Below are positions 1 to 64,000 of a stretch of 64,000 bases of DNA, one piece after another. The stretch's first letter is position 1. Every line of letters begins with the position of its first letter. Origin of the DNA: Flavobacteriales bacterium. Its GTDB lineage: Bacteria > Bacteroidota > Bacteroidia > Flavobacteriales_D > Crocinitomicaceae. The notes under the pieces were generated by a model, which saw only the letters and a program-made list of their open reading frames with translations, ran no database searches and was not told the origin of the DNA. The stretch is from contig CANITF010000014.1 in NCBI GenBank assembly GCA_947470515.1, positions 1-64,000 on the forward strand, read 5' to 3'. The position numbers and the translations under genes are program-made.

Positions 1-2
1 CT

Positions 3-1223
3 GGGACAGTATTGTCCCAGATTATTAGTTATTCAATCTCGCCTATTTTGACTAGAATTTATTCTACAGAAGAAATGGGTGATTTGGGTATTTATATGCG
101 AGTTGTTGGTTTTATTTCAGCGCTTGCGACAGCTCGTTATGAAATGTCTTTACCTCTTCCTAAAAATGATTCCCATTCTTTTTTATTGCTTCGATTGTCT
201 ATTCGTATTGCAATGTTTACAATGCTTTTTTGTACAGTTATAGGTTTAATATTTTTGTTCACAAGACCATTTAGTTTATATGAAGTTTTTTTTGTTTTTA
301 TCTCGTTACTAAGTTCAGCTTTCTTGGTTATTATTAATTTAGGCACGAATTGGGCCATACGAAAGAAACAATTCACTAAAATATCCAATTCTAAAATTTC
401 TAATTCTTTAGTTTCAAATGGTTTGAGATTGGGTTTTGGAGTAATTGGATGGGGAAGTTTTGGATTGTTATTATCGAGCCTTATAGGTTATTTAATTTCG
501 AGCATAGGTTTTTTAAAAGAATTTTTCCGAAATGAAAAATTTTTCCGAAAATATAAATCAAAAAAGAAAACTTCTGTATTAATTGCTGAATATCGCGAGT
601 TTCCCTTGATAAGTCTTCCACATGTGCTACTTGATCTTGGTCGTGATGTGTTAATTGCATTTATTATAGTTTTGTATTTTGGAAAAGATTGTTTTGGTTC
701 TTATTCCTTTTCAATAATGATGTTAAGTCTTCCTTTAGCTATTGCGGGACAATCAATAGGTCAAGTATTTTTTAATAAATGTTCAGAGATTATCAATAAT
801 AATGGTTCCATTGAGGTACTTTTAAAGAAAACTCTAACTATTTTATTTTTACTTTCTTTATTACCCTTTTGTGTTTTGTTTTTTTGGAGTGAAGAATTGT
901 TTCAGATTGTTTTTGGAGAAAAATGGTCTGTTTCTGGTCAATATACCGAGATATTGACAGTTTGGATATTTTTTAATTTTTTAATTTCACCACTTTCAAA
1001 CATACCTATTGTGCTTAACAGACAAAAAAATTATTTTTATATTGGAATTATTGCAACATTTTGCCAATTATTCATCTTTGGAGTTTTGCCATTAATAATA
1101 GGAACAACTAAATCTGATTTCACAATTGTTTTATGGTCATTATCTATTTCTCAGGCAATTATTATGATTTTTACAACTTTTATTTTTATTAGATATGCTA
1201 AAAGTGGAAGAAAAGTAGTGTAA
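3..1223 (+). CDS. Polysaccharide flippase (Wzx/MATE-like), 5' end cut by window
   Basis: This is a multi-pass inner-membrane protein of the oligosaccharide flippase family, expected to move lipid-linked repeat units across the membrane. The reading frame is open from base 3 and has no good start. The residues encoded at the edge (GTVLSQ, then PILTRIYSTEEMGD) align with residues 27-50 of the second flippase at 2690-3988 (GTSIAQ, then PILTRIYTTEDFGE), so about 26 N-terminal residues lie outside the window and the TTG at base 12 is not the start. Hydrophobic segments continue to the C-terminus. It is the first gene of a plus-strand polysaccharide cluster. Family assignment is firm; the transported glycan is unknown. 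Confidence 0.85.
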   Translation, partial: GTVLSQIISYSISPILTRIYSTEEMGDLGIYMRVVGFISALATARYEMSLPLPKNDSHSFLLLRLSIRIAMFTMLFCTVIGLIFLFTRPFSLYEVFFVFISLLSSAFLVIINLGTNWAIRKKQFTKISNSKISNSLVSNGLRLGFGVIGWGSFGLLLSSLIGYLISSIGFLKEFFRNEKFFRKYKSKKKTSVLIAEYREFPLISLPHVLLDLGRDVLIAFIIVLYFGKDCFGSYSFSIMMLSLPLAIAGQSIGQVFFNKCSEIINNNGSIEVLLKKTLTILFLLSLLPFCVLFFWSEELFQIVFGEKWSVSGQYTEILTVWIFFNFLISPLSNIPIVLNRQKNYFYIGIIATFCQLFIFGVLPLIIGTTKSDFTIVLWSLSISQAIIMIFTTFIFIRYAKSGRKVV

Positions 1224-1470
1224 TAGTTATTTTAATAATGTCCCTATTGTTAAAAAAGCAAATTAGATAGATTACCTTTTATTAATGTGAATTCTATTTT
1301 TCACCATCTTATTTCCATCAATTTATAGAAGTTCAAAACTATAAAAGTGTTTAAGAAAGGATGAAACTGTTGTGTGCTGTTATCGGGTAGTTTTTCCTTG
1401 CTACATTGTTATCAGGCTTTTAAGTACTATTTTTTCGTTATTTTTATTACTTTTGTTTAAAAAAAAATGA

Positions 1471-2715
1471 ATGGTTGAAATCCATAAAAAAGTGAATAGT
1501 TTCAGACGTAATTTGTTGATTTTTTTCTGCTTAATAACTTTTGTTTCTCTTTGCTTATCGCCATTTATACCGATTAAATCAAATTTCTTTATACGGTTGG
1601 AAGATTTGATTTTGCCTTTTATTTTGATTTTACTAATTCCAGAATTTAAACTTCTTAAAAACTGGTATTTCATTATAATATTTTCTTGGGCTGGATATGG
1701 CGTGCTGAGTATGGCAATCAATGGACGCTTAGGTTTTATTAATGATTATTTTGAGTTGTATAAGTTGTTTAAGTATGTTGCGTTTATCATTTTATTTTAC
1801 ATTTTTTTTAAATTAAACTTGAATGTTTATAAACTCGTAGCACTTGTTCTCTTAATACTAATACTATTTAATTTACTTCATTATTATAATATTTTTCATT
1901 TCAATGAAGTTGTAATGCCCAGTTTTGCAACGAACAAAGCGCAATTGGATTTTTTTGGTAAAAATTCATTAGGAGGTCAAGCTACCAAACGTATTATTGG
2001 TACCATGGGAAATCCCAATATTAATGGAATACTCTTTTCTTTTTTCTCTATTTATTTTATTCGTTTCATCAAAATGTCAAAATGGCATTGGGGTAAATTA
2101 TTTTTCTTTTTGTCAATCTCAATGATTTTACTGTCACAGTCTAGGACATGTATGCTAGCTCTTGGCGCATATATTCTTTGTTTTGTGATAATGGAAAAAG
2201 TGAATTTAAAAACAATTCTCAAACTGCTTTTTGGAATTATTGTTTCCATTGTACTTGTTAAAATGATGGATGAGAATTCGCTGGGTTATTTGACAAAAGC
2301 TAAATTTAATATCTCAGAAAATGGGTCGTTAAGAGGCCGATTAGAAGCCTGGACAGAATTATGGGGAATGATTAAAGAAAAACCCATTTTCGGTTATGGG
2401 ATAAACAAAAATTACTTCTATTCGCATAAGTTATATTCTGAAAACGAATACATTTTGATGGCTTGGAGATATGGTGTAATAGGGCTTTTCTTTTATTTGG
2501 CAACTTTAATCGCACCATTACGCTATATGAAAGGTTGGAAGTTGATTCATACCGAAAAAAGCACCTTTTTTGTATTACTATTACTTCTGTTCACAATCAA
2601 TGCTTTAACAAACAATCCTTTTTCTAATCCAGTTTTGCAGTTGCTATTTGCAATTGGAGTTGCTTACTATTTATCCCAATTTAATTTGAATGAGAAGAAA
2701 ACTAGAAACGCTTAA
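1471..2715 (+). CDS. O-antigen polymerase/ligase family membrane protein (Wzy-like)
   Basis: This 414-residue protein is almost entirely hydrophobic helices with one larger periplasmic loop, as in Wzy polymerases and O-antigen ligases. The conserved features I see are GNPNINGILFSFFS near residue 180, SQSRTCMLALGAYIL near 225, and an RGRLEAW segment followed by PIFGYGINKN near 290-310, which matches the R...W...P.xGxG pattern of the Wzy_C domain. The histidine often found after this pattern is not obvious here. The ATG at 1471 follows a run of A. The gene overlaps the next flippase by 26 bases, which suggests translational coupling. Polymerase versus ligase cannot be decided from sequence. Confidence 0.8.
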   Translation: MVEIHKKVNSFRRNLLIFFCLITFVSLCLSPFIPIKSNFFIRLEDLILPFILILLIPEFKLLKNWYFIIIFSWAGYGVLSMAINGRLGFINDYFELYKLFKYVAFIILFYIFFKLNLNVYKLVALVLLILILFNLLHYYNIFHFNEVVMPSFATNKAQLDFFGKNSLGGQATKRIIGTMGNPNINGILFSFFSIYFIRFIKMSKWHWGKLFFFLSISMILLSQSRTCMLALGAYILCFVIMEKVNLKTILKLLFGIIVSIVLVKMMDENSLGYLTKAKFNISENGSLRGRLEAWTELWGMIKEKPIFGYGINKNYFYSHKLYSENEYILMAWRYGVIGLFFYLATLIAPLRYMKGWKLIHTEKSTFFVLLLLLFTINALTNNPFSNPVLQLLFAIGVAYYLSQFNLNEKKTRNA

Positions 2716-3988
2716 ATCATCTTATTTGCGTTCTGAATTTTTTCGAAATGCATTAACACTAATATCAGGGACTTCCATTGCGCAATTTGTTGCGATATTA
2801 ATGACACCAATACTTACCAGAATCTATACAACGGAAGATTTTGGAGAGTTGAGTTTGTTTATGTCAATAACGGGTATACTTTCTGTCGTATCTACGATGC
2901 GTTATGAAATGGCCGTTATTTTACCTGAGAAAGATGAGGATGCTGTAAATTTAATGGCTTTGTCATTTTTAATTTCCTCTGGCTGGGCAGTATTATCATT
3001 GTTTGCCATTTTCCTGTTTGGTGATTTGATAAGTGATTTTTTTGGTGGAATAGAGAAGCGTGGTTATATTTATTTAGTTCCATTTACTGTATTGATGCTT
3101 GGAATGATTCAAGTACTCAATTTTTGGTCACTTCGAATGAAAACATTTAAAAACAATGCCTATTCACGAATTGGAAATGCAGCTATTAATAATGGATTAT
3201 CATTAGGATTTGGTGTTTTTGTTAAGGGCTCTTTTGGACTAATTATTGGTTTCTTTTTTGCACAAGTGACAAGTTTATTTATCCTGTCTCGCACAGTATT
3301 GAAGAATCGTATTAAATTTCTTAATCAGATCACTTGGGATAGGATAAAAAAGAATGCTTATCGTTACCGCAATTTTCCAAAAATAAATGCCTCGCATGCA
3401 TTGGTCGGTAGTTTTCAAGAAAATGGAATCATCTTTTTTATGAAAAGTTTTTTTGGCACTTCCGTTTTAGGTAGTTATTCTTTTGCTTATCGTTTATTAA
3501 GTGTACCTGGCAGTTTAATTAGTACCGCAATTTCACAAGTTTTAATGGAAAAGGCTACAAAGTCTGTTAACAATGGTGAAACAATCAAGCCTATAGTGAT
3601 GAAGATTTATAAGGTCGTATTTTTTCTTGGGGCTCCAGTATTTCTAATACTATTTTTATTTGGACCTGATATTTTTGCTTTCATTTTCTCAGAAAAATTT
3701 CGCGAAGCTGGAGTAATTGCCCAGATTTTAACTCCTTGGATGTTTTTAAATTTTATAGCTAATTCCGCTTCAGGAATTCCAATTATATACAATCGATTGG
3801 GTATTCCTTTTCTTTTCACTTGTATTGATATCTTATTAAAAGTTCTATCGCTTTATATTGGATGGTATTTTAATAGTTATCATATTGGATTTATGGTTAT
3901 GAGCATTTCGTGTAGTGTCTTAAAACTTGTTACATTTATCTGGATTTACTCTTTAATTTCCAACCCAAAGTTGAATCGATATGATTAA
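2690..3988 (+). CDS. Polysaccharide flippase (Wzx/MATE-like), second copy
   Basis: This 432-residue protein of the oligosaccharide flippase family has about twelve hydrophobic segments. A cytoplasmic N-terminus (MRRKLETLKSS) precedes the first membrane helix at ISGTSIAQF. The TPILTRIYTTEDFGELSLFM motif in the first loop is typical of this family and is shared with the flippase at the window start, so the two are paralogues in the same cluster. The start lies 26 bases inside the upstream polymerase gene, and the 3' end overlaps the next gene by eight bases. Two flippases and two polymerases in one cluster suggest two glycans or a merged locus. Substrate is not inferable. Confidence 0.88.
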   Translation: MRRKLETLKSSYLRSEFFRNALTLISGTSIAQFVAILMTPILTRIYTTEDFGELSLFMSITGILSVVSTMRYEMAVILPEKDEDAVNLMALSFLISSGWAVLSLFAIFLFGDLISDFFGGIEKRGYIYLVPFTVLMLGMIQVLNFWSLRMKTFKNNAYSRIGNAAINNGLSLGFGVFVKGSFGLIIGFFFAQVTSLFILSRTVLKNRIKFLNQITWDRIKKNAYRYRNFPKINASHALVGSFQENGIIFFMKSFFGTSVLGSYSFAYRLLSVPGSLISTAISQVLMEKATKSVNNGETIKPIVMKIYKVVFFLGAPVFLILFLFGPDIFAFIFSEKFREAGVIAQILTPWMFLNFIANSASGIPIIYNRLGIPFLFTCIDILLKVLSLYIGWYFNSYHIGFMVMSISCSVLKLVTFIWIYSLISNPKLNRYD

Positions 3989-4901
3989 AGAATTAGAGGA
4001 ATTAGCAGTTTTTGACCCTATCCAATTTGTCGAATATGTTTCTTCTTTGGAGAAGGATGCTGAATTGACTTTGTTAGAGATTGGGACCTCCTTATTTCCC
4101 TTGATGAAATTGAGAAAGAACAATTTTAATTACCTTTTTTCACTTCCATTTAGTTTGTATTCGTGCCTTAACTCTAATGTTACACCAGCAGAAATAGTCA
4201 GTTCAATTAAACAATTAAAAAGTGATAGTTTAACCATTAATTTCCCGCCTTTTTCCAATATACTGGATAAAGAAGCAATGAAAATTGCACAGGAAAATAA
4301 ATGTGAATTATCTATAAACTCTTGTCATATAGTAAATACGGACCGTTCAATTGAGGCGATTGTTGGAAGTTTTAATTCAACACGTAAAAAGCATATTAAG
4401 CGCTATCAAAAAGCAGGGCAATTAAACGTTTTTCAAACAACAGATCCAAAATATTTCGAAGAATATTATAACTTGTATTTAGATTCAGTGAATCGATGGG
4501 GTGAGAATATTATCGGTTATAGTAAAACGTTAATTGCAAACTTACATAATGTTCCAGGAATAAGAATGTGGGTTGCTGAATTCGAGGGTAAAGTTATTTC
4601 GGCGATGATTTGTATATACCATAAAGAACATGTCTTTGATTGGCTCGCAGCCTCCATAATTAATGAGGATTTAAAAAAGTTATATGCACCTGTTGCAGTT
4701 CAGTATGAAGTAATTCGAGACGCTTCTGAATCAGGATTAGAGTATGTGAATATGGGGGCTAGTGTAAATCTTGCAGGAGTAAGCGATTTCAAAGACTCTT
4801 GGGGTGCAAGTGAACATAAAACTTATACCTTTAACAAACAAGCTAGACTATTCAAAATAGCAAAGAAAATAGTTACAAATCTTAAAAAAAATCGATCATA
4901 A
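3981..4901 (+). CDS. GNAT/FemAB-like acyl- or aminoacyltransferase
   Basis: This 306-residue soluble protein fits the BioF2/FemAB-like branch of the GNAT fold found in capsule and exopolysaccharide clusters. The first half is divergent. The second half has STRKKHIKRYQKAG (around residue 133), the acceptor-loop segment NLYLDSVNRWGE, then strands VAEFEGKVISAMICIYH and FDWLAAS, followed by YEVIRDASESGLEYVNMGAS, the pattern seen in FemAB-type GNATs acting in polysaccharide loci. The ATG at 3981 sits inside the last codons of the upstream flippase, so the genes are co-translated. It probably transfers an acyl or amino-acyl group to a sugar. The donor and acceptor are unknown. Confidence 0.7.
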   Translation: MIKELEELAVFDPIQFVEYVSSLEKDAELTLLEIGTSLFPLMKLRKNNFNYLFSLPFSLYSCLNSNVTPAEIVSSIKQLKSDSLTINFPPFSNILDKEAMKIAQENKCELSINSCHIVNTDRSIEAIVGSFNSTRKKHIKRYQKAGQLNVFQTTDPKYFEEYYNLYLDSVNRWGENIIGYSKTLIANLHNVPGIRMWVAEFEGKVISAMICIYHKEHVFDWLAASIINEDLKKLYAPVAVQYEVIRDASESGLEYVNMGASVNLAGVSDFKDSWGASEHKTYTFNKQARLFKIAKKIVTNLKKNRS

Positions 4902-4902
4902 T

Positions 4903-5466
4903 ATGCTTTTTAAAATTCTTTATGCACACTTAAAAAAATATGTAGCAGGATATCTGTCTATATCAAGAGTAATGAAACGTTATCCAACAACTATCATTGG
5001 AAAACGAGTTGATATTATCAATCAAAGTAAATTAGAATTAGGAAAAAAAGTGTCGATTCAAGACAATGTTATTCTTCATTGTGGCGGTGCTGAATGGTGT
5101 AACTATGAAGGTTCAATAAGAATCGGAAGTCAATCAGTCATTTCTTCACTTTGTGTGTTTTGGGGATGTGGTGCAAATATTATAATAGGAAAAAACTTTG
5201 ATTGTGCTCCAGGAGTGAAGATTTATGCTTCTAGAACGGATTATGATAAGAAAATAGAATATCCTGCTTTGAATCCGCATGTTTTTGAAGATGTAATCAT
5301 AGGAGATAATGTGATTTGTTATACAAATGCAGTAATAAGCCCGGGAGTTAAAATTGGCAATGGTGCTGTTATTGGCGCGAATAGTCTCGTATTAGAAGAT
5401 GTTCCTGAAAATGCAATAGTTGGTGGTTCTCCAGCTAAGGTTTTGAGAATTTTAGATCGTAATTAA
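4903..5466 (+). CDS. Left-handed beta-helix (hexapeptide) acyltransferase
   Basis: This 187-residue protein is of the transferase hexapeptide (LbetaH) family related to WbbJ/CysE, and likely O-acetylates a sugar residue. Repeated hexapeptides with hydrophobic residues every sixth position run from about residue 30 to 165 (for example IGSQSVISSLCVFWG, IIGDNVICYTNAVISPGVKIGNGAVIGANSLV). The C-terminal GGSPAKVLR signature is typical for the family. The usual catalytic histidine of the N(x)H loop is not obvious, because an NPH appears instead after the extruded loop (ALNPHVFE). It starts one base after the GNAT gene and is followed directly by a strong hairpin, so it ends the first sub-operon of the cluster. 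Confidence 0.82.
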   Translation: MLFKILYAHLKKYVAGYLSISRVMKRYPTTIIGKRVDIINQSKLELGKKVSIQDNVILHCGGAEWCNYEGSIRIGSQSVISSLCVFWGCGANIIIGKNFDCAPGVKIYASRTDYDKKIEYPALNPHVFEDVIIGDNVICYTNAVISPGVKIGNGAVIGANSLVLEDVPENAIVGGSPAKVLRILDRN

Positions 5467-5503
5467 TAGTATTAAAAAGTATAAGTTTCTTTTTAATACT
5501 ATT
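5465..5503 (+). terminator. 15-bp perfect hairpin terminator
   Basis: The left arm 5465-5479 (AATAGTATTAAAAAG) and right arm 5489-5503 (CTTTTTAATACTATT) are perfect complements around a 9-base loop. It begins at the stop codon of the acyltransferase. The stem is AT-rich and ends in pyrimidines, so it could stop transcription from either side. Confidence 0.6.
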
Positions 5504-5541
5504 ATTTCCCCGGAAGGCAAGAGTTCAATCCACTTCTGTAA

Positions 5542-5703
5542 ATATTTGGAATGCAGGGGGGCAGTTTTTACAAAGGTCAAATTTCACAACTAGATACGCT
5601 AGATCAATTTCAAATTGTACATTTATTGTTGCATCCCAAGAATTGGCGAACCATTTTTATTGGAATACATACGAAAATAGCAAACGCTTTTTTGAAGGAT
5701 TAA
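5542..5703 (+). pseudogene. Possible C-terminal remnant of a polysaccharide deacetylase-like gene
   Basis: This stretch has no intact gene. One frame, open from 5542 and stopping at 5701-5703, reads IFGMQGGSFYKGQISQLDTL and then FQIVHLLLHPKNW. The HLLLHPKNW segment looks like the HPxW end of polysaccharide deacetylase-type proteins common in such clusters. There is a stop just upstream and no plausible start or domain, so I read it as a decayed gene end left between two sub-operons. A 50-codon ATG frame from 5551 exists. The match is to a short motif from memory, so confidence is low. Confidence 0.3.
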
Positions 5704-5748
5704 AGTATTAACTTTGTCGGCAAGCCGTAATTAAAGAGATCGTTATCA

Positions 5749-6783
5749 ATGCGCAAATTATTACTGATCAGTTCAAACACAATTCATACTTACAAGTATT
5801 TGCAATTAGTTGAAGACTATTTTGACGAAGTGTTATTGATTACGAATGAAAAATCAACAATATACGATTACCCAACTGTAGAGTTAAGTTTCAACTTGAA
5901 GATCAAAAACGTGTTTTCAACTGTTCGAGGAATTAAAAATCAAATTACTTCATTTCAGCCCAGTATCATTCATATTCATCAAGCAAATAGTTATGCGTTT
6001 TTTGCACTTTTAGCAAGTCGAAAAAACTCAATTCCAATAGTCTTAACGGCTTGGGGAAGTGATGTGCTGTTATTGCCAAAAAGTAATGTTCTGCTAAAGA
6101 AAATAGTGCAATATAATTTACGAAATGCAGATTTTTTGACATCAGACTCTACCTATATGGCCCAGGAAATGGAAAAACTTGCAACACTGAAGAATAAAAT
6201 ACTGGTAGCAAATTTTGGTATTGATGCAACGCCAGCTAATTGCCCAAAAGAGAATATTGTTTATTCTAATCGTTTGCATAAAAAATTGTATCGCGTCGAT
6301 AAAATTATTGAAGCTTTCGCTCGCTTTAAGCAGAATAAGGAACGAAAAGACTGGCGCTTGGTTGTTGCTGCAACAGGTACTGAAACAGAGAATTTGAAAG
6401 ACAAAGCGAATAAATTGGGATTAACTGATGATGTCGAATTTGTTGGTTGGATTCAAAAAGAAGACAACGAACAATGGTATTCGAAAGCTAAGATTTGGGT
6501 TTCAATCCCAGAATCGGATGCTACTTCGATTAGTTTGCTCGAAGCAATGGCTTGCGGAAGTATTCCTGTTGTTTCTGATTTACCATCAAATCGGGAGTGG
6601 ATTGAATCAGGGATCAATGGAATTGTAGTTGAGGATTTAGATAGTGATTTTATCTCTGAAGCATTGACCTTGAACCAATCGAATGCAATCGAAATCAATA
6701 AGAAACGAATAGAACAAGATGGTACCAAAGATTCCAATCGCGCAAAATTCCTTCAACTTTACCAATCGATCTTGAAAAAATGA
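5749..6783 (+). CDS. Glycosyltransferase family 4 (GT-B)
   Basis: This 344-residue GT-B glycosyltransferase likely adds a sugar from a nucleotide donor to the lipid-linked glycan on the cytoplasmic face. The N-terminal domain opens with KLLLISSNTIHTYKYLQLV and contains HIHQANSYAFFALL and TAWGSDVLLLPKS. The C-terminal domain has YSNRLHKKLYRVDKIIEAF, the strand VEFVGWIQ, and the GT4 signature EAMACGSIPVVSD preceded by PESDATSISLL, giving the E(x7)E motif. It is the first gene after the terminator and remnant at 5465-5703, so it starts a second sub-operon. It overlaps the next gene by four bases (ATGA). Sugar specificity is unknown. Confidence 0.87.
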   Translation: MRKLLLISSNTIHTYKYLQLVEDYFDEVLLITNEKSTIYDYPTVELSFNLKIKNVFSTVRGIKNQITSFQPSIIHIHQANSYAFFALLASRKNSIPIVLTAWGSDVLLLPKSNVLLKKIVQYNLRNADFLTSDSTYMAQEMEKLATLKNKILVANFGIDATPANCPKENIVYSNRLHKKLYRVDKIIEAFARFKQNKERKDWRLVVAATGTETENLKDKANKLGLTDDVEFVGWIQKEDNEQWYSKAKIWVSIPESDATSISLLEAMACGSIPVVSDLPSNREWIESGINGIVVEDLDSDFISEALTLNQSNAIEINKKRIEQDGTKDSNRAKFLQLYQSILKK

Positions 6784-7889
6784 TAAAGGTTTGTCACATC
6801 ACAAGCGTTCATGGTTGGAACGATTCACGCATTTTGTATAAAGAATGTTGCAGTATTGCAGCGGCTGGATATGATACAACTTTGTTGGTCGCCAATGGTA
6901 TTGATTGTGATGTTCAAGGGGTTAAGATTATAAACGTTCCTATTGAAAAAACTGGTAGAATTAAGCGTATAGCATTTGCGGGTAAGCCTATGCTTGAAAA
7001 AGCTATTGAAGTGAAGGCAGACATTTATCATCTACATGATCCTGAATTATTGAGAATAGCTGTTAAATTGAAAAAACGAACAGGGGCAAAAATTGTTTTC
7101 GATTCTCACGAGGACTTGCCAAAGCAAATTTTGGATAAGGCTTGGATTCCTTTTTATTTGCGAAAATTTATCTCGTTTTTAGCACATCGCTATGAAATGA
7201 AAATCACATCTCAATTGGATGGTGTTATATCTGTAACTGAAGCAATTTGTGAACGTTTTAGAATGGCAAATAAAAATGTGGCATTTGTGGCCAATTTCCC
7301 TAAATTGGATGAGATATCGTCATTATCTTCTGAATTAAAAGTTTCGAAAGTACATAATTCAATCTGCTATATTGGTGCGCTGTTTCCAAAACGAGGGATT
7401 AAAGAATTGGTTATTGCATTGAAGAATACAAAAGCAACATTACTCTTAGCAGGCAAGTTCTCGGATAAAGAATTTGAAAATGAAGTCAAAGGATTGGATG
7501 GTTGGAAACAAGTAAACTTTTTAGGTTACCTTGACCGAGAAGGAATTGTTGAAGTGCTACAAAAAGCTGAAATAGGTATGGTCACGCTGCATCCAACGCA
7601 AAGCTATCAAGAATCATTACCAATAAAGTTGTTTGAGTATATGTTGGCGAAGTTACCAGTTATATCGAGTAATTTTGAATTTTGGAAACCACTTGTTGAA
7701 GGAAATAAGTGCGGATTAATGGTAGATCCATTGAATCCAGATGCTATTGCAGAAAAGATCAATTTTCTATTGAGTAATCCTGAATTGCAACAAGAATTTG
7801 GTGAAAATGGTTATCACGCGGTTATGACCAATTATTCTTGGGAATCTCAAGCACATAACTTACTTCAACTCTATAAATCAATCAGCTAA
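6780..7889 (+). CDS. Glycosyltransferase family 4 (GT-B)
   Basis: This 369-residue family 4 glycosyltransferase has an N-terminal Rossmann domain with CHITSVHGWNDSRILYKE, a YHLHDPELL segment and FDSHEDLPKQIL, as in glycosyltransferases of exopolysaccharide loci. The C-terminal donor-binding domain has CYIGALFPKRGIKELV, VNFLGYLDREGI and LPIKLFEYMLAKLPVISSNF, the last being the family motif with its glutamate. The start ATG overlaps the preceding TGA stop, which points to coupling with the other family 4 enzyme, so the two probably act in sequence on one repeat unit. Donor and acceptor are unknown. Confidence 0.88.
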   Translation: MIKVCHITSVHGWNDSRILYKECCSIAAAGYDTTLLVANGIDCDVQGVKIINVPIEKTGRIKRIAFAGKPMLEKAIEVKADIYHLHDPELLRIAVKLKKRTGAKIVFDSHEDLPKQILDKAWIPFYLRKFISFLAHRYEMKITSQLDGVISVTEAICERFRMANKNVAFVANFPKLDEISSLSSELKVSKVHNSICYIGALFPKRGIKELVIALKNTKATLLLAGKFSDKEFENEVKGLDGWKQVNFLGYLDREGIVEVLQKAEIGMVTLHPTQSYQESLPIKLFEYMLAKLPVISSNFEFWKPLVEGNKCGLMVDPLNPDAIAEKINFLLSNPELQQEFGENGYHAVMTNYSWESQAHNLLQLYKSIS

Positions 7890-7893
7890 CATA

Positions 7894-9147
7894 GTGGAGA
7901 AACTGCTAAAATATATTCGTATAAATCACCTCGAACTAGTGTTAGCAGGTTTCTTTTTCATTTTAATTAACGTCTCAAAACTGGCTGGTCCATATATCTT
8001 ATTGATGGCTATTGTCATCTTAATAAATTATTTACGTAAAACTATCACCTTTCAATTAAACAAGTTCAGTTTGCTGTTTGCGCTGTTCTATAGTGCATAC
8101 GCGATTGGAATTATTTGGACTGAAAACATGGATCAAGCGTCAAAATACCTTGAATACAAGGCAGTTTTTATACTTTTTCCTTTCTTGTTTTCCTTTCGCA
8201 AACCTACTGGATTTACAATGAAACCAATTTATTGGGGATTGATTTTGGCGACCTTATTGTCTTTTGCTTATGGCATTTACATTGGGATCCCGTGTTACAT
8301 TCAGCATTTTTCTTTTCCGTATTGTTTTTTAAAAAGTCACCTATCGCCTCACATGCATCCAACGTATATGAGTGTGTTTGCCTTACTTTCAATGGTTTCT
8401 GCTTATTTTCTTCACAAAGAAGGATCTTTCAAGCGGGCAACTTTGTTCGTCTTAATTGGTGTTTTGGTGCTGTATACGTTATTGCTTATGTCTTTAGCAG
8501 GCTTGCTTTCAATTATGCTGCTGGGTACGATATTGTTTTTAGTGTATTTAAAAAATAGATTTTCACTCAAAGTAATGATCTGTTTTACGCTGGTTGGGAT
8601 ATGTTTGTTGGTTGTGCTCATTTTTAAAACACCTTTCATACGAGATGATATAAATGAAACAGCTCGCACTACTGAACGTTATTTTAAATCAGAAGGAAAA
8701 TTTATTCAACAATTAAGTGAATCACCTTCAAGTACGGAGACACGATTAGTAATGTGGTCAATCACATGTGAAGAAATTGCCAAGCATCCTTTAGGTGTTG
8801 GGACAGGAAACGTAGATATTTATTTGGGTAATAATATTCGTGCTAAAGGCAATCCAACTTTTGCAGACCAGGAATACAATCCACACAATCAGTTTTTACA
8901 AACACAGTTGGAAATTGGAGTTTTTGGTTTGATCATCTTACTGTTGATCACTTTCGGAGGAGTAATTTACAGTATAAAAAAACGATCTCTTTTGTTGATA
9001 GTTTTATTTTTAAGCTTACTATTAAATTCACTTTTTGAATCTATGCTTCAGTTACAAGCAGGAATAATTTTTTATCTATTTTTCTTCATGATTCAAAGTA
9101 TAGCCGACAAATCTAATTCATATAAATTGCCTAATGAAAAAAATTAG
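7894..9147 (+). CDS. O-antigen ligase/polymerase family membrane protein
   Basis: This 417-residue multi-pass membrane protein has the O-antigen ligase (Wzy_C) signature: TETRLVMWSITCEEIAKHPL, GVGTGN, then YNPHNQFLQTQLEIGVFGL with the conserved NPHNxFL histidine, near residues 285-345. This is a clearer match than the polymerase at 1471-2715. The start is a GTG four bases after the preceding stop, and I see no better ATG in this frame. The 3' end overlaps the next glycosyltransferase by 14 bases. It may polymerise the repeat unit or ligate it to lipid A core. Having two such proteins in one cluster is unusual. Confidence 0.83.
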   Translation: MEKLLKYIRINHLELVLAGFFFILINVSKLAGPYILLMAIVILINYLRKTITFQLNKFSLLFALFYSAYAIGIIWTENMDQASKYLEYKAVFILFPFLFSFRKPTGFTMKPIYWGLILATLLSFAYGIYIGIPCYIQHFSFPYCFLKSHLSPHMHPTYMSVFALLSMVSAYFLHKEGSFKRATLFVLIGVLVLYTLLLMSLAGLLSIMLLGTILFLVYLKNRFSLKVMICFTLVGICLLVVLIFKTPFIRDDINETARTTERYFKSEGKFIQQLSESPSSTETRLVMWSITCEEIAKHPLGVGTGNVDIYLGNNIRAKGNPTFADQEYNPHNQFLQTQLEIGVFGLIILLLITFGGVIYSIKKRSLLLIVLFLSLLLNSLFESMLQLQAGIIFYLFFFMIQSIADKSNSYKLPNEKN

Positions 9148-10153
9148 TGTTGTTATTCCCTGTCGAAATGAATCTCAATACATTGAAGAATGTGTAGTTG
9201 CAATTTATTCTTGTGATTTACCTCTAGACCATCAAATTGAAGTTTTTGTCGTTGATGGTATGAGTAACGATGGAACTAGGGATATTGTTGAATTACTAAA
9301 ATTGAAATATCAAAACTTATTTTTAGTTGATAATATTTTGCAATTAACACCGTATGCTTTCAATTTGGGAATTTACACAGGAGGAAAAGTTGATTTTGTT
9401 CAAATTGTAGGAGCAAGACACATATTAAGCAACAATTATCTTTCAAATTGCCTTGCGAATTTAGAAAATGATAAATCTATTTGGTGTGTTGGTGGAAAAA
9501 TTATTAATGAATACATAAATGAAACAAGTAAAGTGATTTCCAAAGCGATGTCAACTACTTTTGGAATGGGCCTTGGTAATTTTAGGACGTTATTGAAGTC
9601 TGGATTTACTGATACAGTAACAAGTCCAATGTACCCATATTGGGTCTTTGAAAAAATTGGATTTTTTGACGAAGAATTGATTCGCAATCAAGATGATGAT
9701 TTCAATTTCAGAGTTTCCCAAGCTGGTGGTAAAATCTATTATGATAACGATATTTCCTTAAAATATTACGTGCGAGGAAACTATGACGGACTCTGGAGAC
9801 AATTCTTCCAATATGGATATTGGAAAGTTTTTGTAAATAAAAAACACAAGGCTGTGACGACTCTGAGACAGCTAGTCCCGCCAATGTTCGTTTTATATCT
9901 GTTTACTTGGGCATTGTCTATACTTATTGGATTCAATGTATTTTTTGTTTTTTCTTTGCCTTTAATTGGCTATCTTTTTTTAAGCATTTTTTTTACAATG
10001 GTTATAAGTGATGATAACATAAATAAATGGGGCGTTTTTAAAACCTTTCCGATATTGCATGTAAGTTATGGCCTAGGATATTTAAAAGGAATTATTGATT
10101 TTTTAATATTAAATAAAAAACCTTCCAATAAACAAAAACGATTATCACGATAA
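9134..10153 (+). CDS. Glycosyltransferase family 2 (GT-A) with C-terminal membrane segments
   Basis: This 339-residue family 2 glycosyltransferase resembles succinoglycan-type ExoA enzymes. The GT-A core starts with KISVVIPCRNESQYIEECV and has the nucleotide-binding VVDGMSNDGTRDIV. A further segment, FFDEELIRNQDDDFNFRV, carries the ED-like acceptor motif as DDD. Residues about 245-320 form two to three hydrophobic helices, so it is anchored in the inner membrane. The ATG at 9134 lies within the last codons of the upstream polymerase. The stop is followed by a heptamer array leading into the aminotransferase gene. Confidence 0.86.
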   Translation: MKKISVVIPCRNESQYIEECVVAIYSCDLPLDHQIEVFVVDGMSNDGTRDIVELLKLKYQNLFLVDNILQLTPYAFNLGIYTGGKVDFVQIVGARHILSNNYLSNCLANLENDKSIWCVGGKIINEYINETSKVISKAMSTTFGMGLGNFRTLLKSGFTDTVTSPMYPYWVFEKIGFFDEELIRNQDDDFNFRVSQAGGKIYYDNDISLKYYVRGNYDGLWRQFFQYGYWKVFVNKKHKAVTTLRQLVPPMFVLYLFTWALSILIGFNVFFVFSLPLIGYLFLSIFFTMVISDDNINKWGVFKTFPILHVSYGLGYLKGIIDFLILNKKPSNKQKRLSR

Positions 10154-10164
10154 TTTGTACCTTC

Positions 10165-10206
10165 GAATCTCAAATCTCAAATCTCAAATCACGAATCCCA
10201 AATCAA
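10165..10206 (+). repeat. Heptanucleotide array, 6 units, consensus RAATCNC
   Basis: Six adjacent 7-base units (gaatctc, aaatctc, aaatctc, aaatcac, gaatccc, aaatcaa) fill the gap between the family 2 glycosyltransferase and the ATG of the aminotransferase. The last unit runs into that ATG. Arrays with the same period but different sequence occur at 12586, 12831, 15951, 36084 and 53281. Confidence 0.85.
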
Positions 10207-11423
10207 TGAACATGATTCCTTTTTCACCACCACGTATAGATCAAAAAGTAATTGATGAAGTTACGGCAGCATTGAAAAGTGGATGGATCACAACTGGTCC
10301 TCGCACAAAATTGTTTGAGAAAAAAATTACAGAATATTGTGGTTGTCAAACAACTGTTGCAGTAAATTCTTGGACAATGGGCATGCAAGTTTTGTTGAAT
10401 TGGTGGGGAATTAGTGAAGGTGATGAGGTTATTTTACCTGCTTATACCTATTGTGCAAGTGCAAATGTGATTGTTCATTCTGGGGCAAAAGCAATAATGG
10501 TCGATATCAATAAGGATGATTTTAATATTTCTGTTGATGCAATCCGTAAGGCGATAACGCCACGAACTAAAGCAATAATTGCAGTTGATTTAGCAGGTTT
10601 TCCATGCGATTATGATCAATTAAATGCACTGGTTCGGGAAGAGGGAATTCGATCGATATTTTCAGCGAATAATGAAAAACAAGAGCAATTAGAGAGAATT
10701 CTTGTGATCAGTGATGCGGCGCACAGTTTTGGAGCTACAATGAATGGAAAACGTTCTGGATCCTTAACAGATATTAGTTGTTTTTCTTTTCATGCTGTAA
10801 AGAATTTGACAACGGCCGAAGGTGGAGCTTTGTGTTTCAATCTACCAGTTGGTTTTGATCACGAAGATATCTACAGAGATTTTTGTACAATGATTTTACA
10901 TGGTCAAAACAAAGATGCTTTAGCAAAAACGCAAAAAGGAAACTGGCGTTACGATGTTGAAGAGCCAGGATTTAAGTGTAATATGACTGATTTACAAGCT
11001 GCAATAGGTTTGGTTGAATTGGAACGTTATGAGGAAAACTTGGTCCGTCGAAAAGCAATTTTCGAACAATATGACGATGCTTTTTCTAACTATGATTGGG
11101 CAATAACACCTTTGCACACAACAAATTCAAAAGTAACGAGTTACCATTTATATCAATTAAGAATAGCAGGAATTACAGAAGAACAACGAGATGCAATTAT
11201 GCAATTGATTTTTGATCAAGATGTTTCAGTTAATGTTCACTTCTTGCCATTACCAACATTAACAGCTTATAAAAAACGCGGTTACAAAATGGAAGATTAT
11301 CCTGAAACATGGAATAAATACCACAATGAGATTTCTCTTCCCGTTTATTATAATTTGACAGATGAGCAGGTAGAAATTGTTGTTGGAGCGGTTAAGAATG
11401 CTGTTAATTTGATTCTAAGTTGA
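10206..11423 (+). CDS. DegT/DnrJ/EryC1 family PLP-dependent aminotransferase
   Basis: This PLP enzyme of the sugar aminotransferase family (PglE/WecE/ArnB type) converts a nucleotide-linked keto-sugar to an amino-sugar. The N-terminus MNMIPFSPPRIDQKVIDEVTAALKSGWITTGP is the classic family start and fixes the ATG at 10206. An in-frame TTG at 10155 would add 17 residues that only translate the heptamer array. SDAAHSFGATMNGKRSG gives the PLP-binding aspartate, and FSFHAVKNLTTAEGGAL gives the Schiff-base lysine. Length (405 residues) is normal. Its stop TGA overlaps the TTG start of the RAYT gene. It implies that the glycan contains an amino sugar. Confidence 0.9.
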   Translation: MNMIPFSPPRIDQKVIDEVTAALKSGWITTGPRTKLFEKKITEYCGCQTTVAVNSWTMGMQVLLNWWGISEGDEVILPAYTYCASANVIVHSGAKAIMVDINKDDFNISVDAIRKAITPRTKAIIAVDLAGFPCDYDQLNALVREEGIRSIFSANNEKQEQLERILVISDAAHSFGATMNGKRSGSLTDISCFSFHAVKNLTTAEGGALCFNLPVGFDHEDIYRDFCTMILHGQNKDALAKTQKGNWRYDVEEPGFKCNMTDLQAAIGLVELERYEENLVRRKAIFEQYDDAFSNYDWAITPLHTTNSKVTSYHLYQLRIAGITEEQRDAIMQLIFDQDVSVNVHFLPLPTLTAYKKRGYKMEDYPETWNKYHNEISLPVYYNLTDEQVEIVVGAVKNAVNLILS

Positions 11424-12001
11424 AGGAAAGAAAACGCACTAGGTTGGAAGGATATGATTATTCAACAGATAATCTGTATTTCATAACGTCTTGTGTACAA
11501 GATCGAGAATCTTGTTTTGGGGAAATTGTTAATAATTTGATGATTCTGAATGAATTTGGAAAAATTGCACATAATCAATTTGTTTGGTTGCAAAATCAAT
11601 ACGCATATTTAATGGTTCATAATTTTGTGATTATGCCAGATCATGTTCATGCGGTTGTTGAAATTAATAGGAATTTGGATTTTGTAGGGAATGGTCGCGA
11701 CCATTCCGTACTAAAAAATCCAAATCCAAATCCAAATCCAAATCCAAATCCAAATCCAAATCCAATTCAATCCCAAAAACCGTTAAAAATTAAATCATTA
11801 TCCGAATTAGTCGGCGCATATAAAACAACGGTTTCAAAACAAATACATTTAGCTGGTAAGGAAAGATTTAATTGGCAAAAGTCTTTTCATGATCGAATTA
11901 TTCGCAACGAAATGGAATTCGGAAGAATAATAAATTACATTGATGACAATCCGTCAAATTGGAAAAAAGAAAAGTTAAATGTATTGTTAACAGCAATATA
12001 A
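11420..12001 (+). CDS. REP-associated tyrosine transposase (RAYT, IS200-like Y1 family)
   Basis: This 193-residue HUH endonuclease is of the RAYT family. The N-terminal KERKRTRLEGYDYSTDNLYF and ITSCVQDR segments, the HUH motif MPDHVHAVVEI, and the C-terminal HDRIIRNEMEFGRIINYIDDNPSNW are all typical. RAYTs are single-copy domesticated relatives of IS200/IS605 transposases that act on short palindromic REP elements. The start is a TTG sharing bases with the aminotransferase stop (TTGA); the next residues match the usual RAYT N-terminus, so I accept it. An insertion between the two conserved halves carries a 20-base palindrome and eight Asn-Pro repeats. The gene sits inside a polysaccharide operon, in frame with its direction, and looks intact. 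Confidence 0.88.
   Translation: MKERKRTRLEGYDYSTDNLYFITSCVQDRESCFGEIVNNLMILNEFGKIAHNQFVWLQNQYAYLMVHNFVIMPDHVHAVVEINRNLDFVGNGRDHSVLKNPNPNPNPNPNPNPNPIQSQKPLKIKSLSELVGAYKTTVSKQIHLAGKERFNWQKSFHDRIIRNEMEFGRIINYIDDNPSNWKKEKLNVLLTAI
11673..11725 (+). repeat. Nested palindrome inside the RAYT gene
   Basis: A perfect 20-base palindrome at 11688-11707 (arms GGAATGGTCG and CGACCATTCC) is flanked by a second pair of arms, 11673-11683 and 11715-11725, that are exact 11-base complements (ATTTGGATTTT and AAAATCCAAAT). It encodes the NGRDHS stretch of the RAYT insertion. The shape resembles a REP hairpin. The link to REP elements is inference. Confidence 0.75.
11717..11764 (+). repeat. Hexamer array (AATCCA)8 coding Asn-Pro repeats
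   Basis: Eight perfect AATCCA units in frame encode eight consecutive Asn-Pro pairs within the RAYT. Because the unit is six bases, copy-number change would keep the frame. Confidence 0.9.
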
Positions 12002-12002
12002 C

Positions 12003-12587
12003 ATGAAAAGAACCTTCGATATCCTTCTTTCAATTATCATTTTGCTGATATTTCTCCCCATCGGATTAATAATGGCATTGTGGATTCTAATTGAATCAAA
12101 AGGAGGTGTTTTCTATCGGCAAGAACGAATTGGAAAGTTTGGGAGTCCATTTCTTATTTTGAAATTTCGCTCTATGCGCAAAGATGCGGACAAACTGGGT
12201 AAGTTAACAGTTGGTCGTGACCATAGAATTACACAATCAGGTCATTTTTTACGAAAATTTAAACTAGATGAATTCCCTCAATTTATCAATGTGTTGAAAG
12301 GTGAAATGAGCATAGTTGGTCCACGTCCAGAAGTGAAAGAGTTTGTGGATTTATATACTGAAGACCAACGTCAAGTCCTTAATGTAAGACCTGGAATTAC
12401 TGATTATGCATCAGTCGAATATTTCAATGAAAATGAAATGCTCGGTAAGTCTGAAGACCCGCATAAAACGTACATTGAAGTTATCATGCCAGCGAAAATC
12501 GAGTTGAATAAAAAATACCTTGCTAATCCATCTTTAGGAAATGACCTTTCGATTATGTGGAGAACGTTTAAAAGAATTGTTTCTTAG
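12003..12587 (+). CDS. Sugar-1-phosphate transferase to undecaprenyl phosphate (PglC-type)
   Basis: This 194-residue monotopic phosphoglycosyl transferase starts glycan assembly by moving a sugar-1-phosphate to undecaprenyl phosphate. It consists of one N-terminal hydrophobic segment (FDILLSIIILLIFLPIGLIM) and the bacterial sugar transferase domain, with GGVFYRQERIGKFG, FLILKFRSM, the KLDEFPQFINVLKGEMSIVG segment carrying the catalytic Asp-Glu pair, and VGPRPE. It lacks the extra N-terminal membrane region of WbaP/WcaJ-type enzymes, so it is the short PglC form. It begins one base after the RAYT stop. Its TAG stop overlaps the first heptamer of the following array. It closes the polysaccharide cluster. 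Confidence 0.9.
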   Translation: MKRTFDILLSIIILLIFLPIGLIMALWILIESKGGVFYRQERIGKFGSPFLILKFRSMRKDADKLGKLTVGRDHRITQSGHFLRKFKLDEFPQFINVLKGEMSIVGPRPEVKEFVDLYTEDQRQVLNVRPGITDYASVEYFNENEMLGKSEDPHKTYIEVIMPAKIELNKKYLANPSLGNDLSIMWRTFKRIVS

Positions 12588-12634
12588 TTACAAGTTGCTA
12601 GTTACTAGTTGCTAGTTACGAGTTACAAGTTGAA
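12586..12634 (+). repeat. Heptanucleotide array, 7 units, consensus AGTTRNN
   Basis: Seven contiguous 7-base units (agttaca, agttgct, agttact, agttgct, agttacg, agttaca, agttgaa) start inside the TAG stop of the sugar transferase. They are followed after six bases by the first copy of the 49-base repeat at 12641. Confidence 0.85.
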
Positions 12635-12640
12635 ATCCAT

Positions 12641-12689
12641 CTATGTGTTCTATGTTTCACTTCAACAAACTCAGTGTATAGTGATGCGT
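12641..12689 (+). repeat. 49-bp interspersed repeat with CACTTC...CTCAGTG core, copy 1
   Basis: This stretch aligns with 12780-12828 over 49 bases with roughly 80% identity. The core CACTTCAACAAACTCAGTG has CACT/AGTG ends. Read on the minus strand it has GAGTTTGTTGAA, close to the GAGCTTGCCGAA seen at the end of groEL. I recall elements of this GAGCTTGTCGAA type as common between genes in Bacteroidota. Confidence 0.65.
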
Positions 12690-12779
12690 TTAGACGTTGA
12701 GCGATAAGTGCAAAGAGAGGAGTTAGTAGTTTAGTTTCAATTTGAAAAATGTGTCTAAGTCTTTCAAAAAAAATCAAAC

Positions 12780-12828
12780 CTATGTTTTCTATGTGCCACT
12801 TCGATAAACTCAGTGCATCGCTATGTGG
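12780..12828 (+). repeat. 49-bp interspersed repeat, copy 2
   Basis: This is the second copy of the repeat at 12641-12689, with core CACTTCGATAAACTCAGTG, which on the minus strand reads CACTGAGTTTATCGAAGTG. The same CTCAGTGCATC string occurs a third time at 12861-12871, overlapping the ZIP transporter stop. Confidence 0.65.
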
Positions 12829-12830
12829 TT

Positions 12831-12871
12831 CAAATTACAAATCCCTAATCCCAAATTCTTCTCAGTGCATC
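12831..12871 (-). repeat. Heptamer array (4 units) plus repeat-core remnant at the ZIP gene end
   Basis: Units caaatta, caaatcc, ctaatcc and caaattc run from 12831 to 12858 and are followed by CTCAGTGCATC at 12861-12871. Read in the direction of the ZIP gene, the order is stop codon within CACTGAG, then the array. The same order (stop in a palindrome, then AATTTGG/GATTnnn heptamers) is found after groEL at 36084-36135. Confidence 0.6.
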
Positions 12872-13596
12872 ACAAATGCCAAACCACAGCCAACAAAAAT
12901 CGCTAATAATTTCAATAAATTAAACTTATGATTTTCTGACGTTTCAAAAATAATCGTAGTTGAAATATGTAGAAACATACCTACCACAATCGCAAGAATT
13001 ACATGATAATCCAATCCAAATTCTCCTGGTAAAGTTAACATGCCTATTGCAACACCTAATGGTGTCATGATTCCAAACAACATCAGTACAATCCAAGATT
13101 TTATCAAAGTAAGATTCGTGTTCACCAATAACGTCATTAGAGCAATCGCAACAGGTAATTGATGAAACAAGATTCCTAATAGAAGTGAATTATCATGTCC
13201 ATGATCATGAGAACTTAAAATCTCAAATCCCATTAATTGATTTCCCAAAGGAATTCCTTCTAAAATTGAATGAACTGAAAGTGACAGGAACATTCCCCAT
13301 GGCATTTTTTGACCTTTGTGAACGTGCACGTGACCATGCTCAATGCCGCCAGAGAAAAACTCCATCAATAATTGAATCAAGAAACCTATAAGAATATAAA
13401 TTCCAATAGATGCAGATTCTTCGTGGTACAAGTCAGGTATGAAGTGTGTAAAAGCGATAGAAAGCAGAAATCCACCACTAAATGCTAATAGCAATTTAAT
13501 GATTTGAGCCTTGTTTGTTTGTTGCAAATAGGTAACAAAAAAACCACCTAAAACAACAGATAAGATTAAACTTGTAAAAACTATAATTGATTCCAT
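12862..13596 (-). CDS. ZIP family divalent metal transporter
   Basis: This 244-residue ZIP family transporter is expected to import zinc or another divalent metal across the inner membrane. It has about eight hydrophobic segments. The metal-site motifs are FTHFIPDLYHEES in an early helix, HSILEGIPLG (HxxxE) in the fourth, and FHQLPVAIAL (HxxP) in the fifth. Two histidine-rich loops, GIEHGHVHVHKG and SSHDHGHDN, fit cytoplasmic metal-binding loops of the family. The start ATG shares a base with the stop of the upstream methyltransferase (TAATG), so the two are translated together. The stop lies in a repeat remnant. Confidence 0.92.
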   Translation of the reverse strand: MESIIVFTSLILSVVLGGFFVTYLQQTNKAQIIKLLLAFSGGFLLSIAFTHFIPDLYHEESASIGIYILIGFLIQLLMEFFSGGIEHGHVHVHKGQKMPWGMFLSLSVHSILEGIPLGNQLMGFEILSSHDHGHDNSLLLGILFHQLPVAIALMTLLVNTNLTLIKSWIVLMLFGIMTPLGVAIGMLTLPGEFGLDYHVILAIVVGMFLHISTTIIFETSENHKFNLLKLLAIFVGCGLAFVMH

Positions 13597-14330
13597 TAGA
13601 TTTTTTTGGCAATGATGATCAAACGATCAGATGTTTTTTCGTTAAATGCATTCAATGAGAAGTTGCCAAAAGTACGCATAATCTCGAAATTATTTTCTGT
13701 AAGTAGTTGTACAAAATCTTTCTCTTTCAATGCTTGAACACGTTCCGTATAATTAAATTCTTGGGCATCAGCATTAAAATGTATGTTTTTAAAGATATGC
13801 GTGCCATCGTAGTTTCTTGTCAAATAAAACGCAATTCCGTCCACAACTTTAACTTCATTCTCAACGAGATTGTCAATTACTTTTTGTGCATTCATAAAAT
13901 CGATAATCAAACACCCTTTGTCTTCCAACATTTCATGAATTGAACGGATCACACTTTCATTATCTATAAGTTTATCAAAATATCCAAAACTAGTAAAAAG
14001 GTTAAAAATAGCTGTGAATTTAGCTCCTTCAATAACTTCTCTCATGTCATGTACTGCAAAGGAAAGTGTATCATTTTGCTTTTCATTTGCTTTAGAAATG
14101 CTATTTGGAGATAAGTCTACACCTAGTACATTGTATCCATGTTGATTCAAAGTCACCGAATGTCGTCCTTTTCCACATGCTAAATCAAGAACTTTTGAAT
14201 CCTTTTCTAATTCTAAAAATGTCAATAAATTTGATATGAATTTAGCAGCTTCTTCATCATTTCTACTTTTATACAAAGTATGATAATAGGAAGTGTCAAA
14301 CCAGTCTGCGAACCATTCTTTTGAATTCAT
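13596..14330 (-). CDS. Class I SAM-dependent methyltransferase
   Basis: This 244-residue methyltransferase has motif I as VLDLACGKGRHSVTLNQHGY (around residue 47), the acidic end of strand 2 as VLGVDLSPNSI, and the post-motif segment TAIFNLFTSFGYFDK. These match the Methyltransf_25-type small-molecule methyltransferases. The substrate is not identifiable. It is the first gene of a two-gene minus-strand operon with the ZIP transporter, overlapping by one base. It is divergent from siaB, with about 100 bases between them that hold the siaB promoter. Confidence 0.85.
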   Translation of the reverse strand: MNSKEWFADWFDTSYYHTLYKSRNDEEAAKFISNLLTFLELEKDSKVLDLACGKGRHSVTLNQHGYNVLGVDLSPNSISKANEKQNDTLSFAVHDMREVIEGAKFTAIFNLFTSFGYFDKLIDNESVIRSIHEMLEDKGCLIIDFMNAQKVIDNLVENEVKVVDGIAFYLTRNYDGTHIFKNIHFNADAQEFNYTERVQALKEKDFVQLLTENNFEIMRTFGNFSLNAFNEKTSDRLIIIAKKI

Positions 14331-14381
14331 TGGTCAAAGATAATGTTTCTAAATAAATAGATTTTATTATTTAGTCGTTCT

Positions 14382-14415
14382 TTTGTTTACCTTGAAATAC
14401 AATTCCTTATATTTG
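14382..14415 (+). promoter_or_regulatory. Bacteroidota-type promoter for siaB-siaC-coaE
   Basis: A -33 TTTG at 14382-14385 and a -7 box TATATTTG at 14408-14415 (consensus TAnnTTTG) are 22 bases apart and lie just upstream of the siaB ATG at 14432. Confidence 0.5.
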
Positions 14416-14431
14416 TTTTGAAACTATTTAA

Positions 14432-14986
14432 ATGTCACTAAACAACGTGTATAATCTTTACCGTACCATGGAGGAAGAAAATGTAATTCTTTCTTTCAAA
14501 GGTATTGTTACACCTAAGTTATTGACGTCTGTTCTTCATATAATGGAAGCTAAAATGGATTCATTGCAAGAGGCGCAAAGAACACGAAAAAAAGTTTTTA
14601 ATGTATTAGTTGAATGTTTACAGAATTTATATCACCACGTTGACGAAAGTCCCTTGCCTATTTCAAAGGAAATTTTAGAAAGGAATTCTGCCCTTGTTTT
14701 AATAGTAAAAGAAAATGATCATTTTGTTGTTCGAACTGGAAATTATATAAATAAAGACAAGGTAAAAGATTTACAAGAAAAATTGAACATTATAAACTCA
14801 ATGAACAAAGATGAATTGAGAGAATATTATCAACTTAGTTTAAATAATTCAATGGTTTCAAATAAAGGAACCGCTGGATTAGGAATGATTGATATTGCTC
14901 GAAAGTCTGGAAATAAATTGGATTTTGATTTTTTAAAAATAAATGAAGAAACAAGCTTTTTTTGCTTGAATGTGAAAATTGATTAA
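14432..14986 (+). CDS. SiaB family protein kinase
   Basis: This 184-residue protein matches the SiaB family (DUF6272), histidine-kinase-like ATPase fold proteins that phosphorylate SiaC. Visible elements are VFNVLVECLQNLYHHVDES around residue 55-75, which is the N-box-like helix with its Glu and Asn, and SNKGTAGLGMIDIARKSGNKL near 150, the glycine-rich nucleotide lid. In Pseudomonas aeruginosa SiaB opposes the phosphatase SiaA, and unphosphorylated SiaC activates the diguanylate cyclase SiaD. Neither SiaA nor SiaD is in this window. siaC follows eight bases downstream, so kinase and substrate are co-expressed. The family call is confident; the output in this organism is unknown. Confidence 0.82.
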   Translation: MSLNNVYNLYRTMEEENVILSFKGIVTPKLLTSVLHIMEAKMDSLQEAQRTRKKVFNVLVECLQNLYHHVDESPLPISKEILERNSALVLIVKENDHFVVRTGNYINKDKVKDLQEKLNIINSMNKDELREYYQLSLNNSMVSNKGTAGLGMIDIARKSGNKLDFDFLKINEETSFFCLNVKID

Positions 14987-14994
14987 GTTAGAAT

Positions 14995-15375
14995 ATGATG
15001 GAAAATTTACATTTAGTGGCATCTGCCAAAACACCAGAAGTACTTTTTGATTCTGAATCAGGAGTTTTATTGCTTAAAGGACGATCGATTCCAGAGAATT
15101 CTATTGAGTTTTATAAACCATTGAACGATTGGATTGACTCGTATGCTTCAAAACCATCGACCACTACTTGTATTGACATGAAGTTGGAATACTTTAATAC
15201 ATCATCGTCAAAATGCATTTTGGATTTATTCAAGAAATTAGAAAAATTGGATGGAACAGCTGTTTCTGTCAACTGGTATTTCGAGGAGGATGATGAAGAT
15301 ATGGAAGAAGCAGGAGAAGATTATCAAGCAATCATCAAATTGCCTTTCAAAATGATTGAAGTAGAAGAAATATAA
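14995..15375 (+). CDS. SiaC family regulatory phosphoprotein (DUF1987)
   Basis: This 126-residue protein is the SiaC/DUF1987 type. The KTPEVLFDSESGVLLLKGRSIPEN start and the MKLEYFNTSSSKCILDLFKKL core are family hallmarks. Thr69 in FNTSS aligns with the phosphorylated threonine (Thr68) of Pseudomonas SiaC. The C-terminal part is acidic (EEDDEDMEEAGED). It is predicted to be the substrate of the SiaB kinase encoded immediately upstream and to switch a partner protein. The gene is followed seven bases later by coaE. The partner is not encoded here. Confidence 0.85.
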   Translation: MMENLHLVASAKTPEVLFDSESGVLLLKGRSIPENSIEFYKPLNDWIDSYASKPSTTTCIDMKLEYFNTSSSKCILDLFKKLEKLDGTAVSVNWYFEEDDEDMEEAGEDYQAIIKLPFKMIEVEEI

Positions 15376-15381
15376 ATCTGT

Positions 15382-15966
15382 TTGAAAAAGATTGGTATTA
15401 CTGGAGGAATAGGTTCAGGGAAAAGTGTCGTTGGACAAATTCTCGAGGCAATGCATTTTCCTGTATATTATTCAGATCAACAATCAAAAATTCTTGTCGA
15501 TACAGATCTCATTATTCGAGAAGAATTAATAAAATTATTAGGCACGAAAGTTTATCTAGATGGTAAATTAAACCGTCCCTTTTTAACGCAACAACTTTTT
15601 TCAAACGATGATTTGCGGTTAAAAATCAATCAAATTATTCATCCCAAAGTTCGTGAAGCCTTCACTAATTGGGTAAATAAACAGTCATCAAATCTTGTTT
15701 TCAATGAGGCAGCAATTCTTTTTGAAACTGGAGCATACCAATTAATGGATTATAACATTCTTGTAACCGCACCGTTAGAATTGAAAATTGATCGTGTCTT
15801 GAAACGTGATAATATTACAATTAATGAATTTCAAGAACGCATCTCAAAACAATGGAGCGATGAAGAAAAAATTCCTTTAGCTGATTTCGTAATTGTGAAT
15901 GATGAGGTTAAACCACTGTTGCAGCAAATTGAAGCGATATTAATAAAAGTAAAAAGTAAAAAGTAA
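15382..15966 (+). CDS. coaE: Dephospho-CoA kinase
   Basis: This 194-residue kinase catalyses the last step of coenzyme A synthesis, ATP-dependent phosphorylation of dephospho-CoA. The P-loop GITGGIGSGKSVVG is at residues 4-17. HPKVREAFTNW and FNEAAILFETGAY follow, as in CoaE, and DRVLKRDNIT is the lid region. The start is a TTG at 15382, supported by the immediate P-loop strand KKIGITGG. The last codons (KVKSKK then TAA) are made of the AAAAAGT heptamer array, so the C-terminus is set by the repeat. It is the third gene after siaB-siaC. Confidence 0.92.
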   Translation: MKKIGITGGIGSGKSVVGQILEAMHFPVYYSDQQSKILVDTDLIIREELIKLLGTKVYLDGKLNRPFLTQQLFSNDDLRLKINQIIHPKVREAFTNWVNKQSSNLVFNEAAILFETGAYQLMDYNILVTAPLELKIDRVLKRDNITINEFQERISKQWSDEEKIPLADFVIVNDEVKPLLQQIEAILIKVKSKK

Positions 15967-15999
15967 AAAGTAAAAAGTAAAAAGTAAAAAGTAAAAAGT
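15944..15999 (+). repeat. Heptanucleotide array (AAAAAGT)7 at the end of coaE
   Basis: Seven perfect AAAAAGT units occupy 15951-15999, with a diverged unit at 15944-15950. The coaE stop TAA (15964-15966) lies inside. The following 16017-16070 is rich in CTTTTT/CCTTTT strings that can pair with the array, so together they could form a long imperfect hairpin between the convergent genes. Confidence 0.9.
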
Positions 16000-16075
16000 G
16001 TGATTCCATAAACCAACTTACTTTTTCCTTCTTCCTTTTACCTTAATTTTTTCCTTTCATCTTATTTTTTTCCTT

Positions 16076-16732
16076 TTATTCAAGCTCCTCAAAATCATCA
16101 AACCCATCCTCCTTCTTTTTATTTTGGAAATTCTGAAAAGAAGAAGTTGCTTGCACAATTGGTCGTCCGGAGATTAAATACATGATTGCATTCATCATTT
16201 TAACCAACATGCTGATTAAGAAAAAGAAGCCAATAACCTTGAAAATAAAACCAAAAATTGGCGTATCTTCAATATTCAATATGCTTTCATGAAACCAGAT
16301 TGAAATTGGGTTTTTAGCAATCTCTGGGAAGAAAATCAGTGAGATAAATAAAGCAATTGCTATCGTTATAATTCCAATTTCAGCTTTGATGTTAAAATTG
16401 TTTACTGGTTGTTGCATTCCAGTTCCCATCATTTTAAACATGGCTAACTGATTTTGTTTATTTTGTAATTTCCCCATGAAATAGGTTAAAAGTACCAAAG
16501 CAGCCATCGTTAAATTATAAGTAGAGATATTCTCGTGTTCTAGATCTAGACAAAACAGAAAAGTGACATCGACTAAAAAAACATACTTAACAGCCTTGAT
16601 GAGATACTCCTCAGTAAGCGTTTTTCTTCTTCCTGAGCTGAGTAATTTCAATCCCAACTCAAATATTCCCCAGATAAAACCATAAATAGCGAATAATACG
16701 CCCAACCGAAAAATGAAGTTCAATAAATCCAT
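16076..16732 (-). CDS. Conserved-looking membrane protein of unknown function
   Basis: This 218-residue protein has about five hydrophobic helices: one near the N-terminus (FIFRLGVLFAIYGFIWGIFEL), two around residues 47-85, and two in the second half (IGIITIAIALFISLIFF and FGFIFKVIGFFFLISMLV). It ends in a charged, acidic tail (KKKEDGFDDFEELE). I do not recognise a named family. It is convergent with coaE across the heptamer region and divergent from the S46 peptidase. A CAACTTTG string five bases before the start could be a weak -7 box. No function is proposed. Confidence 0.65.
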   Translation of the reverse strand: MDLLNFIFRLGVLFAIYGFIWGIFELGLKLLSSGRRKTLTEEYLIKAVKYVFLVDVTFLFCLDLEHENISTYNLTMAALVLLTYFMGKLQNKQNQLAMFKMMGTGMQQPVNNFNIKAEIGIITIAIALFISLIFFPEIAKNPISIWFHESILNIEDTPIFGFIFKVIGFFFLISMLVKMMNAIMYLISGRPIVQATSSFQNFQNKKKEDGFDDFEELE

Positions 16733-16822
16733 ATTACAAAGTTGCTGTTTTTTTTGAAAATAGTTTCTTTTTCTTGAAAATTATTCAATTGAAATTCTAA
16801 TGTTAAATTGCATTAAAATCCC

Positions 16823-16830
16823 TATTTTTG
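16823..16830 (+). promoter_or_regulatory. -7 box TATTTTTG upstream of the S46 peptidase
   Basis: TATTTTTG fits the TAnnTTTG consensus and lies 22 bases before the peptidase ATG. A well-spaced -33 element is not clear. Confidence 0.35.
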
Positions 16831-16852
16831 GTATTCTTCAAAATCTATAATT

Positions 16853-18991
16853 ATGAAAAAATATCTTTTATCGTTTGTTATTTTAGTGTCAACCTTCATT
16901 TATTGTTTTGGTGAGGAAGGAATGCTTATACCATCCTTAATTTCTGCTTTTGAATCAGACATGAAAGCAAAAGGAATGAAATTGAGTGCAAAAGATATTT
17001 ACGACGTTAATCATTCTAGTTTGAAGGATGCAATTATGCATTTTGGAGGCGGTTGTACAGCTGAGATTGTTTCTGGATCAGGATTATTGCTTACGAATCA
17101 CCATTGTGGATATTCTCAAGTACAGTCGCATTCTTCCTTAGAACATGATTATTTGAAAAATGGATTTTGGGCAAAAAATCATTCAGAGGAATTAACGAAC
17201 CCTGGATTAACTGCTTCAAGAATGGTCCGAATTGATGATGTAACGGCTTCTGTTTTATTTGGTATAAACCCATCAGATAATCCTATGGTCCGTGAAGCTG
17301 CAATGCGCAAAAACATAGATCAATTGGTTAAAGATGCTATCACAGGAACACATTACGAAGCAGAAATAAAACCGTTCAATTATGGAAATGATTATTATAT
17401 AATTGTAAAAGAAATTTTTAAAGATGTTCGTTTGGTTGGAACACCTCCTAATTCAATTGGAAAATTTGGTGGCGACACCGATAATTGGGTTTGGCCGCGT
17501 CACACAGGAGATTTTTCTGTCTTTAGAATTTATGCTGGTGTCGATAACAAGCCTGCTGAATTTTCGGATAAAAATGTACCGTATACTCCACTTCACTTTT
17601 TACCAATTTCATTTAAAGATAGAAAAGTAGGTGATTTCACAATGGTTTATGGTTTTCCTGGAGAAACAGAACAACACGTTTCTTCTGCTTATCTGAAATT
17701 TATTGTGGATAAAGAACGTCCTGCGCGAATACTAATGCGTCAAAAATCATTGAGTGTAATTGATGCTGCGATGCGTTCATCTGATGAAATTCGAATTAAA
17801 TATTCCGCTAAACAAGCAAGTATTGCCAATGCTTATAAAAAATGGATAGGGCAGGTAGATGGCTTGAAACAATTAGATGGTGTTACTATTAAAATTGGAA
17901 AAGAGAAAGAATATACAGATATGGCAGCTACAAATGAGACTTGGAATAAAGCCTATGGCCAATCGGTTGCATTGATGAACAAACTAGTAAGTGAAGGAAG
18001 TGATTGGGAATTCAAGTATTCTATAGGAATTGAATATTTATATGTCGGACCAGAATTTTATAAACTTGCTCGTGGTTTAGATGATTTAATGAAAAATTAT
18101 ACGAAATATGAAGAAAACGGTGAATTGGCTGCTGTTATTGAAAAATCGATAAAAGGCGCGCAAGGTTTCTTCAAGAATTATGATGCTGGCGTTGATCAAG
18201 GAATTTTTGAATTGTTAACAATGGAATACTTTAGTCAAGTTACTATTGGAGAAGAATTTGTTCCTGAATCAGAATATGTCATGAATCTTTCTAAAATGAT
18301 ATATTCAAAATCTGTTTTAACGAATGAAGCTCGTTATATTGCTTTTTTGAAGAAATTGAATAAAAAATCAATTACCAAATTGCAAAAAGATCCAGGATTT
18401 AAATTGTTCGGTAAATTATTCTCTGATTTTAAAGAGAATGTTGTTCCAAACTACCAAGCGTTTGATGATCAAATGACTGCCTTATTGAAAAACTATGTCG
18501 CAGGAAAGTATGAAATGTTTCCAGATGCTAAACATTGGTCAGATGCGAACAGCACATTAAGAATCACTTATGGAAAGTTAGAAGGTTCTGCACCAACAGA
18601 TGGAATGATGTACACAGAACACACAACCTTGGATGGTATCATTGCGAAAAACAACACCGGAAATGCCGATTTTGAATTGTTACCACGTATGCTTGAAATG
18701 CATAAGAATAAAGATTACGGGGATTATGCACAAAACGGAGAATTATGGGTGTGTTTCACTGGTTCTAACCACACAACAGGTGGGAATTCAGGTTCTCCTG
18801 TAATTGATGCGAACGGTAACCTTATGGGGCTTAATTTTGATAGAACGTGGGAAAGTACAATGTCGGATTATATGTTTGATCCAAACCGCTGCCGAAATGT
18901 TGTAGTTGATATCCGTTATGTTATGTGGGTGATGGATAAATATTCAGGAGCAAAGCATTTAGTAGATGAAATGGTTTTGGTAAAGGAGTAG
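16853..18991 (+). CDS. S46 family dipeptidyl-peptidase, DPP11-like (Asp/Glu-specific)
   Basis: This 712-residue secreted serine exopeptidase removes dipeptides from extracellular oligopeptides. A signal peptide covers about the first 20 residues (KKYLLSFVILVSTFIYCFG). The catalytic triad can be placed: His84 in LLTNHHCGYS, Asp220 in WPRHTGDFSVF, and Ser646 in GGNSGSPV. Arg664 (GLNFDRTWESTMSD) lies 18 residues after the serine, the same spacing as Ser655-Arg673 in Porphyromonas gingivalis DPP11, where Arg selects acidic P1 residues. DPP7 has Gly there. So I call DPP11 rather than DPP7. The length matches the family. A 16-base-pair terminator hairpin follows. Confidence 0.9.
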   Translation: MKKYLLSFVILVSTFIYCFGEEGMLIPSLISAFESDMKAKGMKLSAKDIYDVNHSSLKDAIMHFGGGCTAEIVSGSGLLLTNHHCGYSQVQSHSSLEHDYLKNGFWAKNHSEELTNPGLTASRMVRIDDVTASVLFGINPSDNPMVREAAMRKNIDQLVKDAITGTHYEAEIKPFNYGNDYYIIVKEIFKDVRLVGTPPNSIGKFGGDTDNWVWPRHTGDFSVFRIYAGVDNKPAEFSDKNVPYTPLHFLPISFKDRKVGDFTMVYGFPGETEQHVSSAYLKFIVDKERPARILMRQKSLSVIDAAMRSSDEIRIKYSAKQASIANAYKKWIGQVDGLKQLDGVTIKIGKEKEYTDMAATNETWNKAYGQSVALMNKLVSEGSDWEFKYSIGIEYLYVGPEFYKLARGLDDLMKNYTKYEENGELAAVIEKSIKGAQGFFKNYDAGVDQGIFELLTMEYFSQVTIGEEFVPESEYVMNLSKMIYSKSVLTNEARYIAFLKKLNKKSITKLQKDPGFKLFGKLFSDFKENVVPNYQAFDDQMTALLKNYVAGKYEMFPDAKHWSDANSTLRITYGKLEGSAPTDGMMYTEHTTLDGIIAKNNTGNADFELLPRMLEMHKNKDYGDYAQNGELWVCFTGSNHTTGGNSGSPVIDANGNLMGLNFDRTWESTMSDYMFDPNRCRNVVVDIRYVMWVMDKYSGAKHLVDEMVLVKE

Positions 18992-19008
18992 TTTCAAAAA
19001 GTAATTAA

Positions 19009-19045
19009 ACAAGAAAAGCGCAGTAAATCACTGCGCTTTTCTTGT
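19009..19045 (+). terminator. Strong hairpin between the peptidase and lpd
   Basis: Perfect 16-base arms (19009-19024, 19030-19045) surround a 5-base loop, with A and T runs on the two sides. Its position between convergent genes suggests bidirectional termination. Confidence 0.75.
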
Positions 19046-19099
19046 TTGAAAGAGAAAATTACTCTTTAATCTATTTTTGAATGTGCTCTGAATACTCAG

Positions 19100-20503
19100 T
19101 TACACATGTAATGCTCTTCCTTCAGTTGCATCCAATGCAGCTTCTTTGATTCCTTCAGAATAAGTAGGATGAGGATGACAAATGCGAGCTATATCTTCTG
19201 CTGAAGCTCTATATTCCATTGCAACAACTGCTTCCATGATTAAATCCGCTGCTCTTGGCGCTATCATGTGGACTCCTAATACTTCATCTGTGTTTTTATC
19301 AGCTAATATTTTAATCAATCCAGCGGTATCCATACTCGCTCTTGCACGACCTAATGCTTTAATAGGGAAGGAGCCAACTTTGTATTCTACACCGGAAGTC
19401 TTTAATTCTTCTTCTGTTTTTCCAACTGAAGCAACTTCTGGCCATGTATAAACTACACCTGGAATCAGGTTGTAATTGATATGTGGTTTTTGTCCCGCAA
19501 TGTGTTCCGCTGCAAAAACACCTTCTTCTTCTGCCTTGTGTGCTAACATTGCACCACGAACAACATCGCCAAGAGCATAGATATTTGGGATGTTGGTTTG
19601 TAAATGGTCATTTACATCAATTTGACCGCGGTTGTTTAATGTTACACCAGCTGCTTCCAAATTCAATCCTACTGTATATGGTTTTCTTCCAACAGCAACC
19701 AAACAATAATCTGCTTCGAAAGTAACTTCTTCACCTTTTTTATTCAATGCAGTTAAAACAACTGATTTCCCTTTATTTTCAACCCTTTGAACTCGGTGTT
19801 CTAAGTTGAATTTGAATCCTTCTTTCTTTAACACTCTTGTTAATTCTTTACCAAGAGTAGCATCCATTGTCGGAATAATTGTATTAGCAAACTCAACAAC
19901 TTCAATTTGGGTTCCAAGTCGACCGAATACTGATCCTAATTCTAAACCGATTACACCACCTCCAATGACCAACATCTTTTTTGGGATTTCGGTCATGCTC
20001 AATGCTTCAGTAGAAGTTATGATTCGTTTTTTATCTGGTTCCATTCCTGGAAAAAAGTTTGGTTTTGATCCCGTAGCAATGATGATGTTTTTAGATGTCA
20101 GCAACGTTTCTTTTCCATCCTTGTCAACAACTTTTACTGTGTTTTTATCAACGAAAGAACCAACACCATTGATCACCTCAACTTTGTTTTTGTCCATTAA
20201 GAATTTTATTCCAGCAGAAGTTTGAGCAACAACTTCATTCTTACGATTTACCATTTGGGTAATATTCGCTTTTAATCCTTTTAACTCAATTCCATGCTCT
20301 TCAAAATTGTGAGTAGCATTATGGAAATGTTCGGAAGAATCTAACAACGCCTTTGAAGGAATACATCCAACATTTAGACAAGTACCACCGAGTGTAGTGT
20401 ATTTCTCAATTATGACAGTTTTCAATCCTAATTGTGCGCATCTTATTGCTGCAACATATCCACCAGGACCAGAACCAATGATTGTAATATCGTAAGAGCT
20501 CAT
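19100..20503 (-). CDS. lpd: Dihydrolipoyl dehydrogenase
   Basis: This 467-residue flavoenzyme reoxidises lipoyl groups of 2-oxoacid dehydrogenase complexes and the glycine cleavage system. The FAD site IIGSGPGGYVAAIRCAQLG opens the protein. The redox disulfide is in GGTCLNVGCIPSKALL. The NAD site is MLVIGGGVIGLELGSVFGRLG. GDVVRGAMLAHKAEEEG is the second FAD contact, and HPHPTYSEGIKEAA carries the C-terminal catalytic His and Glu. Length is typical. The lipoyl synthase gene lies 3.7 kb away on the same strand, but the long T9SS cargo gene with its own terminator separates them. Confidence 0.96.
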   Translation of the reverse strand: MSSYDITIIGSGPGGYVAAIRCAQLGLKTVIIEKYTTLGGTCLNVGCIPSKALLDSSEHFHNATHNFEEHGIELKGLKANITQMVNRKNEVVAQTSAGIKFLMDKNKVEVINGVGSFVDKNTVKVVDKDGKETLLTSKNIIIATGSKPNFFPGMEPDKKRIITSTEALSMTEIPKKMLVIGGGVIGLELGSVFGRLGTQIEVVEFANTIIPTMDATLGKELTRVLKKEGFKFNLEHRVQRVENKGKSVVLTALNKKGEEVTFEADYCLVAVGRKPYTVGLNLEAAGVTLNNRGQIDVNDHLQTNIPNIYALGDVVRGAMLAHKAEEEGVFAAEHIAGQKPHINYNLIPGVVYTWPEVASVGKTEEELKTSGVEYKVGSFPIKALGRARASMDTAGLIKILADKNTDEVLGVHMIAPRAADLIMEAVVAMEYRASAEDIARICHPHPTYSEGIKEAALDATEGRALHV

Positions 20504-20575
20504 TTTGTTTTTTTTGTTTGATTACAAATGTAAGTTTTATGAATTAATTATTGAGTGAAAATAAACTAGAAATCA

Positions 20576-20604
20576 AAAAGGGTTGCCTTGTGAGCAACCC
20601 TTTT
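20576..20604 (-). terminator. Terminator downstream of the T9SS cargo gene
   Basis: Arms 20576-20586 and 20594-20604 (AAAAGGGTTGC and its complement) form an 11-base-pair stem with a 7-base loop. Read on the minus strand it ends in a short T run, 19 bases after the cargo gene stop. Confidence 0.75.
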
Positions 20605-20622
20605 ACTATAAATAAGTTCAAT

Positions 20623-23600
20623 TTACATTTTAATGAATTTTGCTGTTTCATTTTGTTGACCAGCATTCATTTTAACAATGTAAGTTCCTTTTGGCATTTC
20701 AGCACTATCAAGCGATAATGATTGCTTTCCACCTTCTAAATTTTTCTTCGTAATCGTTTTTACAAGAGAACCAGAAAGATTGTAAATTTTAACCGTTACA
20801 TCTGAAACTTCATCTAAATTAAAGACTAATGTTGTATTATCCGATGTAGGATTTGGATACATAATCATTTTATCTTTCAACGTTTCTGAAATGTTCGAAT
20901 TATTATTATTCTCATCTACACTTAAATAAGAAGCTGAAGTCCAAATTCCACGACCATGAGTTCCAGCATAAATTTCACCTGGACGACGATTACCTTCATC
21001 CCATGTTCTCCATGATTGACGTATTTCATATACCGGAGTTCCTTCGAAACCTGTTGAAATATCTGCCCAACTTGTACCACCGTTTTCTGTTACAAATACT
21101 CCTTCTGATGTTGCAACCGCAATGATATCAGCATTATCACGATCGATAATTCCATCATAACAAGCAACTGAAGGAGATGTAATGGAACCAAGAGGAACGT
21201 CATTTAATGTGGCATCATTTGTTGCTGTATTTGCATTGTCACATCTTTTGTTACTTCCAGAGAAACCTGCAAATAAAATTAAATCAGTAGGGTCATTTGG
21301 ATTCACAGCAATTCCTTCATATGAAGAAGTTGTGATTTTAGTTTTACTTGTAGCTGTTGGTGCAATGAAAGCATCACCTGAACCAATTCCAGCTCCTGTT
21401 GCAACGAATACAGTGCCAACGGCATTTGATGCAGCCCCAATTCCAACGAAATTAGTAGTACCTACAGTTACAATTTGGTAGGTAGTTCCTATTACAAAAG
21501 CTCCTGCATCTATAAGATTACCATATCCAACTTTCGTGTTAAAATTAGATTCTGAACCATAAGCACTTCCTAAACCATCTATTCTCCATACTCCAGTTCC
21601 TGCTGAAACATAGCATTGATTGAGGTCTTTAGAAAATTCAACATCAATATTTCCATAATTGTAAGTTCCTATACCGCAAGCAATTTTTCTCCAATTAGGT
21701 TCCAAAACAGAAAGTCGCATTGCATCTCTTGTAGCCCATAATTCACCTCCATTTGCATTAACATACATAACAAACCATGATTGGTAAGGGTCTTGTACAG
21801 TGATTTCATCCCATGCAATATTGTATGCAACTGTATCATCGCCTAAGTCATAAACCTCTAAAGTTGAAGAGTTTTGAGCAAAATAATGCTGGTATGTACC
21901 AAGACTTGCTACAACAACAGTATCAGCACCTGAAGGGAAATCAACCATTAATGAATCACCTACAATTGGCGGATTTAATCCTGAAGCCGATGCAAAGGGA
22001 GTATAAGTGAAATTACCTAAGTGAATATCTTGACCATTGATTTGATTTACAACTGAAACATCGGAAATAGTAAGTGCCGGATTATATTCTAACGTATCAT
22101 CATAGTATAAAGCAACAGGTGTTGTGTAATCAATAGTGTCGCCAGTAGCCAAACTTGGAATTCTAAGTACAGAGTTTATAGCATAATCTTTTCTTGGTAT
22201 GTAAATTACAGAATCTAATGAATTCAAATCATAATACTCCGACATAACAAATTCAGTATGGAATGGATGGAAATTGCCTGTTTCATCTCCTGCCTGTGAA
22301 TAATTAGAAGGAAAATCTGGGGCAAAATAAGAACCGTTGGCAGGTAAAAATATTGCACCTGCATCTCCTGATCTTTTAATTGAATTGTAATATATAGAGC
22401 CAAACATAACTTTTGGATTGTAAAATGAGATTTCACATTCGAATCCATCACCACCCATAACTTCTTTGTATTCTCCAAGAGTAGAAAGAGAGTAATCGTT
22501 GTATAAAGTACCATTGTCCTGAGCTCCACCCATTACTTTTCCATCTTTATCGAAAGCAATTCCATAAAATTGTGTTGCATTGTAACCCCTGTTTGAAGGA
22601 TACCAATTTTCTCCGTAATCATTTGTTATAGAAATCCCGCCATCGTTTCCTACATATAGACTATTATTAGCATCCCATTTCATTTCATGATTATCAGCAT
22701 GATTGTAATGAGATGTCCAAGGATTATCACTCCAATTTGATAATTGTTCGAAGCCACCTGCTGGAGGGACACTTTGAGTTTGTTTCCATTTCCAAACATC
22801 CAATCCTCCGATAAATATTTTTTCAGGATCATTTGGAGCAACAGATACAACTGTATTATACCAACCTTGATCGTTATAGATATTTAAATTACTGAAACTT
22901 CCAGATGCTCCAATGAACTGAGTCCAAGTCGAACCATTATCATGGGAAACACTCATACCATTAAGATTCAAACTCGTTCTTGTCGCATACAAAGAGTAAT
23001 TATTAGAACTGTTTTTAGTAGGTGAAATAGCATATTCAATTCTTGTTCCTCCAGTAGGCACTTGTCCAGTACCATTTCCTCCTTTTCCTACCCAAGTAGT
23101 TCCACCATCTTGCGACACCACCGTTGAGTTAGATCCTACTCCTGCTACTAAAACAGTTCCGTCTTTAGATATTTGAATGACACTGCATGATCCTGCAACA
23201 CCAACAGATACAGATGATATATTTGCATCACCTAATGTCCATTTTTTAACACCAGAAGATGTTGCCATCCATATTGTATTGTCGCCAGAAGCAGATGAAG
23301 AAACAACCTCGTTTATAACAGACAATGAACCTGTACCAGGCACTTGTGCCCACGTAACTCCGTAATCAGATGAATAATGCACACCATTCCCGTTCCAAGA
23401 TTCATCAGCTGAACCAGATGCTACATATATAACACCGTTATCTGTTTGAGTCATACTTGATATATTTGGAGAACCTCCAGCAGCAATGTAAGAAGCAACT
23501 CTTTCCCAAGATGAAGCACCATTTGTAGAGACAAATAAGCTTCCAGAAACACCACCAGCCCAAATTCTGTCGTTATTCGTCTTGTCAATTAAAATTGCTC

Positions 23601-24051
23601 TCGTTCTACCACCAATATTGTCCGGGCCATTTTCAGACATGGACATATTTTTATTTTTTGGCATTTTTGCGATTTGGGAACGAATCAAATCTAATTTTTC
23701 AGCTGTAATTGTTGTGCCAGTTTCATGATCAAAATTTCTTGCATCAAGCCATTTTTTAGTTTCAATTGAAGCCTTTTTCTTGAATTTATTTTTTTCAATA
23801 GCTGCAGCTGATACTTCTGGAATTACAACAATATCAGTTGTTTTAACAGTTGTTTCGTTAACAGTTGATTCGCTTGTAGTCTCTTCACCAATTGGTTCTT
23901 GAGCAACTTTTGTGGTTGTAGCAATTTGTTTTGCAATATTTTTATTACTGTTCAATTCAGTGAAACTAGTGCGGTTCATAAGTGAAATTGTACAGATTGC
24001 TGCAATTGCAACCAGACTGCATGAACCAATGATTATTTTTTTTCGTTCCAT
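20623..24051 (-). CDS. Large secreted protein with BNR/Asp-box repeats and T9SS type A sorting domain
   Basis: This 1142-residue protein is predicted to be exported and then passed through the type IX secretion system. An N-terminal hydrophobic segment (IIIGSCSLVAIAAICTISL) acts as signal or anchor. At least six Asp-box motifs of the SxDxGxTW type are visible, including SSDYGVTWAQV, VSQDGGTTWVG, SHDNGSTWTQF, TNDYGENWYPS and TENGGTSWADIS, which point to a sortilin/xyloglucanase-like beta-propeller. Residues about 550-800 hold a non-propeller insertion. The end, from YPNPTSDNTTLVFNL to GTYIVKMNAGQQNETAKFIKM, is a type A C-terminal sorting domain. It is probably a cell-surface or released protein. 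The ligand or activity is unknown. Confidence 0.85.
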   Translation of the reverse strand: MERKKIIIGSCSLVAIAAICTISLMNRTSFTELNSNKNIAKQIATTTKVAQEPIGEETTSESTVNETTVKTTDIVVIPEVSAAAIEKNKFKKKASIETKKWLDARNFDHETGTTITAEKLDLIRSQIAKMPKNKNMSMSENGPDNIGGRTRAILIDKTNNDRIWAGGVSGSLFVSTNGASSWERVASYIAAGGSPNISSMTQTDNGVIYVASGSADESWNGNGVHYSSDYGVTWAQVPGTGSLSVINEVVSSSASGDNTIWMATSSGVKKWTLGDANISSVSVGVAGSCSVIQISKDGTVLVAGVGSNSTVVSQDGGTTWVGKGGNGTGQVPTGGTRIEYAISPTKNSSNNYSLYATRTSLNLNGMSVSHDNGSTWTQFIGASGSFSNLNIYNDQGWYNTVVSVAPNDPEKIFIGGLDVWKWKQTQSVPPAGGFEQLSNWSDNPWTSHYNHADNHEMKWDANNSLYVGNDGGISITNDYGENWYPSNRGYNATQFYGIAFDKDGKVMGGAQDNGTLYNDYSLSTLGEYKEVMGGDGFECEISFYNPKVMFGSIYYNSIKRSGDAGAIFLPANGSYFAPDFPSNYSQAGDETGNFHPFHTEFVMSEYYDLNSLDSVIYIPRKDYAINSVLRIPSLATGDTIDYTTPVALYYDDTLEYNPALTISDVSVVNQINGQDIHLGNFTYTPFASASGLNPPIVGDSLMVDFPSGADTVVVASLGTYQHYFAQNSSTLEVYDLGDDTVAYNIAWDEITVQDPYQSWFVMYVNANGGELWATRDAMRLSVLEPNWRKIACGIGTYNYGNIDVEFSKDLNQCYVSAGTGVWRIDGLGSAYGSESNFNTKVGYGNLIDAGAFVIGTTYQIVTVGTTNFVGIGAASNAVGTVFVATGAGIGSGDAFIAPTATSKTKITTSSYEGIAVNPNDPTDLILFAGFSGSNKRCDNANTATNDATLNDVPLGSITSPSVACYDGIIDRDNADIIAVATSEGVFVTENGGTSWADISTGFEGTPVYEIRQSWRTWDEGNRRPGEIYAGTHGRGIWTSASYLSVDENNNNSNISETLKDKMIMYPNPTSDNTTLVFNLDEVSDVTVKIYNLSGSLVKTITKKNLEGGKQSLSLDSAEMPKGTYIVKMNAGQQNETAKFIKM

Positions 24052-24152
24052 AATTTAGTTATATACGGGTTTTGTTTAAAGCGACTGCTAAAATAAAATA
24101 AATAATCTAAATATCATTCATGTTCTATCCTTCAATCGAAAATTTATTGTTA

Positions 24153-24183
24153 CAAAGTTAATTTATTATAAAGCATGTGTCAA
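24153..24183 (-). promoter_or_regulatory. Promoter for the T9SS cargo gene
   Basis: On the minus strand, TTG (24183-24181) and TAACTTTG (24160-24153) are separated by 20 bases, fitting the -33/-7 pattern. They lie about 100 bases upstream of the start at 24051, leaving a moderately long leader. Confidence 0.45.
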
Positions 24184-24226
24184 GACAAGATGTTTTTTTT
24201 TTATTAAAAATATACATGTCAAAAGA

Positions 24227-25102
24227 TTAAAATAAGTGTTTTTCAGCGTGATAAGAAGATCGCACCAATGGGCCACTTTCAACATACCTAAATCCCATTT
24301 GCAAACCAATTTCCTTGTATTTATCGAATCTCTCAGGTGTGACAAATTCTGCAATTGGTAAATGTTTGGCAGTTGGCTGTAAATATTGCCCAATTGTAAG
24401 TATGTCAACGTTTACACTTCTAAGGTCCGACATTGTTTCAATTATTTCTTCATCTGTTTCACCCAATCCAAGCATAATTCCAGATTTCGTCTTCATACCT
24501 CCTTTTTTTAGTCGAAAAAGAACCTCTAAACTTCTATCGTACTTTGCTTGAATTCGAACTTGTTTGGTCAAACGACGAACTGTTTCTAGATTATGCGAAA
24601 CTATTTCAGGTGCAACATCAATAATCATTTGTAAATTATCCCAATTACCAGCAAAATCTGGAATTAATGTTTCCAAAGTTGTTCCTGGCGATTGATTTCT
24701 TATAGCCGTTACTGTTTGTCCCCAAATTAATCCACCACCATCTTTCAAATCATCACGGTCAACTGAAGTAATTACCGCATGTTTAACTCCCATTGTTTTT
24801 ACGCTATGTGCAATTTTTCCTGGTTCGTATATGTCAACATCATCTGGTCTACCCGTTTTTACAGCGCAAAAGCCACATGATCGGGTACAAATATTCCCAA
24901 GAATCATGAAAGTAGCAGTTCCTTCACCCCAACATTCTCCCATATTTGGACAGCTTCCACTTTCGCAAATTGTGTGCAACTTGTGCTGGTCAACTAAAGA
25001 TCGAACTTTTTTATAATTTTCTCCAGTAGGCAATTTGACACGCAACCACTTGGGTTTCTTTATACGAATTCCAGCGTTATCTTTTTCTATAATTTCACTC
25101 AT
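24227..25102 (-). CDS. lipA: Lipoyl synthase
   Basis: This 291-residue radical SAM enzyme inserts two sulfurs into octanoyl groups on lipoyl domains. Both iron-sulfur cluster motifs are present: [12 protein letters not shown] for the auxiliary cluster and [15 protein letters not shown] for the radical SAM cluster. The C-terminal RSSYHAEK carries the conserved serine ligand of the auxiliary cluster. Length and start ([25 protein letters not shown]) are as expected. On the minus strand it lies upstream of the cargo gene and is separated from it by a promoter, so it is probably a single transcript. Its product is used by the complexes that contain the lpd product. Confidence 0.96.
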
Positions 25103-25269
25103 TTAATTAATGCTAAAAAATGCAATTGGATTCATTCAAAACTAAACAATCCTAAACCAACTATTGTTCATGTGGTAGCTCAAACTTGAATAAAAAGCCT
25201 ATTTTTACCAATTAAAAGAATCAATTATTGATTTTCAATACAAAGTTACAATTTAATCGTTGAAATGCC

Positions 25270-25677
25270 ATGATTACATCGGAAGTAGAATATCTTGGAA
25301 ACCTTAGAACAAAATGCACGCATCTGTCATCTGGAACTGAGATATTAACAGATGCACCTATTGACAATCAAGGTAAAGGAGAAGCTTTTTCTCCAACTGA
25401 CTTGGTAGCAACGGCATATGCATCATGTATGATTACGATTATTGGAATTTACTGCAGGGAACATTCAATTCGGTTTGATTTTGCAAAAGCTTCAGTTCAA
25501 AAAATTATGGACACTGACCCACGAAGAATAGGGAAGATTATTATTCACATGGATTTCACAGGTAATAATTGGTCAGACTTGGAGGCAGAAAAAGCAGTGA
25601 GAGCAGGAAAAGCTTGCCCAGTTGCAAAAACGTTAGGTGATAATGTAGCGGTTGAATTTTCAATTGTCTATAAATAA
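25270..25677 (+). CDS. OsmC family peroxiredoxin-like protein
   Basis: This 135-residue OsmC/Ohr-fold protein is likely a thiol peroxidase or a redox-related binding protein. The two conserved cysteines are in ATAYASCMITIIG and AGKACPVAKTLG. The N-terminal strand with FSPTDLVATAYASC is the family signature. The preceding 167 bases to lipA contain a minus-strand CAAAGTTA that could be a lipA -7 box. Seven bases separate it from rlmB, so the two are probably co-transcribed. Peroxide substrate is unknown. Confidence 0.88.
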   Translation: MITSEVEYLGNLRTKCTHLSSGTEILTDAPIDNQGKGEAFSPTDLVATAYASCMITIIGIYCREHSIRFDFAKASVQKIMDTDPRRIGKIIIHMDFTGNNWSDLEAEKAVRAGKACPVAKTLGDNVAVEFSIVYK

Positions 25678-25684
25678 ATAAAAA

Positions 25685-26467
25685 ATGGAACACAGAAAAT
25701 TCGAACCAAGAAAATACGAAGGAAAAAAGTCCTCAGAGGATTTAATTTTTGGTGTTAGATCAGTTATTGAAGCAATTAAAGCCGAAAGAGAGATTAACAA
25801 AATAATGATTCAGAAAGGAATGCATAAGGAACTTTTTTCAGAATTAAAGGATGCTTTGGCTGGAAAAGATTTTCAATTACAATTCGTTCCAATTGAGAAA
25901 TTAGATGCTCTGATTGACGGGAATCATCAAGGTGTTATTGCAATGGTTTCTCCGATTGAATATAAGGTAATTGAACCGTTGGTTGAAGAAATGTTGGAAA
26001 GAGGTGAGAAGCCTTTTATTCTCGTTTTGGATAGAATAACCGATGTTCGTAATTTTGGTGCAATTGCAAGAAGTGCAGAATGTCAAGGTGTTCATGCAAT
26101 ATTAATCCCCTCAAAAGGTTCTGCATTAGTAACACCAGATGCCGTTAAAACATCAGCAGGAGCTTTGAATAGAATTCCAGTTTGTAAAACAACAAGTTTG
26201 AAAGATTCTTTGTTCTATTTACAACAATTGGGAATGAGAATAGTCGCTTGTACAGAAAAAACGAAAATTCCATTATATGAAGTAAACCTTCGTGGTTCAG
26301 TTGCTGTGATTTTAGGTTCTGAGGAAGACGGAATAACTTCTGATTTATTGAACTTGGCTGATATAAAAGCAAGAATACCAATGCGCGGCGAAATTGAATC
26401 AATGAATGTGGGTGTTTCTGCAGGAATTGTGTTGTACGAAAAAACGCGTCAAGAATTACACGGATAA
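25685..26467 (+). CDS. rlmB: 23S rRNA (guanosine-2'-O-)-methyltransferase RlmB
   Basis: This 260-residue SpoU/TrmH family methyltransferase is predicted to modify G2251 of 23S rRNA. An N-terminal substrate-binding domain (FGVRSVIEAIKAEREINKIMI) precedes the SPOUT domain. Motif 1 is DVRNFGAIARSAECQGV, motif 2 is VILGSEEDGI and motif 3 is SMNVGVSAGIVLYE. The first 15 residues are basic and charged. The gene is followed eight bases later by a GT39 membrane protein, so they may share a transcript. RlmB versus another TrmH-type enzyme is judged from length and the N-terminal domain. Confidence 0.88.
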   Translation: MEHRKFEPRKYEGKKSSEDLIFGVRSVIEAIKAEREINKIMIQKGMHKELFSELKDALAGKDFQLQFVPIEKLDALIDGNHQGVIAMVSPIEYKVIEPLVEEMLERGEKPFILVLDRITDVRNFGAIARSAECQGVHAILIPSKGSALVTPDAVKTSAGALNRIPVCKTTSLKDSLFYLQQLGMRIVACTEKTKIPLYEVNLRGSVAVILGSEEDGITSDLLNLADIKARIPMRGEIESMNVGVSAGIVLYEKTRQELHG

Positions 26468-26474
26468 TTTCTAA

Positions 26475-28304
26475 ATGCAAAAACTCAAAAAGCACTGGGT
26501 ATTTGTTACACTTTTAATCATTGGATTAATTGTTCGACTGATTTTCATGTCTGAACAAGGTATGTCGAATGACGAACTAAGCGCTTGGTATCGAACACGA
26601 TTTTCTGATTGGGATATATTTTGGAACCAAGGAGTGAAGGTCGGCGACATGCATCCTGCTTTTTATCAAGTATTATTATGGGTTTGGGTTAGGATTTTTG
26701 GTGATTCTGATTGGTCAATTCGCTCGACTAGCTTATTATTTTATATTCTTAATTCGTATTTATTATATAGAATTGGGAGCAAGTATTTCACTCAATTGGG
26801 AGCGTTGCTGGTTCAAGGATTATACATTGGACTTACATTTACAGTATTAAATACAGTTTTTGCCAGACCTTATAATTCAGGAACATTTTTCTTGTTGATT
26901 GCTTTTTGGGCTATTTTAGAATTGAAATTTAATATCCAAAAAAAGTGGCAATGGACGTTGGTTCTAGCACTTGGACTTTTTGGTGCAATGACCTCCCATT
27001 ATTTTGCTTTCTTAGTTGCTCTTGTTCTTTGTTTTTGTGCCTTGTTTTATATTGGAAAATACAATCTAAAATATTTAATTGCCGGCGGTTTAATTGCAGT
27101 TATTTGTTTTCTCCCACATTTGCCTATTACTTTATTTCAAGTTGGAAGGGGAGGTTTAGGGTGGCTCGCTGCACCAGAATTAAGTTGGCCGATTGATTTC
27201 ATTTATTTGTTTTTTAATGAATCTTGGTTGTTGTTTTCAATACTAACACTTGCATTTCTCACTTCAATTATCTATTTCGGTTTTAAAAAGTGGAATGGGG
27301 TAGGTTTTTTTTCAATGAGTATTTTTCTCGTAAGTTTTGTTGGAGCTTTTGTTTTGTCGCATCTTTTTACTCCTATCCTAAGAGAAGTAGTGATGCTGTT
27401 TCTTTTGCCTTTTGCGCTGTTGCCAATTTTATCAAGTATAAAATTTATTGCTAAAAAACGGCATTTAATCTTAATTGCATGTGTGACATTGCTTCCTTTA
27501 GCAGATAGTTTATTAAGAAATCAATTATTAGCACCTGTTCATTATGGTATTTTCAAGGAAATCGGTGAGCAAATAAATAATGCAGATGCGAAACTTGGCA
27601 GTAGCAATATAACCTATGCGTCGAATTATAATAATGTTGCTTACATCAATTTCTATATAGATAAACCGTTAACAGAATCAATTAAAGATTGGGAACATCA
27701 AGAATCACTTTTTGAACTTAGGAACCGAGCTGCAACTGCAAAAACGCCATACTTCTGTTACAGTTTCAGTAATAAATTTCATACGCCCATGTTTTTAGAA
27801 GTAATACGAAAGTATTATCCTGGTTATGAAAAATCAATGGTTACGAAGTATAGTTCTTTTTATCTCTTTAGTAATTTAAAGAAAAGAAAAGAAAAACCTC
27901 CTTTTTATATTGGAAAGGTTAAAAACGCAAATTTCACAACAGATGAGTTTTTCAATGACATGAAAATTGGAGTAAATCAACTCGCAAAACTTCCGACCAA
28001 GGATTCCTATTATTTGATTAGATCAAAAGGACAAATTGAAGATTTAATGCCATTTTATATTGTAGTCTCTTTAGAAAGAAATGGTGAAATGCTGAAAAAG
28101 GATGATGGAACGCCTGTTTTTTACGTCGCTTATGATCAAGGGAAATTAAATGAAATTGGAGTAGAACAAGAATTTTACCAAGCTTTTTCATTACCTGAAA
28201 TGGCTTTGGCTACTGATAAATTATCTATATATTGTTGGAATCCAAGTAAAGGTAAAGTGCGGATATCTGATTTCGAGTTTTATGTCAGAACAGAAAAAGA
28301 ATAA
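26475..28304 (+). CDS. Glycosyltransferase family 39 / ArnT-like membrane protein
   Basis: This 609-residue protein has about ten to twelve membrane helices in the first 345 residues and a soluble C-terminal domain of about 250. The first periplasmic loop has MSNDELSAWYRT, the Asp-Glu motif expected for the GT39/PMT_2 superfamily, followed by GDMHPAFYQVLLWVWVRIFG, which is also typical. Such enzymes transfer a sugar from polyprenyl phosphate to lipid, glycan or protein on the outer face of the inner membrane. The C-terminal domain has no match I recognise. The substrate is unknown. It converges with the YjjG-type gene, leaving only three bases between stops. Confidence 0.8.
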   Translation: MQKLKKHWVFVTLLIIGLIVRLIFMSEQGMSNDELSAWYRTRFSDWDIFWNQGVKVGDMHPAFYQVLLWVWVRIFGDSDWSIRSTSLLFYILNSYLLYRIGSKYFTQLGALLVQGLYIGLTFTVLNTVFARPYNSGTFFLLIAFWAILELKFNIQKKWQWTLVLALGLFGAMTSHYFAFLVALVLCFCALFYIGKYNLKYLIAGGLIAVICFLPHLPITLFQVGRGGLGWLAAPELSWPIDFIYLFFNESWLLFSILTLAFLTSIIYFGFKKWNGVGFFSMSIFLVSFVGAFVLSHLFTPILREVVMLFLLPFALLPILSSIKFIAKKRHLILIACVTLLPLADSLLRNQLLAPVHYGIFKEIGEQINNADAKLGSSNITYASNYNNVAYINFYIDKPLTESIKDWEHQESLFELRNRAATAKTPYFCYSFSNKFHTPMFLEVIRKYYPGYEKSMVTKYSSFYLFSNLKKRKEKPPFYIGKVKNANFTTDEFFNDMKIGVNQLAKLPTKDSYYLIRSKGQIEDLMPFYIVVSLERNGEMLKKDDGTPVFYVAYDQGKLNEIGVEQEFYQAFSLPEMALATDKLSIYCWNPSKGKVRISDFEFYVRTEKE

Positions 28305-28307
28305 GTC

Positions 28308-29024
28308 TTATAAATTCTTTTTTAATACCCAAGGTAACAATGCAGGAAGCTCATCCAATTGTTGAATGATGAAATTGTCTTGAAAATGGCTGTGTTCCTT
28401 GTTTGGATCAAAAAGCACTCCTTGCATTCCAACACTTAATGCTCCTAAAATGTCAACTTCAAAATCATCACCAATCATCACTGAATCTTCTGGTTTTGCT
28501 TTCGCGTGACTCATTGAATGATGGAAGATATCTGGTGAAGGTTTGTTTTTTCCAACATCTTCCGAACAGACGATTATGTCGAAATAATTTTCTAAACCTG
28601 ATTTTTGAAGTTTAATAAATTGTACTTCTTTAAAACCATTTGTAATAATATGCATATTGAAACCTTCTTTTTGAAGTACATCCAATGTTGAAATTGTAGT
28701 TGGAAAAAGCGTTGTTTGTTGTGGAGAAATTTCAACGTAACCATCACTTATATTTTGAACTAAAAGCGGATCAACTAAATTGAATTCTTCTAATGTTACT
28801 CTGAATCGCTCATTTCTTAAAATGTCTTTTGAAAGTTTTCCAGAACCATACAATTTCCACAAACGAGAATTGTGTGTTTTATATAAATCATGAAATACTG
28901 TAAAATTTGGAATAGTTGTATGAAGACCCAAATCAAAAAACAATTTGTTTAACGCGATTTCTGAATTTTTTTCAAAGTCCCAAAGCGTTCTGTCTAAATC
29001 AAAAAATAGATGTTTTGATTTCAT
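28308..29024 (-). CDS. YjjG family noncanonical pyrimidine nucleotidase (HAD phosphatase)
   Basis: This 238-residue HAD-superfamily phosphatase has motif I LFFDLDRTLWDFEKNS with the nucleophile aspartates, motif II HIITNGFKEVQ, the motif III region KNKPSPDIFHHSM, and motif IV MIGDDFEVDILGALSVGMQGV. FDLDRTLWDFE and the overall layout match YjjG, which dephosphorylates noncanonical pyrimidine nucleotides. It lies one base upstream of nothing on its own strand except the membrane gene 29025-29486, which precedes it in the same minus-strand run with upp. The exact substrate is inferred from the family. Confidence 0.86.
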   Translation of the reverse strand: MKSKHLFFDLDRTLWDFEKNSEIALNKLFFDLGLHTTIPNFTVFHDLYKTHNSRLWKLYGSGKLSKDILRNERFRVTLEEFNLVDPLLVQNISDGYVEISPQQTTLFPTTISTLDVLQKEGFNMHIITNGFKEVQFIKLQKSGLENYFDIIVCSEDVGKNKPSPDIFHHSMSHAKAKPEDSVMIGDDFEVDILGALSVGMQGVLFDPNKEHSHFQDNFIIQQLDELPALLPWVLKKNL

Positions 29025-29486
29025 TTAGTATATCAAGTAAGATAAACTTGTCATGATTAATGCATTCAGAAACATACCGATTACTATTAATGGAAAAGTT
29101 TTTTTAAGGTGCCCGTAAAATTTCGCAACAATTATACTTCCTATTGGAACTGAAAGAAAAAATGGTGCCCAGAAGCAAATGCCGTATATTCCCAATGTTC
29201 GTTTCAAACGAATAACAAATCTATTGGTTTTAGTGAATTTTTTCTTTGGAATTATCGGAATGCCATTTCGCTCCATTTCTTCTCGTTTGGCTATTTTTTT
29301 AGCATGAGAATATTTAATCAATAAATCGCTTGAATAATAAAATATAGCAGCGCCAAACGTTCCTCCGGCAGCCGCAGTTAAATAGGTTTCCCAAAAAGGA
29401 AGTCCCATTCCACATCCGGTAGAAGGTGCAAACATAAATTTAACAGTAGCTAAAAGAAATACAGTCGATAAAAGTCCCCAATTCAT
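29025..29486 (-). CDS. Small membrane protein of unknown function
   Basis: This 153-residue protein has an N-terminal hydrophobic region (WGLLSTVFLLATVKFMFAP), a glycine/alanine-rich helix (YLTAAAGGTFGAAIFYYSS), a basic cytoplasmic linker (KKIAKREEMERNGIPIIPKKKF) and two C-terminal helices. The pattern somewhat recalls small-multidrug-export-type or VTT-like proteins, but I cannot assign a family. It sits in a tight minus-strand run: upp ten bases upstream and the YjjG-type gene directly adjacent downstream. Function is left open. Confidence 0.65.
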   Translation of the reverse strand: MNWGLLSTVFLLATVKFMFAPSTGCGMGLPFWETYLTAAAGGTFGAAIFYYSSDLLIKYSHAKKIAKREEMERNGIPIIPKKKFTKTNRFVIRLKRTLGIYGICFWAPFFLSVPIGSIIVAKFYGHLKKTFPLIVIGMFLNALIMTSLSYLIY

Positions 29487-29495
29487 ATTGAAGGA

Positions 29496-30143
29496 TTAAC
29501 ACTTAATTCCATAAGCCAAATCACCTGCATCTCCCAATCCAGGAACAATGTACGATTGTGCAGTTAACTCTTCATCAATTGCTCCAACCCAAATTTCTGT
29601 TGAATCTGGTAAATGTCGTTTAACAAAATCTATAGCCGTCGGAGTAGCAATTGCTGATACAACAATAACTTTAGAAGGAATGCCTTGTTTTAAAAGTGCT
29701 TTGTATACCATCACCATTGAACTTCCAGTAGCTAACATTGGGTCGCTTATGATAACAACACGGTTATCTATTTTTGGTGATGCTAAATATTCAACATGGA
29801 TTTCAAATTCTTCAGCAGTAGAATGTTTTCTATAAGCTGAAATAAAAGCACTATCCGATTTATCAAAATAATTCAATAATCCTTGATGCATTGAAAGTCC
29901 AGCGCGAAGAATTGTCGCCAATACCGGTTGTTCATTCAAAACATTGACGTCGGCTTCTCCAAGAGAAGTTCTTACAGAAATTGACTTATAATCTAATTTT
30001 TTAGATAATTCATATGCTAGTATTTCTGAAATTCGCTCCATGTTTCTTCTGAAACGCATCGCATCCTTTTGAATAGATGAATCTCTAATTTCTCCTAAAA
30101 ATGTTGAGAAAATTGAATTAGTATTTGATAGATTGTGAATCAT
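29496..30143 (-). CDS. upp: Uracil phosphoribosyltransferase
   Basis: This enzyme makes UMP from uracil and PRPP (pyrimidine salvage). The PRPP-binding loop is VVIISDPMLATGSSMVMVYK, and the C-terminal uracil site is the GDAGDLAYG segment. I choose the ATG at 30143 (MIHNLSNTNS), which gives 215 residues. An upstream in-frame ATG at 30185 would add 14 atypical residues that overlap the promoter region shared with the divergent ABC exporter. It heads a minus-strand group with a small membrane protein and a YjjG-type nucleotidase. Linking upp and a pyrimidine nucleotidase makes functional sense as nucleotide salvage. Confidence 0.93.
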   Translation of the reverse strand: MIHNLSNTNSIFSTFLGEIRDSSIQKDAMRFRRNMERISEILAYELSKKLDYKSISVRTSLGEADVNVLNEQPVLATILRAGLSMHQGLLNYFDKSDSAFISAYRKHSTAEEFEIHVEYLASPKIDNRVVIISDPMLATGSSMVMVYKALLKQGIPSKVIVVSAIATPTAIDFVKRHLPDSTEIWVGAIDEELTAQSYIVPGLGDAGDLAYGIKC

Positions 30144-30255
30144 AATTATTGCTTTCGTATAAAAGTAATTCAATTTTAAAAACAATCATTCTTCTCAATT
30201 GTATTTAATAAAAAAAAGAATTTATTTCCAACTTCAACTTCCTCTGAAATTTAGG

Positions 30256-30263
30256 TAAATTTG
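30256..30263 (+). promoter_or_regulatory. -7 box TAAATTTG directly before the ABC exporter start
   Basis: TAAATTTG matches TAnnTTTG and ends five bases before the ATG at 30269. Transcription would begin at or very near the start codon, so the mRNA is probably leaderless. Confidence 0.45.
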
Positions 30264-30268
30264 CAGCT

Positions 30269-32044
30269 ATGTCCGAAAAGGCAACTATAAATATCTCCAT
30301 TTTTAAACGATTAATCTCGTACTTAAAACCCTACAAGAAATTATTTTCTTTAGCTGTTTTGTGTACGATTCTACTGGCGTGTTTGGGGCCGTCACGACCA
30401 CTGATCATTGGAATAGTCGTTGATAAATACATTGTTCATAATCAGAATGGTGAAATGTTACTTTTCTGGACAGCAATCGTTATTGGACTTTTAGTCGTTG
30501 AAGGTTTATTGCAATTTACAAATTCGTATTTGTCAAATCTCTTGGCACAATCTATTATTAGAGATCTCAGACAAAAGCTTTTTGGACATATTCTTAGTTT
30601 TAGAATGCGTTACTTTGATAAAACACCCATTGGCTCTCTCGTTACGCGTTTGGTTTCCGATTTGGAGGCAATAACAGAAGTCTTTTCATCAGGACTTATG
30701 GACATTGCAGGAGATTTGTTTTCATTGATAGTGATTATGTTTCTTATGTTTTTCATGAATTGGGAATTAGCATTGATGATAGTTATCCCTATTCCAATTT
30801 TGCTTTTTGCAACACGCATTTTTGCTCGAGCAATGAGAAATTCGTTTCAATTAGAAAGGATTCAAGTTAACAAGTTGAACACCTTTGTTCAGGAAAGATT
30901 GACTGGAATGTCTATTGTTCAATTGTTCAACAAACAAAAACAAGAATATCAAAATTTTGAAGAAATCAACAAAGGACATCGTCAAGCACATATCAACGCG
31001 GTTTGGGCAAATTCTATTTTTTTTCCAATTGTTGAAATACTAAGTTCGATGTCAATTGCATTAATGTTAGTCTGGGGAGCTTTGAAAGTAGGAGGGAAAA
31101 GTGATGATGACATAAGTGGAATGTATTCGGAAATCATTTCATTTACACTTTGGGTTCAAATGCTTTACAGACCAATTCGACAATTAGCAGATAAATTTAA
31201 CATTTTGCAAAGAGGCACAGTTCGAGCTGAACGCGTATTCGAAATCTTGGATTTAGAAGAACATGTGCAGGAACATGGCACAAACAAAAATGTGGATTTT
31301 GACCAAACTATTACATTCAAAGATGTTTCATTTGCCTATCAAAATGAAGTTTGGGTTTTAAAAGACATTAATCTTGAAATTATTGCTGGTACGACAGTCG
31401 CATTTGTTGGAGCGACCGGAGCAGGAAAATCTACAATCGTGAATTTGTTGGGTAGATTTTATGAATTTCAAAAAGGTGAAATATGCATTGGAGAAACCAA
31501 TTTGATAGATATTGATTTAAATTATTTAAGAAATAATATAGCAATAGTGTTGCAAGATGTATTTCTTTTCTCAGATACAGTTCACAACAATATTACTTTA
31601 GGTGATTCAACTATTTCAAGAGAACAAGTAATTGAAGCTGCAAAGTCTGTTGGAGCACATGAATTTATTCAACGTCTGCCTGGAAATTACGATTATCAAG
31701 TTGGAGAAAGAGGTGGAGTGCTATCGGTGGGACAAAGGCAATTGTTAGCGTTTATAAGAGCGAGCGTATACAATCCACATGTCTTAATACTAGATGAAGC
31801 AACGTCAAGTGTAGATACGGAATCTGAAGAAATGATTCAAAAAGCAACAGCTGAATTAACGAAGGGAAGGACTTCCATTGTTATCGCTCATCGGTTATCT
31901 ACCATTCAAAATGCGGACAAAATTGTTGTTTTAGATAAAGGAGAAATTAAAGAAATTGGATCGCATGCTGAATTACTAAAAATTGATGGTTTTTACCGTC
32001 GCTTATTTGATATGCAGTTTTCAGAGCAAAATAAAAAAGAATGA
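30269..32044 (+). CDS. ABC exporter, MsbA/MDR-like (fused TM and ATPase domains)
   Basis: This 591-residue half-transporter would function as a homodimer in the inner membrane, exporting lipids or hydrophobic compounds. Six membrane helices fill residues about 25-310. The ATPase domain has Walker A GATGAGKST, Q-loop IVLQDVFLFSD, signature LSVGQRQL (Val in place of the first Gly of LSGGQ), Walker B VLILDEATSSVD and the H-loop IAHRLST. The stop overlaps the start of the next gene by four bases (ATGA). MsbA-like lipid A export is possible but not proven. The substrate cannot be read from sequence. Confidence 0.88.
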   Translation: MSEKATINISIFKRLISYLKPYKKLFSLAVLCTILLACLGPSRPLIIGIVVDKYIVHNQNGEMLLFWTAIVIGLLVVEGLLQFTNSYLSNLLAQSIIRDLRQKLFGHILSFRMRYFDKTPIGSLVTRLVSDLEAITEVFSSGLMDIAGDLFSLIVIMFLMFFMNWELALMIVIPIPILLFATRIFARAMRNSFQLERIQVNKLNTFVQERLTGMSIVQLFNKQKQEYQNFEEINKGHRQAHINAVWANSIFFPIVEILSSMSIALMLVWGALKVGGKSDDDISGMYSEIISFTLWVQMLYRPIRQLADKFNILQRGTVRAERVFEILDLEEHVQEHGTNKNVDFDQTITFKDVSFAYQNEVWVLKDINLEIIAGTTVAFVGATGAGKSTIVNLLGRFYEFQKGEICIGETNLIDIDLNYLRNNIAIVLQDVFLFSDTVHNNITLGDSTISREQVIEAAKSVGAHEFIQRLPGNYDYQVGERGGVLSVGQRQLLAFIRASVYNPHVLILDEATSSVDTESEEMIQKATAELTKGRTSIVIAHRLSTIQNADKIVVLDKGEIKEIGSHAELLKIDGFYRRLFDMQFSEQNKKE

Positions 32045-32895
32045 TTGGATTGAAAATTGGCGGAGTACCAGAACATTTTAATTTACCGTGGAGATTAGCA
32101 ATCGAAGAAGGGAAATTCAAAGAAATTGGATTGGATCTGCACTGGAGTGATATGAGTGGGGGAACAGGTCAAATGATTCGTGGATTAGAAACAGGTTCAA
32201 TTGATATCGCTGTACTTTTAACTGAAGGAATAACCAAATCCATCCTTCAAGGATTAAAAGCAAAAATAATTCAAGTATATGTTGTTTCACCGCTTCATTG
32301 GGGGATTCATGTTCCTTATCATTCCGATATTAAAACAGTTGATCAATTAGAAGGGAAGGTTTTTGCAATCTCACGTGAAGGCTCAGGTTCTCATTTGATG
32401 ACATATGTGAAAGCAAGTCAAGAAGGATGGGATTTAGAAAACTTAAAGTTCAACAGCATAGGAGATATTTACGGCGCATTATGGTCTTTGGAGCACAATG
32501 AATCGCAAGGTTTTTTATGGGAAAAGTATACAACCTTTCCATTCACGGAACAAGGTAAATGCAGATACATTGATGAAGTGGTAACTCCATGGCCATGTTT
32601 TGTAATTGCTGTGCGTGAAGAAGTACTTGAAAAACATGATGTCTTATTAAAAGAAATGTGCACAGTTGTCAATAAAAAAGCATTCGAAGTAAAGAAGAAT
32701 GAAGACACGGTAGAAGTAATTTCTTGGAGGTATAATTTGCGCTCTGGCCAAGTGGAAAATTGGCTGATTGAAACAGATTGGAATTATAGTGGAATAGAAT
32801 ATCCGTCGGATTTTGACAAGACGATAAAATATTTATTGAAATTGAACCTCATAAGTTCTGAAGAAGCTGACGGGTGGCAACAAAAATTATTTTAA
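32041..32895 (+). CDS. NMT1/THI5-like substrate-binding protein without signal peptide
   Basis: This 284-residue protein has the fold of periplasmic SsuA/THI5-type binding proteins (LKIGGVPEHFNLPWRLAIEEGKFKEIGLDL, GLETGSIDIAVLLTEG, DQLEGKVFAISREGSGSH). It starts directly with the first beta strand, with no signal peptide or lipobox, so it should stay in the cytoplasm. No importer permease is next to it. It is translationally coupled to the ABC exporter by ATGA and lies 12 bases before hemH. I recall cytosolic relatives as widespread in Bacteroidota, but I know no tested function. It may bind a small ligand, or catalyse a reaction as THI5 does. Confidence 0.75.
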   Translation: MIGLKIGGVPEHFNLPWRLAIEEGKFKEIGLDLHWSDMSGGTGQMIRGLETGSIDIAVLLTEGITKSILQGLKAKIIQVYVVSPLHWGIHVPYHSDIKTVDQLEGKVFAISREGSGSHLMTYVKASQEGWDLENLKFNSIGDIYGALWSLEHNESQGFLWEKYTTFPFTEQGKCRYIDEVVTPWPCFVIAVREEVLEKHDVLLKEMCTVVNKKAFEVKKNEDTVEVISWRYNLRSGQVENWLIETDWNYSGIEYPSDFDKTIKYLLKLNLISSEEADGWQQKLF

Positions 32896-32907
32896 TTAGA
32901 AAATAGT

Positions 32908-33927
32908 ATGAAAACAGGAGTACTTTTAATACAATTAGGGACACCAGATAGCCCAAGCACAAGTGATGTGCGTCGTTATTTAAGTGAGTTTTTGAATGAC
33001 CGACGGGTGATAGATATTCCTTGGTTACCGCGGAAGTTGTTGGTGAATGGAATCATTGTTCCCTTTAGAGCTCCGAAATCTGCTAAGATTTATAAGGAAT
33101 TATGGGGGCATGGCAATGGAATTTCACCATTGAAGACACACACAGAAAACGTCACAAAATTAGTTCAAGAACGATTTAATGCTTCTGAAGTGAAGATTGA
33201 AATGGCAATGCGTTATCAAAATCCATCAATGGATAGTGTTTTGGAAAGAATGCACAAAGCCAACTATGATCAAATAATTATTCTTCCTTTGTTTCCGCAA
33301 TATGCCAGCGCATCATCAGGATCCGCTATCGAAAAAGCAATGAATATTATCCAAAAATGGTGGGTCATTCCAGAGGTTAAAATTGTGAATCAATTTTGGG
33401 ATGATGAAGGCTATATCGATTCAATAATTGAAAGGACAAAATCTTTTGATTTAAAGGAATATGATCATGTTTTGTTTTCTTTTCACGGATTACCTGAACG
33501 ACAAGTTGACAAGGTTTATGAAGGGACTGATTTATGCGCTGATCAGCCTTGTGAATCAGAAATCAATGAAGAAAATAAATTTTGTTATAAAGCAACAAGT
33601 TTTGCAACAGCAAGGCTCATTGCAGAAAGATTAGGATTGAAAGAAACTGATTATACAGTTTGTTTTCAATCGCGCTTAGACAAAAAATGGTTGACTCCTT
33701 TTTCAGATAAAGTAGTGGAAGAATGGGGAAAAAAAGGAGCGAAAAAATTGCTTGTTTTTAGTCCAGCGTTTGTTGCCGATTGTTTGGAGACAATTATTGA
33801 AATTGGCGAAGAATATCAAGGTATTTTTGTTGAAAATGGGGGTGAGAAAATACAATTGGTGCCAAGTTCGAACGATCATCCAAGATTCATTGATTGCATT
33901 GTGGATTTGATTGAAAAGAGGTTGTAA
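32908..33927 (+). CDS. hemH: Ferrochelatase
   Basis: This 339-residue ferrochelatase inserts ferrous iron into protoporphyrin IX (or coproporphyrin in some lineages), the end of haem synthesis. The active-site histidine is in VLFSFHGLPERQVDK. The porphyrin-site region LFPQYASASSGSAIEKA and the second-half segments VCFQSRLDKKWLTPF and FSPAFVADCLETIIEIGEEY complete the signature. Three cysteines at DLCADQPCESEINEENKFCYK could be a metal site or a lid element. The start follows the preceding gene by 12 bases, so it is part of the exporter operon. Confidence 0.94.
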   Translation: MKTGVLLIQLGTPDSPSTSDVRRYLSEFLNDRRVIDIPWLPRKLLVNGIIVPFRAPKSAKIYKELWGHGNGISPLKTHTENVTKLVQERFNASEVKIEMAMRYQNPSMDSVLERMHKANYDQIIILPLFPQYASASSGSAIEKAMNIIQKWWVIPEVKIVNQFWDDEGYIDSIIERTKSFDLKEYDHVLFSFHGLPERQVDKVYEGTDLCADQPCESEINEENKFCYKATSFATARLIAERLGLKETDYTVCFQSRLDKKWLTPFSDKVVEEWGKKGAKKLLVFSPAFVADCLETIIEIGEEYQGIFVENGGEKIQLVPSSNDHPRFIDCIVDLIEKRL

Positions 33928-34004
33928 GCGAATAAGATTTAAGCACATTAAGAATTTTAGTCTTCATGACTTTAATGAAATTTTTATTTAACAAAGGAGT
34001 TTCG

Positions 34005-34012
34005 TAAATTTG
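34005..34012 (+). promoter_or_regulatory. -7 box TAAATTTG upstream of ahcY
   Basis: TAAATTTG fits the Bacteroidota -7 consensus and lies 73 bases before the ahcY ATG. A T-rich segment 15-25 bases upstream could be the -33 region. The leader between them is AT-rich, and I see no riboswitch fold in it. Confidence 0.4.
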
Positions 34013-34084
34013 TGAACAAAAATCAGAATAGGATGTTTTTATTAATAGTAAAACAAACTAGTAAAAATTAGAATTAAAACTAAT

Positions 34085-35398
34085 ATGAGTAATACTTTAG
34101 AAAAAATGGCGTACAAAGTAAAAGACATTAGTCTTGCTGAATGGGGACGTAAAGAAATGTTATTGGCGGAAGCAGAAATGCCAGGTTTAATGTCATTGCG
34201 TGAGGAATATGGTGCTTCTAAGCCTTTGGCTGGTGCGCGTATTGCAGGATGTTTACACATGACAATTCAAACTGCTGTGTTGATTGAAACATTAGTAGAG
34301 TTGGGAGCTGAAGTTACTTGGTCTTCTTGTAACATTTTCTCTACTCAAGATCATGCTGCTGCTGCAATTGCTGCTGCTGGAATTCCAGTTTTTGCTTGGA
34401 AGGGAATGAATGAGGAAGAATTTGATTGGTGTATTGAACAAACATTGTTCACGTTTAAAGACGGTAAGCCATTGAATATGATTCTTGATGATGGTGGTGA
34501 TTTAACGAATATGGTTTTTGACCGTTTTCCTGAATTAACAAAAGATATCAAAGGTTTATCTGAAGAAACAACGACTGGTGTTCACCGTTTACATGATCGT
34601 AAGAAAAATGGAACGTTGGTAATGCCTGCAATCAATGTAAATGATTCAGTTACTAAGTCAAAATTTGATAATAAATATGGATGTAAAGAATCTTTAGTTG
34701 ATTCAATTCGTCGTGCTACAGATGTTATGATGGCTGGAAAAGTTGCTGTTGTTTGTGGATATGGTGATGTTGGAAAAGGTTCTGCTGCTTCATTAGCTGG
34801 TGCAGGTGCTCGTGTAATGGTTACTGAAATTGATCCAATTTGTGCTTTACAAGCTGCAATGGATGGTTTTGAAGTAAAAAAATTGGACAGTATCATTCAC
34901 TTAGCTGATATCATTGTTACAACAACTGGAAATAAGGATATCGTTGTTGGTCGTCATTTCGAAAACATGAAAGACAAAGCGATTGTTTGTAATATTGGTC
35001 ACTTCGATAATGAGATTGATATGGCTTGGTTGAATGCTAATTATGGTTCATCAAAAAATACAATCAAACCACAAGTTGATATGTATACTATTAAAGGAAA
35101 AGATTTAATCATTTTGGCTGAAGGGCGTTTGGTGAATCTTGGCTGTGCAACAGGACATCCATCTTTTGTAATGTCAAATTCATTCACGAATCAAACATTA
35201 GCTCAATTAGAGTTGTGGTTGAACAGTGATAAATATGACAACGATGTTTACGTTCTTCCTAAGCATTTGGATGAAAAAGTAGCACGTTTACATTTAGCAA
35301 AAATTAGTGTTGAATTAGAAGTTCTTTCAAAAGACCAAGCTGATTATATCGGTGTAAGTGTTGAAGGTCCATTTAAAGGTGAGCAATACAGATACTAA
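34085..35398 (+). CDS. ahcY: Adenosylhomocysteinase
   Basis: This 437-residue NAD-dependent enzyme splits S-adenosylhomocysteine into adenosine and homocysteine, keeping SAM-dependent methylation running. The NAD-binding motif is [65 protein letters not shown] and GHFDNEIDM are family segments, and the C-terminus KGEQYRY is the conserved end that contacts the neighbouring NAD site. Length is normal. It has its own promoter and is followed by a clear terminator. The codon choice (GGT, GCT, GAA) suggests high expression. Confidence 0.97.
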
Positions 35399-35421
35399 AA
35401 TTCAATTCGGATTGAAAAATG

Positions 35422-35454
35422 AAGGAATCTTGAAAACAAGGTTCCTTTTTTTTT
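35422..35454 (+). terminator. Rho-independent terminator of ahcY
   Basis: Arms AAGGAATCTTG (35422-35432) and CAAGGTTCCTT (35437-35447) pair over 11 bases with one G-U pair, around an AAAA loop. A run of T follows to 35454. Confidence 0.85.
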
Positions 35455-35551
35455 GCGATTTTTGTTAGGTTCCTCATAAACTAAATTGTAAGTTTCCTCC
35501 TTGAGTATTGATTTCTTTTAGAAAAATTCAATTTGTATTATAAGCTTTATC

Positions 35552-35580
35552 AAGGTTGCTCAATTTGAGCAACCTTTTTT
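35552..35580 (+). terminator. Second hairpin terminator, plus orientation
   Basis: Arms AAGGTTGCTCA (35552-35562) and TGAGCAACCTT (35566-35576) form a perfect 11-base-pair stem with a 3-base loop. T residues follow on the plus strand. It can back up the ahcY terminator and may also stop the convergent pterin dehydratase transcript. Confidence 0.7.
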
Positions 35581-35588
35581 GATATTTG

Positions 35589-35861
35589 TCAAATTAATTT
35601 TTCTATTTCATTTGCTAGAGAATAATCTTTATCAGTGATACTTCCCTCATCATGCGTAAATAATCTTAAAATTAACGTCGAGCAATTTATCACTTCTACA
35701 TCAGGGTGGTGATTAGCATCGTCTGCTAGTTGTGCAATTTTTAAAAAAAGCAAAGCTAGTTCTGTTTGAGAATTGAAATTTAAAACTAATTCCAATCTAT
35801 TATTTTTTTTAGACCATTTCATGTGTTTTTCATTTATTGGGATTATTAAATTACATTTCAT
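35589..35861 (-). CDS. 4a-hydroxytetrahydrobiopterin dehydratase (pterin carbinolamine dehydratase)
   Basis: This 90-residue small enzyme would recycle 4a-hydroxy-tetrahydrobiopterin. The catalytic core ADDANHHPDVEV matches the HHP motif, and LFTHDEGSITDKDYSLA matches the THxxGxLTxxDxxLA end, with Glu-Gly-Ser where Gly-Gly-Leu is usual. The N-terminal part before MKWSKKNNRLELVLNF is unusual, and a start at 35822 would give 77 residues and drop the atypical 13-residue head. It lies alone between two terminators. No pterin-dependent hydroxylase is nearby. Confidence 0.8.
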   Translation of the reverse strand: MKCNLIIPINEKHMKWSKKNNRLELVLNFNSQTELALLFLKIAQLADDANHHPDVEVINCSTLILRLFTHDEGSITDKDYSLANEIEKLI

Positions 35862-35962
35862 TTCAAACTTATGTTATTCCAAAAGAAAATTCTAGTTCCA
35901 TTCCATTGAATTTACCTTTAATTTTTTGTATTTCAACTAGTTAGATTTTTTTTTAAAAATCA

Positions 35963-35998
35963 TAAAAAAAAAACTCCCCAACGTTACCGTTGAAGAGT
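35963..35998 (-). terminator. Terminator of the groES-groEL transcript
   Basis: Read on the minus strand, an 11-base-pair stem (35998-35988 with 35983-35973, including two G-U pairs) closes a 4-base loop and is followed by a run of T. It lies about 135 bases after the groEL stop. Confidence 0.8.
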
Positions 35999-36000
35999 CT

Positions 36001-36080
36001 ATATATAGCCGTTCTTACTATCCGAACAAGTCGGGAAGTAAGAGCCGAGAAAGAATCCGCCATTGACGGATTCTATAAGA
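36001..36080 (-). other. Structured 3' region of groESL (two further hairpins)
   Basis: Upstream of the terminator on the same strand are two more stems. One pairs 36009-36019 with 36037-36047 (11 base pairs, two mismatches) and has an inner CCGA/TCGG extension. The other pairs 36052-36059 with 36067-36074 (eight perfect pairs, 7-base loop). No gene is present. It may stabilise the message or be a small RNA released from the 3' end. Confidence 0.45.
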
Positions 36081-36083
36081 TTT

Positions 36084-37784
<1,701 letters not shown>

Positions 37785-37788
37785 TTAT

Positions 37789-38064
37789 TTAAAATATACC
37801 GTAAATATCTGATTCTTTCATGATCAAATAGGTGTTTCCATCCATCTTAATTTCAGTTCCAGAATACTGACCATACAATACTGTATCTCCTACCTTTACT
37901 GTCATAGGCTCATCTTTTTTTCCTTTTCCAGCAGCTATAACGGTTCCTTTTAAAGGTTTTTCTTTTGCTGTATCAGGAATAAAAATACCACTCGCTGTTT
38001 TTAATTCTGCAGGAGCTGATTCAATTAGAACTCTATCTGCTAAAGGCTTAAACTTTGTTGACAT
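37789..38064 (-). CDS. groES: Co-chaperonin GroES (10 kDa)
   Basis: This 91-residue co-chaperonin caps the GroEL ring. [39 protein letters not shown] covers the first strands and the mobile loop, and [32 protein letters not shown] is the usual end. I choose the ATG at 38064. An open frame extends to 38148, but its 28 extra residues overlap the promoter and are not GroES-like. It is the first gene of the groES-groEL transcript. Confidence 0.96.
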
Positions 38065-38102
38065 ATATTTAGTTTTTGTTTTATTGACTGTGCAGTGCTC
38101 AC

Positions 38103-38134
38103 CAATTTTATGCCAATGGTTTTTCTCCGACAAA
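38103..38134 (-). promoter_or_regulatory. Promoter for groES-groEL
   Basis: On the minus strand TTTG (38134-38131) is followed after 20 bases by TAAAATTG (38110-38103), one mismatch from TAnnTTTG. It lies about 40 bases upstream of groES. I see no clear CIRCE inverted repeat. Confidence 0.4.
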
Positions 38135-38164
38135 TGGTGCGTTTTCAACTATTTTCAACAAAAA

Positions 38165-38195
38165 AAATGTCAGTATGTATGACATACTGACATTT
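38165..38195 (-). terminator. Terminator after secG
   Basis: Perfect 14-base arms (38165-38178 and 38182-38195) with a 3-base loop lie 20 bases after the secG stop. On the minus strand the stem is followed by a run of about eight T. Confidence 0.88.
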
Positions 38196-38214
38196 GAAAT
38201 GTTTTGTTTTAGTA

Positions 38215-38550
38215 TTATTTTTTCCCAGGTTGACCTGCAGGTTGACCAGCTGGTTTTCCAACTTGATTTTGCTGTTGACCTTGACCTTGTTCAGTTTGTT
38301 GTGCTTCGTCTACCATAACTGGCTCAGGAGCTTTTGAACGAATAGTAAGGACGATACTCAATACCATAATAACTCCAGCTAAAGACCAAGTGGCTTTATC
38401 AATGAAGTCGTTTGTTTTTTGAACACCACCAATTTGCTGTGCTGCTCCAAAATCTGAGCTCAAACCTCCACCTTTAGGATTTTGAACGTATACTACAAGT
38501 ATCAATAATATACTCGCTAAAATGATGATCGATGAAAATAAAATATCCAT
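38215..38550 (-). CDS. secG: Preprotein translocase subunit SecG
   Basis: This 111-residue protein is the small two-helix subunit of the SecYEG translocon. The first helix ([30 protein letters not shown]) contains the family motif VQNPKGGGL. The second is [16 protein letters not shown]. The tail is Gln/Gly/Pro rich ([19 protein letters not shown]), common in Bacteroidota SecG. The gene starts three bases after the TPR-like gene and ends at a strong terminator, so it is the last member of the miaB to secG run. Confidence 0.92.
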
Positions 38551-38553
38551 TGT

Positions 38554-39519
38554 TTATGTGTTTAACTTTTTCTTTAATTCTTCAATTCGGGATGCAAAGA
38601 AAATCTTTTTTTCTGGATTTATCAAGCTTAATTGTTCATATGCGAAAATTGCTTTCGGAAAATTGCCCTGAAGCGCGAAAATTTTAGCCAATGTTTCACT
38701 TACTGGCATCGTGCTTATCTCTAGGCTTTCCTTAGCTTTCTTGACTGGGGAGAAGAATTCTGTCTTCGGTTTTATGTCTATTATTTCTTCTTTTGAAGGA
38801 CGTGAAAGTTTTGGTTCATCTTTGATAAATTGATTAACAATTAGGTCAATTCGTGCTTTTTCTTCGTCAACTTGTGGCTCAAAATAGCGATCATTGGCTT
38901 GTAACCAAGATGAAAAAGATCTCTTTTCAGAATTTATTTGAATAATTTTTTGTACTGGTTCTTCGATTTCTTCACCCAGTTCCTTTTCAATATTTTCAAG
39001 ATGGTCTAAGTTGTAACTTGTCGAAATAGCAATTGAAAGTATTTCCTGATCAAAGGAATCGTTATCAGCATCTTTAATTTTTTCAAGAGTATCAAATTCT
39101 TCGTCAGAGAAAATTGATTCTGCACTACGTTGCTCATCAATAGATTCAATTTCACTTTCTAATTCAGGAACTTCAACGTCAAAAGGAGGAATGCTAACCT
39201 CATTTTTAATTGAAATAACAGGTGTTTCAACTATAGATGTTTCTAATTGAGTAGCACTTTCAGTTGGAATTTTTAAATGTAATTCTTTAGAATGAATCAA
39301 ATTATACAATTGTATTCTGTCAGAAATGCGATAAGCGTAATTGGATAATTCTTCTTCAAAACGAATATCATTATTATTAGATAGCGCTTTTAAATAAAGA
39401 ATAGGAAAAACTTGAGCGTAAGGGTAATTACTCGTAAATAATTTTAAATCGTCAATATCCCCAACTTGACACAAGTTTGGATCATAAATTCGTTGCGCTA
39501 TTTGTTCAAGATTCAGCAT
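38554..39519 (-). CDS. Conserved TPR-like protein of unknown function
   Basis: This 321-residue protein has no signal peptide. The N-terminus (MLNLEQIAQRIYDPNLCQVGDIDDLKLFTSNYPYAQVFPILYLKAL) is helical and contains a conserved-looking YPYAQ stretch. The centre (about residues 90-250) is acidic and low in complexity. The end (SETLAKIFALQGNFPKAIFAYEQLSLINPEKK) is one TPR-type helix pair. The ATG overlaps the upstream lptE stop (TAATG). I recall this order between lptE and secG in other Bacteroidota, where the protein is annotated only as hypothetical or TPR. A scaffold role is a guess. Confidence 0.7.
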   Translation of the reverse strand: MLNLEQIAQRIYDPNLCQVGDIDDLKLFTSNYPYAQVFPILYLKALSNNNDIRFEEELSNYAYRISDRIQLYNLIHSKELHLKIPTESATQLETSIVETPVISIKNEVSIPPFDVEVPELESEIESIDEQRSAESIFSDEEFDTLEKIKDADNDSFDQEILSIAISTSYNLDHLENIEKELGEEIEEPVQKIIQINSEKRSFSSWLQANDRYFEPQVDEEKARIDLIVNQFIKDEPKLSRPSKEEIIDIKPKTEFFSPVKKAKESLEISTMPVSETLAKIFALQGNFPKAIFAYEQLSLINPEKKIFFASRIEELKKKLNT

Positions 39520-40031
39520 TACCAGTTCGAAAGTAGTTTATTTATTACATCTTGAACTATTTGTGTGCTAATTTCATCCAATAAAGTCGCTTCCTGAGAG
39601 GCTAAATCAGTATTAGAATCATAATCAATAAAACGGGTACTGGTCAATGTCATTTTATCTTCTTCAGGTGCGGTAATAAAAATAGTGAATTGAACAGAAA
39701 TAGTTAATCTGTTTTTTGCTGAATTATCTCCTTCTTGAATAGCAACTGGAATTATGGTGTAACTGGAAATCTTTCCTTCTATAGAAACTTCACCCTTTCC
39801 TAAAACTGGGTTTAATAATAAGCGCGTGTTATTTTGAACACCATCTTTTAGTTTTTCTGATAATAAAGCAGCATAACTAATCGGCGTATTAGGAGCATCA
39901 TTTTCTAATGTTTTAACCGAAAAAGTTTTCCATTCTTCAGGCATAGAACCTGTATCTATAAATGAAACACTCGAAGGCCAGCATCCTGTAAGACCAATTA
40001 ATACTATTAGGCAGAAGATTAATTTCATCAT
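39519..40031 (-). CDS. lptE: LptE-like outer-membrane lipoprotein
   Basis: This 170-residue lipoprotein belongs to the LptE family, which plugs LptD in the outer membrane during LPS insertion. The signal has a lipobox, LIGLTGC, with Cys17 as the lipidation site. SFIDTGSMPEEWKTFSVKTLENDAPN is the Bacteroidota-type start of the mature domain, and FTIFITAPEEDKMTLTSTRFIDYD continues the beta-sheet of the family. It overlaps the sigma-54 regulator upstream by four bases and the TPR-like gene by one, so all are translated together. The family is weakly conserved, so the call rests on length, lipobox and gene order. Confidence 0.78.
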   Translation of the reverse strand: MMKLIFCLIVLIGLTGCWPSSVSFIDTGSMPEEWKTFSVKTLENDAPNTPISYAALLSEKLKDGVQNNTRLLLNPVLGKGEVSIEGKISSYTIIPVAIQEGDNSAKNRLTISVQFTIFITAPEEDKMTLTSTRFIDYDSNTDLASQEATLLDEISTQIVQDVINKLLSNW

Positions 40032-41269
40032 TCCATTAAATTATATTCTTTTATCTTGCGATAAAGTGTACGTTCAGATATCCCTAATTCAGCAGCAGCA
40101 TATTTCCTTTTTCCTCTGTGTTTTTCTAAAGCTTTTTGAATCAATTCCTTTTCTCGATCTTCTAAAGATAACGACTCTTCAACTTCTTCATGTGTTTCAA
40201 AATCTTCGGTTACTGGTGTTGCTTGAAATTCATTAACATTTTTTTCAGTTGGCGAAGGTAATATCCGAGATTGACCAAAATTTGGATTAACTTCTTTATA
40301 AAGTCTGTTTACAATCGCTGTTTGATCATTACTCAAGGAGAAATCACCATTTTGATGAACTAATTCAATCACTAGCTTTTTTAAATCCGACAAGTCCTTT
40401 TTCATGTCGAATAAGAATTTGTACATCAATTCTCGTTCTGAAAAATTTTCTGAACCACCTTCACCCATAATGGCAGGAACTTTTTCTCTTTCTGCAGGGA
40501 GGTATGATAAAATCATCGCTGCATCTAATTCTCTACTTGTTTCTATAACAGAGATTTGTTCAACAAGATTTTTTAATTGACGAATATTTCCAGGCCAACC
40601 ATATTTCATTAATACTTGAACGGCATCATCTGATAAGCGAACCGAAGGCATTCGGTATTTGTCAGCAAAATCACTGGCAAATTTTCTAAATAATAAATGA
40701 ATATCCTCTTTTCTATTTCGAAGTGGAGGTAAAGCAATAGGAACAGTGCTCAATCTGTAAAATAAGTCTTCTCTGAATTTTCCTGATGCAATTGCTTTTT
40801 GCATATTTTCATTCGTAGCAGCAACAACTCTAACATTTGTTTTAATCGGCTTAGATGCACCAACACGAATGAATTCTCCCGTTTCTAAAACACGCAACAA
40901 CCGAACTTGTGTTTGCATTGGTAATTCCGCAACTTCATCCAAGAAGATTGTTCCACCATTAGCTACCTCAAAATATCCTTGTCTGCTGCCATGTGCCCCT
41001 GTAAATGATCCTTTTTCGTGTCCAAATAATTCGGAATCAATCGTTCCCTCAGGAATTGCACCGCAGTTCACAGCAATATATTCGCCATGTTTACGCGAGC
41101 TTAAGTTGTGAATGACTTGAGGGATAATTTCTTTTCCCGTTCCACTTTCTCCCGTTACCAAAACAGAAATATCTGTCGGTGCAACTTGAATAGCAACTTC
41201 TAGAGCTCTATTAAGAAGAGGAGCATTTCCAATGACTTCAAAACGTTGTTTTATTTGTTGTAAGTTCAT
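40028..41269 (-). CDS. Sigma-54-dependent transcriptional activator without receiver domain
   Basis: This protein has an AAA+ domain almost at its N-terminus, followed by a Fis-type helix-turn-helix. Walker A is GESGTGKE, the sigma-54 loop reads GSFTGA (GAFTGA variant), Walker B is GGTIFLDEVAEL, and the DNA-binding helix is RKYAAAELGISERTLYRKIKEYNL. There is no response-regulator receiver. Residues about 260-390 form a linker without a recognised domain. I choose the ATG at 41269 (MNLQQIKQRFEVIGNAPLL), two bases after the miaB stop. The next ATG upstream would overlap miaB. It lies in the miaB-lptE-secG run. Targets are unknown. Confidence 0.9.
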   Translation of the reverse strand: MNLQQIKQRFEVIGNAPLLNRALEVAIQVAPTDISVLVTGESGTGKEIIPQVIHNLSSRKHGEYIAVNCGAIPEGTIDSELFGHEKGSFTGAHGSRQGYFEVANGGTIFLDEVAELPMQTQVRLLRVLETGEFIRVGASKPIKTNVRVVAATNENMQKAIASGKFREDLFYRLSTVPIALPPLRNRKEDIHLLFRKFASDFADKYRMPSVRLSDDAVQVLMKYGWPGNIRQLKNLVEQISVIETSRELDAAMILSYLPAEREKVPAIMGEGGSENFSERELMYKFLFDMKKDLSDLKKLVIELVHQNGDFSLSNDQTAIVNRLYKEVNPNFGQSRILPSPTEKNVNEFQATPVTEDFETHEEVEESLSLEDREKELIQKALEKHRGKRKYAAAELGISERTLYRKIKEYNLME

Positions 41270-41270
41270 A

Positions 41271-42719
41271 TTATGCTCGAATAGAATTATAAACAACTTC
41301 ACCTAATAATGTTGCTGAAGTGCAACTCGTAATTTTCACGGTTATATATTGACCAATTTCAAAATCTCCTTTTGGAAAAACAACCATGGAATTCTTTCCA
41401 TTTCTACCGCACATTTCATCTTTCGATTTCTTAGAAACTCCTTCAACCAATACTTTGTCAGTATTCCCAACCTGCTTTTGATTTGCTAGCAATGAATGTT
41501 CTCTTTGTTTTGCAACGATTTCTGCAATTCTTCTCGTTTTAATAGCTTCCGGAATATCATCACTGAATTTCCTTTCTGCTAATGTTTTTGGTCTTTCAGA
41601 ATATTTGTACATATATGCAAAATCAAATTTCGCATACTCCATTAATGATAATGTATCTTGATGTTCTTCTTCTGTTTCTTCGCAAAAGCCAATAATTAAA
41701 TCTGTTGTAATTGTGCAATCATCAACGATTCTTCTTATTGCTTCAATTCGTTCAATATACCACTCTCGGGAATAACCACGATTCATTCTTCCTAAAACGT
41801 TCGTGTTTCCAGATTGAACAGGTAAATGAATTGAAGAGCAAATGTTATCGTATTTAGCCATCATTTCCAATACATCATCCGTCATATCTTTCGGATGAGA
41901 TGTTGAAAAACGAACACGTAAATCAGGATTTACTAACGCAACCATTTCCATCAATTGAGCGAAATTGGTTGTATTTATCGTCTCGTCCTTAATTTCTCCT
42001 TTCGAAGTTAAATTCCAACGGTAACTATCCACATTTTGTCCCAACAAAGTTACTTCTCTATATCCTCTATCAAAAAGATCTTTGCATTCTTGAATTATTG
42101 TCAATGGATCTCTAGAACGCTCTCTTCCTCTAGTAAATGGAACAACACAAAACGAACACATGTTATCGCAACCTCTAGTTATTGTTACAAAAGCAGAAAC
42201 ACCGCCTAAATCTAATCGAACTGGAGAAATATCTGCATACGTTTCATCTCGGGAAAGCAATACATTGACTGCTTTTTGTCCTGTGCCAATTACTTCATCA
42301 ATAAGATTCGGTAAATCTCTATAGGCATCTGGTCCAGCAATTAAATCAACTAACTTTTCTTCTTCTAATAAGGCCTTTTTCAATCGCTCAGCCATGCATC
42401 CTAAAATGCCAACAACTAATTTTGGATTGTCTTTCTTTTTTTGTTTGATATCCCCAAGTCTTGTTCGAACACGCGACTCTGCATTTTCACGAATGGAACA
42501 CGTATTAATCAAGATAACGTCAGCCTCATCAACATTACGAGTAGTGCTGTAACCATCTTTCGCCATAATGGACGCAACAACCTCGCTATCGGAAAAATTC
42601 ATTGCACAACCATAACTTTCAACGTATAGCTTTTTACCAGTAGAATTTATTGAAGTTTCATTATTTAACGCTTCTCCCTGTCTTGTTTCGTCAATCACCT
42701 TATTTGATTCAAAATCCAT
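41271..42719 (-). CDS. miaB: tRNA-2-methylthio-N6-dimethylallyladenosine synthase MiaB
   Basis: This 482-residue radical SAM methylthiotransferase modifies A37 of tRNAs reading UNN codons. The N-terminal UPF0004 domain starts at [20 protein letters not shown], with further cysteines in [11 protein letters not shown] and [10 protein letters not shown]. The radical SAM motif is [26 protein letters not shown] domain ends the protein. The N-terminal 30 residues ([17 protein letters not shown]) are extra and typical of Bacteroidota. It is the first gene of the minus-strand run that ends at secG, and it is divergent from topA. Confidence 0.96.
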
Positions 42720-42747
42720 TTAATTGTACTCATTTAAAAATAGTGAA

Positions 42748-42780
42748 CAAAAATAACCAAAATATCAATTGTATGTCAAA
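42748..42780 (-). promoter_or_regulatory. Promoter for the miaB operon
   Basis: On the minus strand TTTG (42780-42777) and TATTTTTG (42755-42748) are 21 bases apart, fitting the -33/-7 consensus, and lie 29 bases upstream of the miaB ATG. Confidence 0.55.
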
Positions 42781-42923
42781 ATGGCAGACCTTAAAATAAG
42801 CTAATTTATCTTAAAAAATGAGTTTTGTATATTAGTTTGTTGCTGTGTAGCAGAATAATATCAAACCTAATCTATTGTTAATCAGTAATATTTGCCAGCT
42901 TAAAGTGCTTTAGTTTTTTTTCA

Positions 42924-42956
42924 TTTGTAAATTGAAATGAAATAAACTTACTTTTG
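42924..42956 (+). promoter_or_regulatory. Promoter for topA
   Basis: TTTG at 42924-42927 and TACTTTTG at 42949-42956 are separated by 21 bases, matching the -33/-7 pattern. The ATG is 43 bases downstream of the -7 box. Confidence 0.55.
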
Positions 42957-42998
42957 CAGCGATAAAATTTTTGCTCGAATATTCAAAAACGCAAAACT

Positions 42999-45314
42999 AT
43001 GGCTAAAAATCTCGTAATCGTTGAGTCCCCTGCAAAGGCAAAAACAATAGAAGGATATCTTGGAAAAGATTTCGTTGTAAAATCTAGCTTCGGGCACGTT
43101 CGAGACTTAGCAAAAAAAGGAATAGCAATTGATATTGAGCATGATTTCCAACCTAATTATGAAGTTTCAGCAGATAAAAAAGCAATTGTCGCTGAACTGA
43201 AAAAATTAGCGAAGGAAGCAGAGACTGTGTGGTTAGCGACTGATGAGGACCGCGAAGGAGAAGCTATTTCATGGCATTTATATGAAACGTTGAATCTTGA
43301 AAAAAAGGATACAAAACGTATTACCTTTAACGAAATAACTAAATCGGCAATTCTTAAAGCAATTGATAATCCGCGGAAAATTAATAAAGAATTAGTTGAT
43401 GCGCAGCAAGCTAGAAGAGTGCTTGATAGAATTGTTGGGTTTGAATTATCTCCTGTTCTTTGGAAAAAAGTTCGACCAAGTTTATCAGCTGGAAGAGTGC
43501 AATCTGTTGCTGTTCGTTTAATTGTAGACAGAGAAAAAGACATAAACAAACATAATTCAGAAAGTTTTTTTCGTGTAAATGCAAATTTCAGTGCAACAAA
43601 AGGTAAAATTAAAGCTGAATTATCAAAACAATTAACTTCTGAAAAACAAGCGATTGATTTATTAAACGCATGCAAAGGAGCCGATTTTGTAATCGATGAT
43701 GTTCAACAAAAACCAGCGACAAAATCTCCAACAGCACCTTTTACAACTTCAACTTTACAACAAGAGGCAAGTTTGAAATTGGGATTCTCTGTTTCTAGAA
43801 CTATGTCTGTTGCACAGCGTTTGTATGAAGCAGGTAAAATAACGTACATGAGAACGGACTCTGTGAATTTTTCAGAAACAGCTCTAACAAGTGCCAAAGA
43901 AGAAATTGAAAGAGCGTATGGAAAAGAATATTCTAATCCAACGAAATATAAAACAAAGAGCAGCAATGCACAAGAGGCTCACGAGGCTATTCGTCCAACT
44001 GAGTTTTTTACCCATTCGATAGAAGGTGATCGCGATGATGAGCGTCTATATGATTTAATTTGGAAGCGCTCAATCGCCTCTCAAATGTCAAATGCAAAGC
44101 TGGAAAGAACGACAATAAAAATTGTAAGTAATTCTATTTCTGAACATTTTCAAGCAAAAGGAGAAGTTATCAAATTTGATGGTTTCTTGAAAGTATATCT
44201 TGAATCAGATGTCGATCAGGATGATGATGAAGACGATGAAGATGGATTACTTCCTGATGTGAAAGCTGGTGAAAAGGTTAATAGCGATGAAATTACAGCT
44301 ACAGAGCGTTTTTCAAGACCACCGTCGCGTTATGCAGAAGCTTCTTTAGTGAAGAAAATGGAAGAATTAGGCATTGGTCGACCTTCAACGTATGCTCCAA
44401 CAATTTCTACGATTCAAAAACGTGGCTATGTTGAGAAAAATGAGAGAGAAGGGAATGAACGTAAATACCTTGTTAAGAAATTAGTAAAAAACGAATTGAT
44501 TGAAGAAGTTCGAACTGAAACAACCGGTAAAGAAAAGAATAAACTTTCTCCAACCGATATTGGGATCGTTGTGACTGATTTTTTGAGTGAACATTTTGAA
44601 AGAATTATGGATTATAACTTTACTGCGAAAGTAGAGGAGGAGTTTGACGAAATTGCAAAAGGATTGATTCAGTGGACTGAAATGCTGCATAAGTTCTACG
44701 ATCTATTCCATAAAAATGTTGAAGATACATTAGAACATTCAGAAAGAGCTACTGGTGAAAGAGAATTAGGGATTCACCCAGTGAGTGGTAAAAAAATAAT
44801 TGCACGAATTGGACGTTTTGGACCGATGATTCAAGTGGGTGACGAGCTAGTAGATGGTGAAAAACCACAATTTGCTTCACTTCAAAAAGATCAATCTATT
44901 GGAAGTATTACACTTGAAGAAGCATTAGAATTATTTAAAATGCCCCGAACTTTAGGTGAATTTGAGGAACTTGTGGTGAAGGCAAATGTAGGCCGATTTG
45001 GTCCATACATTCAACATGGAAAAATATTTGCTTCTATTCCAAAGGAGGAAAGCCCGATGAATATAACGTTTGAGCGCGCTGTTGAAATCATTCTCGAAAA
45101 GAGAGAATCTGACGCAAATAAGTTGATTAAAAGCTTTACAGAGGAGGAAGATATGCAATTATTGAACGGACGTTGGGGTCCATATTTGAAGATTGGAAAA
45201 AACAATTTCAAATTACCTAAAGGTGCAGAGGCTGAAAAACTTACATACGACGAATGTATCACAATTTCAAAAAATCAGCCGAAGGGCAAAAAGAAGCCTG
45301 TTAAGAAAAAATAA
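42999..45314 (+). CDS. topA: DNA topoisomerase I (type IA)
   Basis: This 771-residue topoisomerase relaxes negative supercoils. The TOPRIM domain has VESPAKAKTIEGYLG at the start and DEDREGEAISWH. The catalytic tyrosine is in KITYMRTDSVNFSE, and RPSTYAPTISTIQKRGYVE is the conserved domain IV region. An acidic loop (DVDQDDDEDDEDGL) interrupts the core near residue 410. Instead of four-cysteine zinc fingers, the C-terminus has several repeats of the GRFGPMIQVG type (GRFGPYIQHG, GRWGPYLKIG) and a lysine-rich tail (KGKKKPVKKK). It has its own promoter. Confidence 0.96.
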   Translation: MAKNLVIVESPAKAKTIEGYLGKDFVVKSSFGHVRDLAKKGIAIDIEHDFQPNYEVSADKKAIVAELKKLAKEAETVWLATDEDREGEAISWHLYETLNLEKKDTKRITFNEITKSAILKAIDNPRKINKELVDAQQARRVLDRIVGFELSPVLWKKVRPSLSAGRVQSVAVRLIVDREKDINKHNSESFFRVNANFSATKGKIKAELSKQLTSEKQAIDLLNACKGADFVIDDVQQKPATKSPTAPFTTSTLQQEASLKLGFSVSRTMSVAQRLYEAGKITYMRTDSVNFSETALTSAKEEIERAYGKEYSNPTKYKTKSSNAQEAHEAIRPTEFFTHSIEGDRDDERLYDLIWKRSIASQMSNAKLERTTIKIVSNSISEHFQAKGEVIKFDGFLKVYLESDVDQDDDEDDEDGLLPDVKAGEKVNSDEITATERFSRPPSRYAEASLVKKMEELGIGRPSTYAPTISTIQKRGYVEKNEREGNERKYLVKKLVKNELIEEVRTETTGKEKNKLSPTDIGIVVTDFLSEHFERIMDYNFTAKVEEEFDEIAKGLIQWTEMLHKFYDLFHKNVEDTLEHSERATGERELGIHPVSGKKIIARIGRFGPMIQVGDELVDGEKPQFASLQKDQSIGSITLEEALELFKMPRTLGEFEELVVKANVGRFGPYIQHGKIFASIPKEESPMNITFERAVEIILEKRESDANKLIKSFTEEEDMQLLNGRWGPYLKIGKNNFKLPKGAEAEKLTYDECITISKNQPKGKKKPVKKK

Positions 45315-45455
45315 ATTTCATAATTGATTTTATTTTTTCAAGTGTATTCAGAGGAATCTTCAAAAAAACCTTTTGAACAAATCAATATGTAATACTTTCA
45401 GACCTCTGTTTGATTACAAAAACAATATTGATTTAAATTTGAAGAAAAATTCTGA

Positions 45456-46613
45456 ATGAAGGATCTATCTATTTATTTCACACAAGCACATTTTCAAAAC
45501 GATTGCACAGATCAAAAAATTGGACAATCAATCATTAGTTATACCAATGATTCATTTCCTGAAATTGAAAAAGGGGGTGTAGCTATCTTTTATGTTCCTG
45601 AATTCAGAGGCGAATCATCCAATCAATTTGAAAATAAAGCTGAATTTTTCAGATCTTTTTTCTATGATTTAAATCGAGGGATTAACTGGAAAATGCCAAT
45701 TTATGATTTAGGAGATGTTTTACCAGGGCAAGATATTAGAGACACTTATTTCGCAGTCAGTCAAATCATTGCCGAATTGGTTAAAAATAAAGTGATTCCT
45801 TTGATTATTGGTGGAAGTCAAGATTTAACCATTGCGATGTATAAAGGGTATGAGCAATTAGAACAAATGGTAAATTTATGTTGTGTTGATCACCAATTAG
45901 ATTTAGGAAATCCAGAAAGTGAACCAACATCGGATGGTTTTTTAAGTCATCTTTTATTACAAAGACCTTGTTATTTGTTCAATCATGCTAATATTGGTTT
46001 ACAGGCACCTTTTGCTTCTAAATCAGAATTGGATTTATTTGAGAAATTGTATTTTGATTCGTGTCGACTGGGTGAATTCAATACTGATTTCAGAAAAGCA
46101 GAACCGCATCTGAGAAACTCAGATATATTAAGTGTTGACTTTAAAAGCATTCGCGCTTCAGAATTGAGACAAAGTGCATATTTATCTCCAAATGGATTTT
46201 ATGCTGACCAAATCTGTCAAATAGCCAAATACGCGGGTCTGAGCGATAAATTGACTTCTTTTGGCTTGTTTAATTATTATCCAGAAATAAATCAAAGTAG
46301 TGCATCCTCATTAGTAGCTCAAATTTTATGGTATTTTATTGATGGTGTTTCACAACGTAAAGGAGATTTTCCAGTAGGAAGCAAAAAAGATTATATGAAG
46401 TTTACTGTCCATTTGGATGATTTCAAGGATGAGGTTATTTTTTATAAAAGTGATAAATCCGACAGGTGGTGGATGGAAGTTCCATACCCAGCTCAAAAAG
46501 GATCTGCATACGATAGACACCACATTGTGCCGTGTGATAAAACTGATTACGATAGAGCCATGAAGAATGAAATGCCTGATTTGTGGTGGAAAACATATCA
46601 GAAATTATGCTAA
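45456..46613 (+). CDS. Arginase-fold (ureohydrolase superfamily) protein with lost metal ligands
   Basis: This 385-residue protein has the arginase/formiminoglutamase fold but probably is not a standard manganese hydrolase. The GGxH motif reads IIGGSQDLT (His to Gln). The DAHxD motif reads VDHQLD (His to Gln). The SxDxD motif reads SVDFKS (second Asp to Lys). The C-terminal third (about residues 295-385, from KKDYMKFTVHLDDF to NEMPDLWWKTYQKLC) is an addition. I recall relatives next to topA and gld genes in other Flavobacteriia, annotated as formimidoylglutamase. It lies directly before the PorP-like gene, 160 bases apart. A structural or regulatory role in the T9SS region is possible but unproven. 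Confidence 0.75.
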   Translation: MKDLSIYFTQAHFQNDCTDQKIGQSIISYTNDSFPEIEKGGVAIFYVPEFRGESSNQFENKAEFFRSFFYDLNRGINWKMPIYDLGDVLPGQDIRDTYFAVSQIIAELVKNKVIPLIIGGSQDLTIAMYKGYEQLEQMVNLCCVDHQLDLGNPESEPTSDGFLSHLLLQRPCYLFNHANIGLQAPFASKSELDLFEKLYFDSCRLGEFNTDFRKAEPHLRNSDILSVDFKSIRASELRQSAYLSPNGFYADQICQIAKYAGLSDKLTSFGLFNYYPEINQSSASSLVAQILWYFIDGVSQRKGDFPVGSKKDYMKFTVHLDDFKDEVIFYKSDKSDRWWMEVPYPAQKGSAYDRHHIVPCDKTDYDRAMKNEMPDLWWKTYQKLC

Positions 46614-46788
46614 TGTTATCAGTATGTTTAGATAATAACAAACGGTGTGATTATCGTAAAAAAAATATTTTCTTTGAGCCATATTAGAAAAATGTTTCAT
46701 TTGTAAAGAAAAATAATTATTTTAGTCGCCTAAATGGATATTTTCTAATTATTATATCCACTATAAACCCTAAGTGAAAAAGAATTTT

Positions 46789-47730
46789 ATGAAGAAAAAA
46801 TTAGTTCTCTTATCGTCATTATTTGTTGTCGTAGCAAGCAATTTGTTGGCTCAACAAGATAAATTAATAACACATTTTATTTATGATAAAATGAGTATTA
46901 ATCCCGGAGAAACAGGTTTGGACAAAGGAATATGTGCTACAACTATTTATAGAAATCAATGGGATAAGGTTAACGGAGCTCCTAATTCAGCGATTCTTAA
47001 TATTGAAGCTAATTTGAAACCTTATTTTAAAGCTGGTGGAATTGGTATTTCATTTTTTCATGATGCAATTGGCTTCTCTCGTCAAAATAATGTTCTATTA
47101 AATTATTCTTACCCATTACAACTTGGCAATGCTGGAACTTTAGGAATTGGCGTAGGTGTTGGAATTGTGAATTTTGGGATGTCTCCTGTATGGGTTCCAC
47201 CAACAACTGCAATTGATCCTACATTACCTGTTGGGTTTTCTGCTACAAACCTTGATATGAATTTTGGATTGTATTGGAAAGGTAACCAAGATTATTACGT
47301 AGGGTTGTCTTCAACTCATTTGAATGAGTCATTGTTAAAACAAACTGTTGGTGTAGTTTCTCAAACGTATCAGACAGCTAGACACTATTATATAATGGGA
47401 GGTAAGAAATTCAATAACATTGGTACTGATGGAGCTTTAGATGCTCAGGTTTTGATGAGAACTGATATGGTTAAATTTTCTTCTGACATTAATGTTAGAT
47501 ATATTTGGAAAAACATTGCTTATGGTGGTTTGACATATAGAACAGTTGATGCTGTTGGAGTTATGTTAGGTTGGATGCCAATTAATGGCATGACGATAGG
47601 TTATTCTTATGATGTTACAACTAATAAATTAGCAAGTGTTTCGAGAGGTTCTCATGAAATACTTTTTAAGTATTGTATGTACTTGCCACCAATCCCGATG
47701 ACGAAATCAAATCATCCAAGATGGTTGTAA
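46789..47730 (+). CDS. PorP/SprF family T9SS outer-membrane protein
   Basis: This 313-residue beta-barrel protein belongs to the PorP/SprF family, which works with the type IX secretion system in anchoring or exporting surface proteins. The signal peptide is KKKLVLLSSLFVVVASNLLAQQ. The mature start DKLITHFIYDKMSINPGETG is the family's YxxNP-type opening (YDKMSINPG), followed by alternating beta strands with GIGISFFHDAIGFSR. I choose the ATG at 46789, because the GTG at 46774 would add five residues before the signal. It lies 118 bases before gldK, in the arrangement common in this phylum. PorP versus SprF cannot be resolved. Confidence 0.88.
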   Translation: MKKKLVLLSSLFVVVASNLLAQQDKLITHFIYDKMSINPGETGLDKGICATTIYRNQWDKVNGAPNSAILNIEANLKPYFKAGGIGISFFHDAIGFSRQNNVLLNYSYPLQLGNAGTLGIGVGVGIVNFGMSPVWVPPTTAIDPTLPVGFSATNLDMNFGLYWKGNQDYYVGLSSTHLNESLLKQTVGVVSQTYQTARHYYIMGGKKFNNIGTDGALDAQVLMRTDMVKFSSDINVRYIWKNIAYGGLTYRTVDAVGVMLGWMPINGMTIGYSYDVTTNKLASVSRGSHEILFKYCMYLPPIPMTKSNHPRWL

Positions 47731-47848
47731 TTTTAAAAATTAATTTGAATATTTGTAACCATATTTAGGTAAGTTCCGTTATATCAAAAATTGTAGATCC
47801 TGTAGATTGTTAAATTCAATATCCGGAAGTAGATAAAAAAAAGGTAGA

Positions 47849-49393
47849 ATGAAAAAACTTTTGTTAATTGGTTTTGTAGGTTTAGTCTTAGCATCTTGTA
47901 GTACAAGAACTGGACATCTTACTGGAGCGTTGGGGAGACCAGTGTTCCACCCAGAAATCCCGTTGGGGATGGTGTATATTCCTGCTGGTTCATACCAAAT
48001 GGGTGAAAATGACATGGACGTTCCGTTCTTGCACCAAACACGTGCAAAGACCGTTTCTGTTCAAGCATTTTATATGGACCAAACAGAAATCTCAAACAAT
48101 GAGTACCGTCAATTCGTAGAATGGGTGCGTGATTCAATTGCTCGTGATAAACTGTATTATGGTTTGGAAGACGATGAGGAAGCTCAACGTTATATCAACT
48201 ACGAAGAAAGATATTTCGATGAAGGTGCTTTGGAATATGCTGATTATGATCCTTCTGACCGTGAATTAAGCAGATCAATTTTCAGTTTGAATTGGGATCG
48301 TCGTTTAGATTATTCTGATCCTGAAGTTGTGCCAATTCTTGCTGATATGTATTATCCTCAACCTGAAAGATATTACAAAAGAAGAGAAATTGACGTTCGT
48401 AAATTAATGTTCCGTTACTATTGGATCGATTACAGAGAGGCCGCAAAAAGAGGTCGTATCAATATCACTCCAAATGGTTATGATAAAGAAGGAAATAAAT
48501 TAGTTGATGAGCACCGTGAATTGCAAACTCCTCCACATCCATTTACTGAAGAACCTCAAGGTCAAGATAAAGACATGGGTTATTTCAATAAGAAAGGTCA
48601 GAATAATGCTATTCGTGGACATGAAAATCGTCAACGTTTTATAATCGATGAAATTATCAATGTTTATCCAGATACATTATGTTGGGTGAGAGATTTCACA
48701 TACTCTTTCCATGATCCAATGACAAATATGTATTTCTGGCATCCAGCTTATGACAATTATCCAATTGTTGGTGTAACGTGGGTTCAAGCAAAAGCTTTCT
48801 CTGTTTGGAGAACGCAATTATTGAATACATGGCTAGTAGCAATGGGTGATATGTTCGTGAACGATTTCCGTTTGCCAACTGAAGCTGAATGGGAAAGAGC
48901 TTCTCGTGGTGATTTGAATTTATCACAATATCCTTGGGGTGGACCTTATATTAGAAATGAAGCTGGTTGTTTCTTAGGAAACTTCAAGCCAATGAGAGGT
49001 AGATATTTTGAAGATGGAGGTTTCCATACGGTGAAAATTTTCTCTTACAACCCGAACGGATGGGGATTATATTGTATGGCTGGAAACGTTTCTGAGTGGT
49101 GTGAAACTGCTTACGACGAATCAATGTATGATTTCTCTCACGATTTAAATACAGATTACCGTTATGATGCAATGGACTGGGATCCACCTTCAATGAAACG
49201 TAAAGTTTTACGTGGTGGTTCATGGAAAGATGTAGGATATTATTTGATGAATGCTACTCGTACATTCGAGTATCAAGATACTGCCAAGTCATACGTGGGT
49301 TACCGCGATGTTATGACGCACCTGGGAAGAGGTGGAAGAGACTTCACTAGAGAAGGTGGCGAAGAAGTTCGAAGTGATATTCAATTAAAGTAA
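47849..49393 (+). CDS. gldK: Gliding motility / T9SS lipoprotein GldK (PorK)
   Basis: This 514-residue outer-membrane lipoprotein forms, with GldN, the periplasmic ring of the type IX secretion system. The lipobox is LVLASC (Cys at residue 16). The formylglycine-generating-enzyme-like domain begins at HPEIPLGMVYIPAGSYQMGEND and includes NNEYRQFVEWVRDS, RLPTEAEWERASRGDL and MAGNVSEWCETAYDE. GldK uses this fold structurally, not as an enzyme. Length and sequence fit GldK rather than GldJ. gldL, gldM and gldN follow with gaps of 74, 71 and 18 bases. Confidence 0.95.
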   Translation: MKKLLLIGFVGLVLASCSTRTGHLTGALGRPVFHPEIPLGMVYIPAGSYQMGENDMDVPFLHQTRAKTVSVQAFYMDQTEISNNEYRQFVEWVRDSIARDKLYYGLEDDEEAQRYINYEERYFDEGALEYADYDPSDRELSRSIFSLNWDRRLDYSDPEVVPILADMYYPQPERYYKRREIDVRKLMFRYYWIDYREAAKRGRINITPNGYDKEGNKLVDEHRELQTPPHPFTEEPQGQDKDMGYFNKKGQNNAIRGHENRQRFIIDEIINVYPDTLCWVRDFTYSFHDPMTNMYFWHPAYDNYPIVGVTWVQAKAFSVWRTQLLNTWLVAMGDMFVNDFRLPTEAEWERASRGDLNLSQYPWGGPYIRNEAGCFLGNFKPMRGRYFEDGGFHTVKIFSYNPNGWGLYCMAGNVSEWCETAYDESMYDFSHDLNTDYRYDAMDWDPPSMKRKVLRGGSWKDVGYYLMNATRTFEYQDTAKSYVGYRDVMTHLGRGGRDFTREGGEEVRSDIQLK

Positions 49394-49467
49394 TTGAATT
49401 AAACTAGAATACAACAAACAAACAAAAAAAGTAGTAATTTTTAAAAACCTAAAAAACAAGTAAAACT

Positions 49468-50280
49468 ATGAAACCAGGAAGTAAAGGATGGAAAAAATTT
49501 ATGGCGAAATTATACGGTTGGGGTGCAGCCGTAGTAATCGTTGGAGCGTTATTTAAAATTGAACACTTACCAGGGGCATCAATTATGCTTTCAGTCGGTT
49601 TAGGAGTAGAAGCGTTTATCTTCTTTATGTCGGCATTTGAGCCAATTCATGAAGATCCAAATTGGGAGTTAGTATACCCAGAATTAGCATTAGGTCATTC
49701 AGATGAGTTAGACCATAACCAATTACCAGCTGGTGGAAGAGGCGGGAAAGGTAACGGAATTACTGATCAGTTAGACAAAATGTTAGAAGAAGCAAAAATC
49801 GACAGCGCTCTACTTGAACGTTTGGGTGATGGTATGAAAGCGTTAGGCGATAATGCTAATCAATTGAAAGGTATTTCAACGGCAACTGCTGCAACTGATT
49901 CTTATGTTTCTAGCTTACAAGCAGCATCTGATAAAGTGTCTACTTTGTCTGAAGCATATGAGCGTGCATCTGTATCTATCTCAGGAATGACATCTTCTGC
50001 TAAAGAAGGCGAATCTTTTGGAGAGCAAATGCAAAAAGTTTCTAAAAACTTATCAGCGCTTAATAACGTATATGAACTGCAATTAAAAGGTTCATCTGCG
50101 CATTTAGAAGCTACAGAGAAATTCCAATCACAAGTTGTTGATATGATGTCAAATCTTGCTGCTTCTGTTGAAGATACAAGATTGTATAAAGAGAATATGT
50201 CTATGTTGTCTAAAAACTTGACTGATTTGAACAACGTGTATGGAAATATGTTAAAAGCTATGACAATAACGAGAGGTTAA
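49468..50280 (+). CDS. gldL: Gliding motility / T9SS motor protein GldL (PorL)
   Basis: This 270-residue inner-membrane protein is the stator-like part of the proton-driven GldLM motor. Two helices lie at the N-terminus (LYGWGAAVVIVGALFKIEHLPG and ASIMLSVGLGVEAFIFFMSAF). Glu48 in GLGVEAF probably corresponds to the conserved transmembrane glutamate (E49 in Flavobacterium johnsoniae GldL) needed for proton-powered rotation. The remainder is a long helical cytoplasmic domain rich in coiled-coil heptads (LQAASDKVSTLSEAYERAS). It is immediately before gldM. Confidence 0.95.
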   Translation: MKPGSKGWKKFMAKLYGWGAAVVIVGALFKIEHLPGASIMLSVGLGVEAFIFFMSAFEPIHEDPNWELVYPELALGHSDELDHNQLPAGGRGGKGNGITDQLDKMLEEAKIDSALLERLGDGMKALGDNANQLKGISTATAATDSYVSSLQAASDKVSTLSEAYERASVSISGMTSSAKEGESFGEQMQKVSKNLSALNNVYELQLKGSSAHLEATEKFQSQVVDMMSNLAASVEDTRLYKENMSMLSKNLTDLNNVYGNMLKAMTITRG

Positions 50281-50351
50281 TTTTTAATTAACCTGTTACT
50301 TTAATGTTATTGAACATTAATTTATTGATAACCAATAAAATTTAATTAATC

Positions 50352-52106
50352 ATGGCTGGAGGAAAAGAAACCCCAAGACAGAAGATGATCGGTATGATGT
50401 ACTTAGTACTGACCGCACTTCTGGCACTTAACGTATCAAAACAAATTCTTGACGCATTCGTTGCGATTGAGGAAAACACACAGAAATCGAATATTGTTCA
50501 CCACGACAGAGGGACTGGTGCAATGGCAGATTTGTCATCTGAATTAGCTGGAACAAGAGGAGCCGATCAAGCTGAAAAGCGAAGAAAAATCGCGTTCTAT
50601 TTGAAGCAAATGAAGGACATTGATAAAATGACAGCTGGTGTTGTCAAATTTATTGATGAAATAAAAGTTGATATAATGAAAGAATCAGGAGAGGATGTTT
50701 CTCAAGGTACAATGAATGATAAATTAAAAATCATTTGGGGTAAGTTTGATGCATCAAAACCTTGTCTTCCAATTCGTATGAACTTAGATGCTATTAATTC
50801 AAAAGACCAATACGATATTCCAATGCATCATTTAATTGGCTCCGATATCGTTGCTATTAAAGGTGAAGGAGTTGAATTATGGGATATGATTAATAAGTAT
50901 AGAAATGACTTAGTTAAAAAAGTAGGTACTTATAGCCCTCCTGGAGGAAAGGTGTTTAGCATTACTCCAAAGGGAATTAACACGTTTAAAGACAATAACG
51001 ATTTGACAGCACAAGTTACCAAAATGGTAAAAGGGTCGAAATGTAATTGGAATGACGACGGTGAAAAGTTAATTGAACTTTACATGTCTTTGACAAAAGC
51101 AGAAAGAGTAACTTCTGGAGATATTGAAGGAGTGCATTGGATGGGTAAGACCTTCGACCACGCTCCTTTAGTTGCTGCCTTAGCTTCTTTATCATCTTTA
51201 CAACAAGATGTATTAGCTGCTAGAGCCGTCGCAATGATGCATATCAAAGGTAAAGTTACCACTGGTGAATACAGCTTTAATAAAGTAATGGCATTAGCCT
51301 ATGCGCCTGCAGTTGCTAATAATGGAGATGATATAGAAGTTAAAGTCATGATGGCTGCTTTCGATTCTGATAACCAACCAGTTGTTACATACAATGGTGC
51401 GAATGTACCTGATGTAAAAGATGGGTTTGGTATCGTGAAAACAAAAGCAAATGGTAATGGTGAAATGATTCTGAAGGGAACTGTTGCTATAAAAAAGAAA
51501 AGTGGCGATACTAAAAGAGAGAATTGGGAAACGAAGGTTCTTATAATGAAGCCTCAAGGAACAGTATCTTTACCTGAATTGAATGTTTTGTATATTGGTT
51601 ATGACAACAAAGTTGATGCGGTTGCATCAGGTTATGACCAAACCGCATTGTCTTCAAGTGGTAATTTGAGATTGACTAAAAATGCTAAAGGTTGGATAGG
51701 TAAACCGTCAGGCGGTAAAACATGTACAATTAGTGTAAGTGGAAAAAGTTCTATCACGAACAAATCTGTGAACCTTGGTACATTTACGTTCCGTGTTAGC
51801 CGTCTTCCAGATCCTGAGTTGTATTGGGGAGGAACGAAAAGTGGTGAAAAAGCAAACAAAAGTGAAACAAAATTATTTGCTAAATATCCACCAGAAATTC
51901 CTTTAAATGCACAGTTTAGAATTGTAAGTTGGGAATGTGCAGTACCTGGAGCATTAGGGAAAGCACCAACAGGAACAGGTGGTGATATCAGTGCAGCTGG
52001 TAATTTAATTAGAGCTGCAAAGCCTGGTATGAATGTCAGTTTTATGTGTAATGTTGTAGGACCGGATGGTGTACAACGTAAAAAAGGTGGTGTTTTTAAA
52101 TTGTAA
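50352..52106 (+). CDS. gldM: Gliding motility / T9SS motor protein GldM (PorM)
   Basis: This 584-residue protein has one N-terminal inner-membrane helix and a long periplasmic rod, and it transmits motion from the motor to the GldKN ring. The start AGGKETPRQKMIGMMYLVLTALLALNVSKQILDAF is the family signature. Arg9 is in the place of the conserved residue that pairs with the GldL glutamate. The rest forms helical and Ig-like domains (for example VVTYNGANVPDVKDGFG). It is longer than the roughly 510 residues of F. johnsoniae GldM. It sits between gldL and gldN. Confidence 0.95.
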   Translation: MAGGKETPRQKMIGMMYLVLTALLALNVSKQILDAFVAIEENTQKSNIVHHDRGTGAMADLSSELAGTRGADQAEKRRKIAFYLKQMKDIDKMTAGVVKFIDEIKVDIMKESGEDVSQGTMNDKLKIIWGKFDASKPCLPIRMNLDAINSKDQYDIPMHHLIGSDIVAIKGEGVELWDMINKYRNDLVKKVGTYSPPGGKVFSITPKGINTFKDNNDLTAQVTKMVKGSKCNWNDDGEKLIELYMSLTKAERVTSGDIEGVHWMGKTFDHAPLVAALASLSSLQQDVLAARAVAMMHIKGKVTTGEYSFNKVMALAYAPAVANNGDDIEVKVMMAAFDSDNQPVVTYNGANVPDVKDGFGIVKTKANGNGEMILKGTVAIKKKSGDTKRENWETKVLIMKPQGTVSLPELNVLYIGYDNKVDAVASGYDQTALSSSGNLRLTKNAKGWIGKPSGGKTCTISVSGKSSITNKSVNLGTFTFRVSRLPDPELYWGGTKSGEKANKSETKLFAKYPPEIPLNAQFRIVSWECAVPGALGKAPTGTGGDISAAGNLIRAAKPGMNVSFMCNVVGPDGVQRKKGGVFKL

Positions 52107-52124
52107 GAATTTAAATAAAGGATT

Positions 52125-53156
52125 ATGAAAAGTCTAATTATTAGTGCCGGATTGGTGTTCTTTTCGTTGAACGTTATGGCTCAGTTGGAAGAAATCAACG
52201 GTGGCCCAGTGAACGTGCCGGCAGAAGGAATTGTAGATGGGGTTTATATCCAAGAGCATATCCCAACAAAACGCATGATTCCTTATGAATATGTGCGTGA
52301 AGCGGATGTAATTTGGAGCAGACGTGTATGGGAATATATAGATTTGCGTGAGAAAATTAACCTTCCGCTATATTATCCTTTAGATGAAATCACTTCGAGT
52401 GGAGAATGGGTTAGAAACGGATCTAGATGGAGTTTATGGACGGTACTGCGTTACCATGTCATGAATGGAAATCTCAGATTATTTTCACCTTATAATCCAT
52501 TATCATTTGGTTTTGGACTTGGAGGAAAAGATGGTGATCAGTTAAAATATCCAATTGATCCAAGTCAACCAGGTTTGAATTTTTATACTGATTCTCTTTA
52601 CAGAGAAGAGCTTTCTATTTATTTAGGGACTTTAGGAGCACAAAGCGATATTCCACTTACTGATGAAAATGGAGATCAAATTGTAATCACATTGCCTGAT
52701 GGAACTCAGTCTTTTACTTACTCTCCTAGAGATACTATTTGGTATACATCTCAAGATATTGTTCAATATCGTATTAAAGAAGATTGGTTCTTTGATAAAG
52801 AAAGGTCAGTTTTAGATGTTAGAATTATTGCTATTGCTCCGGTTGTTTATACTAGTGAGGAAGATCCAAATGGTAAAAAGACAATTTCTGGAATGCGTGA
52901 GTTATTTTGGTTGTATTTCCCACACTGTAGATTTGTATTGAATAACTACTTTGTTTACAATGATGCAAATGATGCGCAATGGATGAGTTTCGATGATTTA
53001 TTCTGGAAAAGAAGATTCAGTAGTATGATGTATAAAGAAAGTAATACATACGATCGTAACATTGAATCCTTTAGAACAGGAACAGATGCTCTGAGAGAAT
53101 CGGATAAAATTAAAGAAGAGATTAGAACTATTGAACACGATGTTTGGAGTTTCTAA
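52125..53156 (+). CDS. gldN: Gliding motility / T9SS periplasmic protein GldN (PorN)
   Basis: This 343-residue periplasmic protein forms the outer ring with GldK. The signal peptide is KSLIISAGLVFFSLNVMAQ. The mature part has IPYEYVREADVIWSRRVWEYIDLREKIN, the family hallmark, and the closing VRIIAIAPVVYTSE and MRELFWLYFPHCRFVL segments. It starts 18 bases after gldM and ends the locus, followed at once by a strong terminator. With the neighbours it completes the core T9SS/gliding gene set here. sprA, sprE, sprT and porV are not in this window. Confidence 0.95.
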   Translation: MKSLIISAGLVFFSLNVMAQLEEINGGPVNVPAEGIVDGVYIQEHIPTKRMIPYEYVREADVIWSRRVWEYIDLREKINLPLYYPLDEITSSGEWVRNGSRWSLWTVLRYHVMNGNLRLFSPYNPLSFGFGLGGKDGDQLKYPIDPSQPGLNFYTDSLYREELSIYLGTLGAQSDIPLTDENGDQIVITLPDGTQSFTYSPRDTIWYTSQDIVQYRIKEDWFFDKERSVLDVRIIAIAPVVYTSEEDPNGKKTISGMRELFWLYFPHCRFVLNNYFVYNDANDAQWMSFDDLFWKRRFSSMMYKESNTYDRNIESFRTGTDALRESDKIKEEIRTIEHDVWSF

Positions 53157-53165
53157 AATAATTGA

Positions 53166-53196
53166 AAGCCTCGATAATTTATCGAGGCTTTTTTTT
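53166..53196 (+). terminator. Rho-independent terminator after gldN
   Basis: Arms AAGCCTCGATA (53166-53176) and TATCGAGGCTT (53180-53190) pair perfectly with a 3-base loop and a T run to 53196. It closes the porP-gldKLMN transcript. Confidence 0.92.
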
Positions 53197-53280
53197 GAAC
53201 TGTAAGTTCTATTATTAATTAAAAATGTTGACTTATAATATTAACCAAAACAGTCAAGCGTATTTATGGAAGGACAAATC

Positions 53281-53329
53281 TAAACTATCAGTTCTAAACT
53301 ATCAGTTTTAAACTATGAGTTCTAAACTA
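53281..53329 (+). repeat. Heptanucleotide array, alternating TAAACTA/TCAGTTY (7 units)
   Basis: Units taaacta, tcagttc, taaacta, tcagttt, taaacta, tgagttc and taaacta form a 14-base repeat made of two heptamers. It lies between the gldN terminator and the ABC-F promoter, where no gene is present. Confidence 0.85.
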
Positions 53330-53390
53330 TATTTGAACATTCGTAATTAACAATCATGAGCGATTTTATAGGATAAATTCCTAACTCACC

Positions 53391-53398
53391 GTATCTTT
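53391..53398 (+). promoter_or_regulatory. -7 box TATCTTTG before the ABC-F gene
   Basis: TATCTTTG fits TAnnTTTG and ends five bases before the ATG at 53404, so the transcript is probably leaderless, as for the ABC exporter at 30269. Confidence 0.45.
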
Positions 53399-53403
53399 GA
53401 ATC

Positions 53404-55341
53404 ATGATTAATCTTGAACAGCTTGGAGTACATTTGCCGCAAGGATATTTATTTGAAAATGTTGGACTCCAAATCAATAAAGGAGATAAAATTGGTTTAG
53501 TCGGAAAAAATGGAGCAGGTAAGTCCACATTGATGCGGTTAATAGCTGGATGGGATACTCCGACAGATGGCAAAGTACATAAACCCAAAGATTGTACAAT
53601 CGGTTTCCTAACACAAGATATTAAGTTTGATACCACTCAAAGTGTATTTGAATATTTAGATACTTCTAATGTTGTGTTAACGAATATCCGAAAGGATATT
53701 GAACATGTAAACGAAGAATTGATCAAACGAGTTGATTATGAATCAGGTGACTATCTAAAATTATTAGATCAATTAAGTGATTTAAACCATAATTTCAATC
53801 TTCACGAAGGATTTTTATGGGAGGAAAAAATTGTAAGTACTCTCAAAGGTTTAGGTTTTCATGATGACGAAATTCATCGAAGCTTAATGACTTTTTCTGG
53901 AGGTTGGAAAATGAGAGCTGAATTGGCTAAAATTTTAGTGAATCAACCAGACATCATTTTATTGGATGAGCCAACAAATCATTTGGATATTATTTCAATA
54001 GGTTGGTTAGAACAATACCTTCAAAAATTTGAAGGTGCCGTTATAGTTATTTCCCACGATAGACTTTTTTTAGATAATGTCACTAAAAGAACTTTGGAAA
54101 TTAGCTTAGGCAAAGTCTTAGATTTTCCGTATGCTTATTCAAAATATAAATTAGCACGGGAAGAAGATTTAGAACGTTTAGAAGGAGCTAAAAAACAACA
54201 AGATAAAGATATTAAACACACTGAAGAGTTAATCAATAAGTTTAGAGCTAAGAAAAATAAAGCTGCTTTTGCTCAATCTTTAATTAAGAAATTAGACAAA
54301 ACCGAACGCATTGAAGTTGACAATGATCAAGTTGTAAAAATGAAAATTGCTTTTCCATTGAGTGTGCAGCCTGGAAAATGGGTGTTAGAAATGCATGACA
54401 TGGGAAAAAGCTTTGGAGACAAGGTTCTATTCAGGGATATAAACATAACAGTTGGTAGAGGAGAGAAGATTGCATTATTAGGTCCAAATGGCGTTGGTAA
54501 ATCGACTCTTTTGAAACGAATGATGAATGAATTAGATGGAGATGGAATTGTGAATCTTGGTCACAATGCACAAATCACATATTTCGCGCAAGATCAAGCT
54601 GAGTCGTTAGATGTTAACAAAACAATTTATCAAACTGTTGATGACATAGCCGAAGGAACAATTCGTAAAGACTTAAGAAGTGTGCTTGGAGCATTTTTAT
54701 TCACAGGAGAAGACGTCGATAAAAAAGTTGGTGTATTATCTGGAGGTGAAAGAACACGTTTGGCACTTTGTCAATTGTTATTGAGTCCATCGAATGTATT
54801 GATTCTAGATGAGCCAACGAATCATTTAGATATTCAAAGTAAGGAAGTATTAAAGGAGGCGTTAAAGAATTACGAAGGAACATTCATCGTTGTTTCGCAT
54901 GATCGTGAATTTTTGGACGGTTTAACAAATCGTATTTGGGATATTGAAAACAAAACATTGAAAATTCACCATTTTGGAGTAAAGGAATTCTTAAAACGCA
55001 AAATGGAACCTGAATTAGCTTCAAATGAGTCGTCTAAAAAAGAAGTTGATACTACAGAAGTGGCTCAAGTAAAAACATCAGAAAAACTGTCGTTTGAGGA
55101 AGCTAAAGAATTAAAGCGCAGAAAAAATCAATTAAATAATCAGGTCAATAAGTTGGAAGAATTAATTTCAAAATTGGAATCAAAAATCAAAGACATGGAT
55201 TTGGTCATTGCAGAATTGGATTATTCAAATGAAGCAGAATCTGCGCGAATATTGCTCGAATATCAACTTGCAAAAGAAGAGTTAGATACTGCAATGATGA
55301 ACTGGGAAAAAGCTACCGAAGAATTAATGGAACTGGATTAA
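53404..55341 (+). CDS. ABC-F family ATPase (Uup/EttA-like)
   Basis: This 645-residue cytoplasmic protein has two ABC domains and no membrane part, as in ribosome-associated ABC-F factors. Domain one has GKNGAGKST, FSGGWKMRAELAKIL and ILLDEPTNHLD. The linker (about 230-310) is charged and helical. Domain two has GPNGVGKST, LSGGERTRLALCQLL and LILDEPTNHLD. The last 85 residues form a coiled coil (LKRRKNQLNNQVNKLEELIS). Length and coiled coil fit Uup or a close relative. A role at the ribosome is inferred. Its stop overlaps the stop of the convergent lipoprotein gene. Confidence 0.92.
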   Translation: MINLEQLGVHLPQGYLFENVGLQINKGDKIGLVGKNGAGKSTLMRLIAGWDTPTDGKVHKPKDCTIGFLTQDIKFDTTQSVFEYLDTSNVVLTNIRKDIEHVNEELIKRVDYESGDYLKLLDQLSDLNHNFNLHEGFLWEEKIVSTLKGLGFHDDEIHRSLMTFSGGWKMRAELAKILVNQPDIILLDEPTNHLDIISIGWLEQYLQKFEGAVIVISHDRLFLDNVTKRTLEISLGKVLDFPYAYSKYKLAREEDLERLEGAKKQQDKDIKHTEELINKFRAKKNKAAFAQSLIKKLDKTERIEVDNDQVVKMKIAFPLSVQPGKWVLEMHDMGKSFGDKVLFRDINITVGRGEKIALLGPNGVGKSTLLKRMMNELDGDGIVNLGHNAQITYFAQDQAESLDVNKTIYQTVDDIAEGTIRKDLRSVLGAFLFTGEDVDKKVGVLSGGERTRLALCQLLLSPSNVLILDEPTNHLDIQSKEVLKEALKNYEGTFIVVSHDREFLDGLTNRIWDIENKTLKIHHFGVKEFLKRKMEPELASNESSKKEVDTTEVAQVKTSEKLSFEEAKELKRRKNQLNNQVNKLEELISKLESKIKDMDLVIAELDYSNEAESARILLEYQLAKEELDTAMMNWEKATEELMELD

Positions 55342-55616
55342 TGTCTTTTTTTTGCTCTAGCATTCTTTTTTTGTCGACGATTATTGCGTTTTATTGATTT
55401 TCTCGCCTGTTTAGATTGGCTTTTCCAATATGCTTTGTATGCTTTCTTTTTTGCTTTGTGCGCTATTTTTGATTTTGCTTTAGCTTGTTTTGCGAGTATG
55501 GCAGTTGCTTCTTCAACACTCGAAGCTGTTTCTCCAATCTTAGGTGAACAGGATTGAATCTGAGGAGTGAACATCAAAAGCAATAAAAGCAGACCAATAA
55601 ACGTTTTAATCTTCAT
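55338..55616 (-). CDS. Small lysine-rich lipoprotein of unknown function
   Basis: This 92-residue protein has a hydrophobic signal segment (FIGLLLLLLMFTPQIQSC) ending in a lipobox-like IQSC, then a strongly basic tail (AKSKIAHKAKKKAYKAYWKSQSKQARKSIKRNNRRQKKNARAKKRH). Basic short lipoproteins like this occur in Bacteroidota, but I do not know a function. It could contact nucleic acid or anionic polymer in the periplasm. It converges with the ABC-F gene and shares a TTAA with it: both stop codons are read from those four bases. It diverges from the Rieske-like lipoprotein. Confidence 0.65.
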   Translation of the reverse strand: MKIKTFIGLLLLLLMFTPQIQSCSPKIGETASSVEEATAILAKQAKAKSKIAHKAKKKAYKAYWKSQSKQARKSIKRNNRRQKKNARAKKRH

Positions 55617-55643
55617 ACATTTGTAATGTCAATTTATAACGTG

Positions 55644-56069
55644 ATGAAGTTACGATTTATTTTATTTCTCAGTTTAGTTCTTTTGCTTTCAAGCTGCAGA
55701 AAGAATAAAAACCATCCTGTACCAAGTATCCCATTTGATATTACTATTGATATTAATTTACCGAGTTATAATGCATTAATTAGCGTCGGAACATGGGCTT
55801 ACGTGAATGGTGGTTCTCGAGGAGTTATTGTTTATAGAAGATCGATTGATGAGTTTGTTGCTTTTGATAGACATTCACCGGTAGATCCTGATGCGCTTTG
55901 TCCAGAACCTTTATATCCAGATGCAGCTAATTTTTTGACATTGATTGATTCCTGCTCAACGGCCCGTTATTCTTTATATGACGGTTCTCCAATTCAAGAT
56001 AGTGAATTTGGATTGAGACAATATCAAACGTCTTATAATGGTACAAATCTCGTTCGAATTTATAATTGA
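55644..56069 (+). CDS. Small lipoprotein with degenerate Rieske-like domain
   Basis: The start is set at the ATG at 55644 (MKLRFILFLSLVLLLSSC), where the lipobox LLSSC follows. An ATG at 55626 would add six residues. The mature part resembles Rieske domains: GVIVYRRSIDEFVAFDRHSP and later ARYSLYDGSPIQD and GLRQYQTSYNGTNLVRIYN. However the ligand motifs are not CxH and CxxH: the first region has DRHSP in place of DRxCP. It therefore probably does not hold a 2Fe-2S cluster. Role unknown. A weak hairpin follows it. Confidence 0.6.
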   Translation: MKLRFILFLSLVLLLSSCRKNKNHPVPSIPFDITIDINLPSYNALISVGTWAYVNGGSRGVIVYRRSIDEFVAFDRHSPVDPDALCPEPLYPDAANFLTLIDSCSTARYSLYDGSPIQDSEFGLRQYQTSYNGTNLVRIYN

Positions 56070-56127
56070 ACTGATTTTATATCATTTTAACAATTCGACA
56101 TTATCAATGCATTGCTGTGAATTTACC

Positions 56128-56166
56128 AAACCTAATTTAGATATAATGCCGATCTGAATTAGGTTT
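56128..56166 (+). terminator. Possible terminator after the Rieske-like lipoprotein
   Basis: AAACCTAATT (56128-56137) and AATTAGGTTT (56157-56166) are perfect 10-base complements around a 19-base loop. The U-rich tail is weak, so this is tentative. Confidence 0.4.
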
Positions 56167-56212
56167 TGCTGGATTTTTTATTCCAGTATTATCAAATACT
56201 AATCGGTATTAC

Positions 56213-56220
56213 TATTTTTG
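56213..56220 (+). promoter_or_regulatory. -7 box TATTTTTG before the ferredoxin gene
   Basis: TATTTTTG fits TAnnTTTG and lies 16 bases upstream of the ATG at 56237. No convincing -33 element is seen. Confidence 0.35.
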
Positions 56221-56236
56221 CACAAAAAAACAACCG

Positions 56237-56557
56237 ATGAACGAGATTAAAGTAACAATTATTGACCGTGAAGGCGAAGTACATGATTTAGTTGGTCCAA
56301 CAGACATGAATATGAACATCATGGAATTGTGCAAAGCTTATGAATTGCCAGTTTTGGGTGAATGTGGTGGAATGGCAATGTGTGCAACGTGTCAATGTTA
56401 TTTAGAATCAGATACAGATCTTCCTGAGCAACGAGATGCAGAATTAGACATGCTTGACCAAGCGTTTTTCGTAAAACCTAACAGTCGCTTAGGCTGTCAA
56501 ATACACCTTACCGAGGAAATAGACGGAATTGTTTTAAGATTGGCTCCAGAAGCTTAA
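56237..56557 (+). CDS. 2Fe-2S ferredoxin (adrenodoxin type)
   Basis: This 106-residue electron carrier has the cluster motif GECGGMAMCATCQCYL, with Cys-x5-Cys-x2-Cys, and the fourth ligand in SRLGCQIHL. The start MNEIKVTIIDREGEVHDL is the typical first strand. Adrenodoxin-type ferredoxins serve iron-sulfur cluster assembly (Fdx) or P450-like enzymes, and no isc genes are nearby. It converges with the beta-barrel gene and overlaps it by four bases. The partner reductase is not visible. Confidence 0.92.
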   Translation: MNEIKVTIIDREGEVHDLVGPTDMNMNIMELCKAYELPVLGECGGMAMCATCQCYLESDTDLPEQRDAELDMLDQAFFVKPNSRLGCQIHLTEEIDGIVLRLAPEA

Positions 56558-57381
56558 AAAGCGTACGTTAAACCAATATTTACACTCATAAAAGAATATA
56601 AACGTTGACGAGCAACAGATTGCATAATCTCTGATGTGAAATATTCATTCGAATTATTGGAATAGCTATTGTAACTTTGTTTTTTACCAACATTCAAGGT
56701 GTATTTTAAGCCATAATGAATCATTAAATTTTTTGTTATTGGAGATCTCATACTTAAAGCATAAAGAATAACATAACGTTTAAGAGACTTCAAATTGGAA
56801 AAATTAATTGGATCTAGGTCTGTTGAAGAAGTGCTATAATGTGTATAAGGCAAGTATCCAAAATAATCTTCATAACGATACAAATAATCTTTTTCCTTAA
56901 CTTTTGAATTTGAAAACCCAAATCCTATTTGATGACTCAATCCCATTGGCAGTAATGATTTTGAAGTTCCAAATTCAATTTTAGGAATAAAAACATTAGT
57001 CGTAATATCGAGCATTTCATGTTCAACCTGATATCCATAATCTAAACCAAAATTATCATAAACATAAATATCTTGACTTGGATAAACACTCGAATAATCT
57101 TGACCATATTCAAACGATAATGCAATATTTCTTTTAATTGCATATCCAGCAGTGATGCGAAAGCCGATATTAAAGTTATCTTTTTTTGCAACTAAAATAT
57201 TATTTGAAGCACTATATGGATTGTAACTGTCGTTTAAAACGCTGAGATTACTAAATAACGGGTAACTCATTACTGATTCAACTTGAATAAATCCTTTATG
57301 GCCATAATAGCCGTTATTCTTTTGTCCGAAAGTGAACAATGATACTACGAAAGAAGCAATAAATAAGAGATAAAATTTCAT
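56554..57381 (-). CDS. Outer-membrane beta-barrel protein of unknown function
   Basis: This 275-residue protein has a signal peptide (YLLFIASFVVSLFTFGQ) and then alternating hydrophobic strands rich in Tyr, Asn and Gly, ending in an aromatic residue (SVNIGLTYAF), the pattern of an outer-membrane barrel. I cannot name it. It lies five bases downstream of the M48 protease gene on the same strand, so it is the last member of the barrel-nadE-protease-barrel operon. A role in envelope quality control is only a guess from its neighbours. Confidence 0.68.
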   Translation of the reverse strand: MKFYLLFIASFVVSLFTFGQKNNGYYGHKGFIQVESVMSYPLFSNLSVLNDSYNPYSASNNILVAKKDNFNIGFRITAGYAIKRNIALSFEYGQDYSSVYPSQDIYVYDNFGLDYGYQVEHEMLDITTNVFIPKIEFGTSKSLLPMGLSHQIGFGFSNSKVKEKDYLYRYEDYFGYLPYTHYSTSSTDLDPINFSNLKSLKRYVILYALSMRSPITKNLMIHYGLKYTLNVGKKQSYNSYSNNSNEYFTSEIMQSVARQRLYSFMSVNIGLTYAF

Positions 57382-57385
57382 GTGT

Positions 57386-59614
57386 TTAATTTATTGGTTC
57401 AGTATTTAATTTTTTAAAGATGTCGTACATGTGAGCTCCGAGTTGTAGTTTTTTCGGTGAATCTTTGAAATAGTAATTAATACCATTTTCGATTACACCA
57501 TTTTCTAAATCAAGTATCAGTACACTCATTTCAGTGTTGTTACCTGTTAAAATTCCTACTGGAACATAAACAAATAAAATAGGGTAAAGTAATAAGGATG
57601 AAAAAACGCCCATTGCGGTTATGTTTGGCGAATAATCATGCTCAACAAGTGAAAACATTACTTTTGATGTTCCATAATTGGTTTTAATTTCATTTAGTAA
57701 CTGAAAGTCAACTGGGAAAATATTCACATTGTCTTCTGCTGCAAGTTGATTGAGTAAAGAGATTAACAAACTTCTTTCATTAAAACCTAGTGTTCCTTTA
57801 TTTATTAATGACCTACTATCAATAGAGTAGGTTGTAACACCTGCACTTTTTGCAGAACTTTCAATCGCTGAAGCAAAATCTTTTTCTAATTTTTCAGATT
57901 TCACATTATCCACATTTCCTTTTTTATAGCTTATAACCATTGGTTCTACAACGATTATCTCCTTTAGTCCTATACTGTATTCATTTGCTGCTTTTTTCTT
58001 GTCTAGCGCTTTTTGTTCAGAATTAGATAGAGAATTGTATTTTTCAACCTCTTTGTCTTCTTCAGCTTTGATTTTCTTGAATTGATCATGTTGATTAATG
58101 AATTCAGGATCAATTAAAATATCACCTATACCGTATAAGTAGAATTTCGTTGAATCAAAATTCTCTGGTGCATCAGCATTTTTTTTGTTTTTGATTCGAT
58201 CATATTTAGACGTTGACTTCGCTATAGTATCTTTAACAGCAATTTTATTGGTGTCACTTTGCGACATCAAAAAGTCATTCGCTGCTTCAGAAAATGATTT
58301 CTTCGAAAAAGATTCTATTTTAAACTTTTCGTCATTTGAAACTTCTTTTACAAATCGGGAATATATTGTAGTTATTTCGGTGTCATTTAAATTTGCCATG
58401 TGAAGATCATGAATTTGGCGCAAGGCCATAGTCATCATTCCTTCTCTGCTCAATTTCTTTAAGAAAAAATGAACAGCTGCTGATTCTCCCTCATATTCTG
58501 AAGTTTTGTCTAACATTTTGGCCGACATATTTTCAGATTTATACAACATCATATTCAACCAAATTTGAGCTTTCATCCGTTTTAAATAGATTGAATTCGG
58601 AAAATCTTTTTCTAGGAGGAAAACTGAATACATCGCGCTGCCATAAGATGCATCAATGATATCAGAACGAACACTTTCGAATCGAGCAATATTTCTAATT
58701 TGATTAAATCTTTCAATTCCTAAAAACTGAGTAGCGTTTTGCCAATTTGATATTGTTCCAATTTCTTTTTCTGCAGCTTCTTTCCTCTTTTTTATATTCG
58801 GGTGAGAGCTGTTTTCATCATCGTAATCTTCATCCGCTTTTATCTCATATTTCTTAGTAGGAAAGAGACTAGAAGGCACGAAAATTTGAGAAGTATTGAA
58901 ATAGGTAAATGGAAATTCAATCTCATCGAAGGGCAAATAAGAATACATTAATACATCAAACGTCGTAAATATTTCATCAACTGAATAGCCTGCTGTATTG
59001 TACATGCGAATTCCAATTTTGTCTGCTTCAAATTCTTTGTCTTTTGAATATTGACTTAATCTTTCAATTCTATCATTGTGTTGACCCTTTTGAGTTTCCC
59101 AATCAAACGTTTCGACTACATGTTTTTCTGTATAATGAGCAATTTCATGCGCCAAAACATATGCTAATTGTGCCTCACTGGTTAATTGAGCAATGAGTCC
59201 CGTTGTAATAAATACAATTCCTTGGTCTGTGCTAAATGCATTTGCAGCATTTGATTTTATCGTGTAAAAACGCAATTTAGCGCGCAAATCCCCCTCATTT
59301 TGCAGCAGTTTATTAGCTATTTCAGAAACATAGGAACTAATTTCATCCCCATATATTACAAGTCCAGAATGTAAAATATCATCTATTTCGTAATTAGAAC
59401 CTTCAAGAAATACTTTTTCCTGGGAATTAGTTAAATCTGAACGGTCTTTTTTTAAATCATCGGCTAACTTTTTATATGTCTCTTTCGTGAAATCTTCAGG
59501 AATTGGACCTTTAGACATCAACGTTGTGTATTTATCAAAGTTTATTTGAGAATTACCAATATTAGAAAAAAGCACCATTAAAATGACACTAACAAAAAGT
59601 GATTTTAGATTCAT
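57386..59614 (-). CDS. M48 family zinc metalloprotease, long form
   Basis: This 742-residue protein has a signal peptide (KSLFVSVILMVLFSNIGNSQ). The zinc motif is HEIAHY (HExxH) in LAYVLAHEIAHYTEKHVV, and EFEADKIGIRMYNTAGYS supplies the third ligand region. The catalytic part covers about residues 85-260, and the remaining 480 residues are unlike BepA or LoiP and have no family I recognise, apart from long charged helices (EEDKEVEKYNSLSNSEQKALDKK). It probably acts in the periplasm on outer-membrane proteins or lipoproteins. It is three bases from nadE, so it is in that operon. Confidence 0.82.
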   Translation of the reverse strand: MNLKSLFVSVILMVLFSNIGNSQINFDKYTTLMSKGPIPEDFTKETYKKLADDLKKDRSDLTNSQEKVFLEGSNYEIDDILHSGLVIYGDEISSYVSEIANKLLQNEGDLRAKLRFYTIKSNAANAFSTDQGIVFITTGLIAQLTSEAQLAYVLAHEIAHYTEKHVVETFDWETQKGQHNDRIERLSQYSKDKEFEADKIGIRMYNTAGYSVDEIFTTFDVLMYSYLPFDEIEFPFTYFNTSQIFVPSSLFPTKKYEIKADEDYDDENSSHPNIKKRKEAAEKEIGTISNWQNATQFLGIERFNQIRNIARFESVRSDIIDASYGSAMYSVFLLEKDFPNSIYLKRMKAQIWLNMMLYKSENMSAKMLDKTSEYEGESAAVHFFLKKLSREGMMTMALRQIHDLHMANLNDTEITTIYSRFVKEVSNDEKFKIESFSKKSFSEAANDFLMSQSDTNKIAVKDTIAKSTSKYDRIKNKKNADAPENFDSTKFYLYGIGDILIDPEFINQHDQFKKIKAEEDKEVEKYNSLSNSEQKALDKKKAANEYSIGLKEIIVVEPMVISYKKGNVDNVKSEKLEKDFASAIESSAKSAGVTTYSIDSRSLINKGTLGFNERSLLISLLNQLAAEDNVNIFPVDFQLLNEIKTNYGTSKVMFSLVEHDYSPNITAMGVFSSLLLYPILFVYVPVGILTGNNTEMSVLILDLENGVIENGINYYFKDSPKKLQLGAHMYDIFKKLNTEPIN

Positions 59615-59617
59615 AAT

Positions 59618-60391
59618 TTATCTAAGATTATTTGGAATAAGACATACTGGAATAGGTTCCATTTTATGCTTGTTAACTGAATTTAATTTCCTGAAGATTG
59701 AAAGCACAGTTTTCTGACGATCATCTAGATTTTCTTCATTACCTTTAAATTCCATCGCCCATTCTAGTTCTGGATAAGTTGCCCCAAGCTGATCTTCGTC
59801 ACTTCGGTCATCTCCCCATAAACCATCGGTTGGTTTGGCAATCAAAATTTCATTAATCACACCAAGACTAGATGCTAAGTTTTTCACTTCGGTTTTTGTT
59901 AAATCGGCAATAGGACTTATATCAACACCACCATCACCATATTTAGTAAAAAAACCAACTCCGAAATCTTCGATTTTATTTCCTGTCCCTGCAACCAAAC
60001 AAGTATGTGTTTGGCCTATAGCGTATAATGTCGTCATGCGCAATCGAGCTCTAGTATTTGCCATAGCTAAAGCATTTTCAACAGTTTCTTTTGGAAGCGT
60101 TTTTTCGAATTGTTCAAAAAGCAAAGTCAAATCAACTTCAATTTTCTCAACATTCGAGAACTTAGTTTGTAAGTCTTCAATGTGTTTATTGGCTCTATTG
60201 TATTCTGATTGTGCTTGCCTGATTGGCATATTAACCAGAATAGTTCTTTTTCCAGTGTGCGCGCAAAGCAATGAAGTCAAAGCAGAATCTACACCGCCTG
60301 ATATACCCACTATAAAACCAGAAAGTCTGGCTTTCTCGCAATAAGCGTTAAGCCAGACTGTAATATATTTTGAAAGTTCTGTCTGATTCAA
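59618..60391 (-). CDS. nadE: NH3-dependent NAD synthetase
   Basis: This 257-residue enzyme amidates nicotinate adenine dinucleotide to NAD. The PP-loop is GISGGVDSALTSLLCA. AGTGNKIEDFGVGFFTKYGDGGVDISPIADLTKTEV and PTDGLWGDDRSDEDQLGATYPELEWAM are the NadE signature. It has no N-terminal nitrilase domain, so ammonia is the nitrogen source. In other Flavobacteriia nadE lies next to gldB, as here (divergent, with one barrel gene between). It is in an operon with a protease and a barrel protein, three bases upstream of the protease. Confidence 0.95.
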   Translation of the reverse strand: MNQTELSKYITVWLNAYCEKARLSGFIVGISGGVDSALTSLLCAHTGKRTILVNMPIRQAQSEYNRANKHIEDLQTKFSNVEKIEVDLTLLFEQFEKTLPKETVENALAMANTRARLRMTTLYAIGQTHTCLVAGTGNKIEDFGVGFFTKYGDGGVDISPIADLTKTEVKNLASSLGVINEILIAKPTDGLWGDDRSDEDQLGATYPELEWAMEFKGNEENLDDRQKTVLSIFRKLNSVNKHKMEPIPVCLIPNNLR

Positions 60392-60406
60392 TTTGAACTA
60401 CTTATA

Positions 60407-61258
60407 TTAAAACAGAATTGAAATTTTCAACATAACTTGACTTTGCGTTGCACGGTTTGAATAATGAATATTCTCTAAAATACCATCATTATTCGGTTCT
60501 CTAGAAAAAAGTGATGTTTTTCTATCAACTTGTGCGGCATTACCATCATAATTCCAATATAACTGAGTGAAACCATAATAATATCCAAGTTCTGCGACCA
60601 AAGAAGTTGAACCTGAAAAATTCCACTCAGCACCACCGCATAAACCAAATGCAGACTTAAAAAAAATTGTTTCTTTTTTAATTGTCATATTTTCAAGAGA
60701 TTTAGCAGAGGATACGCCAATAAAATCATTAGTATCAAATGTAAAACCAGCATCATTTACATGACTTTTCAATAAGAAACTGTTTCTTAAACCGAATTTC
60801 CCAAAATAACGGAAGTAACCAAAAAACTTCGTTCTAAATGTTAACATTGTAGGAATAGTTAAATAAACCAACTTTTGTTTTCTTTCCGTTAATTGAAACA
60901 ATTTTGTTGAATTTAAAGCTAAATCAACATTTTGACTTCTTAGAATTTCATTATCAGTTTCATTATAGTAGTAATAAACATTATTACCATTTGATCCAGG
61001 GGCTGAATATTTCATTGTCTCAAAATCAAATTCCAAACCAGTACAAAATCCAATTGTTTCAGAAAGACTAAAATTTACATTTGCGCCCACTGTAAGGTCA
61101 TTCCCACCATTATTAGTTAAGTTTGGCTTTCCCATTTTTTGAATAGCGAGTCCTGAACCAAAAACTAAACCTGCTTGAACTTTTTTATCCGCTGCCTCTT
61201 GTGCAAATGCACTCAATGATATGCTAATTGTTAAAATTGAATAGATAAATTTTTTCAT
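60407..61258 (-). CDS. Outer-membrane beta-barrel protein (PorT-like fold) of unknown function
   Basis: This protein has a signal peptide (KKFIYSILTISISLSAFAQ) and a barrel of alternating strands. VQAGLVFGSGLAIQKMG, FCTGLEFDFETMKYS, YLTIPTMLTFRTKFFGYFRYFGKFGLRNSFLLKS and the end QVMLKISILF are typical of the outer-membrane beta-barrel family (OMP_b-brl_2 type). I choose the ATG at 61258, because the in-frame ATG at 61282 would put eight charged residues before the signal. It is the first gene of the minus operon with nadE, 15 bases apart. I cannot distinguish it from PorT relatives. Confidence 0.7.
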   Translation of the reverse strand: MKKFIYSILTISISLSAFAQEAADKKVQAGLVFGSGLAIQKMGKPNLTNNGGNDLTVGANVNFSLSETIGFCTGLEFDFETMKYSAPGSNGNNVYYYYNETDNEILRSQNVDLALNSTKLFQLTERKQKLVYLTIPTMLTFRTKFFGYFRYFGKFGLRNSFLLKSHVNDAGFTFDTNDFIGVSSAKSLENMTIKKETIFFKSAFGLCGGAEWNFSGSTSLVAELGYYYGFTQLYWNYDGNAAQVDRKTSLFSREPNNDGILENIHYSNRATQSQVMLKISILF

Positions 61259-61299
61259 ATATTTTTCTTTATATCTCAACACAAATCCTTTGATTTATG

Positions 61300-61307
61300 T
61301 ACTTTTG
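61300..61307 (+). promoter_or_regulatory. -7 box TACTTTTG for the gldB operon
   Basis: TACTTTTG fits the TAnnTTTG consensus and lies 22 bases upstream of the gldB ATG. No clear -33 element. Confidence 0.4.
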
Positions 61308-61329
61308 ACTACAATATTAAAGAATAATA

Positions 61330-62337
61330 ATGACTCTAAAAAACATTTTTTCAATACTATTCATAATTCTCGTTTTCAATCGATGTTCAACTAATCCATT
61401 GGATGTTGATGTCTCGAGCGTGAACGTGAAAATAGGTTTTGTGAATTTGGATTCAATTCTCGTTAATGTTAAAAATGGAAAGAGACTAGAGTTTCATCAT
61501 GCACATCTAAAAAAGATTGCGAATATTTACGAATATAATCTTGGATATTGTATTCAAATGGCAAATTCTTCTGACACTGGATTTGTGAAAAGTTTAGATC
61601 TGTACTTAGAAGATCCTTATATCAAAAGGCTTGAAAAAAGAATCGCAGAAAAATTCACTGATTTATCACCATATAAGAGTGAGATAATTGAAGGATTTAA
61701 ACATCTTAAATTTCATTTTAATAAAGCTAAAATCCCGGAAAATATTGTTTTTGTGAACGCCCTTTTTAAGTCAAATTCTTTTAGCACTGAGAAAGAAATT
61801 GGAATTGGTTTAGAAAGTTATTTGGGAGCAAAAACAGATGTTATTAAAGAATTGCCGCAAGAGCCGTTTTACGAATGGATCAAAGAAGGAATGAATGATG
61901 AATTTTTAACACGTGATGCTATTTGTTCTTGGGTTATGACTCATTATGTTGAAGAAGTAGACGGAAATCTAGCAGAACAAGTAGTTAGATGGGGTAAAAT
62001 TCTATATCTGACTCAAGCAGCATATCCTGAGAAGGACCCTTCTATCATTATGCGCTATTCAGATGTTGACTATAAATGGGCAATTGAAAATGAATATTCG
62101 CTTTGGAAATATTTGGTAGATGAGAAATTACTCTTCTCTATTAATGAATTGAACGTTAAAAATCTCCTGAAAGAAGGTCCTTTTACGATTGGACTTCCGG
62201 AAAAAGGGCCGGATAGGTTAGGGCAATTCTTAGGATTTAGGATGATTCAAAAATATATTGAAGTTAATGAGGTTACATTGGAACAATTAATAAATACACC
62301 GTACACGGAAATATTAGTAGAATACGAAATTGATTAG
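61330..62337 (+). CDS. gldB: Gliding motility lipoprotein GldB
   Basis: This 335-residue lipoprotein is needed for gliding in Flavobacterium. The signal ends at a lipobox-like LVFNRC (Cys19; Asn and Arg at the -2 and -1 positions are atypical). FVNLDSILVNVKNGKRLEFHHAHLKKI and EIGIGLESYLGA are family segments, and FLTRDAICSWVMTHYVEEVDGNLAEQVVRWGKILYL is the conserved middle. In other species gldB and gldC are adjacent and nadE is close by, exactly as here. The next gene starts two bases after its stop, so gldB, gldC, DUF2797 and trmB read as one operon. Confidence 0.88.
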   Translation: MTLKNIFSILFIILVFNRCSTNPLDVDVSSVNVKIGFVNLDSILVNVKNGKRLEFHHAHLKKIANIYEYNLGYCIQMANSSDTGFVKSLDLYLEDPYIKRLEKRIAEKFTDLSPYKSEIIEGFKHLKFHFNKAKIPENIVFVNALFKSNSFSTEKEIGIGLESYLGAKTDVIKELPQEPFYEWIKEGMNDEFLTRDAICSWVMTHYVEEVDGNLAEQVVRWGKILYLTQAAYPEKDPSIIMRYSDVDYKWAIENEYSLWKYLVDEKLLFSINELNVKNLLKEGPFTIGLPEKGPDRLGQFLGFRMIQKYIEVNEVTLEQLINTPYTEILVEYEID

Positions 62338-62338
62338 A

Positions 62339-62689
62339 ATGGAAGACGAAATAGTTAAAACTTCAGAAATAAGTATCAAAGTTGGTTTGAATGAAAACAA
62401 CTTACCAGTTGGAATGAAATGGACTGCTCCAGATGGGAAAATGGACAATGCGCCAGCTAAAGCGTTGATGCTTTCTTTATGGGATCCAACAGAAAATAAT
62501 ACAATGAAAATTGACTTATGGACAAAGGATATGTCAATCGAAGAAATGAAACAGTTTTTTCATCAAACCCTTTTGACAATGGCAGATACGTTTGAAAAAG
62601 CTACTGGCGAAAATTTAATTTGTGAAGACTTAAGAGATTTCTGTTATCACTTTGCTGAAAAAATGCAAATATTACCTGAAGAGAACTAA
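62339..62689 (+). CDS. gldC: Gliding motility protein GldC
   Basis: This 116-residue protein is cytoplasmic and helps gliding in Flavobacterium, where its loss reduces motility. KTSEISIKVGLNENNLPVGMKWTAPDG is the family opening, followed by ALMLSLWDPTENNTMKIDLWTKDMSIEEMKQFFHQTLLTMADTF. I choose the ATG at 62339 (MEDEIVK), one base after gldB; a TTG at 62330 overlapping gldB is less likely. The stop shares a base with the ATG of the DUF2797 gene (TAATG). The biochemical role is unknown. Confidence 0.9.
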   Translation: MEDEIVKTSEISIKVGLNENNLPVGMKWTAPDGKMDNAPAKALMLSLWDPTENNTMKIDLWTKDMSIEEMKQFFHQTLLTMADTFEKATGENLICEDLRDFCYHFAEKMQILPEEN

Positions 62690-63480
62690 TGGTGAAAGGT
62701 AATCTTAGGAAAATGAGTGTTTCGTTAGAAGACACCATTCGATATGATTTAAATCTTATAGAAAATATTCATGTCAATGAATTGATTGGTTCAACGATTC
62801 AATTGAGTTGGAATGGCCAAATTATTTGCACATGCTGCGGAAAGAATACTAAAAAGTCATTTGGCGATGGATTTTGTTATGCTTGTTTTATAAGTGCTCC
62901 AGAAGCTACAGAATGTACATTACGACCAGAATTGTGTCGTGCACACTTAGGAGAGGGAAGAGATCCTGAATGGGAGCAACGAAATCATAATACTCCTCAT
63001 ATAGTTTATTTAGCAGCAACTGATATCGTAAAGGTAGGAGTTACAAGAATTACCCAAGTTCCAACTAGATGGATAGATCAAGGAGCGTCTTCGGCAATTC
63101 GATTAGCTGAAACACCAAATAGATATGAAGCTGGAATGCTGGAAGTTGCATTAAAGTCTTTTTTTGCTGATAAAACAAATTGGCAACGCATGTTGAAAAA
63201 CGAGATTGATGAATCTATTGATTTGATAGATGAGAAATGGAGTCTTCATGATCAATTACCAGCTGATCTTACCCAATTTTTTACCGAAAATGATGAGATT
63301 ATTTCTTTGAATTACCCTGTTTTACAATTTCCAGAAAAAGTAAAAAGTTTGTCGTTTGATAAGACGCCGATCATTTCCGGAAAATTAGTTGGGATAAAAG
63401 GTCAATATTTATTATTTGAAGGAGGAGAAGTACTGAATATTCGAAAGCATACAGGATACAGCATAGAACTTACTTATTAA
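62689..63480 (+). CDS. DUF2797 family protein with zinc-finger-like cysteines
   Basis: This 263-residue protein belongs to DUF2797. A Cys-rich segment ICTCCGKNTKKSFGDGFCYACF looks like a zinc-binding knuckle. It is followed by AHLGEGRDPEWEQRNHNTPHIVYLAATDIVKVGVTRI and PTRWIDQGASSAIRLAETPNRYEAGMLEVALKSFFADK, the family core, which recalls a GIY-YIG nuclease fold (VYLAATDIVKVGVTR then E). Its function is not known to me. It overlaps gldC by one base and precedes trmB by 64 bases, so gldC and trmB flank it. An internal start at MSVSLEDT is possible. Confidence 0.8.
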   Translation: MVKGNLRKMSVSLEDTIRYDLNLIENIHVNELIGSTIQLSWNGQIICTCCGKNTKKSFGDGFCYACFISAPEATECTLRPELCRAHLGEGRDPEWEQRNHNTPHIVYLAATDIVKVGVTRITQVPTRWIDQGASSAIRLAETPNRYEAGMLEVALKSFFADKTNWQRMLKNEIDESIDLIDEKWSLHDQLPADLTQFFTENDEIISLNYPVLQFPEKVKSLSFDKTPIISGKLVGIKGQYLLFEGGEVLNIRKHTGYSIELTY

Positions 63481-63544
63481 GATTTATTTGAAGATTAAGT
63501 CTTGAGGTCTTTCATCTTGAAGTCTTAATATCTAATTTCGCACC

Positions 63545-64000
63545 ATGGGAAAAGATAAAATTCGTCGTTTTGCTTTAATAAAAGAATTTCCAAATGTATT
63601 CGAACCTAAAATTGGTGACGAATATGAAATGAAAGGAAAATGGAGAAGCGAGTATTTTAAAAATGATCATCCTATTGTTTTAGAATTGGGTTGTGGAAAA
63701 GGTGAATACTCTGTTGGACTAGCAAAACATTTTCCAAATAAGAATTTTATTGGAGTGGACATTAAAGGAGCTCGAATGTTTATTGGAGCCAATGAAGCAC
63801 TTGAAGAAAATTTAACGAATGTTGCCTTTCTTCGAACAAAAATCGATTTTATTAATGATTGTTTCATTGAAAATGAAGTTGATGAAATCTGGTTAACGTT
63901 TTCGGATCCTCAACCACAAAAACCGAACAAAAGATTGTCCTCTTTGCCTTTTGTCAATCGGTATCGAAAATTATTGAAACAAGGAGGAATTGTTCATATG
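63545..64000 (+). CDS. trmB: tRNA (guanine-N7-)-methyltransferase TrmB, 3' end cut by window
   Basis: The reading frame from 63545 stays open for 152 codons to the window end and has no stop. It reads MGKDKIRRFALIKEFPNVFE, then LELGCGKGEYSVGLAKHFPNKNFIGVDIKGARMF, the SAM site of TrmB, and LTFSDPQPQKPNKRLSSLPF, the DPxPKxxHxxRRL-type motif in a variant form with SLPF. TrmB makes m7G46 in tRNA. The remaining C-terminal third lies beyond the window. A TAATTTCG string before the start could be a weak -7 box. Confidence 0.9.
   Translation, partial: MGKDKIRRFALIKEFPNVFEPKIGDEYEMKGKWRSEYFKNDHPIVLELGCGKGEYSVGLAKHFPNKNFIGVDIKGARMFIGANEALEENLTNVAFLRTKIDFINDCFIENEVDEIWLTFSDPQPQKPNKRLSSLPFVNRYRKLLKQGGIVHM

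Follow-up and report, generated by a model that had tools for sequence, protein, structure and literature searches.

The binuclear site of arginase is, in the rat numbering that we take to apply to the positions discussed here, formed by six ligands (HDHDDD). Metal A is presumably held by H101, D124, D128 and D232, and metal B by H126, D124, D232 and D234. An arginase-like protein from Trypanosoma brucei that lacks the binuclear manganese cluster was reportedly described by Hai et al. in 2015. A cluster-less arginase-like protein of T. brucei is cited in two articles (PMC11271267, PMC10820115). The former describes MetCb, a metal-free pseudoenzyme of the arginase family that is a subunit of metformin hydrolase and pairs with a catalytic partner from the same gene cluster (PMC11271267).

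We analysed a 64,000-nucleotide stretch of contig CANITF010000014.1 (the window) from a Flavobacteriales bacterium of the class Bacteroidia. An earlier note on this DNA had singled out an arginase-fold protein without three of its expected metal ligands and had suggested a maintained pseudoenzyme with a new role, possibly in T9SS assembly or regulation. Judged by alignments and a tree, the original observation holds and extends further: the protein is one of a class-wide family of predicted pseudo-ureohydrolases that occupies a single branch.

The arginase fold and its metal ligands

The gene lies on the forward strand (45456..46613), opens with ATG and encodes a protein of 385 amino acids. 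The product scored 33.4 bits against the Pfam Arginase family PF00491 (cut-off 22), which is enough to place it in the superfamily by fold, and AlphaFold2 returned a model with a mean pLDDT of 91.3 and a pTM of 0.92. The structure closest to this model is formiminoglutamase from T. cruzi (2a0m; Z 33.0, 2.3 Å rmsd over 278 residues), the match covering model residues 17-302. Together, the PF00491 score, the model and the match to 2a0m make membership of the arginase α/β fold well supported for the predicted structure. The HutG equivalog TIGR01227 gave 42.6 bits against a cut-off of 229.15, and the protein falls outside that family.

The metal motifs had been read as GGSQ, DHQLD and SVDFKS, with three of the six ligands replaced. 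This reading is correct, and the motifs stand in the contexts IIGGSQDLT, VDHQLDLG and ILSVDFKS. In the arginase register, H101 is replaced by Q122 (codon 45819..45821), D124, H126 and D128 correspond to D145-x-Q147-x-D149 (45888..45902), and D232 and D234 to D228-x-K230 (46137..46145), all on the forward strand. The window protein thus has QDQDDK where the binuclear site has HDHDDD, which is short of the ligand set of the arginase/ureohydrolase enzymes.

The same positions were read in the proteins from loci L001-L280, which gave 195 distinct class members (fragments counted) and, for comparison, 18 ordinary arginase-fold proteins, 16 of them from outside the class and two of them second copies within it (L279, L280). 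The split was set beforehand; the sample is skewed to the window's own order because loci were taken by similarity rank. All six ligands were found in none of the 195 class homologues versus 14 of the 18 ordinary relatives. The earlier note had proposed an alignment of homologues to see whether the substitutions are fixed: the loss is, but the exact replacements at H126 and D234 vary. A homologue with the full ligand set in the same synteny, named there as evidence against a pseudoenzyme, was not found among the 195 class members.

Position by position, 190 distinct class members can be read at H101, of which 163 have Gln, 11 His and 4 Asn, and Asp is kept at D124 (179/190), D128 (172/189) and D232 (186/193). 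His at H126 (6/190) and Asp at D234 (7/193) are rare and their replacements diverse; both residues are present in all 18 ordinary relatives. Those relatives that are short of six ligands have Asn at H101 and the other five intact (L271, L272 and L275) or Asn at the D128 position (L261). When the 188 members that could be scored at all six positions are considered, the site A set (Q/H/N101 with D124, D128 and D232) is retained in 166, the two ligands that belong to site B only, H126 and D234, are never found together, and one of them is found in 11. On this alignment the loss of ligands follows a pattern and is not spread evenly, with site B abolished and site A largely retained. As the loss is common to the whole family, it is no effect of chance or sequencing.

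The title of entry 4myn (N114H variant) implies that the T. cruzi formiminoglutamase (FIGase) itself has Asn at one ligand, and we infer that this ligand is the H101 position. The H101 position alone is therefore a soft criterion. The Asn at H101 in L271, L272 and L275 resembles this presumed Asn-for-His ligand of the T. cruzi enzyme.

At the position that we take to be Glu277 of arginase, Glu is present in all 18 ordinary relatives, and the 193 class members have Asn in 113 cases and Glu in 59. Many other polar residues are conserved (R51, D96, D123, Q183, R204, E216, R220 and K331, each in 89-99% of class members). These residues, and the retention of the site A set, are consistent with a re-purposed enzyme that would use a mononuclear site A (Gln and three Asp) for a different reaction and would have its pocket closed by the C-terminal domain. 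We regard this as unlikely. Nine divergent members retain no more than one of the three site A acids, so the metal pocket cannot be the function common to the family; divergent members without these acids nevertheless retain the rest of the protein. Nor did we find a conserved substrate or pathway context.

The C-terminal domain and the family that carries it

The extension that the earlier note had put at 90 residues is present, but it is somewhat shorter, comprising residues 303-385, about 83 amino acids (46362..46610, forward strand). Its most conserved residues are R337 (97%), W338 (99%), W339 (98%), C360 (99%), P374 (98%) and W377 (97%), the percentages referring to the 188-192 class members with a residue at the position concerned. 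In the 18 ordinary relatives, matches to the family profile stop at position 308 or before, and the extra-class matches listed end at or before position 326 of 389, most of them near 300-309. By this comparison the C-terminal domain, with its RWW and PC motifs, is a mark of the pseudo-arginase family.

Averaged over positions, the most frequent residue accounts for a share of 0.62 in the extension, compared with 0.56 for the barrel and 0.42 for the first 40 residues. The lead of the extension over the barrel is lost among the nine most divergent members (0.45 versus 0.48), although F329, C360, D364 and P374 are still present in them. RWW and the Cys persist in L246, L248, L253 and L259 despite a metal site that is unrecognisable. 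The tail motif is eroded in L247 (HWW), L252 (RMW with GC), L254 (LWY) and L260 (LWF, without the Cys).

Searches with the extension gave a best match of E 0.07 among PDB sequences, scattered matches in Pfam that were all sub-threshold, and no match at E 0.001 in BFVD; absent relatives do not make a fold new. In a VIA fold comparison, a relation to class IV adenylyl cyclases was set aside, the best Z of 4.5 being too low to use, as were WGR, dsRBD and integrase arm domains, which at Z 2-3.5 are too weak. A scan of 28 genomes found the extension nowhere outside the pseudo-arginase itself, apart from one match at E 0.04 in G391, in a 36-amino-acid frame with an internal stop.

In a tree built on the barrel of 45 class members and the 18 ordinary relatives, the whole family lies to one side of a branch that has 100/100 support and a length of 1.2. 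The tree has several long-branched rows and was rooted at its midpoint. The 16 extra-class matches examined are ordinary arginase-fold proteins. Comparison of the window gene with three close relatives gave dN/dS values of 0.028-0.038, and the same near relatives gave 0.020-0.025 for topA and 0.035-0.085 for porP. Synonymous sites are saturated in the comparisons with L079 and L080, which yield no dN/dS for the pseudo-arginase gene. These ratios indicate that the family is under strong purifying selection. The gene is present in 55 of the 60 nearest relatives, in 173 of 177 genomes of the order and in 279 of 296 class genomes. With six ligands in none of the 195 homologues, these dN/dS values and this distribution, the description as a maintained pseudoenzyme is borne out.

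Since 17 of the 296 class genomes do without the pseudo-arginase, it is dispensable in some lineages. Failure of detection was rejected as the cause of these negatives, because a profile search of the negative genomes gave nothing convincing: there was no match in 16 of the 17, the sole match in G043 (4e-7) covered model positions 25-186, and G144, G159 and G191 from the order sample gave none. The C-terminal domain alone was likewise absent from the 17 class-negative genomes and from G144, G159 and G191, with the exception of the E 0.04 match in G391.

Gene order, transcription and the T9SS

As the earlier note had said, the gene is located between topA (42999..45314) and porP-gldK-L-M-N (46774..53156), all on the forward strand. 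The porP gene, which encodes a T9SS membrane protein, has a GTG start as called (46774..47730) and is followed by the T9SS core genes gldK, gldL, gldM and gldN (47849..53156). GldK was identified by a match to TIGR03525, and gldL, gldM and gldN were named from gene order and the earlier note. The conserved neighbour topA is directly upstream in 35 of the 60 class-sample loci whose flank is long enough and, among close relatives (a set of 66 loci from titled contigs), in 21 of 56; for porP as the following gene, the counts are 28 of 58 in the class sample and 54 of 55 in the close relatives. Fifty-eight of the 62 class-sample loci have at least 3.5 kb downstream; porP or gldK lies there in 31 and neither was detected in 27. 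Where both flanks are available, topA on one side is combined with porP or gldK on the other in 29 of 57 class-sample loci.

Ten of the 62 class-sample loci have a divergent HpnA-like NAD-dependent epimerase gene near the pseudo-arginase gene. The epimerase gene is directly upstream in L156, L169, L170, L246, L247, L248, L252, L253 and L258 and 3 kb off in L243, and the same arrangement is seen in L286-L296. It constitutes a second conserved arrangement, in many loci without the topA/porP context. In genus g95, an RmuC-type gene is found in the flank of the pseudo-arginase gene in all 11 loci L286-L296, and in L169 an RmuC-type gene (Pfam match) is the next gene after it. A role on DNA, hinted at by the neighbours topA, RmuC, MgsA and UvrB, was dropped: the window protein has a pI of 5.1, and single neighbours may be coincidence.

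Bacteroidota promoters are of a type with -33 and -7 boxes. A match to this type, TTG-N21-TAAATTTG, is found at 45410..45441 on the forward strand, with its -7 box at 45434..45441, and ends 14 nt before the start codon. The -7 box was searched as TAnnTTTG, with mono-nucleotide shuffles as controls. Of 113 distinct regions upstream of the pseudo-arginase gene, 78 contain it in the last 80 nt (shuffles average 8.1 and reach at most 15), and it usually begins 11-30 nt before the start codon. From -80 to +60 of porP it is present in 10 of 98 (shuffle mean 14.8) and is not enriched. Close relatives account for most of the occurrences before the pseudo-arginase gene, with 66 of 77 at 55% identity or more, compared with 10 of 34 at 30-55%. 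A wider count showed the same contrast, with 92 of 175 for the pseudo-arginase gene (shuffle 18.8) and 27 of 123 for porP (shuffle 18.4). Because the -7 box stands before the pseudo-arginase gene and is not enriched before porP, we place the putative transcript start at the former; in many lineages the gene probably heads a transcript that continues into porP-gldKLMN. Few regions before either gene have the complete -33/-7 pattern (13/175 upstream of the pseudo-arginase gene and 6/123 upstream of porP, shuffle mean 1.85 each), so porP may have a promoter of its own. No terminator-like site was found in 45250-47900, where 1.2 were expected, and this result carries little weight.

The order of the genes, with porP next in nearly all close relatives, and the one-sided distribution of the -7 box would suit a dedicated factor in T9SS assembly or regulation, acting from the cytoplasm on GldK-N or PorP. 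Some divergent loci point in the same direction. Five f68 loci were read, and in three of them (L260, L277 and L278) the divergent homologue adjoins murF and a GldJ-like gene; in L277 the homologue is followed downstream by a PorP-family gene and then PorU (the L277 genes are annotated, as is murF in L260; the remainder were called by similarity). In L255, L256 and L257 the gene after the divergent homologue encodes a large protein that carries a T9SS type B sorting domain, recognized by a family match in L255 and L256 and, in L257, through 78% identity to L256. However, two other f50 loci, L205 and L206, did not show the type B neighbour of L256 in their short flanks, and the loci with the epimerase gene show a different setting instead.

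For the distribution, presence of the T9SS was scored via the SprA translocon, a proxy for T9SS loss. Among 296 class genomes, SprA and the protein occur together in 276 and are both absent from 4, as expected of a T9SS factor, but 13 have SprA only and 3 the protein only. SprA without the pseudo-arginase is found in G290, G340, G360, G379, G391, G424, G446, G461, G470 and G476 and in the drafts G043, G216 and G253. G340, G379 and G391 have no PF00491 match whatsoever. The three with the protein and no SprA are G234, G251 and G402; G251 is a draft whose contig stops about 470 nt past the gene.

In genus g95, to which G402 belongs, SprA is present in 12 of the 41 genomes searched and the pseudo-arginase in all 41, with profile coverage to the C-terminus, so that the protein is kept in 29 genomes without SprA. 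For seven of these, dN/dS was 0.009-0.021 over 11 pairs, all with dS below 1.5, and selection is therefore at least as strong without the T9SS translocon. All 13 g95 loci read have both RWW and PC unchanged. The status of GldK and GldL covers two of the 29 SprA-less genomes. G402 has no SprA, no GldK over the cut-off and no GldL, and has kept the pseudo-arginase; G234 has no SprA, yet GldK and GldL are present, on opposite strands and about 3 kb apart. Loss of the T9SS translocon is patchy within this one genus.

In genus g95 and in the class counts, presence of the pseudo-arginase does not track the T9SS as scored by SprA, and an exclusive T9SS-dedicated role is rejected by the co-occurrence data from both. 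The suggestion of a new role in the T9SS is thus met halfway: gene position and probable transcription fit it, but the distribution does not support a dedicated role, and we consider a dedicated T9SS factor improbable.

A non-hydrolytic reading and its nearest precedents

We consider it likely that the protein is a non-hydrolase with a general role, independent of the T9SS. The fuller reading, which we favour on balance, is that a former ureohydrolase now serves as a non-hydrolytic scaffold or core protein that is T9SS-independent and, in many lineages, probably co-transcribed with T9SS genes. A formiminoglutamase-like ureohydrolase would have become such a core protein, probably once and early in the class. 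In the data presented here, the ligands belonging to site B only have been lost and are free to vary, the site A acids and the Gln have been kept in most members, the new C-terminal domain has become fixed in the family, and purifying selection is strong even where SprA is absent. The barrel may have become a pocket with a structural or sensing function that binds no more than one metal ion, or a small ligand. The C-terminal domain may be the working contact, and its persistence in several divergent lineages that have lost the metal site would then be explained. The gene probably heads the porP-gldKLMN transcript in many lineages, and this shared transcript would tie its expression to the T9SS core, the protein itself being no part of the T9SS. 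A single-pocket-plus-tail mechanism is a tentative proposal; its odds are lowered by the eroded tail motifs of a few divergent members, and the nine members with no more than one site A acid speak against a metal pocket as the common function. It is doubtful that the protein represents a class-wide innovation in signalling or enzymology, in which a site A-only barrel joined to an orphan RWW/PC domain would sense metabolites or metals in a general capacity or carry out new chemistry, with its expression wired to the T9SS core operon in many lineages.

The protein might also be a metal-free partner that regulates an active enzyme of the arginase family, in the way that MetCb relates to MetCa in metformin hydrolase; we regard this as very unlikely. 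PMC11271267 provides the precedent, and the window model matches metformin hydrolase chains in fold. In the 28 genomes scanned, a second PF00491 match is found in 23 of the 24 that have the pseudo-arginase, and the window's own genome has one at G000:C19:46661-47551; these second matches are counted by family match. However, G402 has the pseudo-arginase and no other PF00491 match, hence no arginase-family partner in the same genome, which argues against obligatory pairing, and the two PF00491 genes of the window genome lie on different contigs. A functionless, decaying relic, which the loss of three of six ligands and the absence of the gene from 17 of 296 class genomes might suggest, is next to impossible, since the selection data (dN/dS 0.01-0.04) already refute it and the gene is kept in 279 class genomes, with the C-terminal motif conserved and, in close relatives, the position of the -7 box as well.

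This near-universal and strongly selected protein of a major bacterial class resembles an amidino-hydrolase yet can hardly be one. The exact loss of the site B ligands leads to a sharp, testable prediction on metal content, and the SprA-poor genus g95 offers a clean way to part a core function from a T9SS function. The protein adjoins a heavily studied secretion operon and is unmentioned in the open-licence PMC texts that the searches reached. None of the texts joins arginase, gliding, type IX secretion and gldK, none joins formimidoylglutamase with gliding motility or the Flavobacterium secretion system, and none deals with the presumed locus tags Fjoh_1850 to 1852. Among the papers listed by wider searches, neither arginase nor formimidoylglutamase terms occur in the entries. 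The word 'arginase' was not found in PMC12635249 or PMC9143113.

The closest known relatives in structure are the HutG enzymes of T. cruzi (2a0m, 4mxr) and B. subtilis (3m1r), which have the arginase fold in common with the pseudo-arginase over residues 17-303 (Z 30.9-33.0); 3m1r is also its best sequence-profile match in the PDB. Unlike HutG, the pseudo-arginase scores below the TIGR01227 cut-off, lacks three of the six ligands and has an extra C-terminal domain. Metformin hydrolase (8snf, 8ryi) matches in fold with Z 28-29, a comparison that does not distinguish the MetCa from the MetCb chain. In contrast to MetCb, the pseudo-arginase has no adjacent arginase-family gene in the neighbourhoods read, its distribution is class-wide, and it carries a new C-terminal domain. 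The T. brucei protein is likewise a natural arginase fold without the metal cluster; it is eukaryotic, and the likeness is one of description. With the T9SS core operon porP-gldKLMN, the pseudo-arginase gene has its neighbourhood and probably its transcript in common, but it is retained where SprA is absent.
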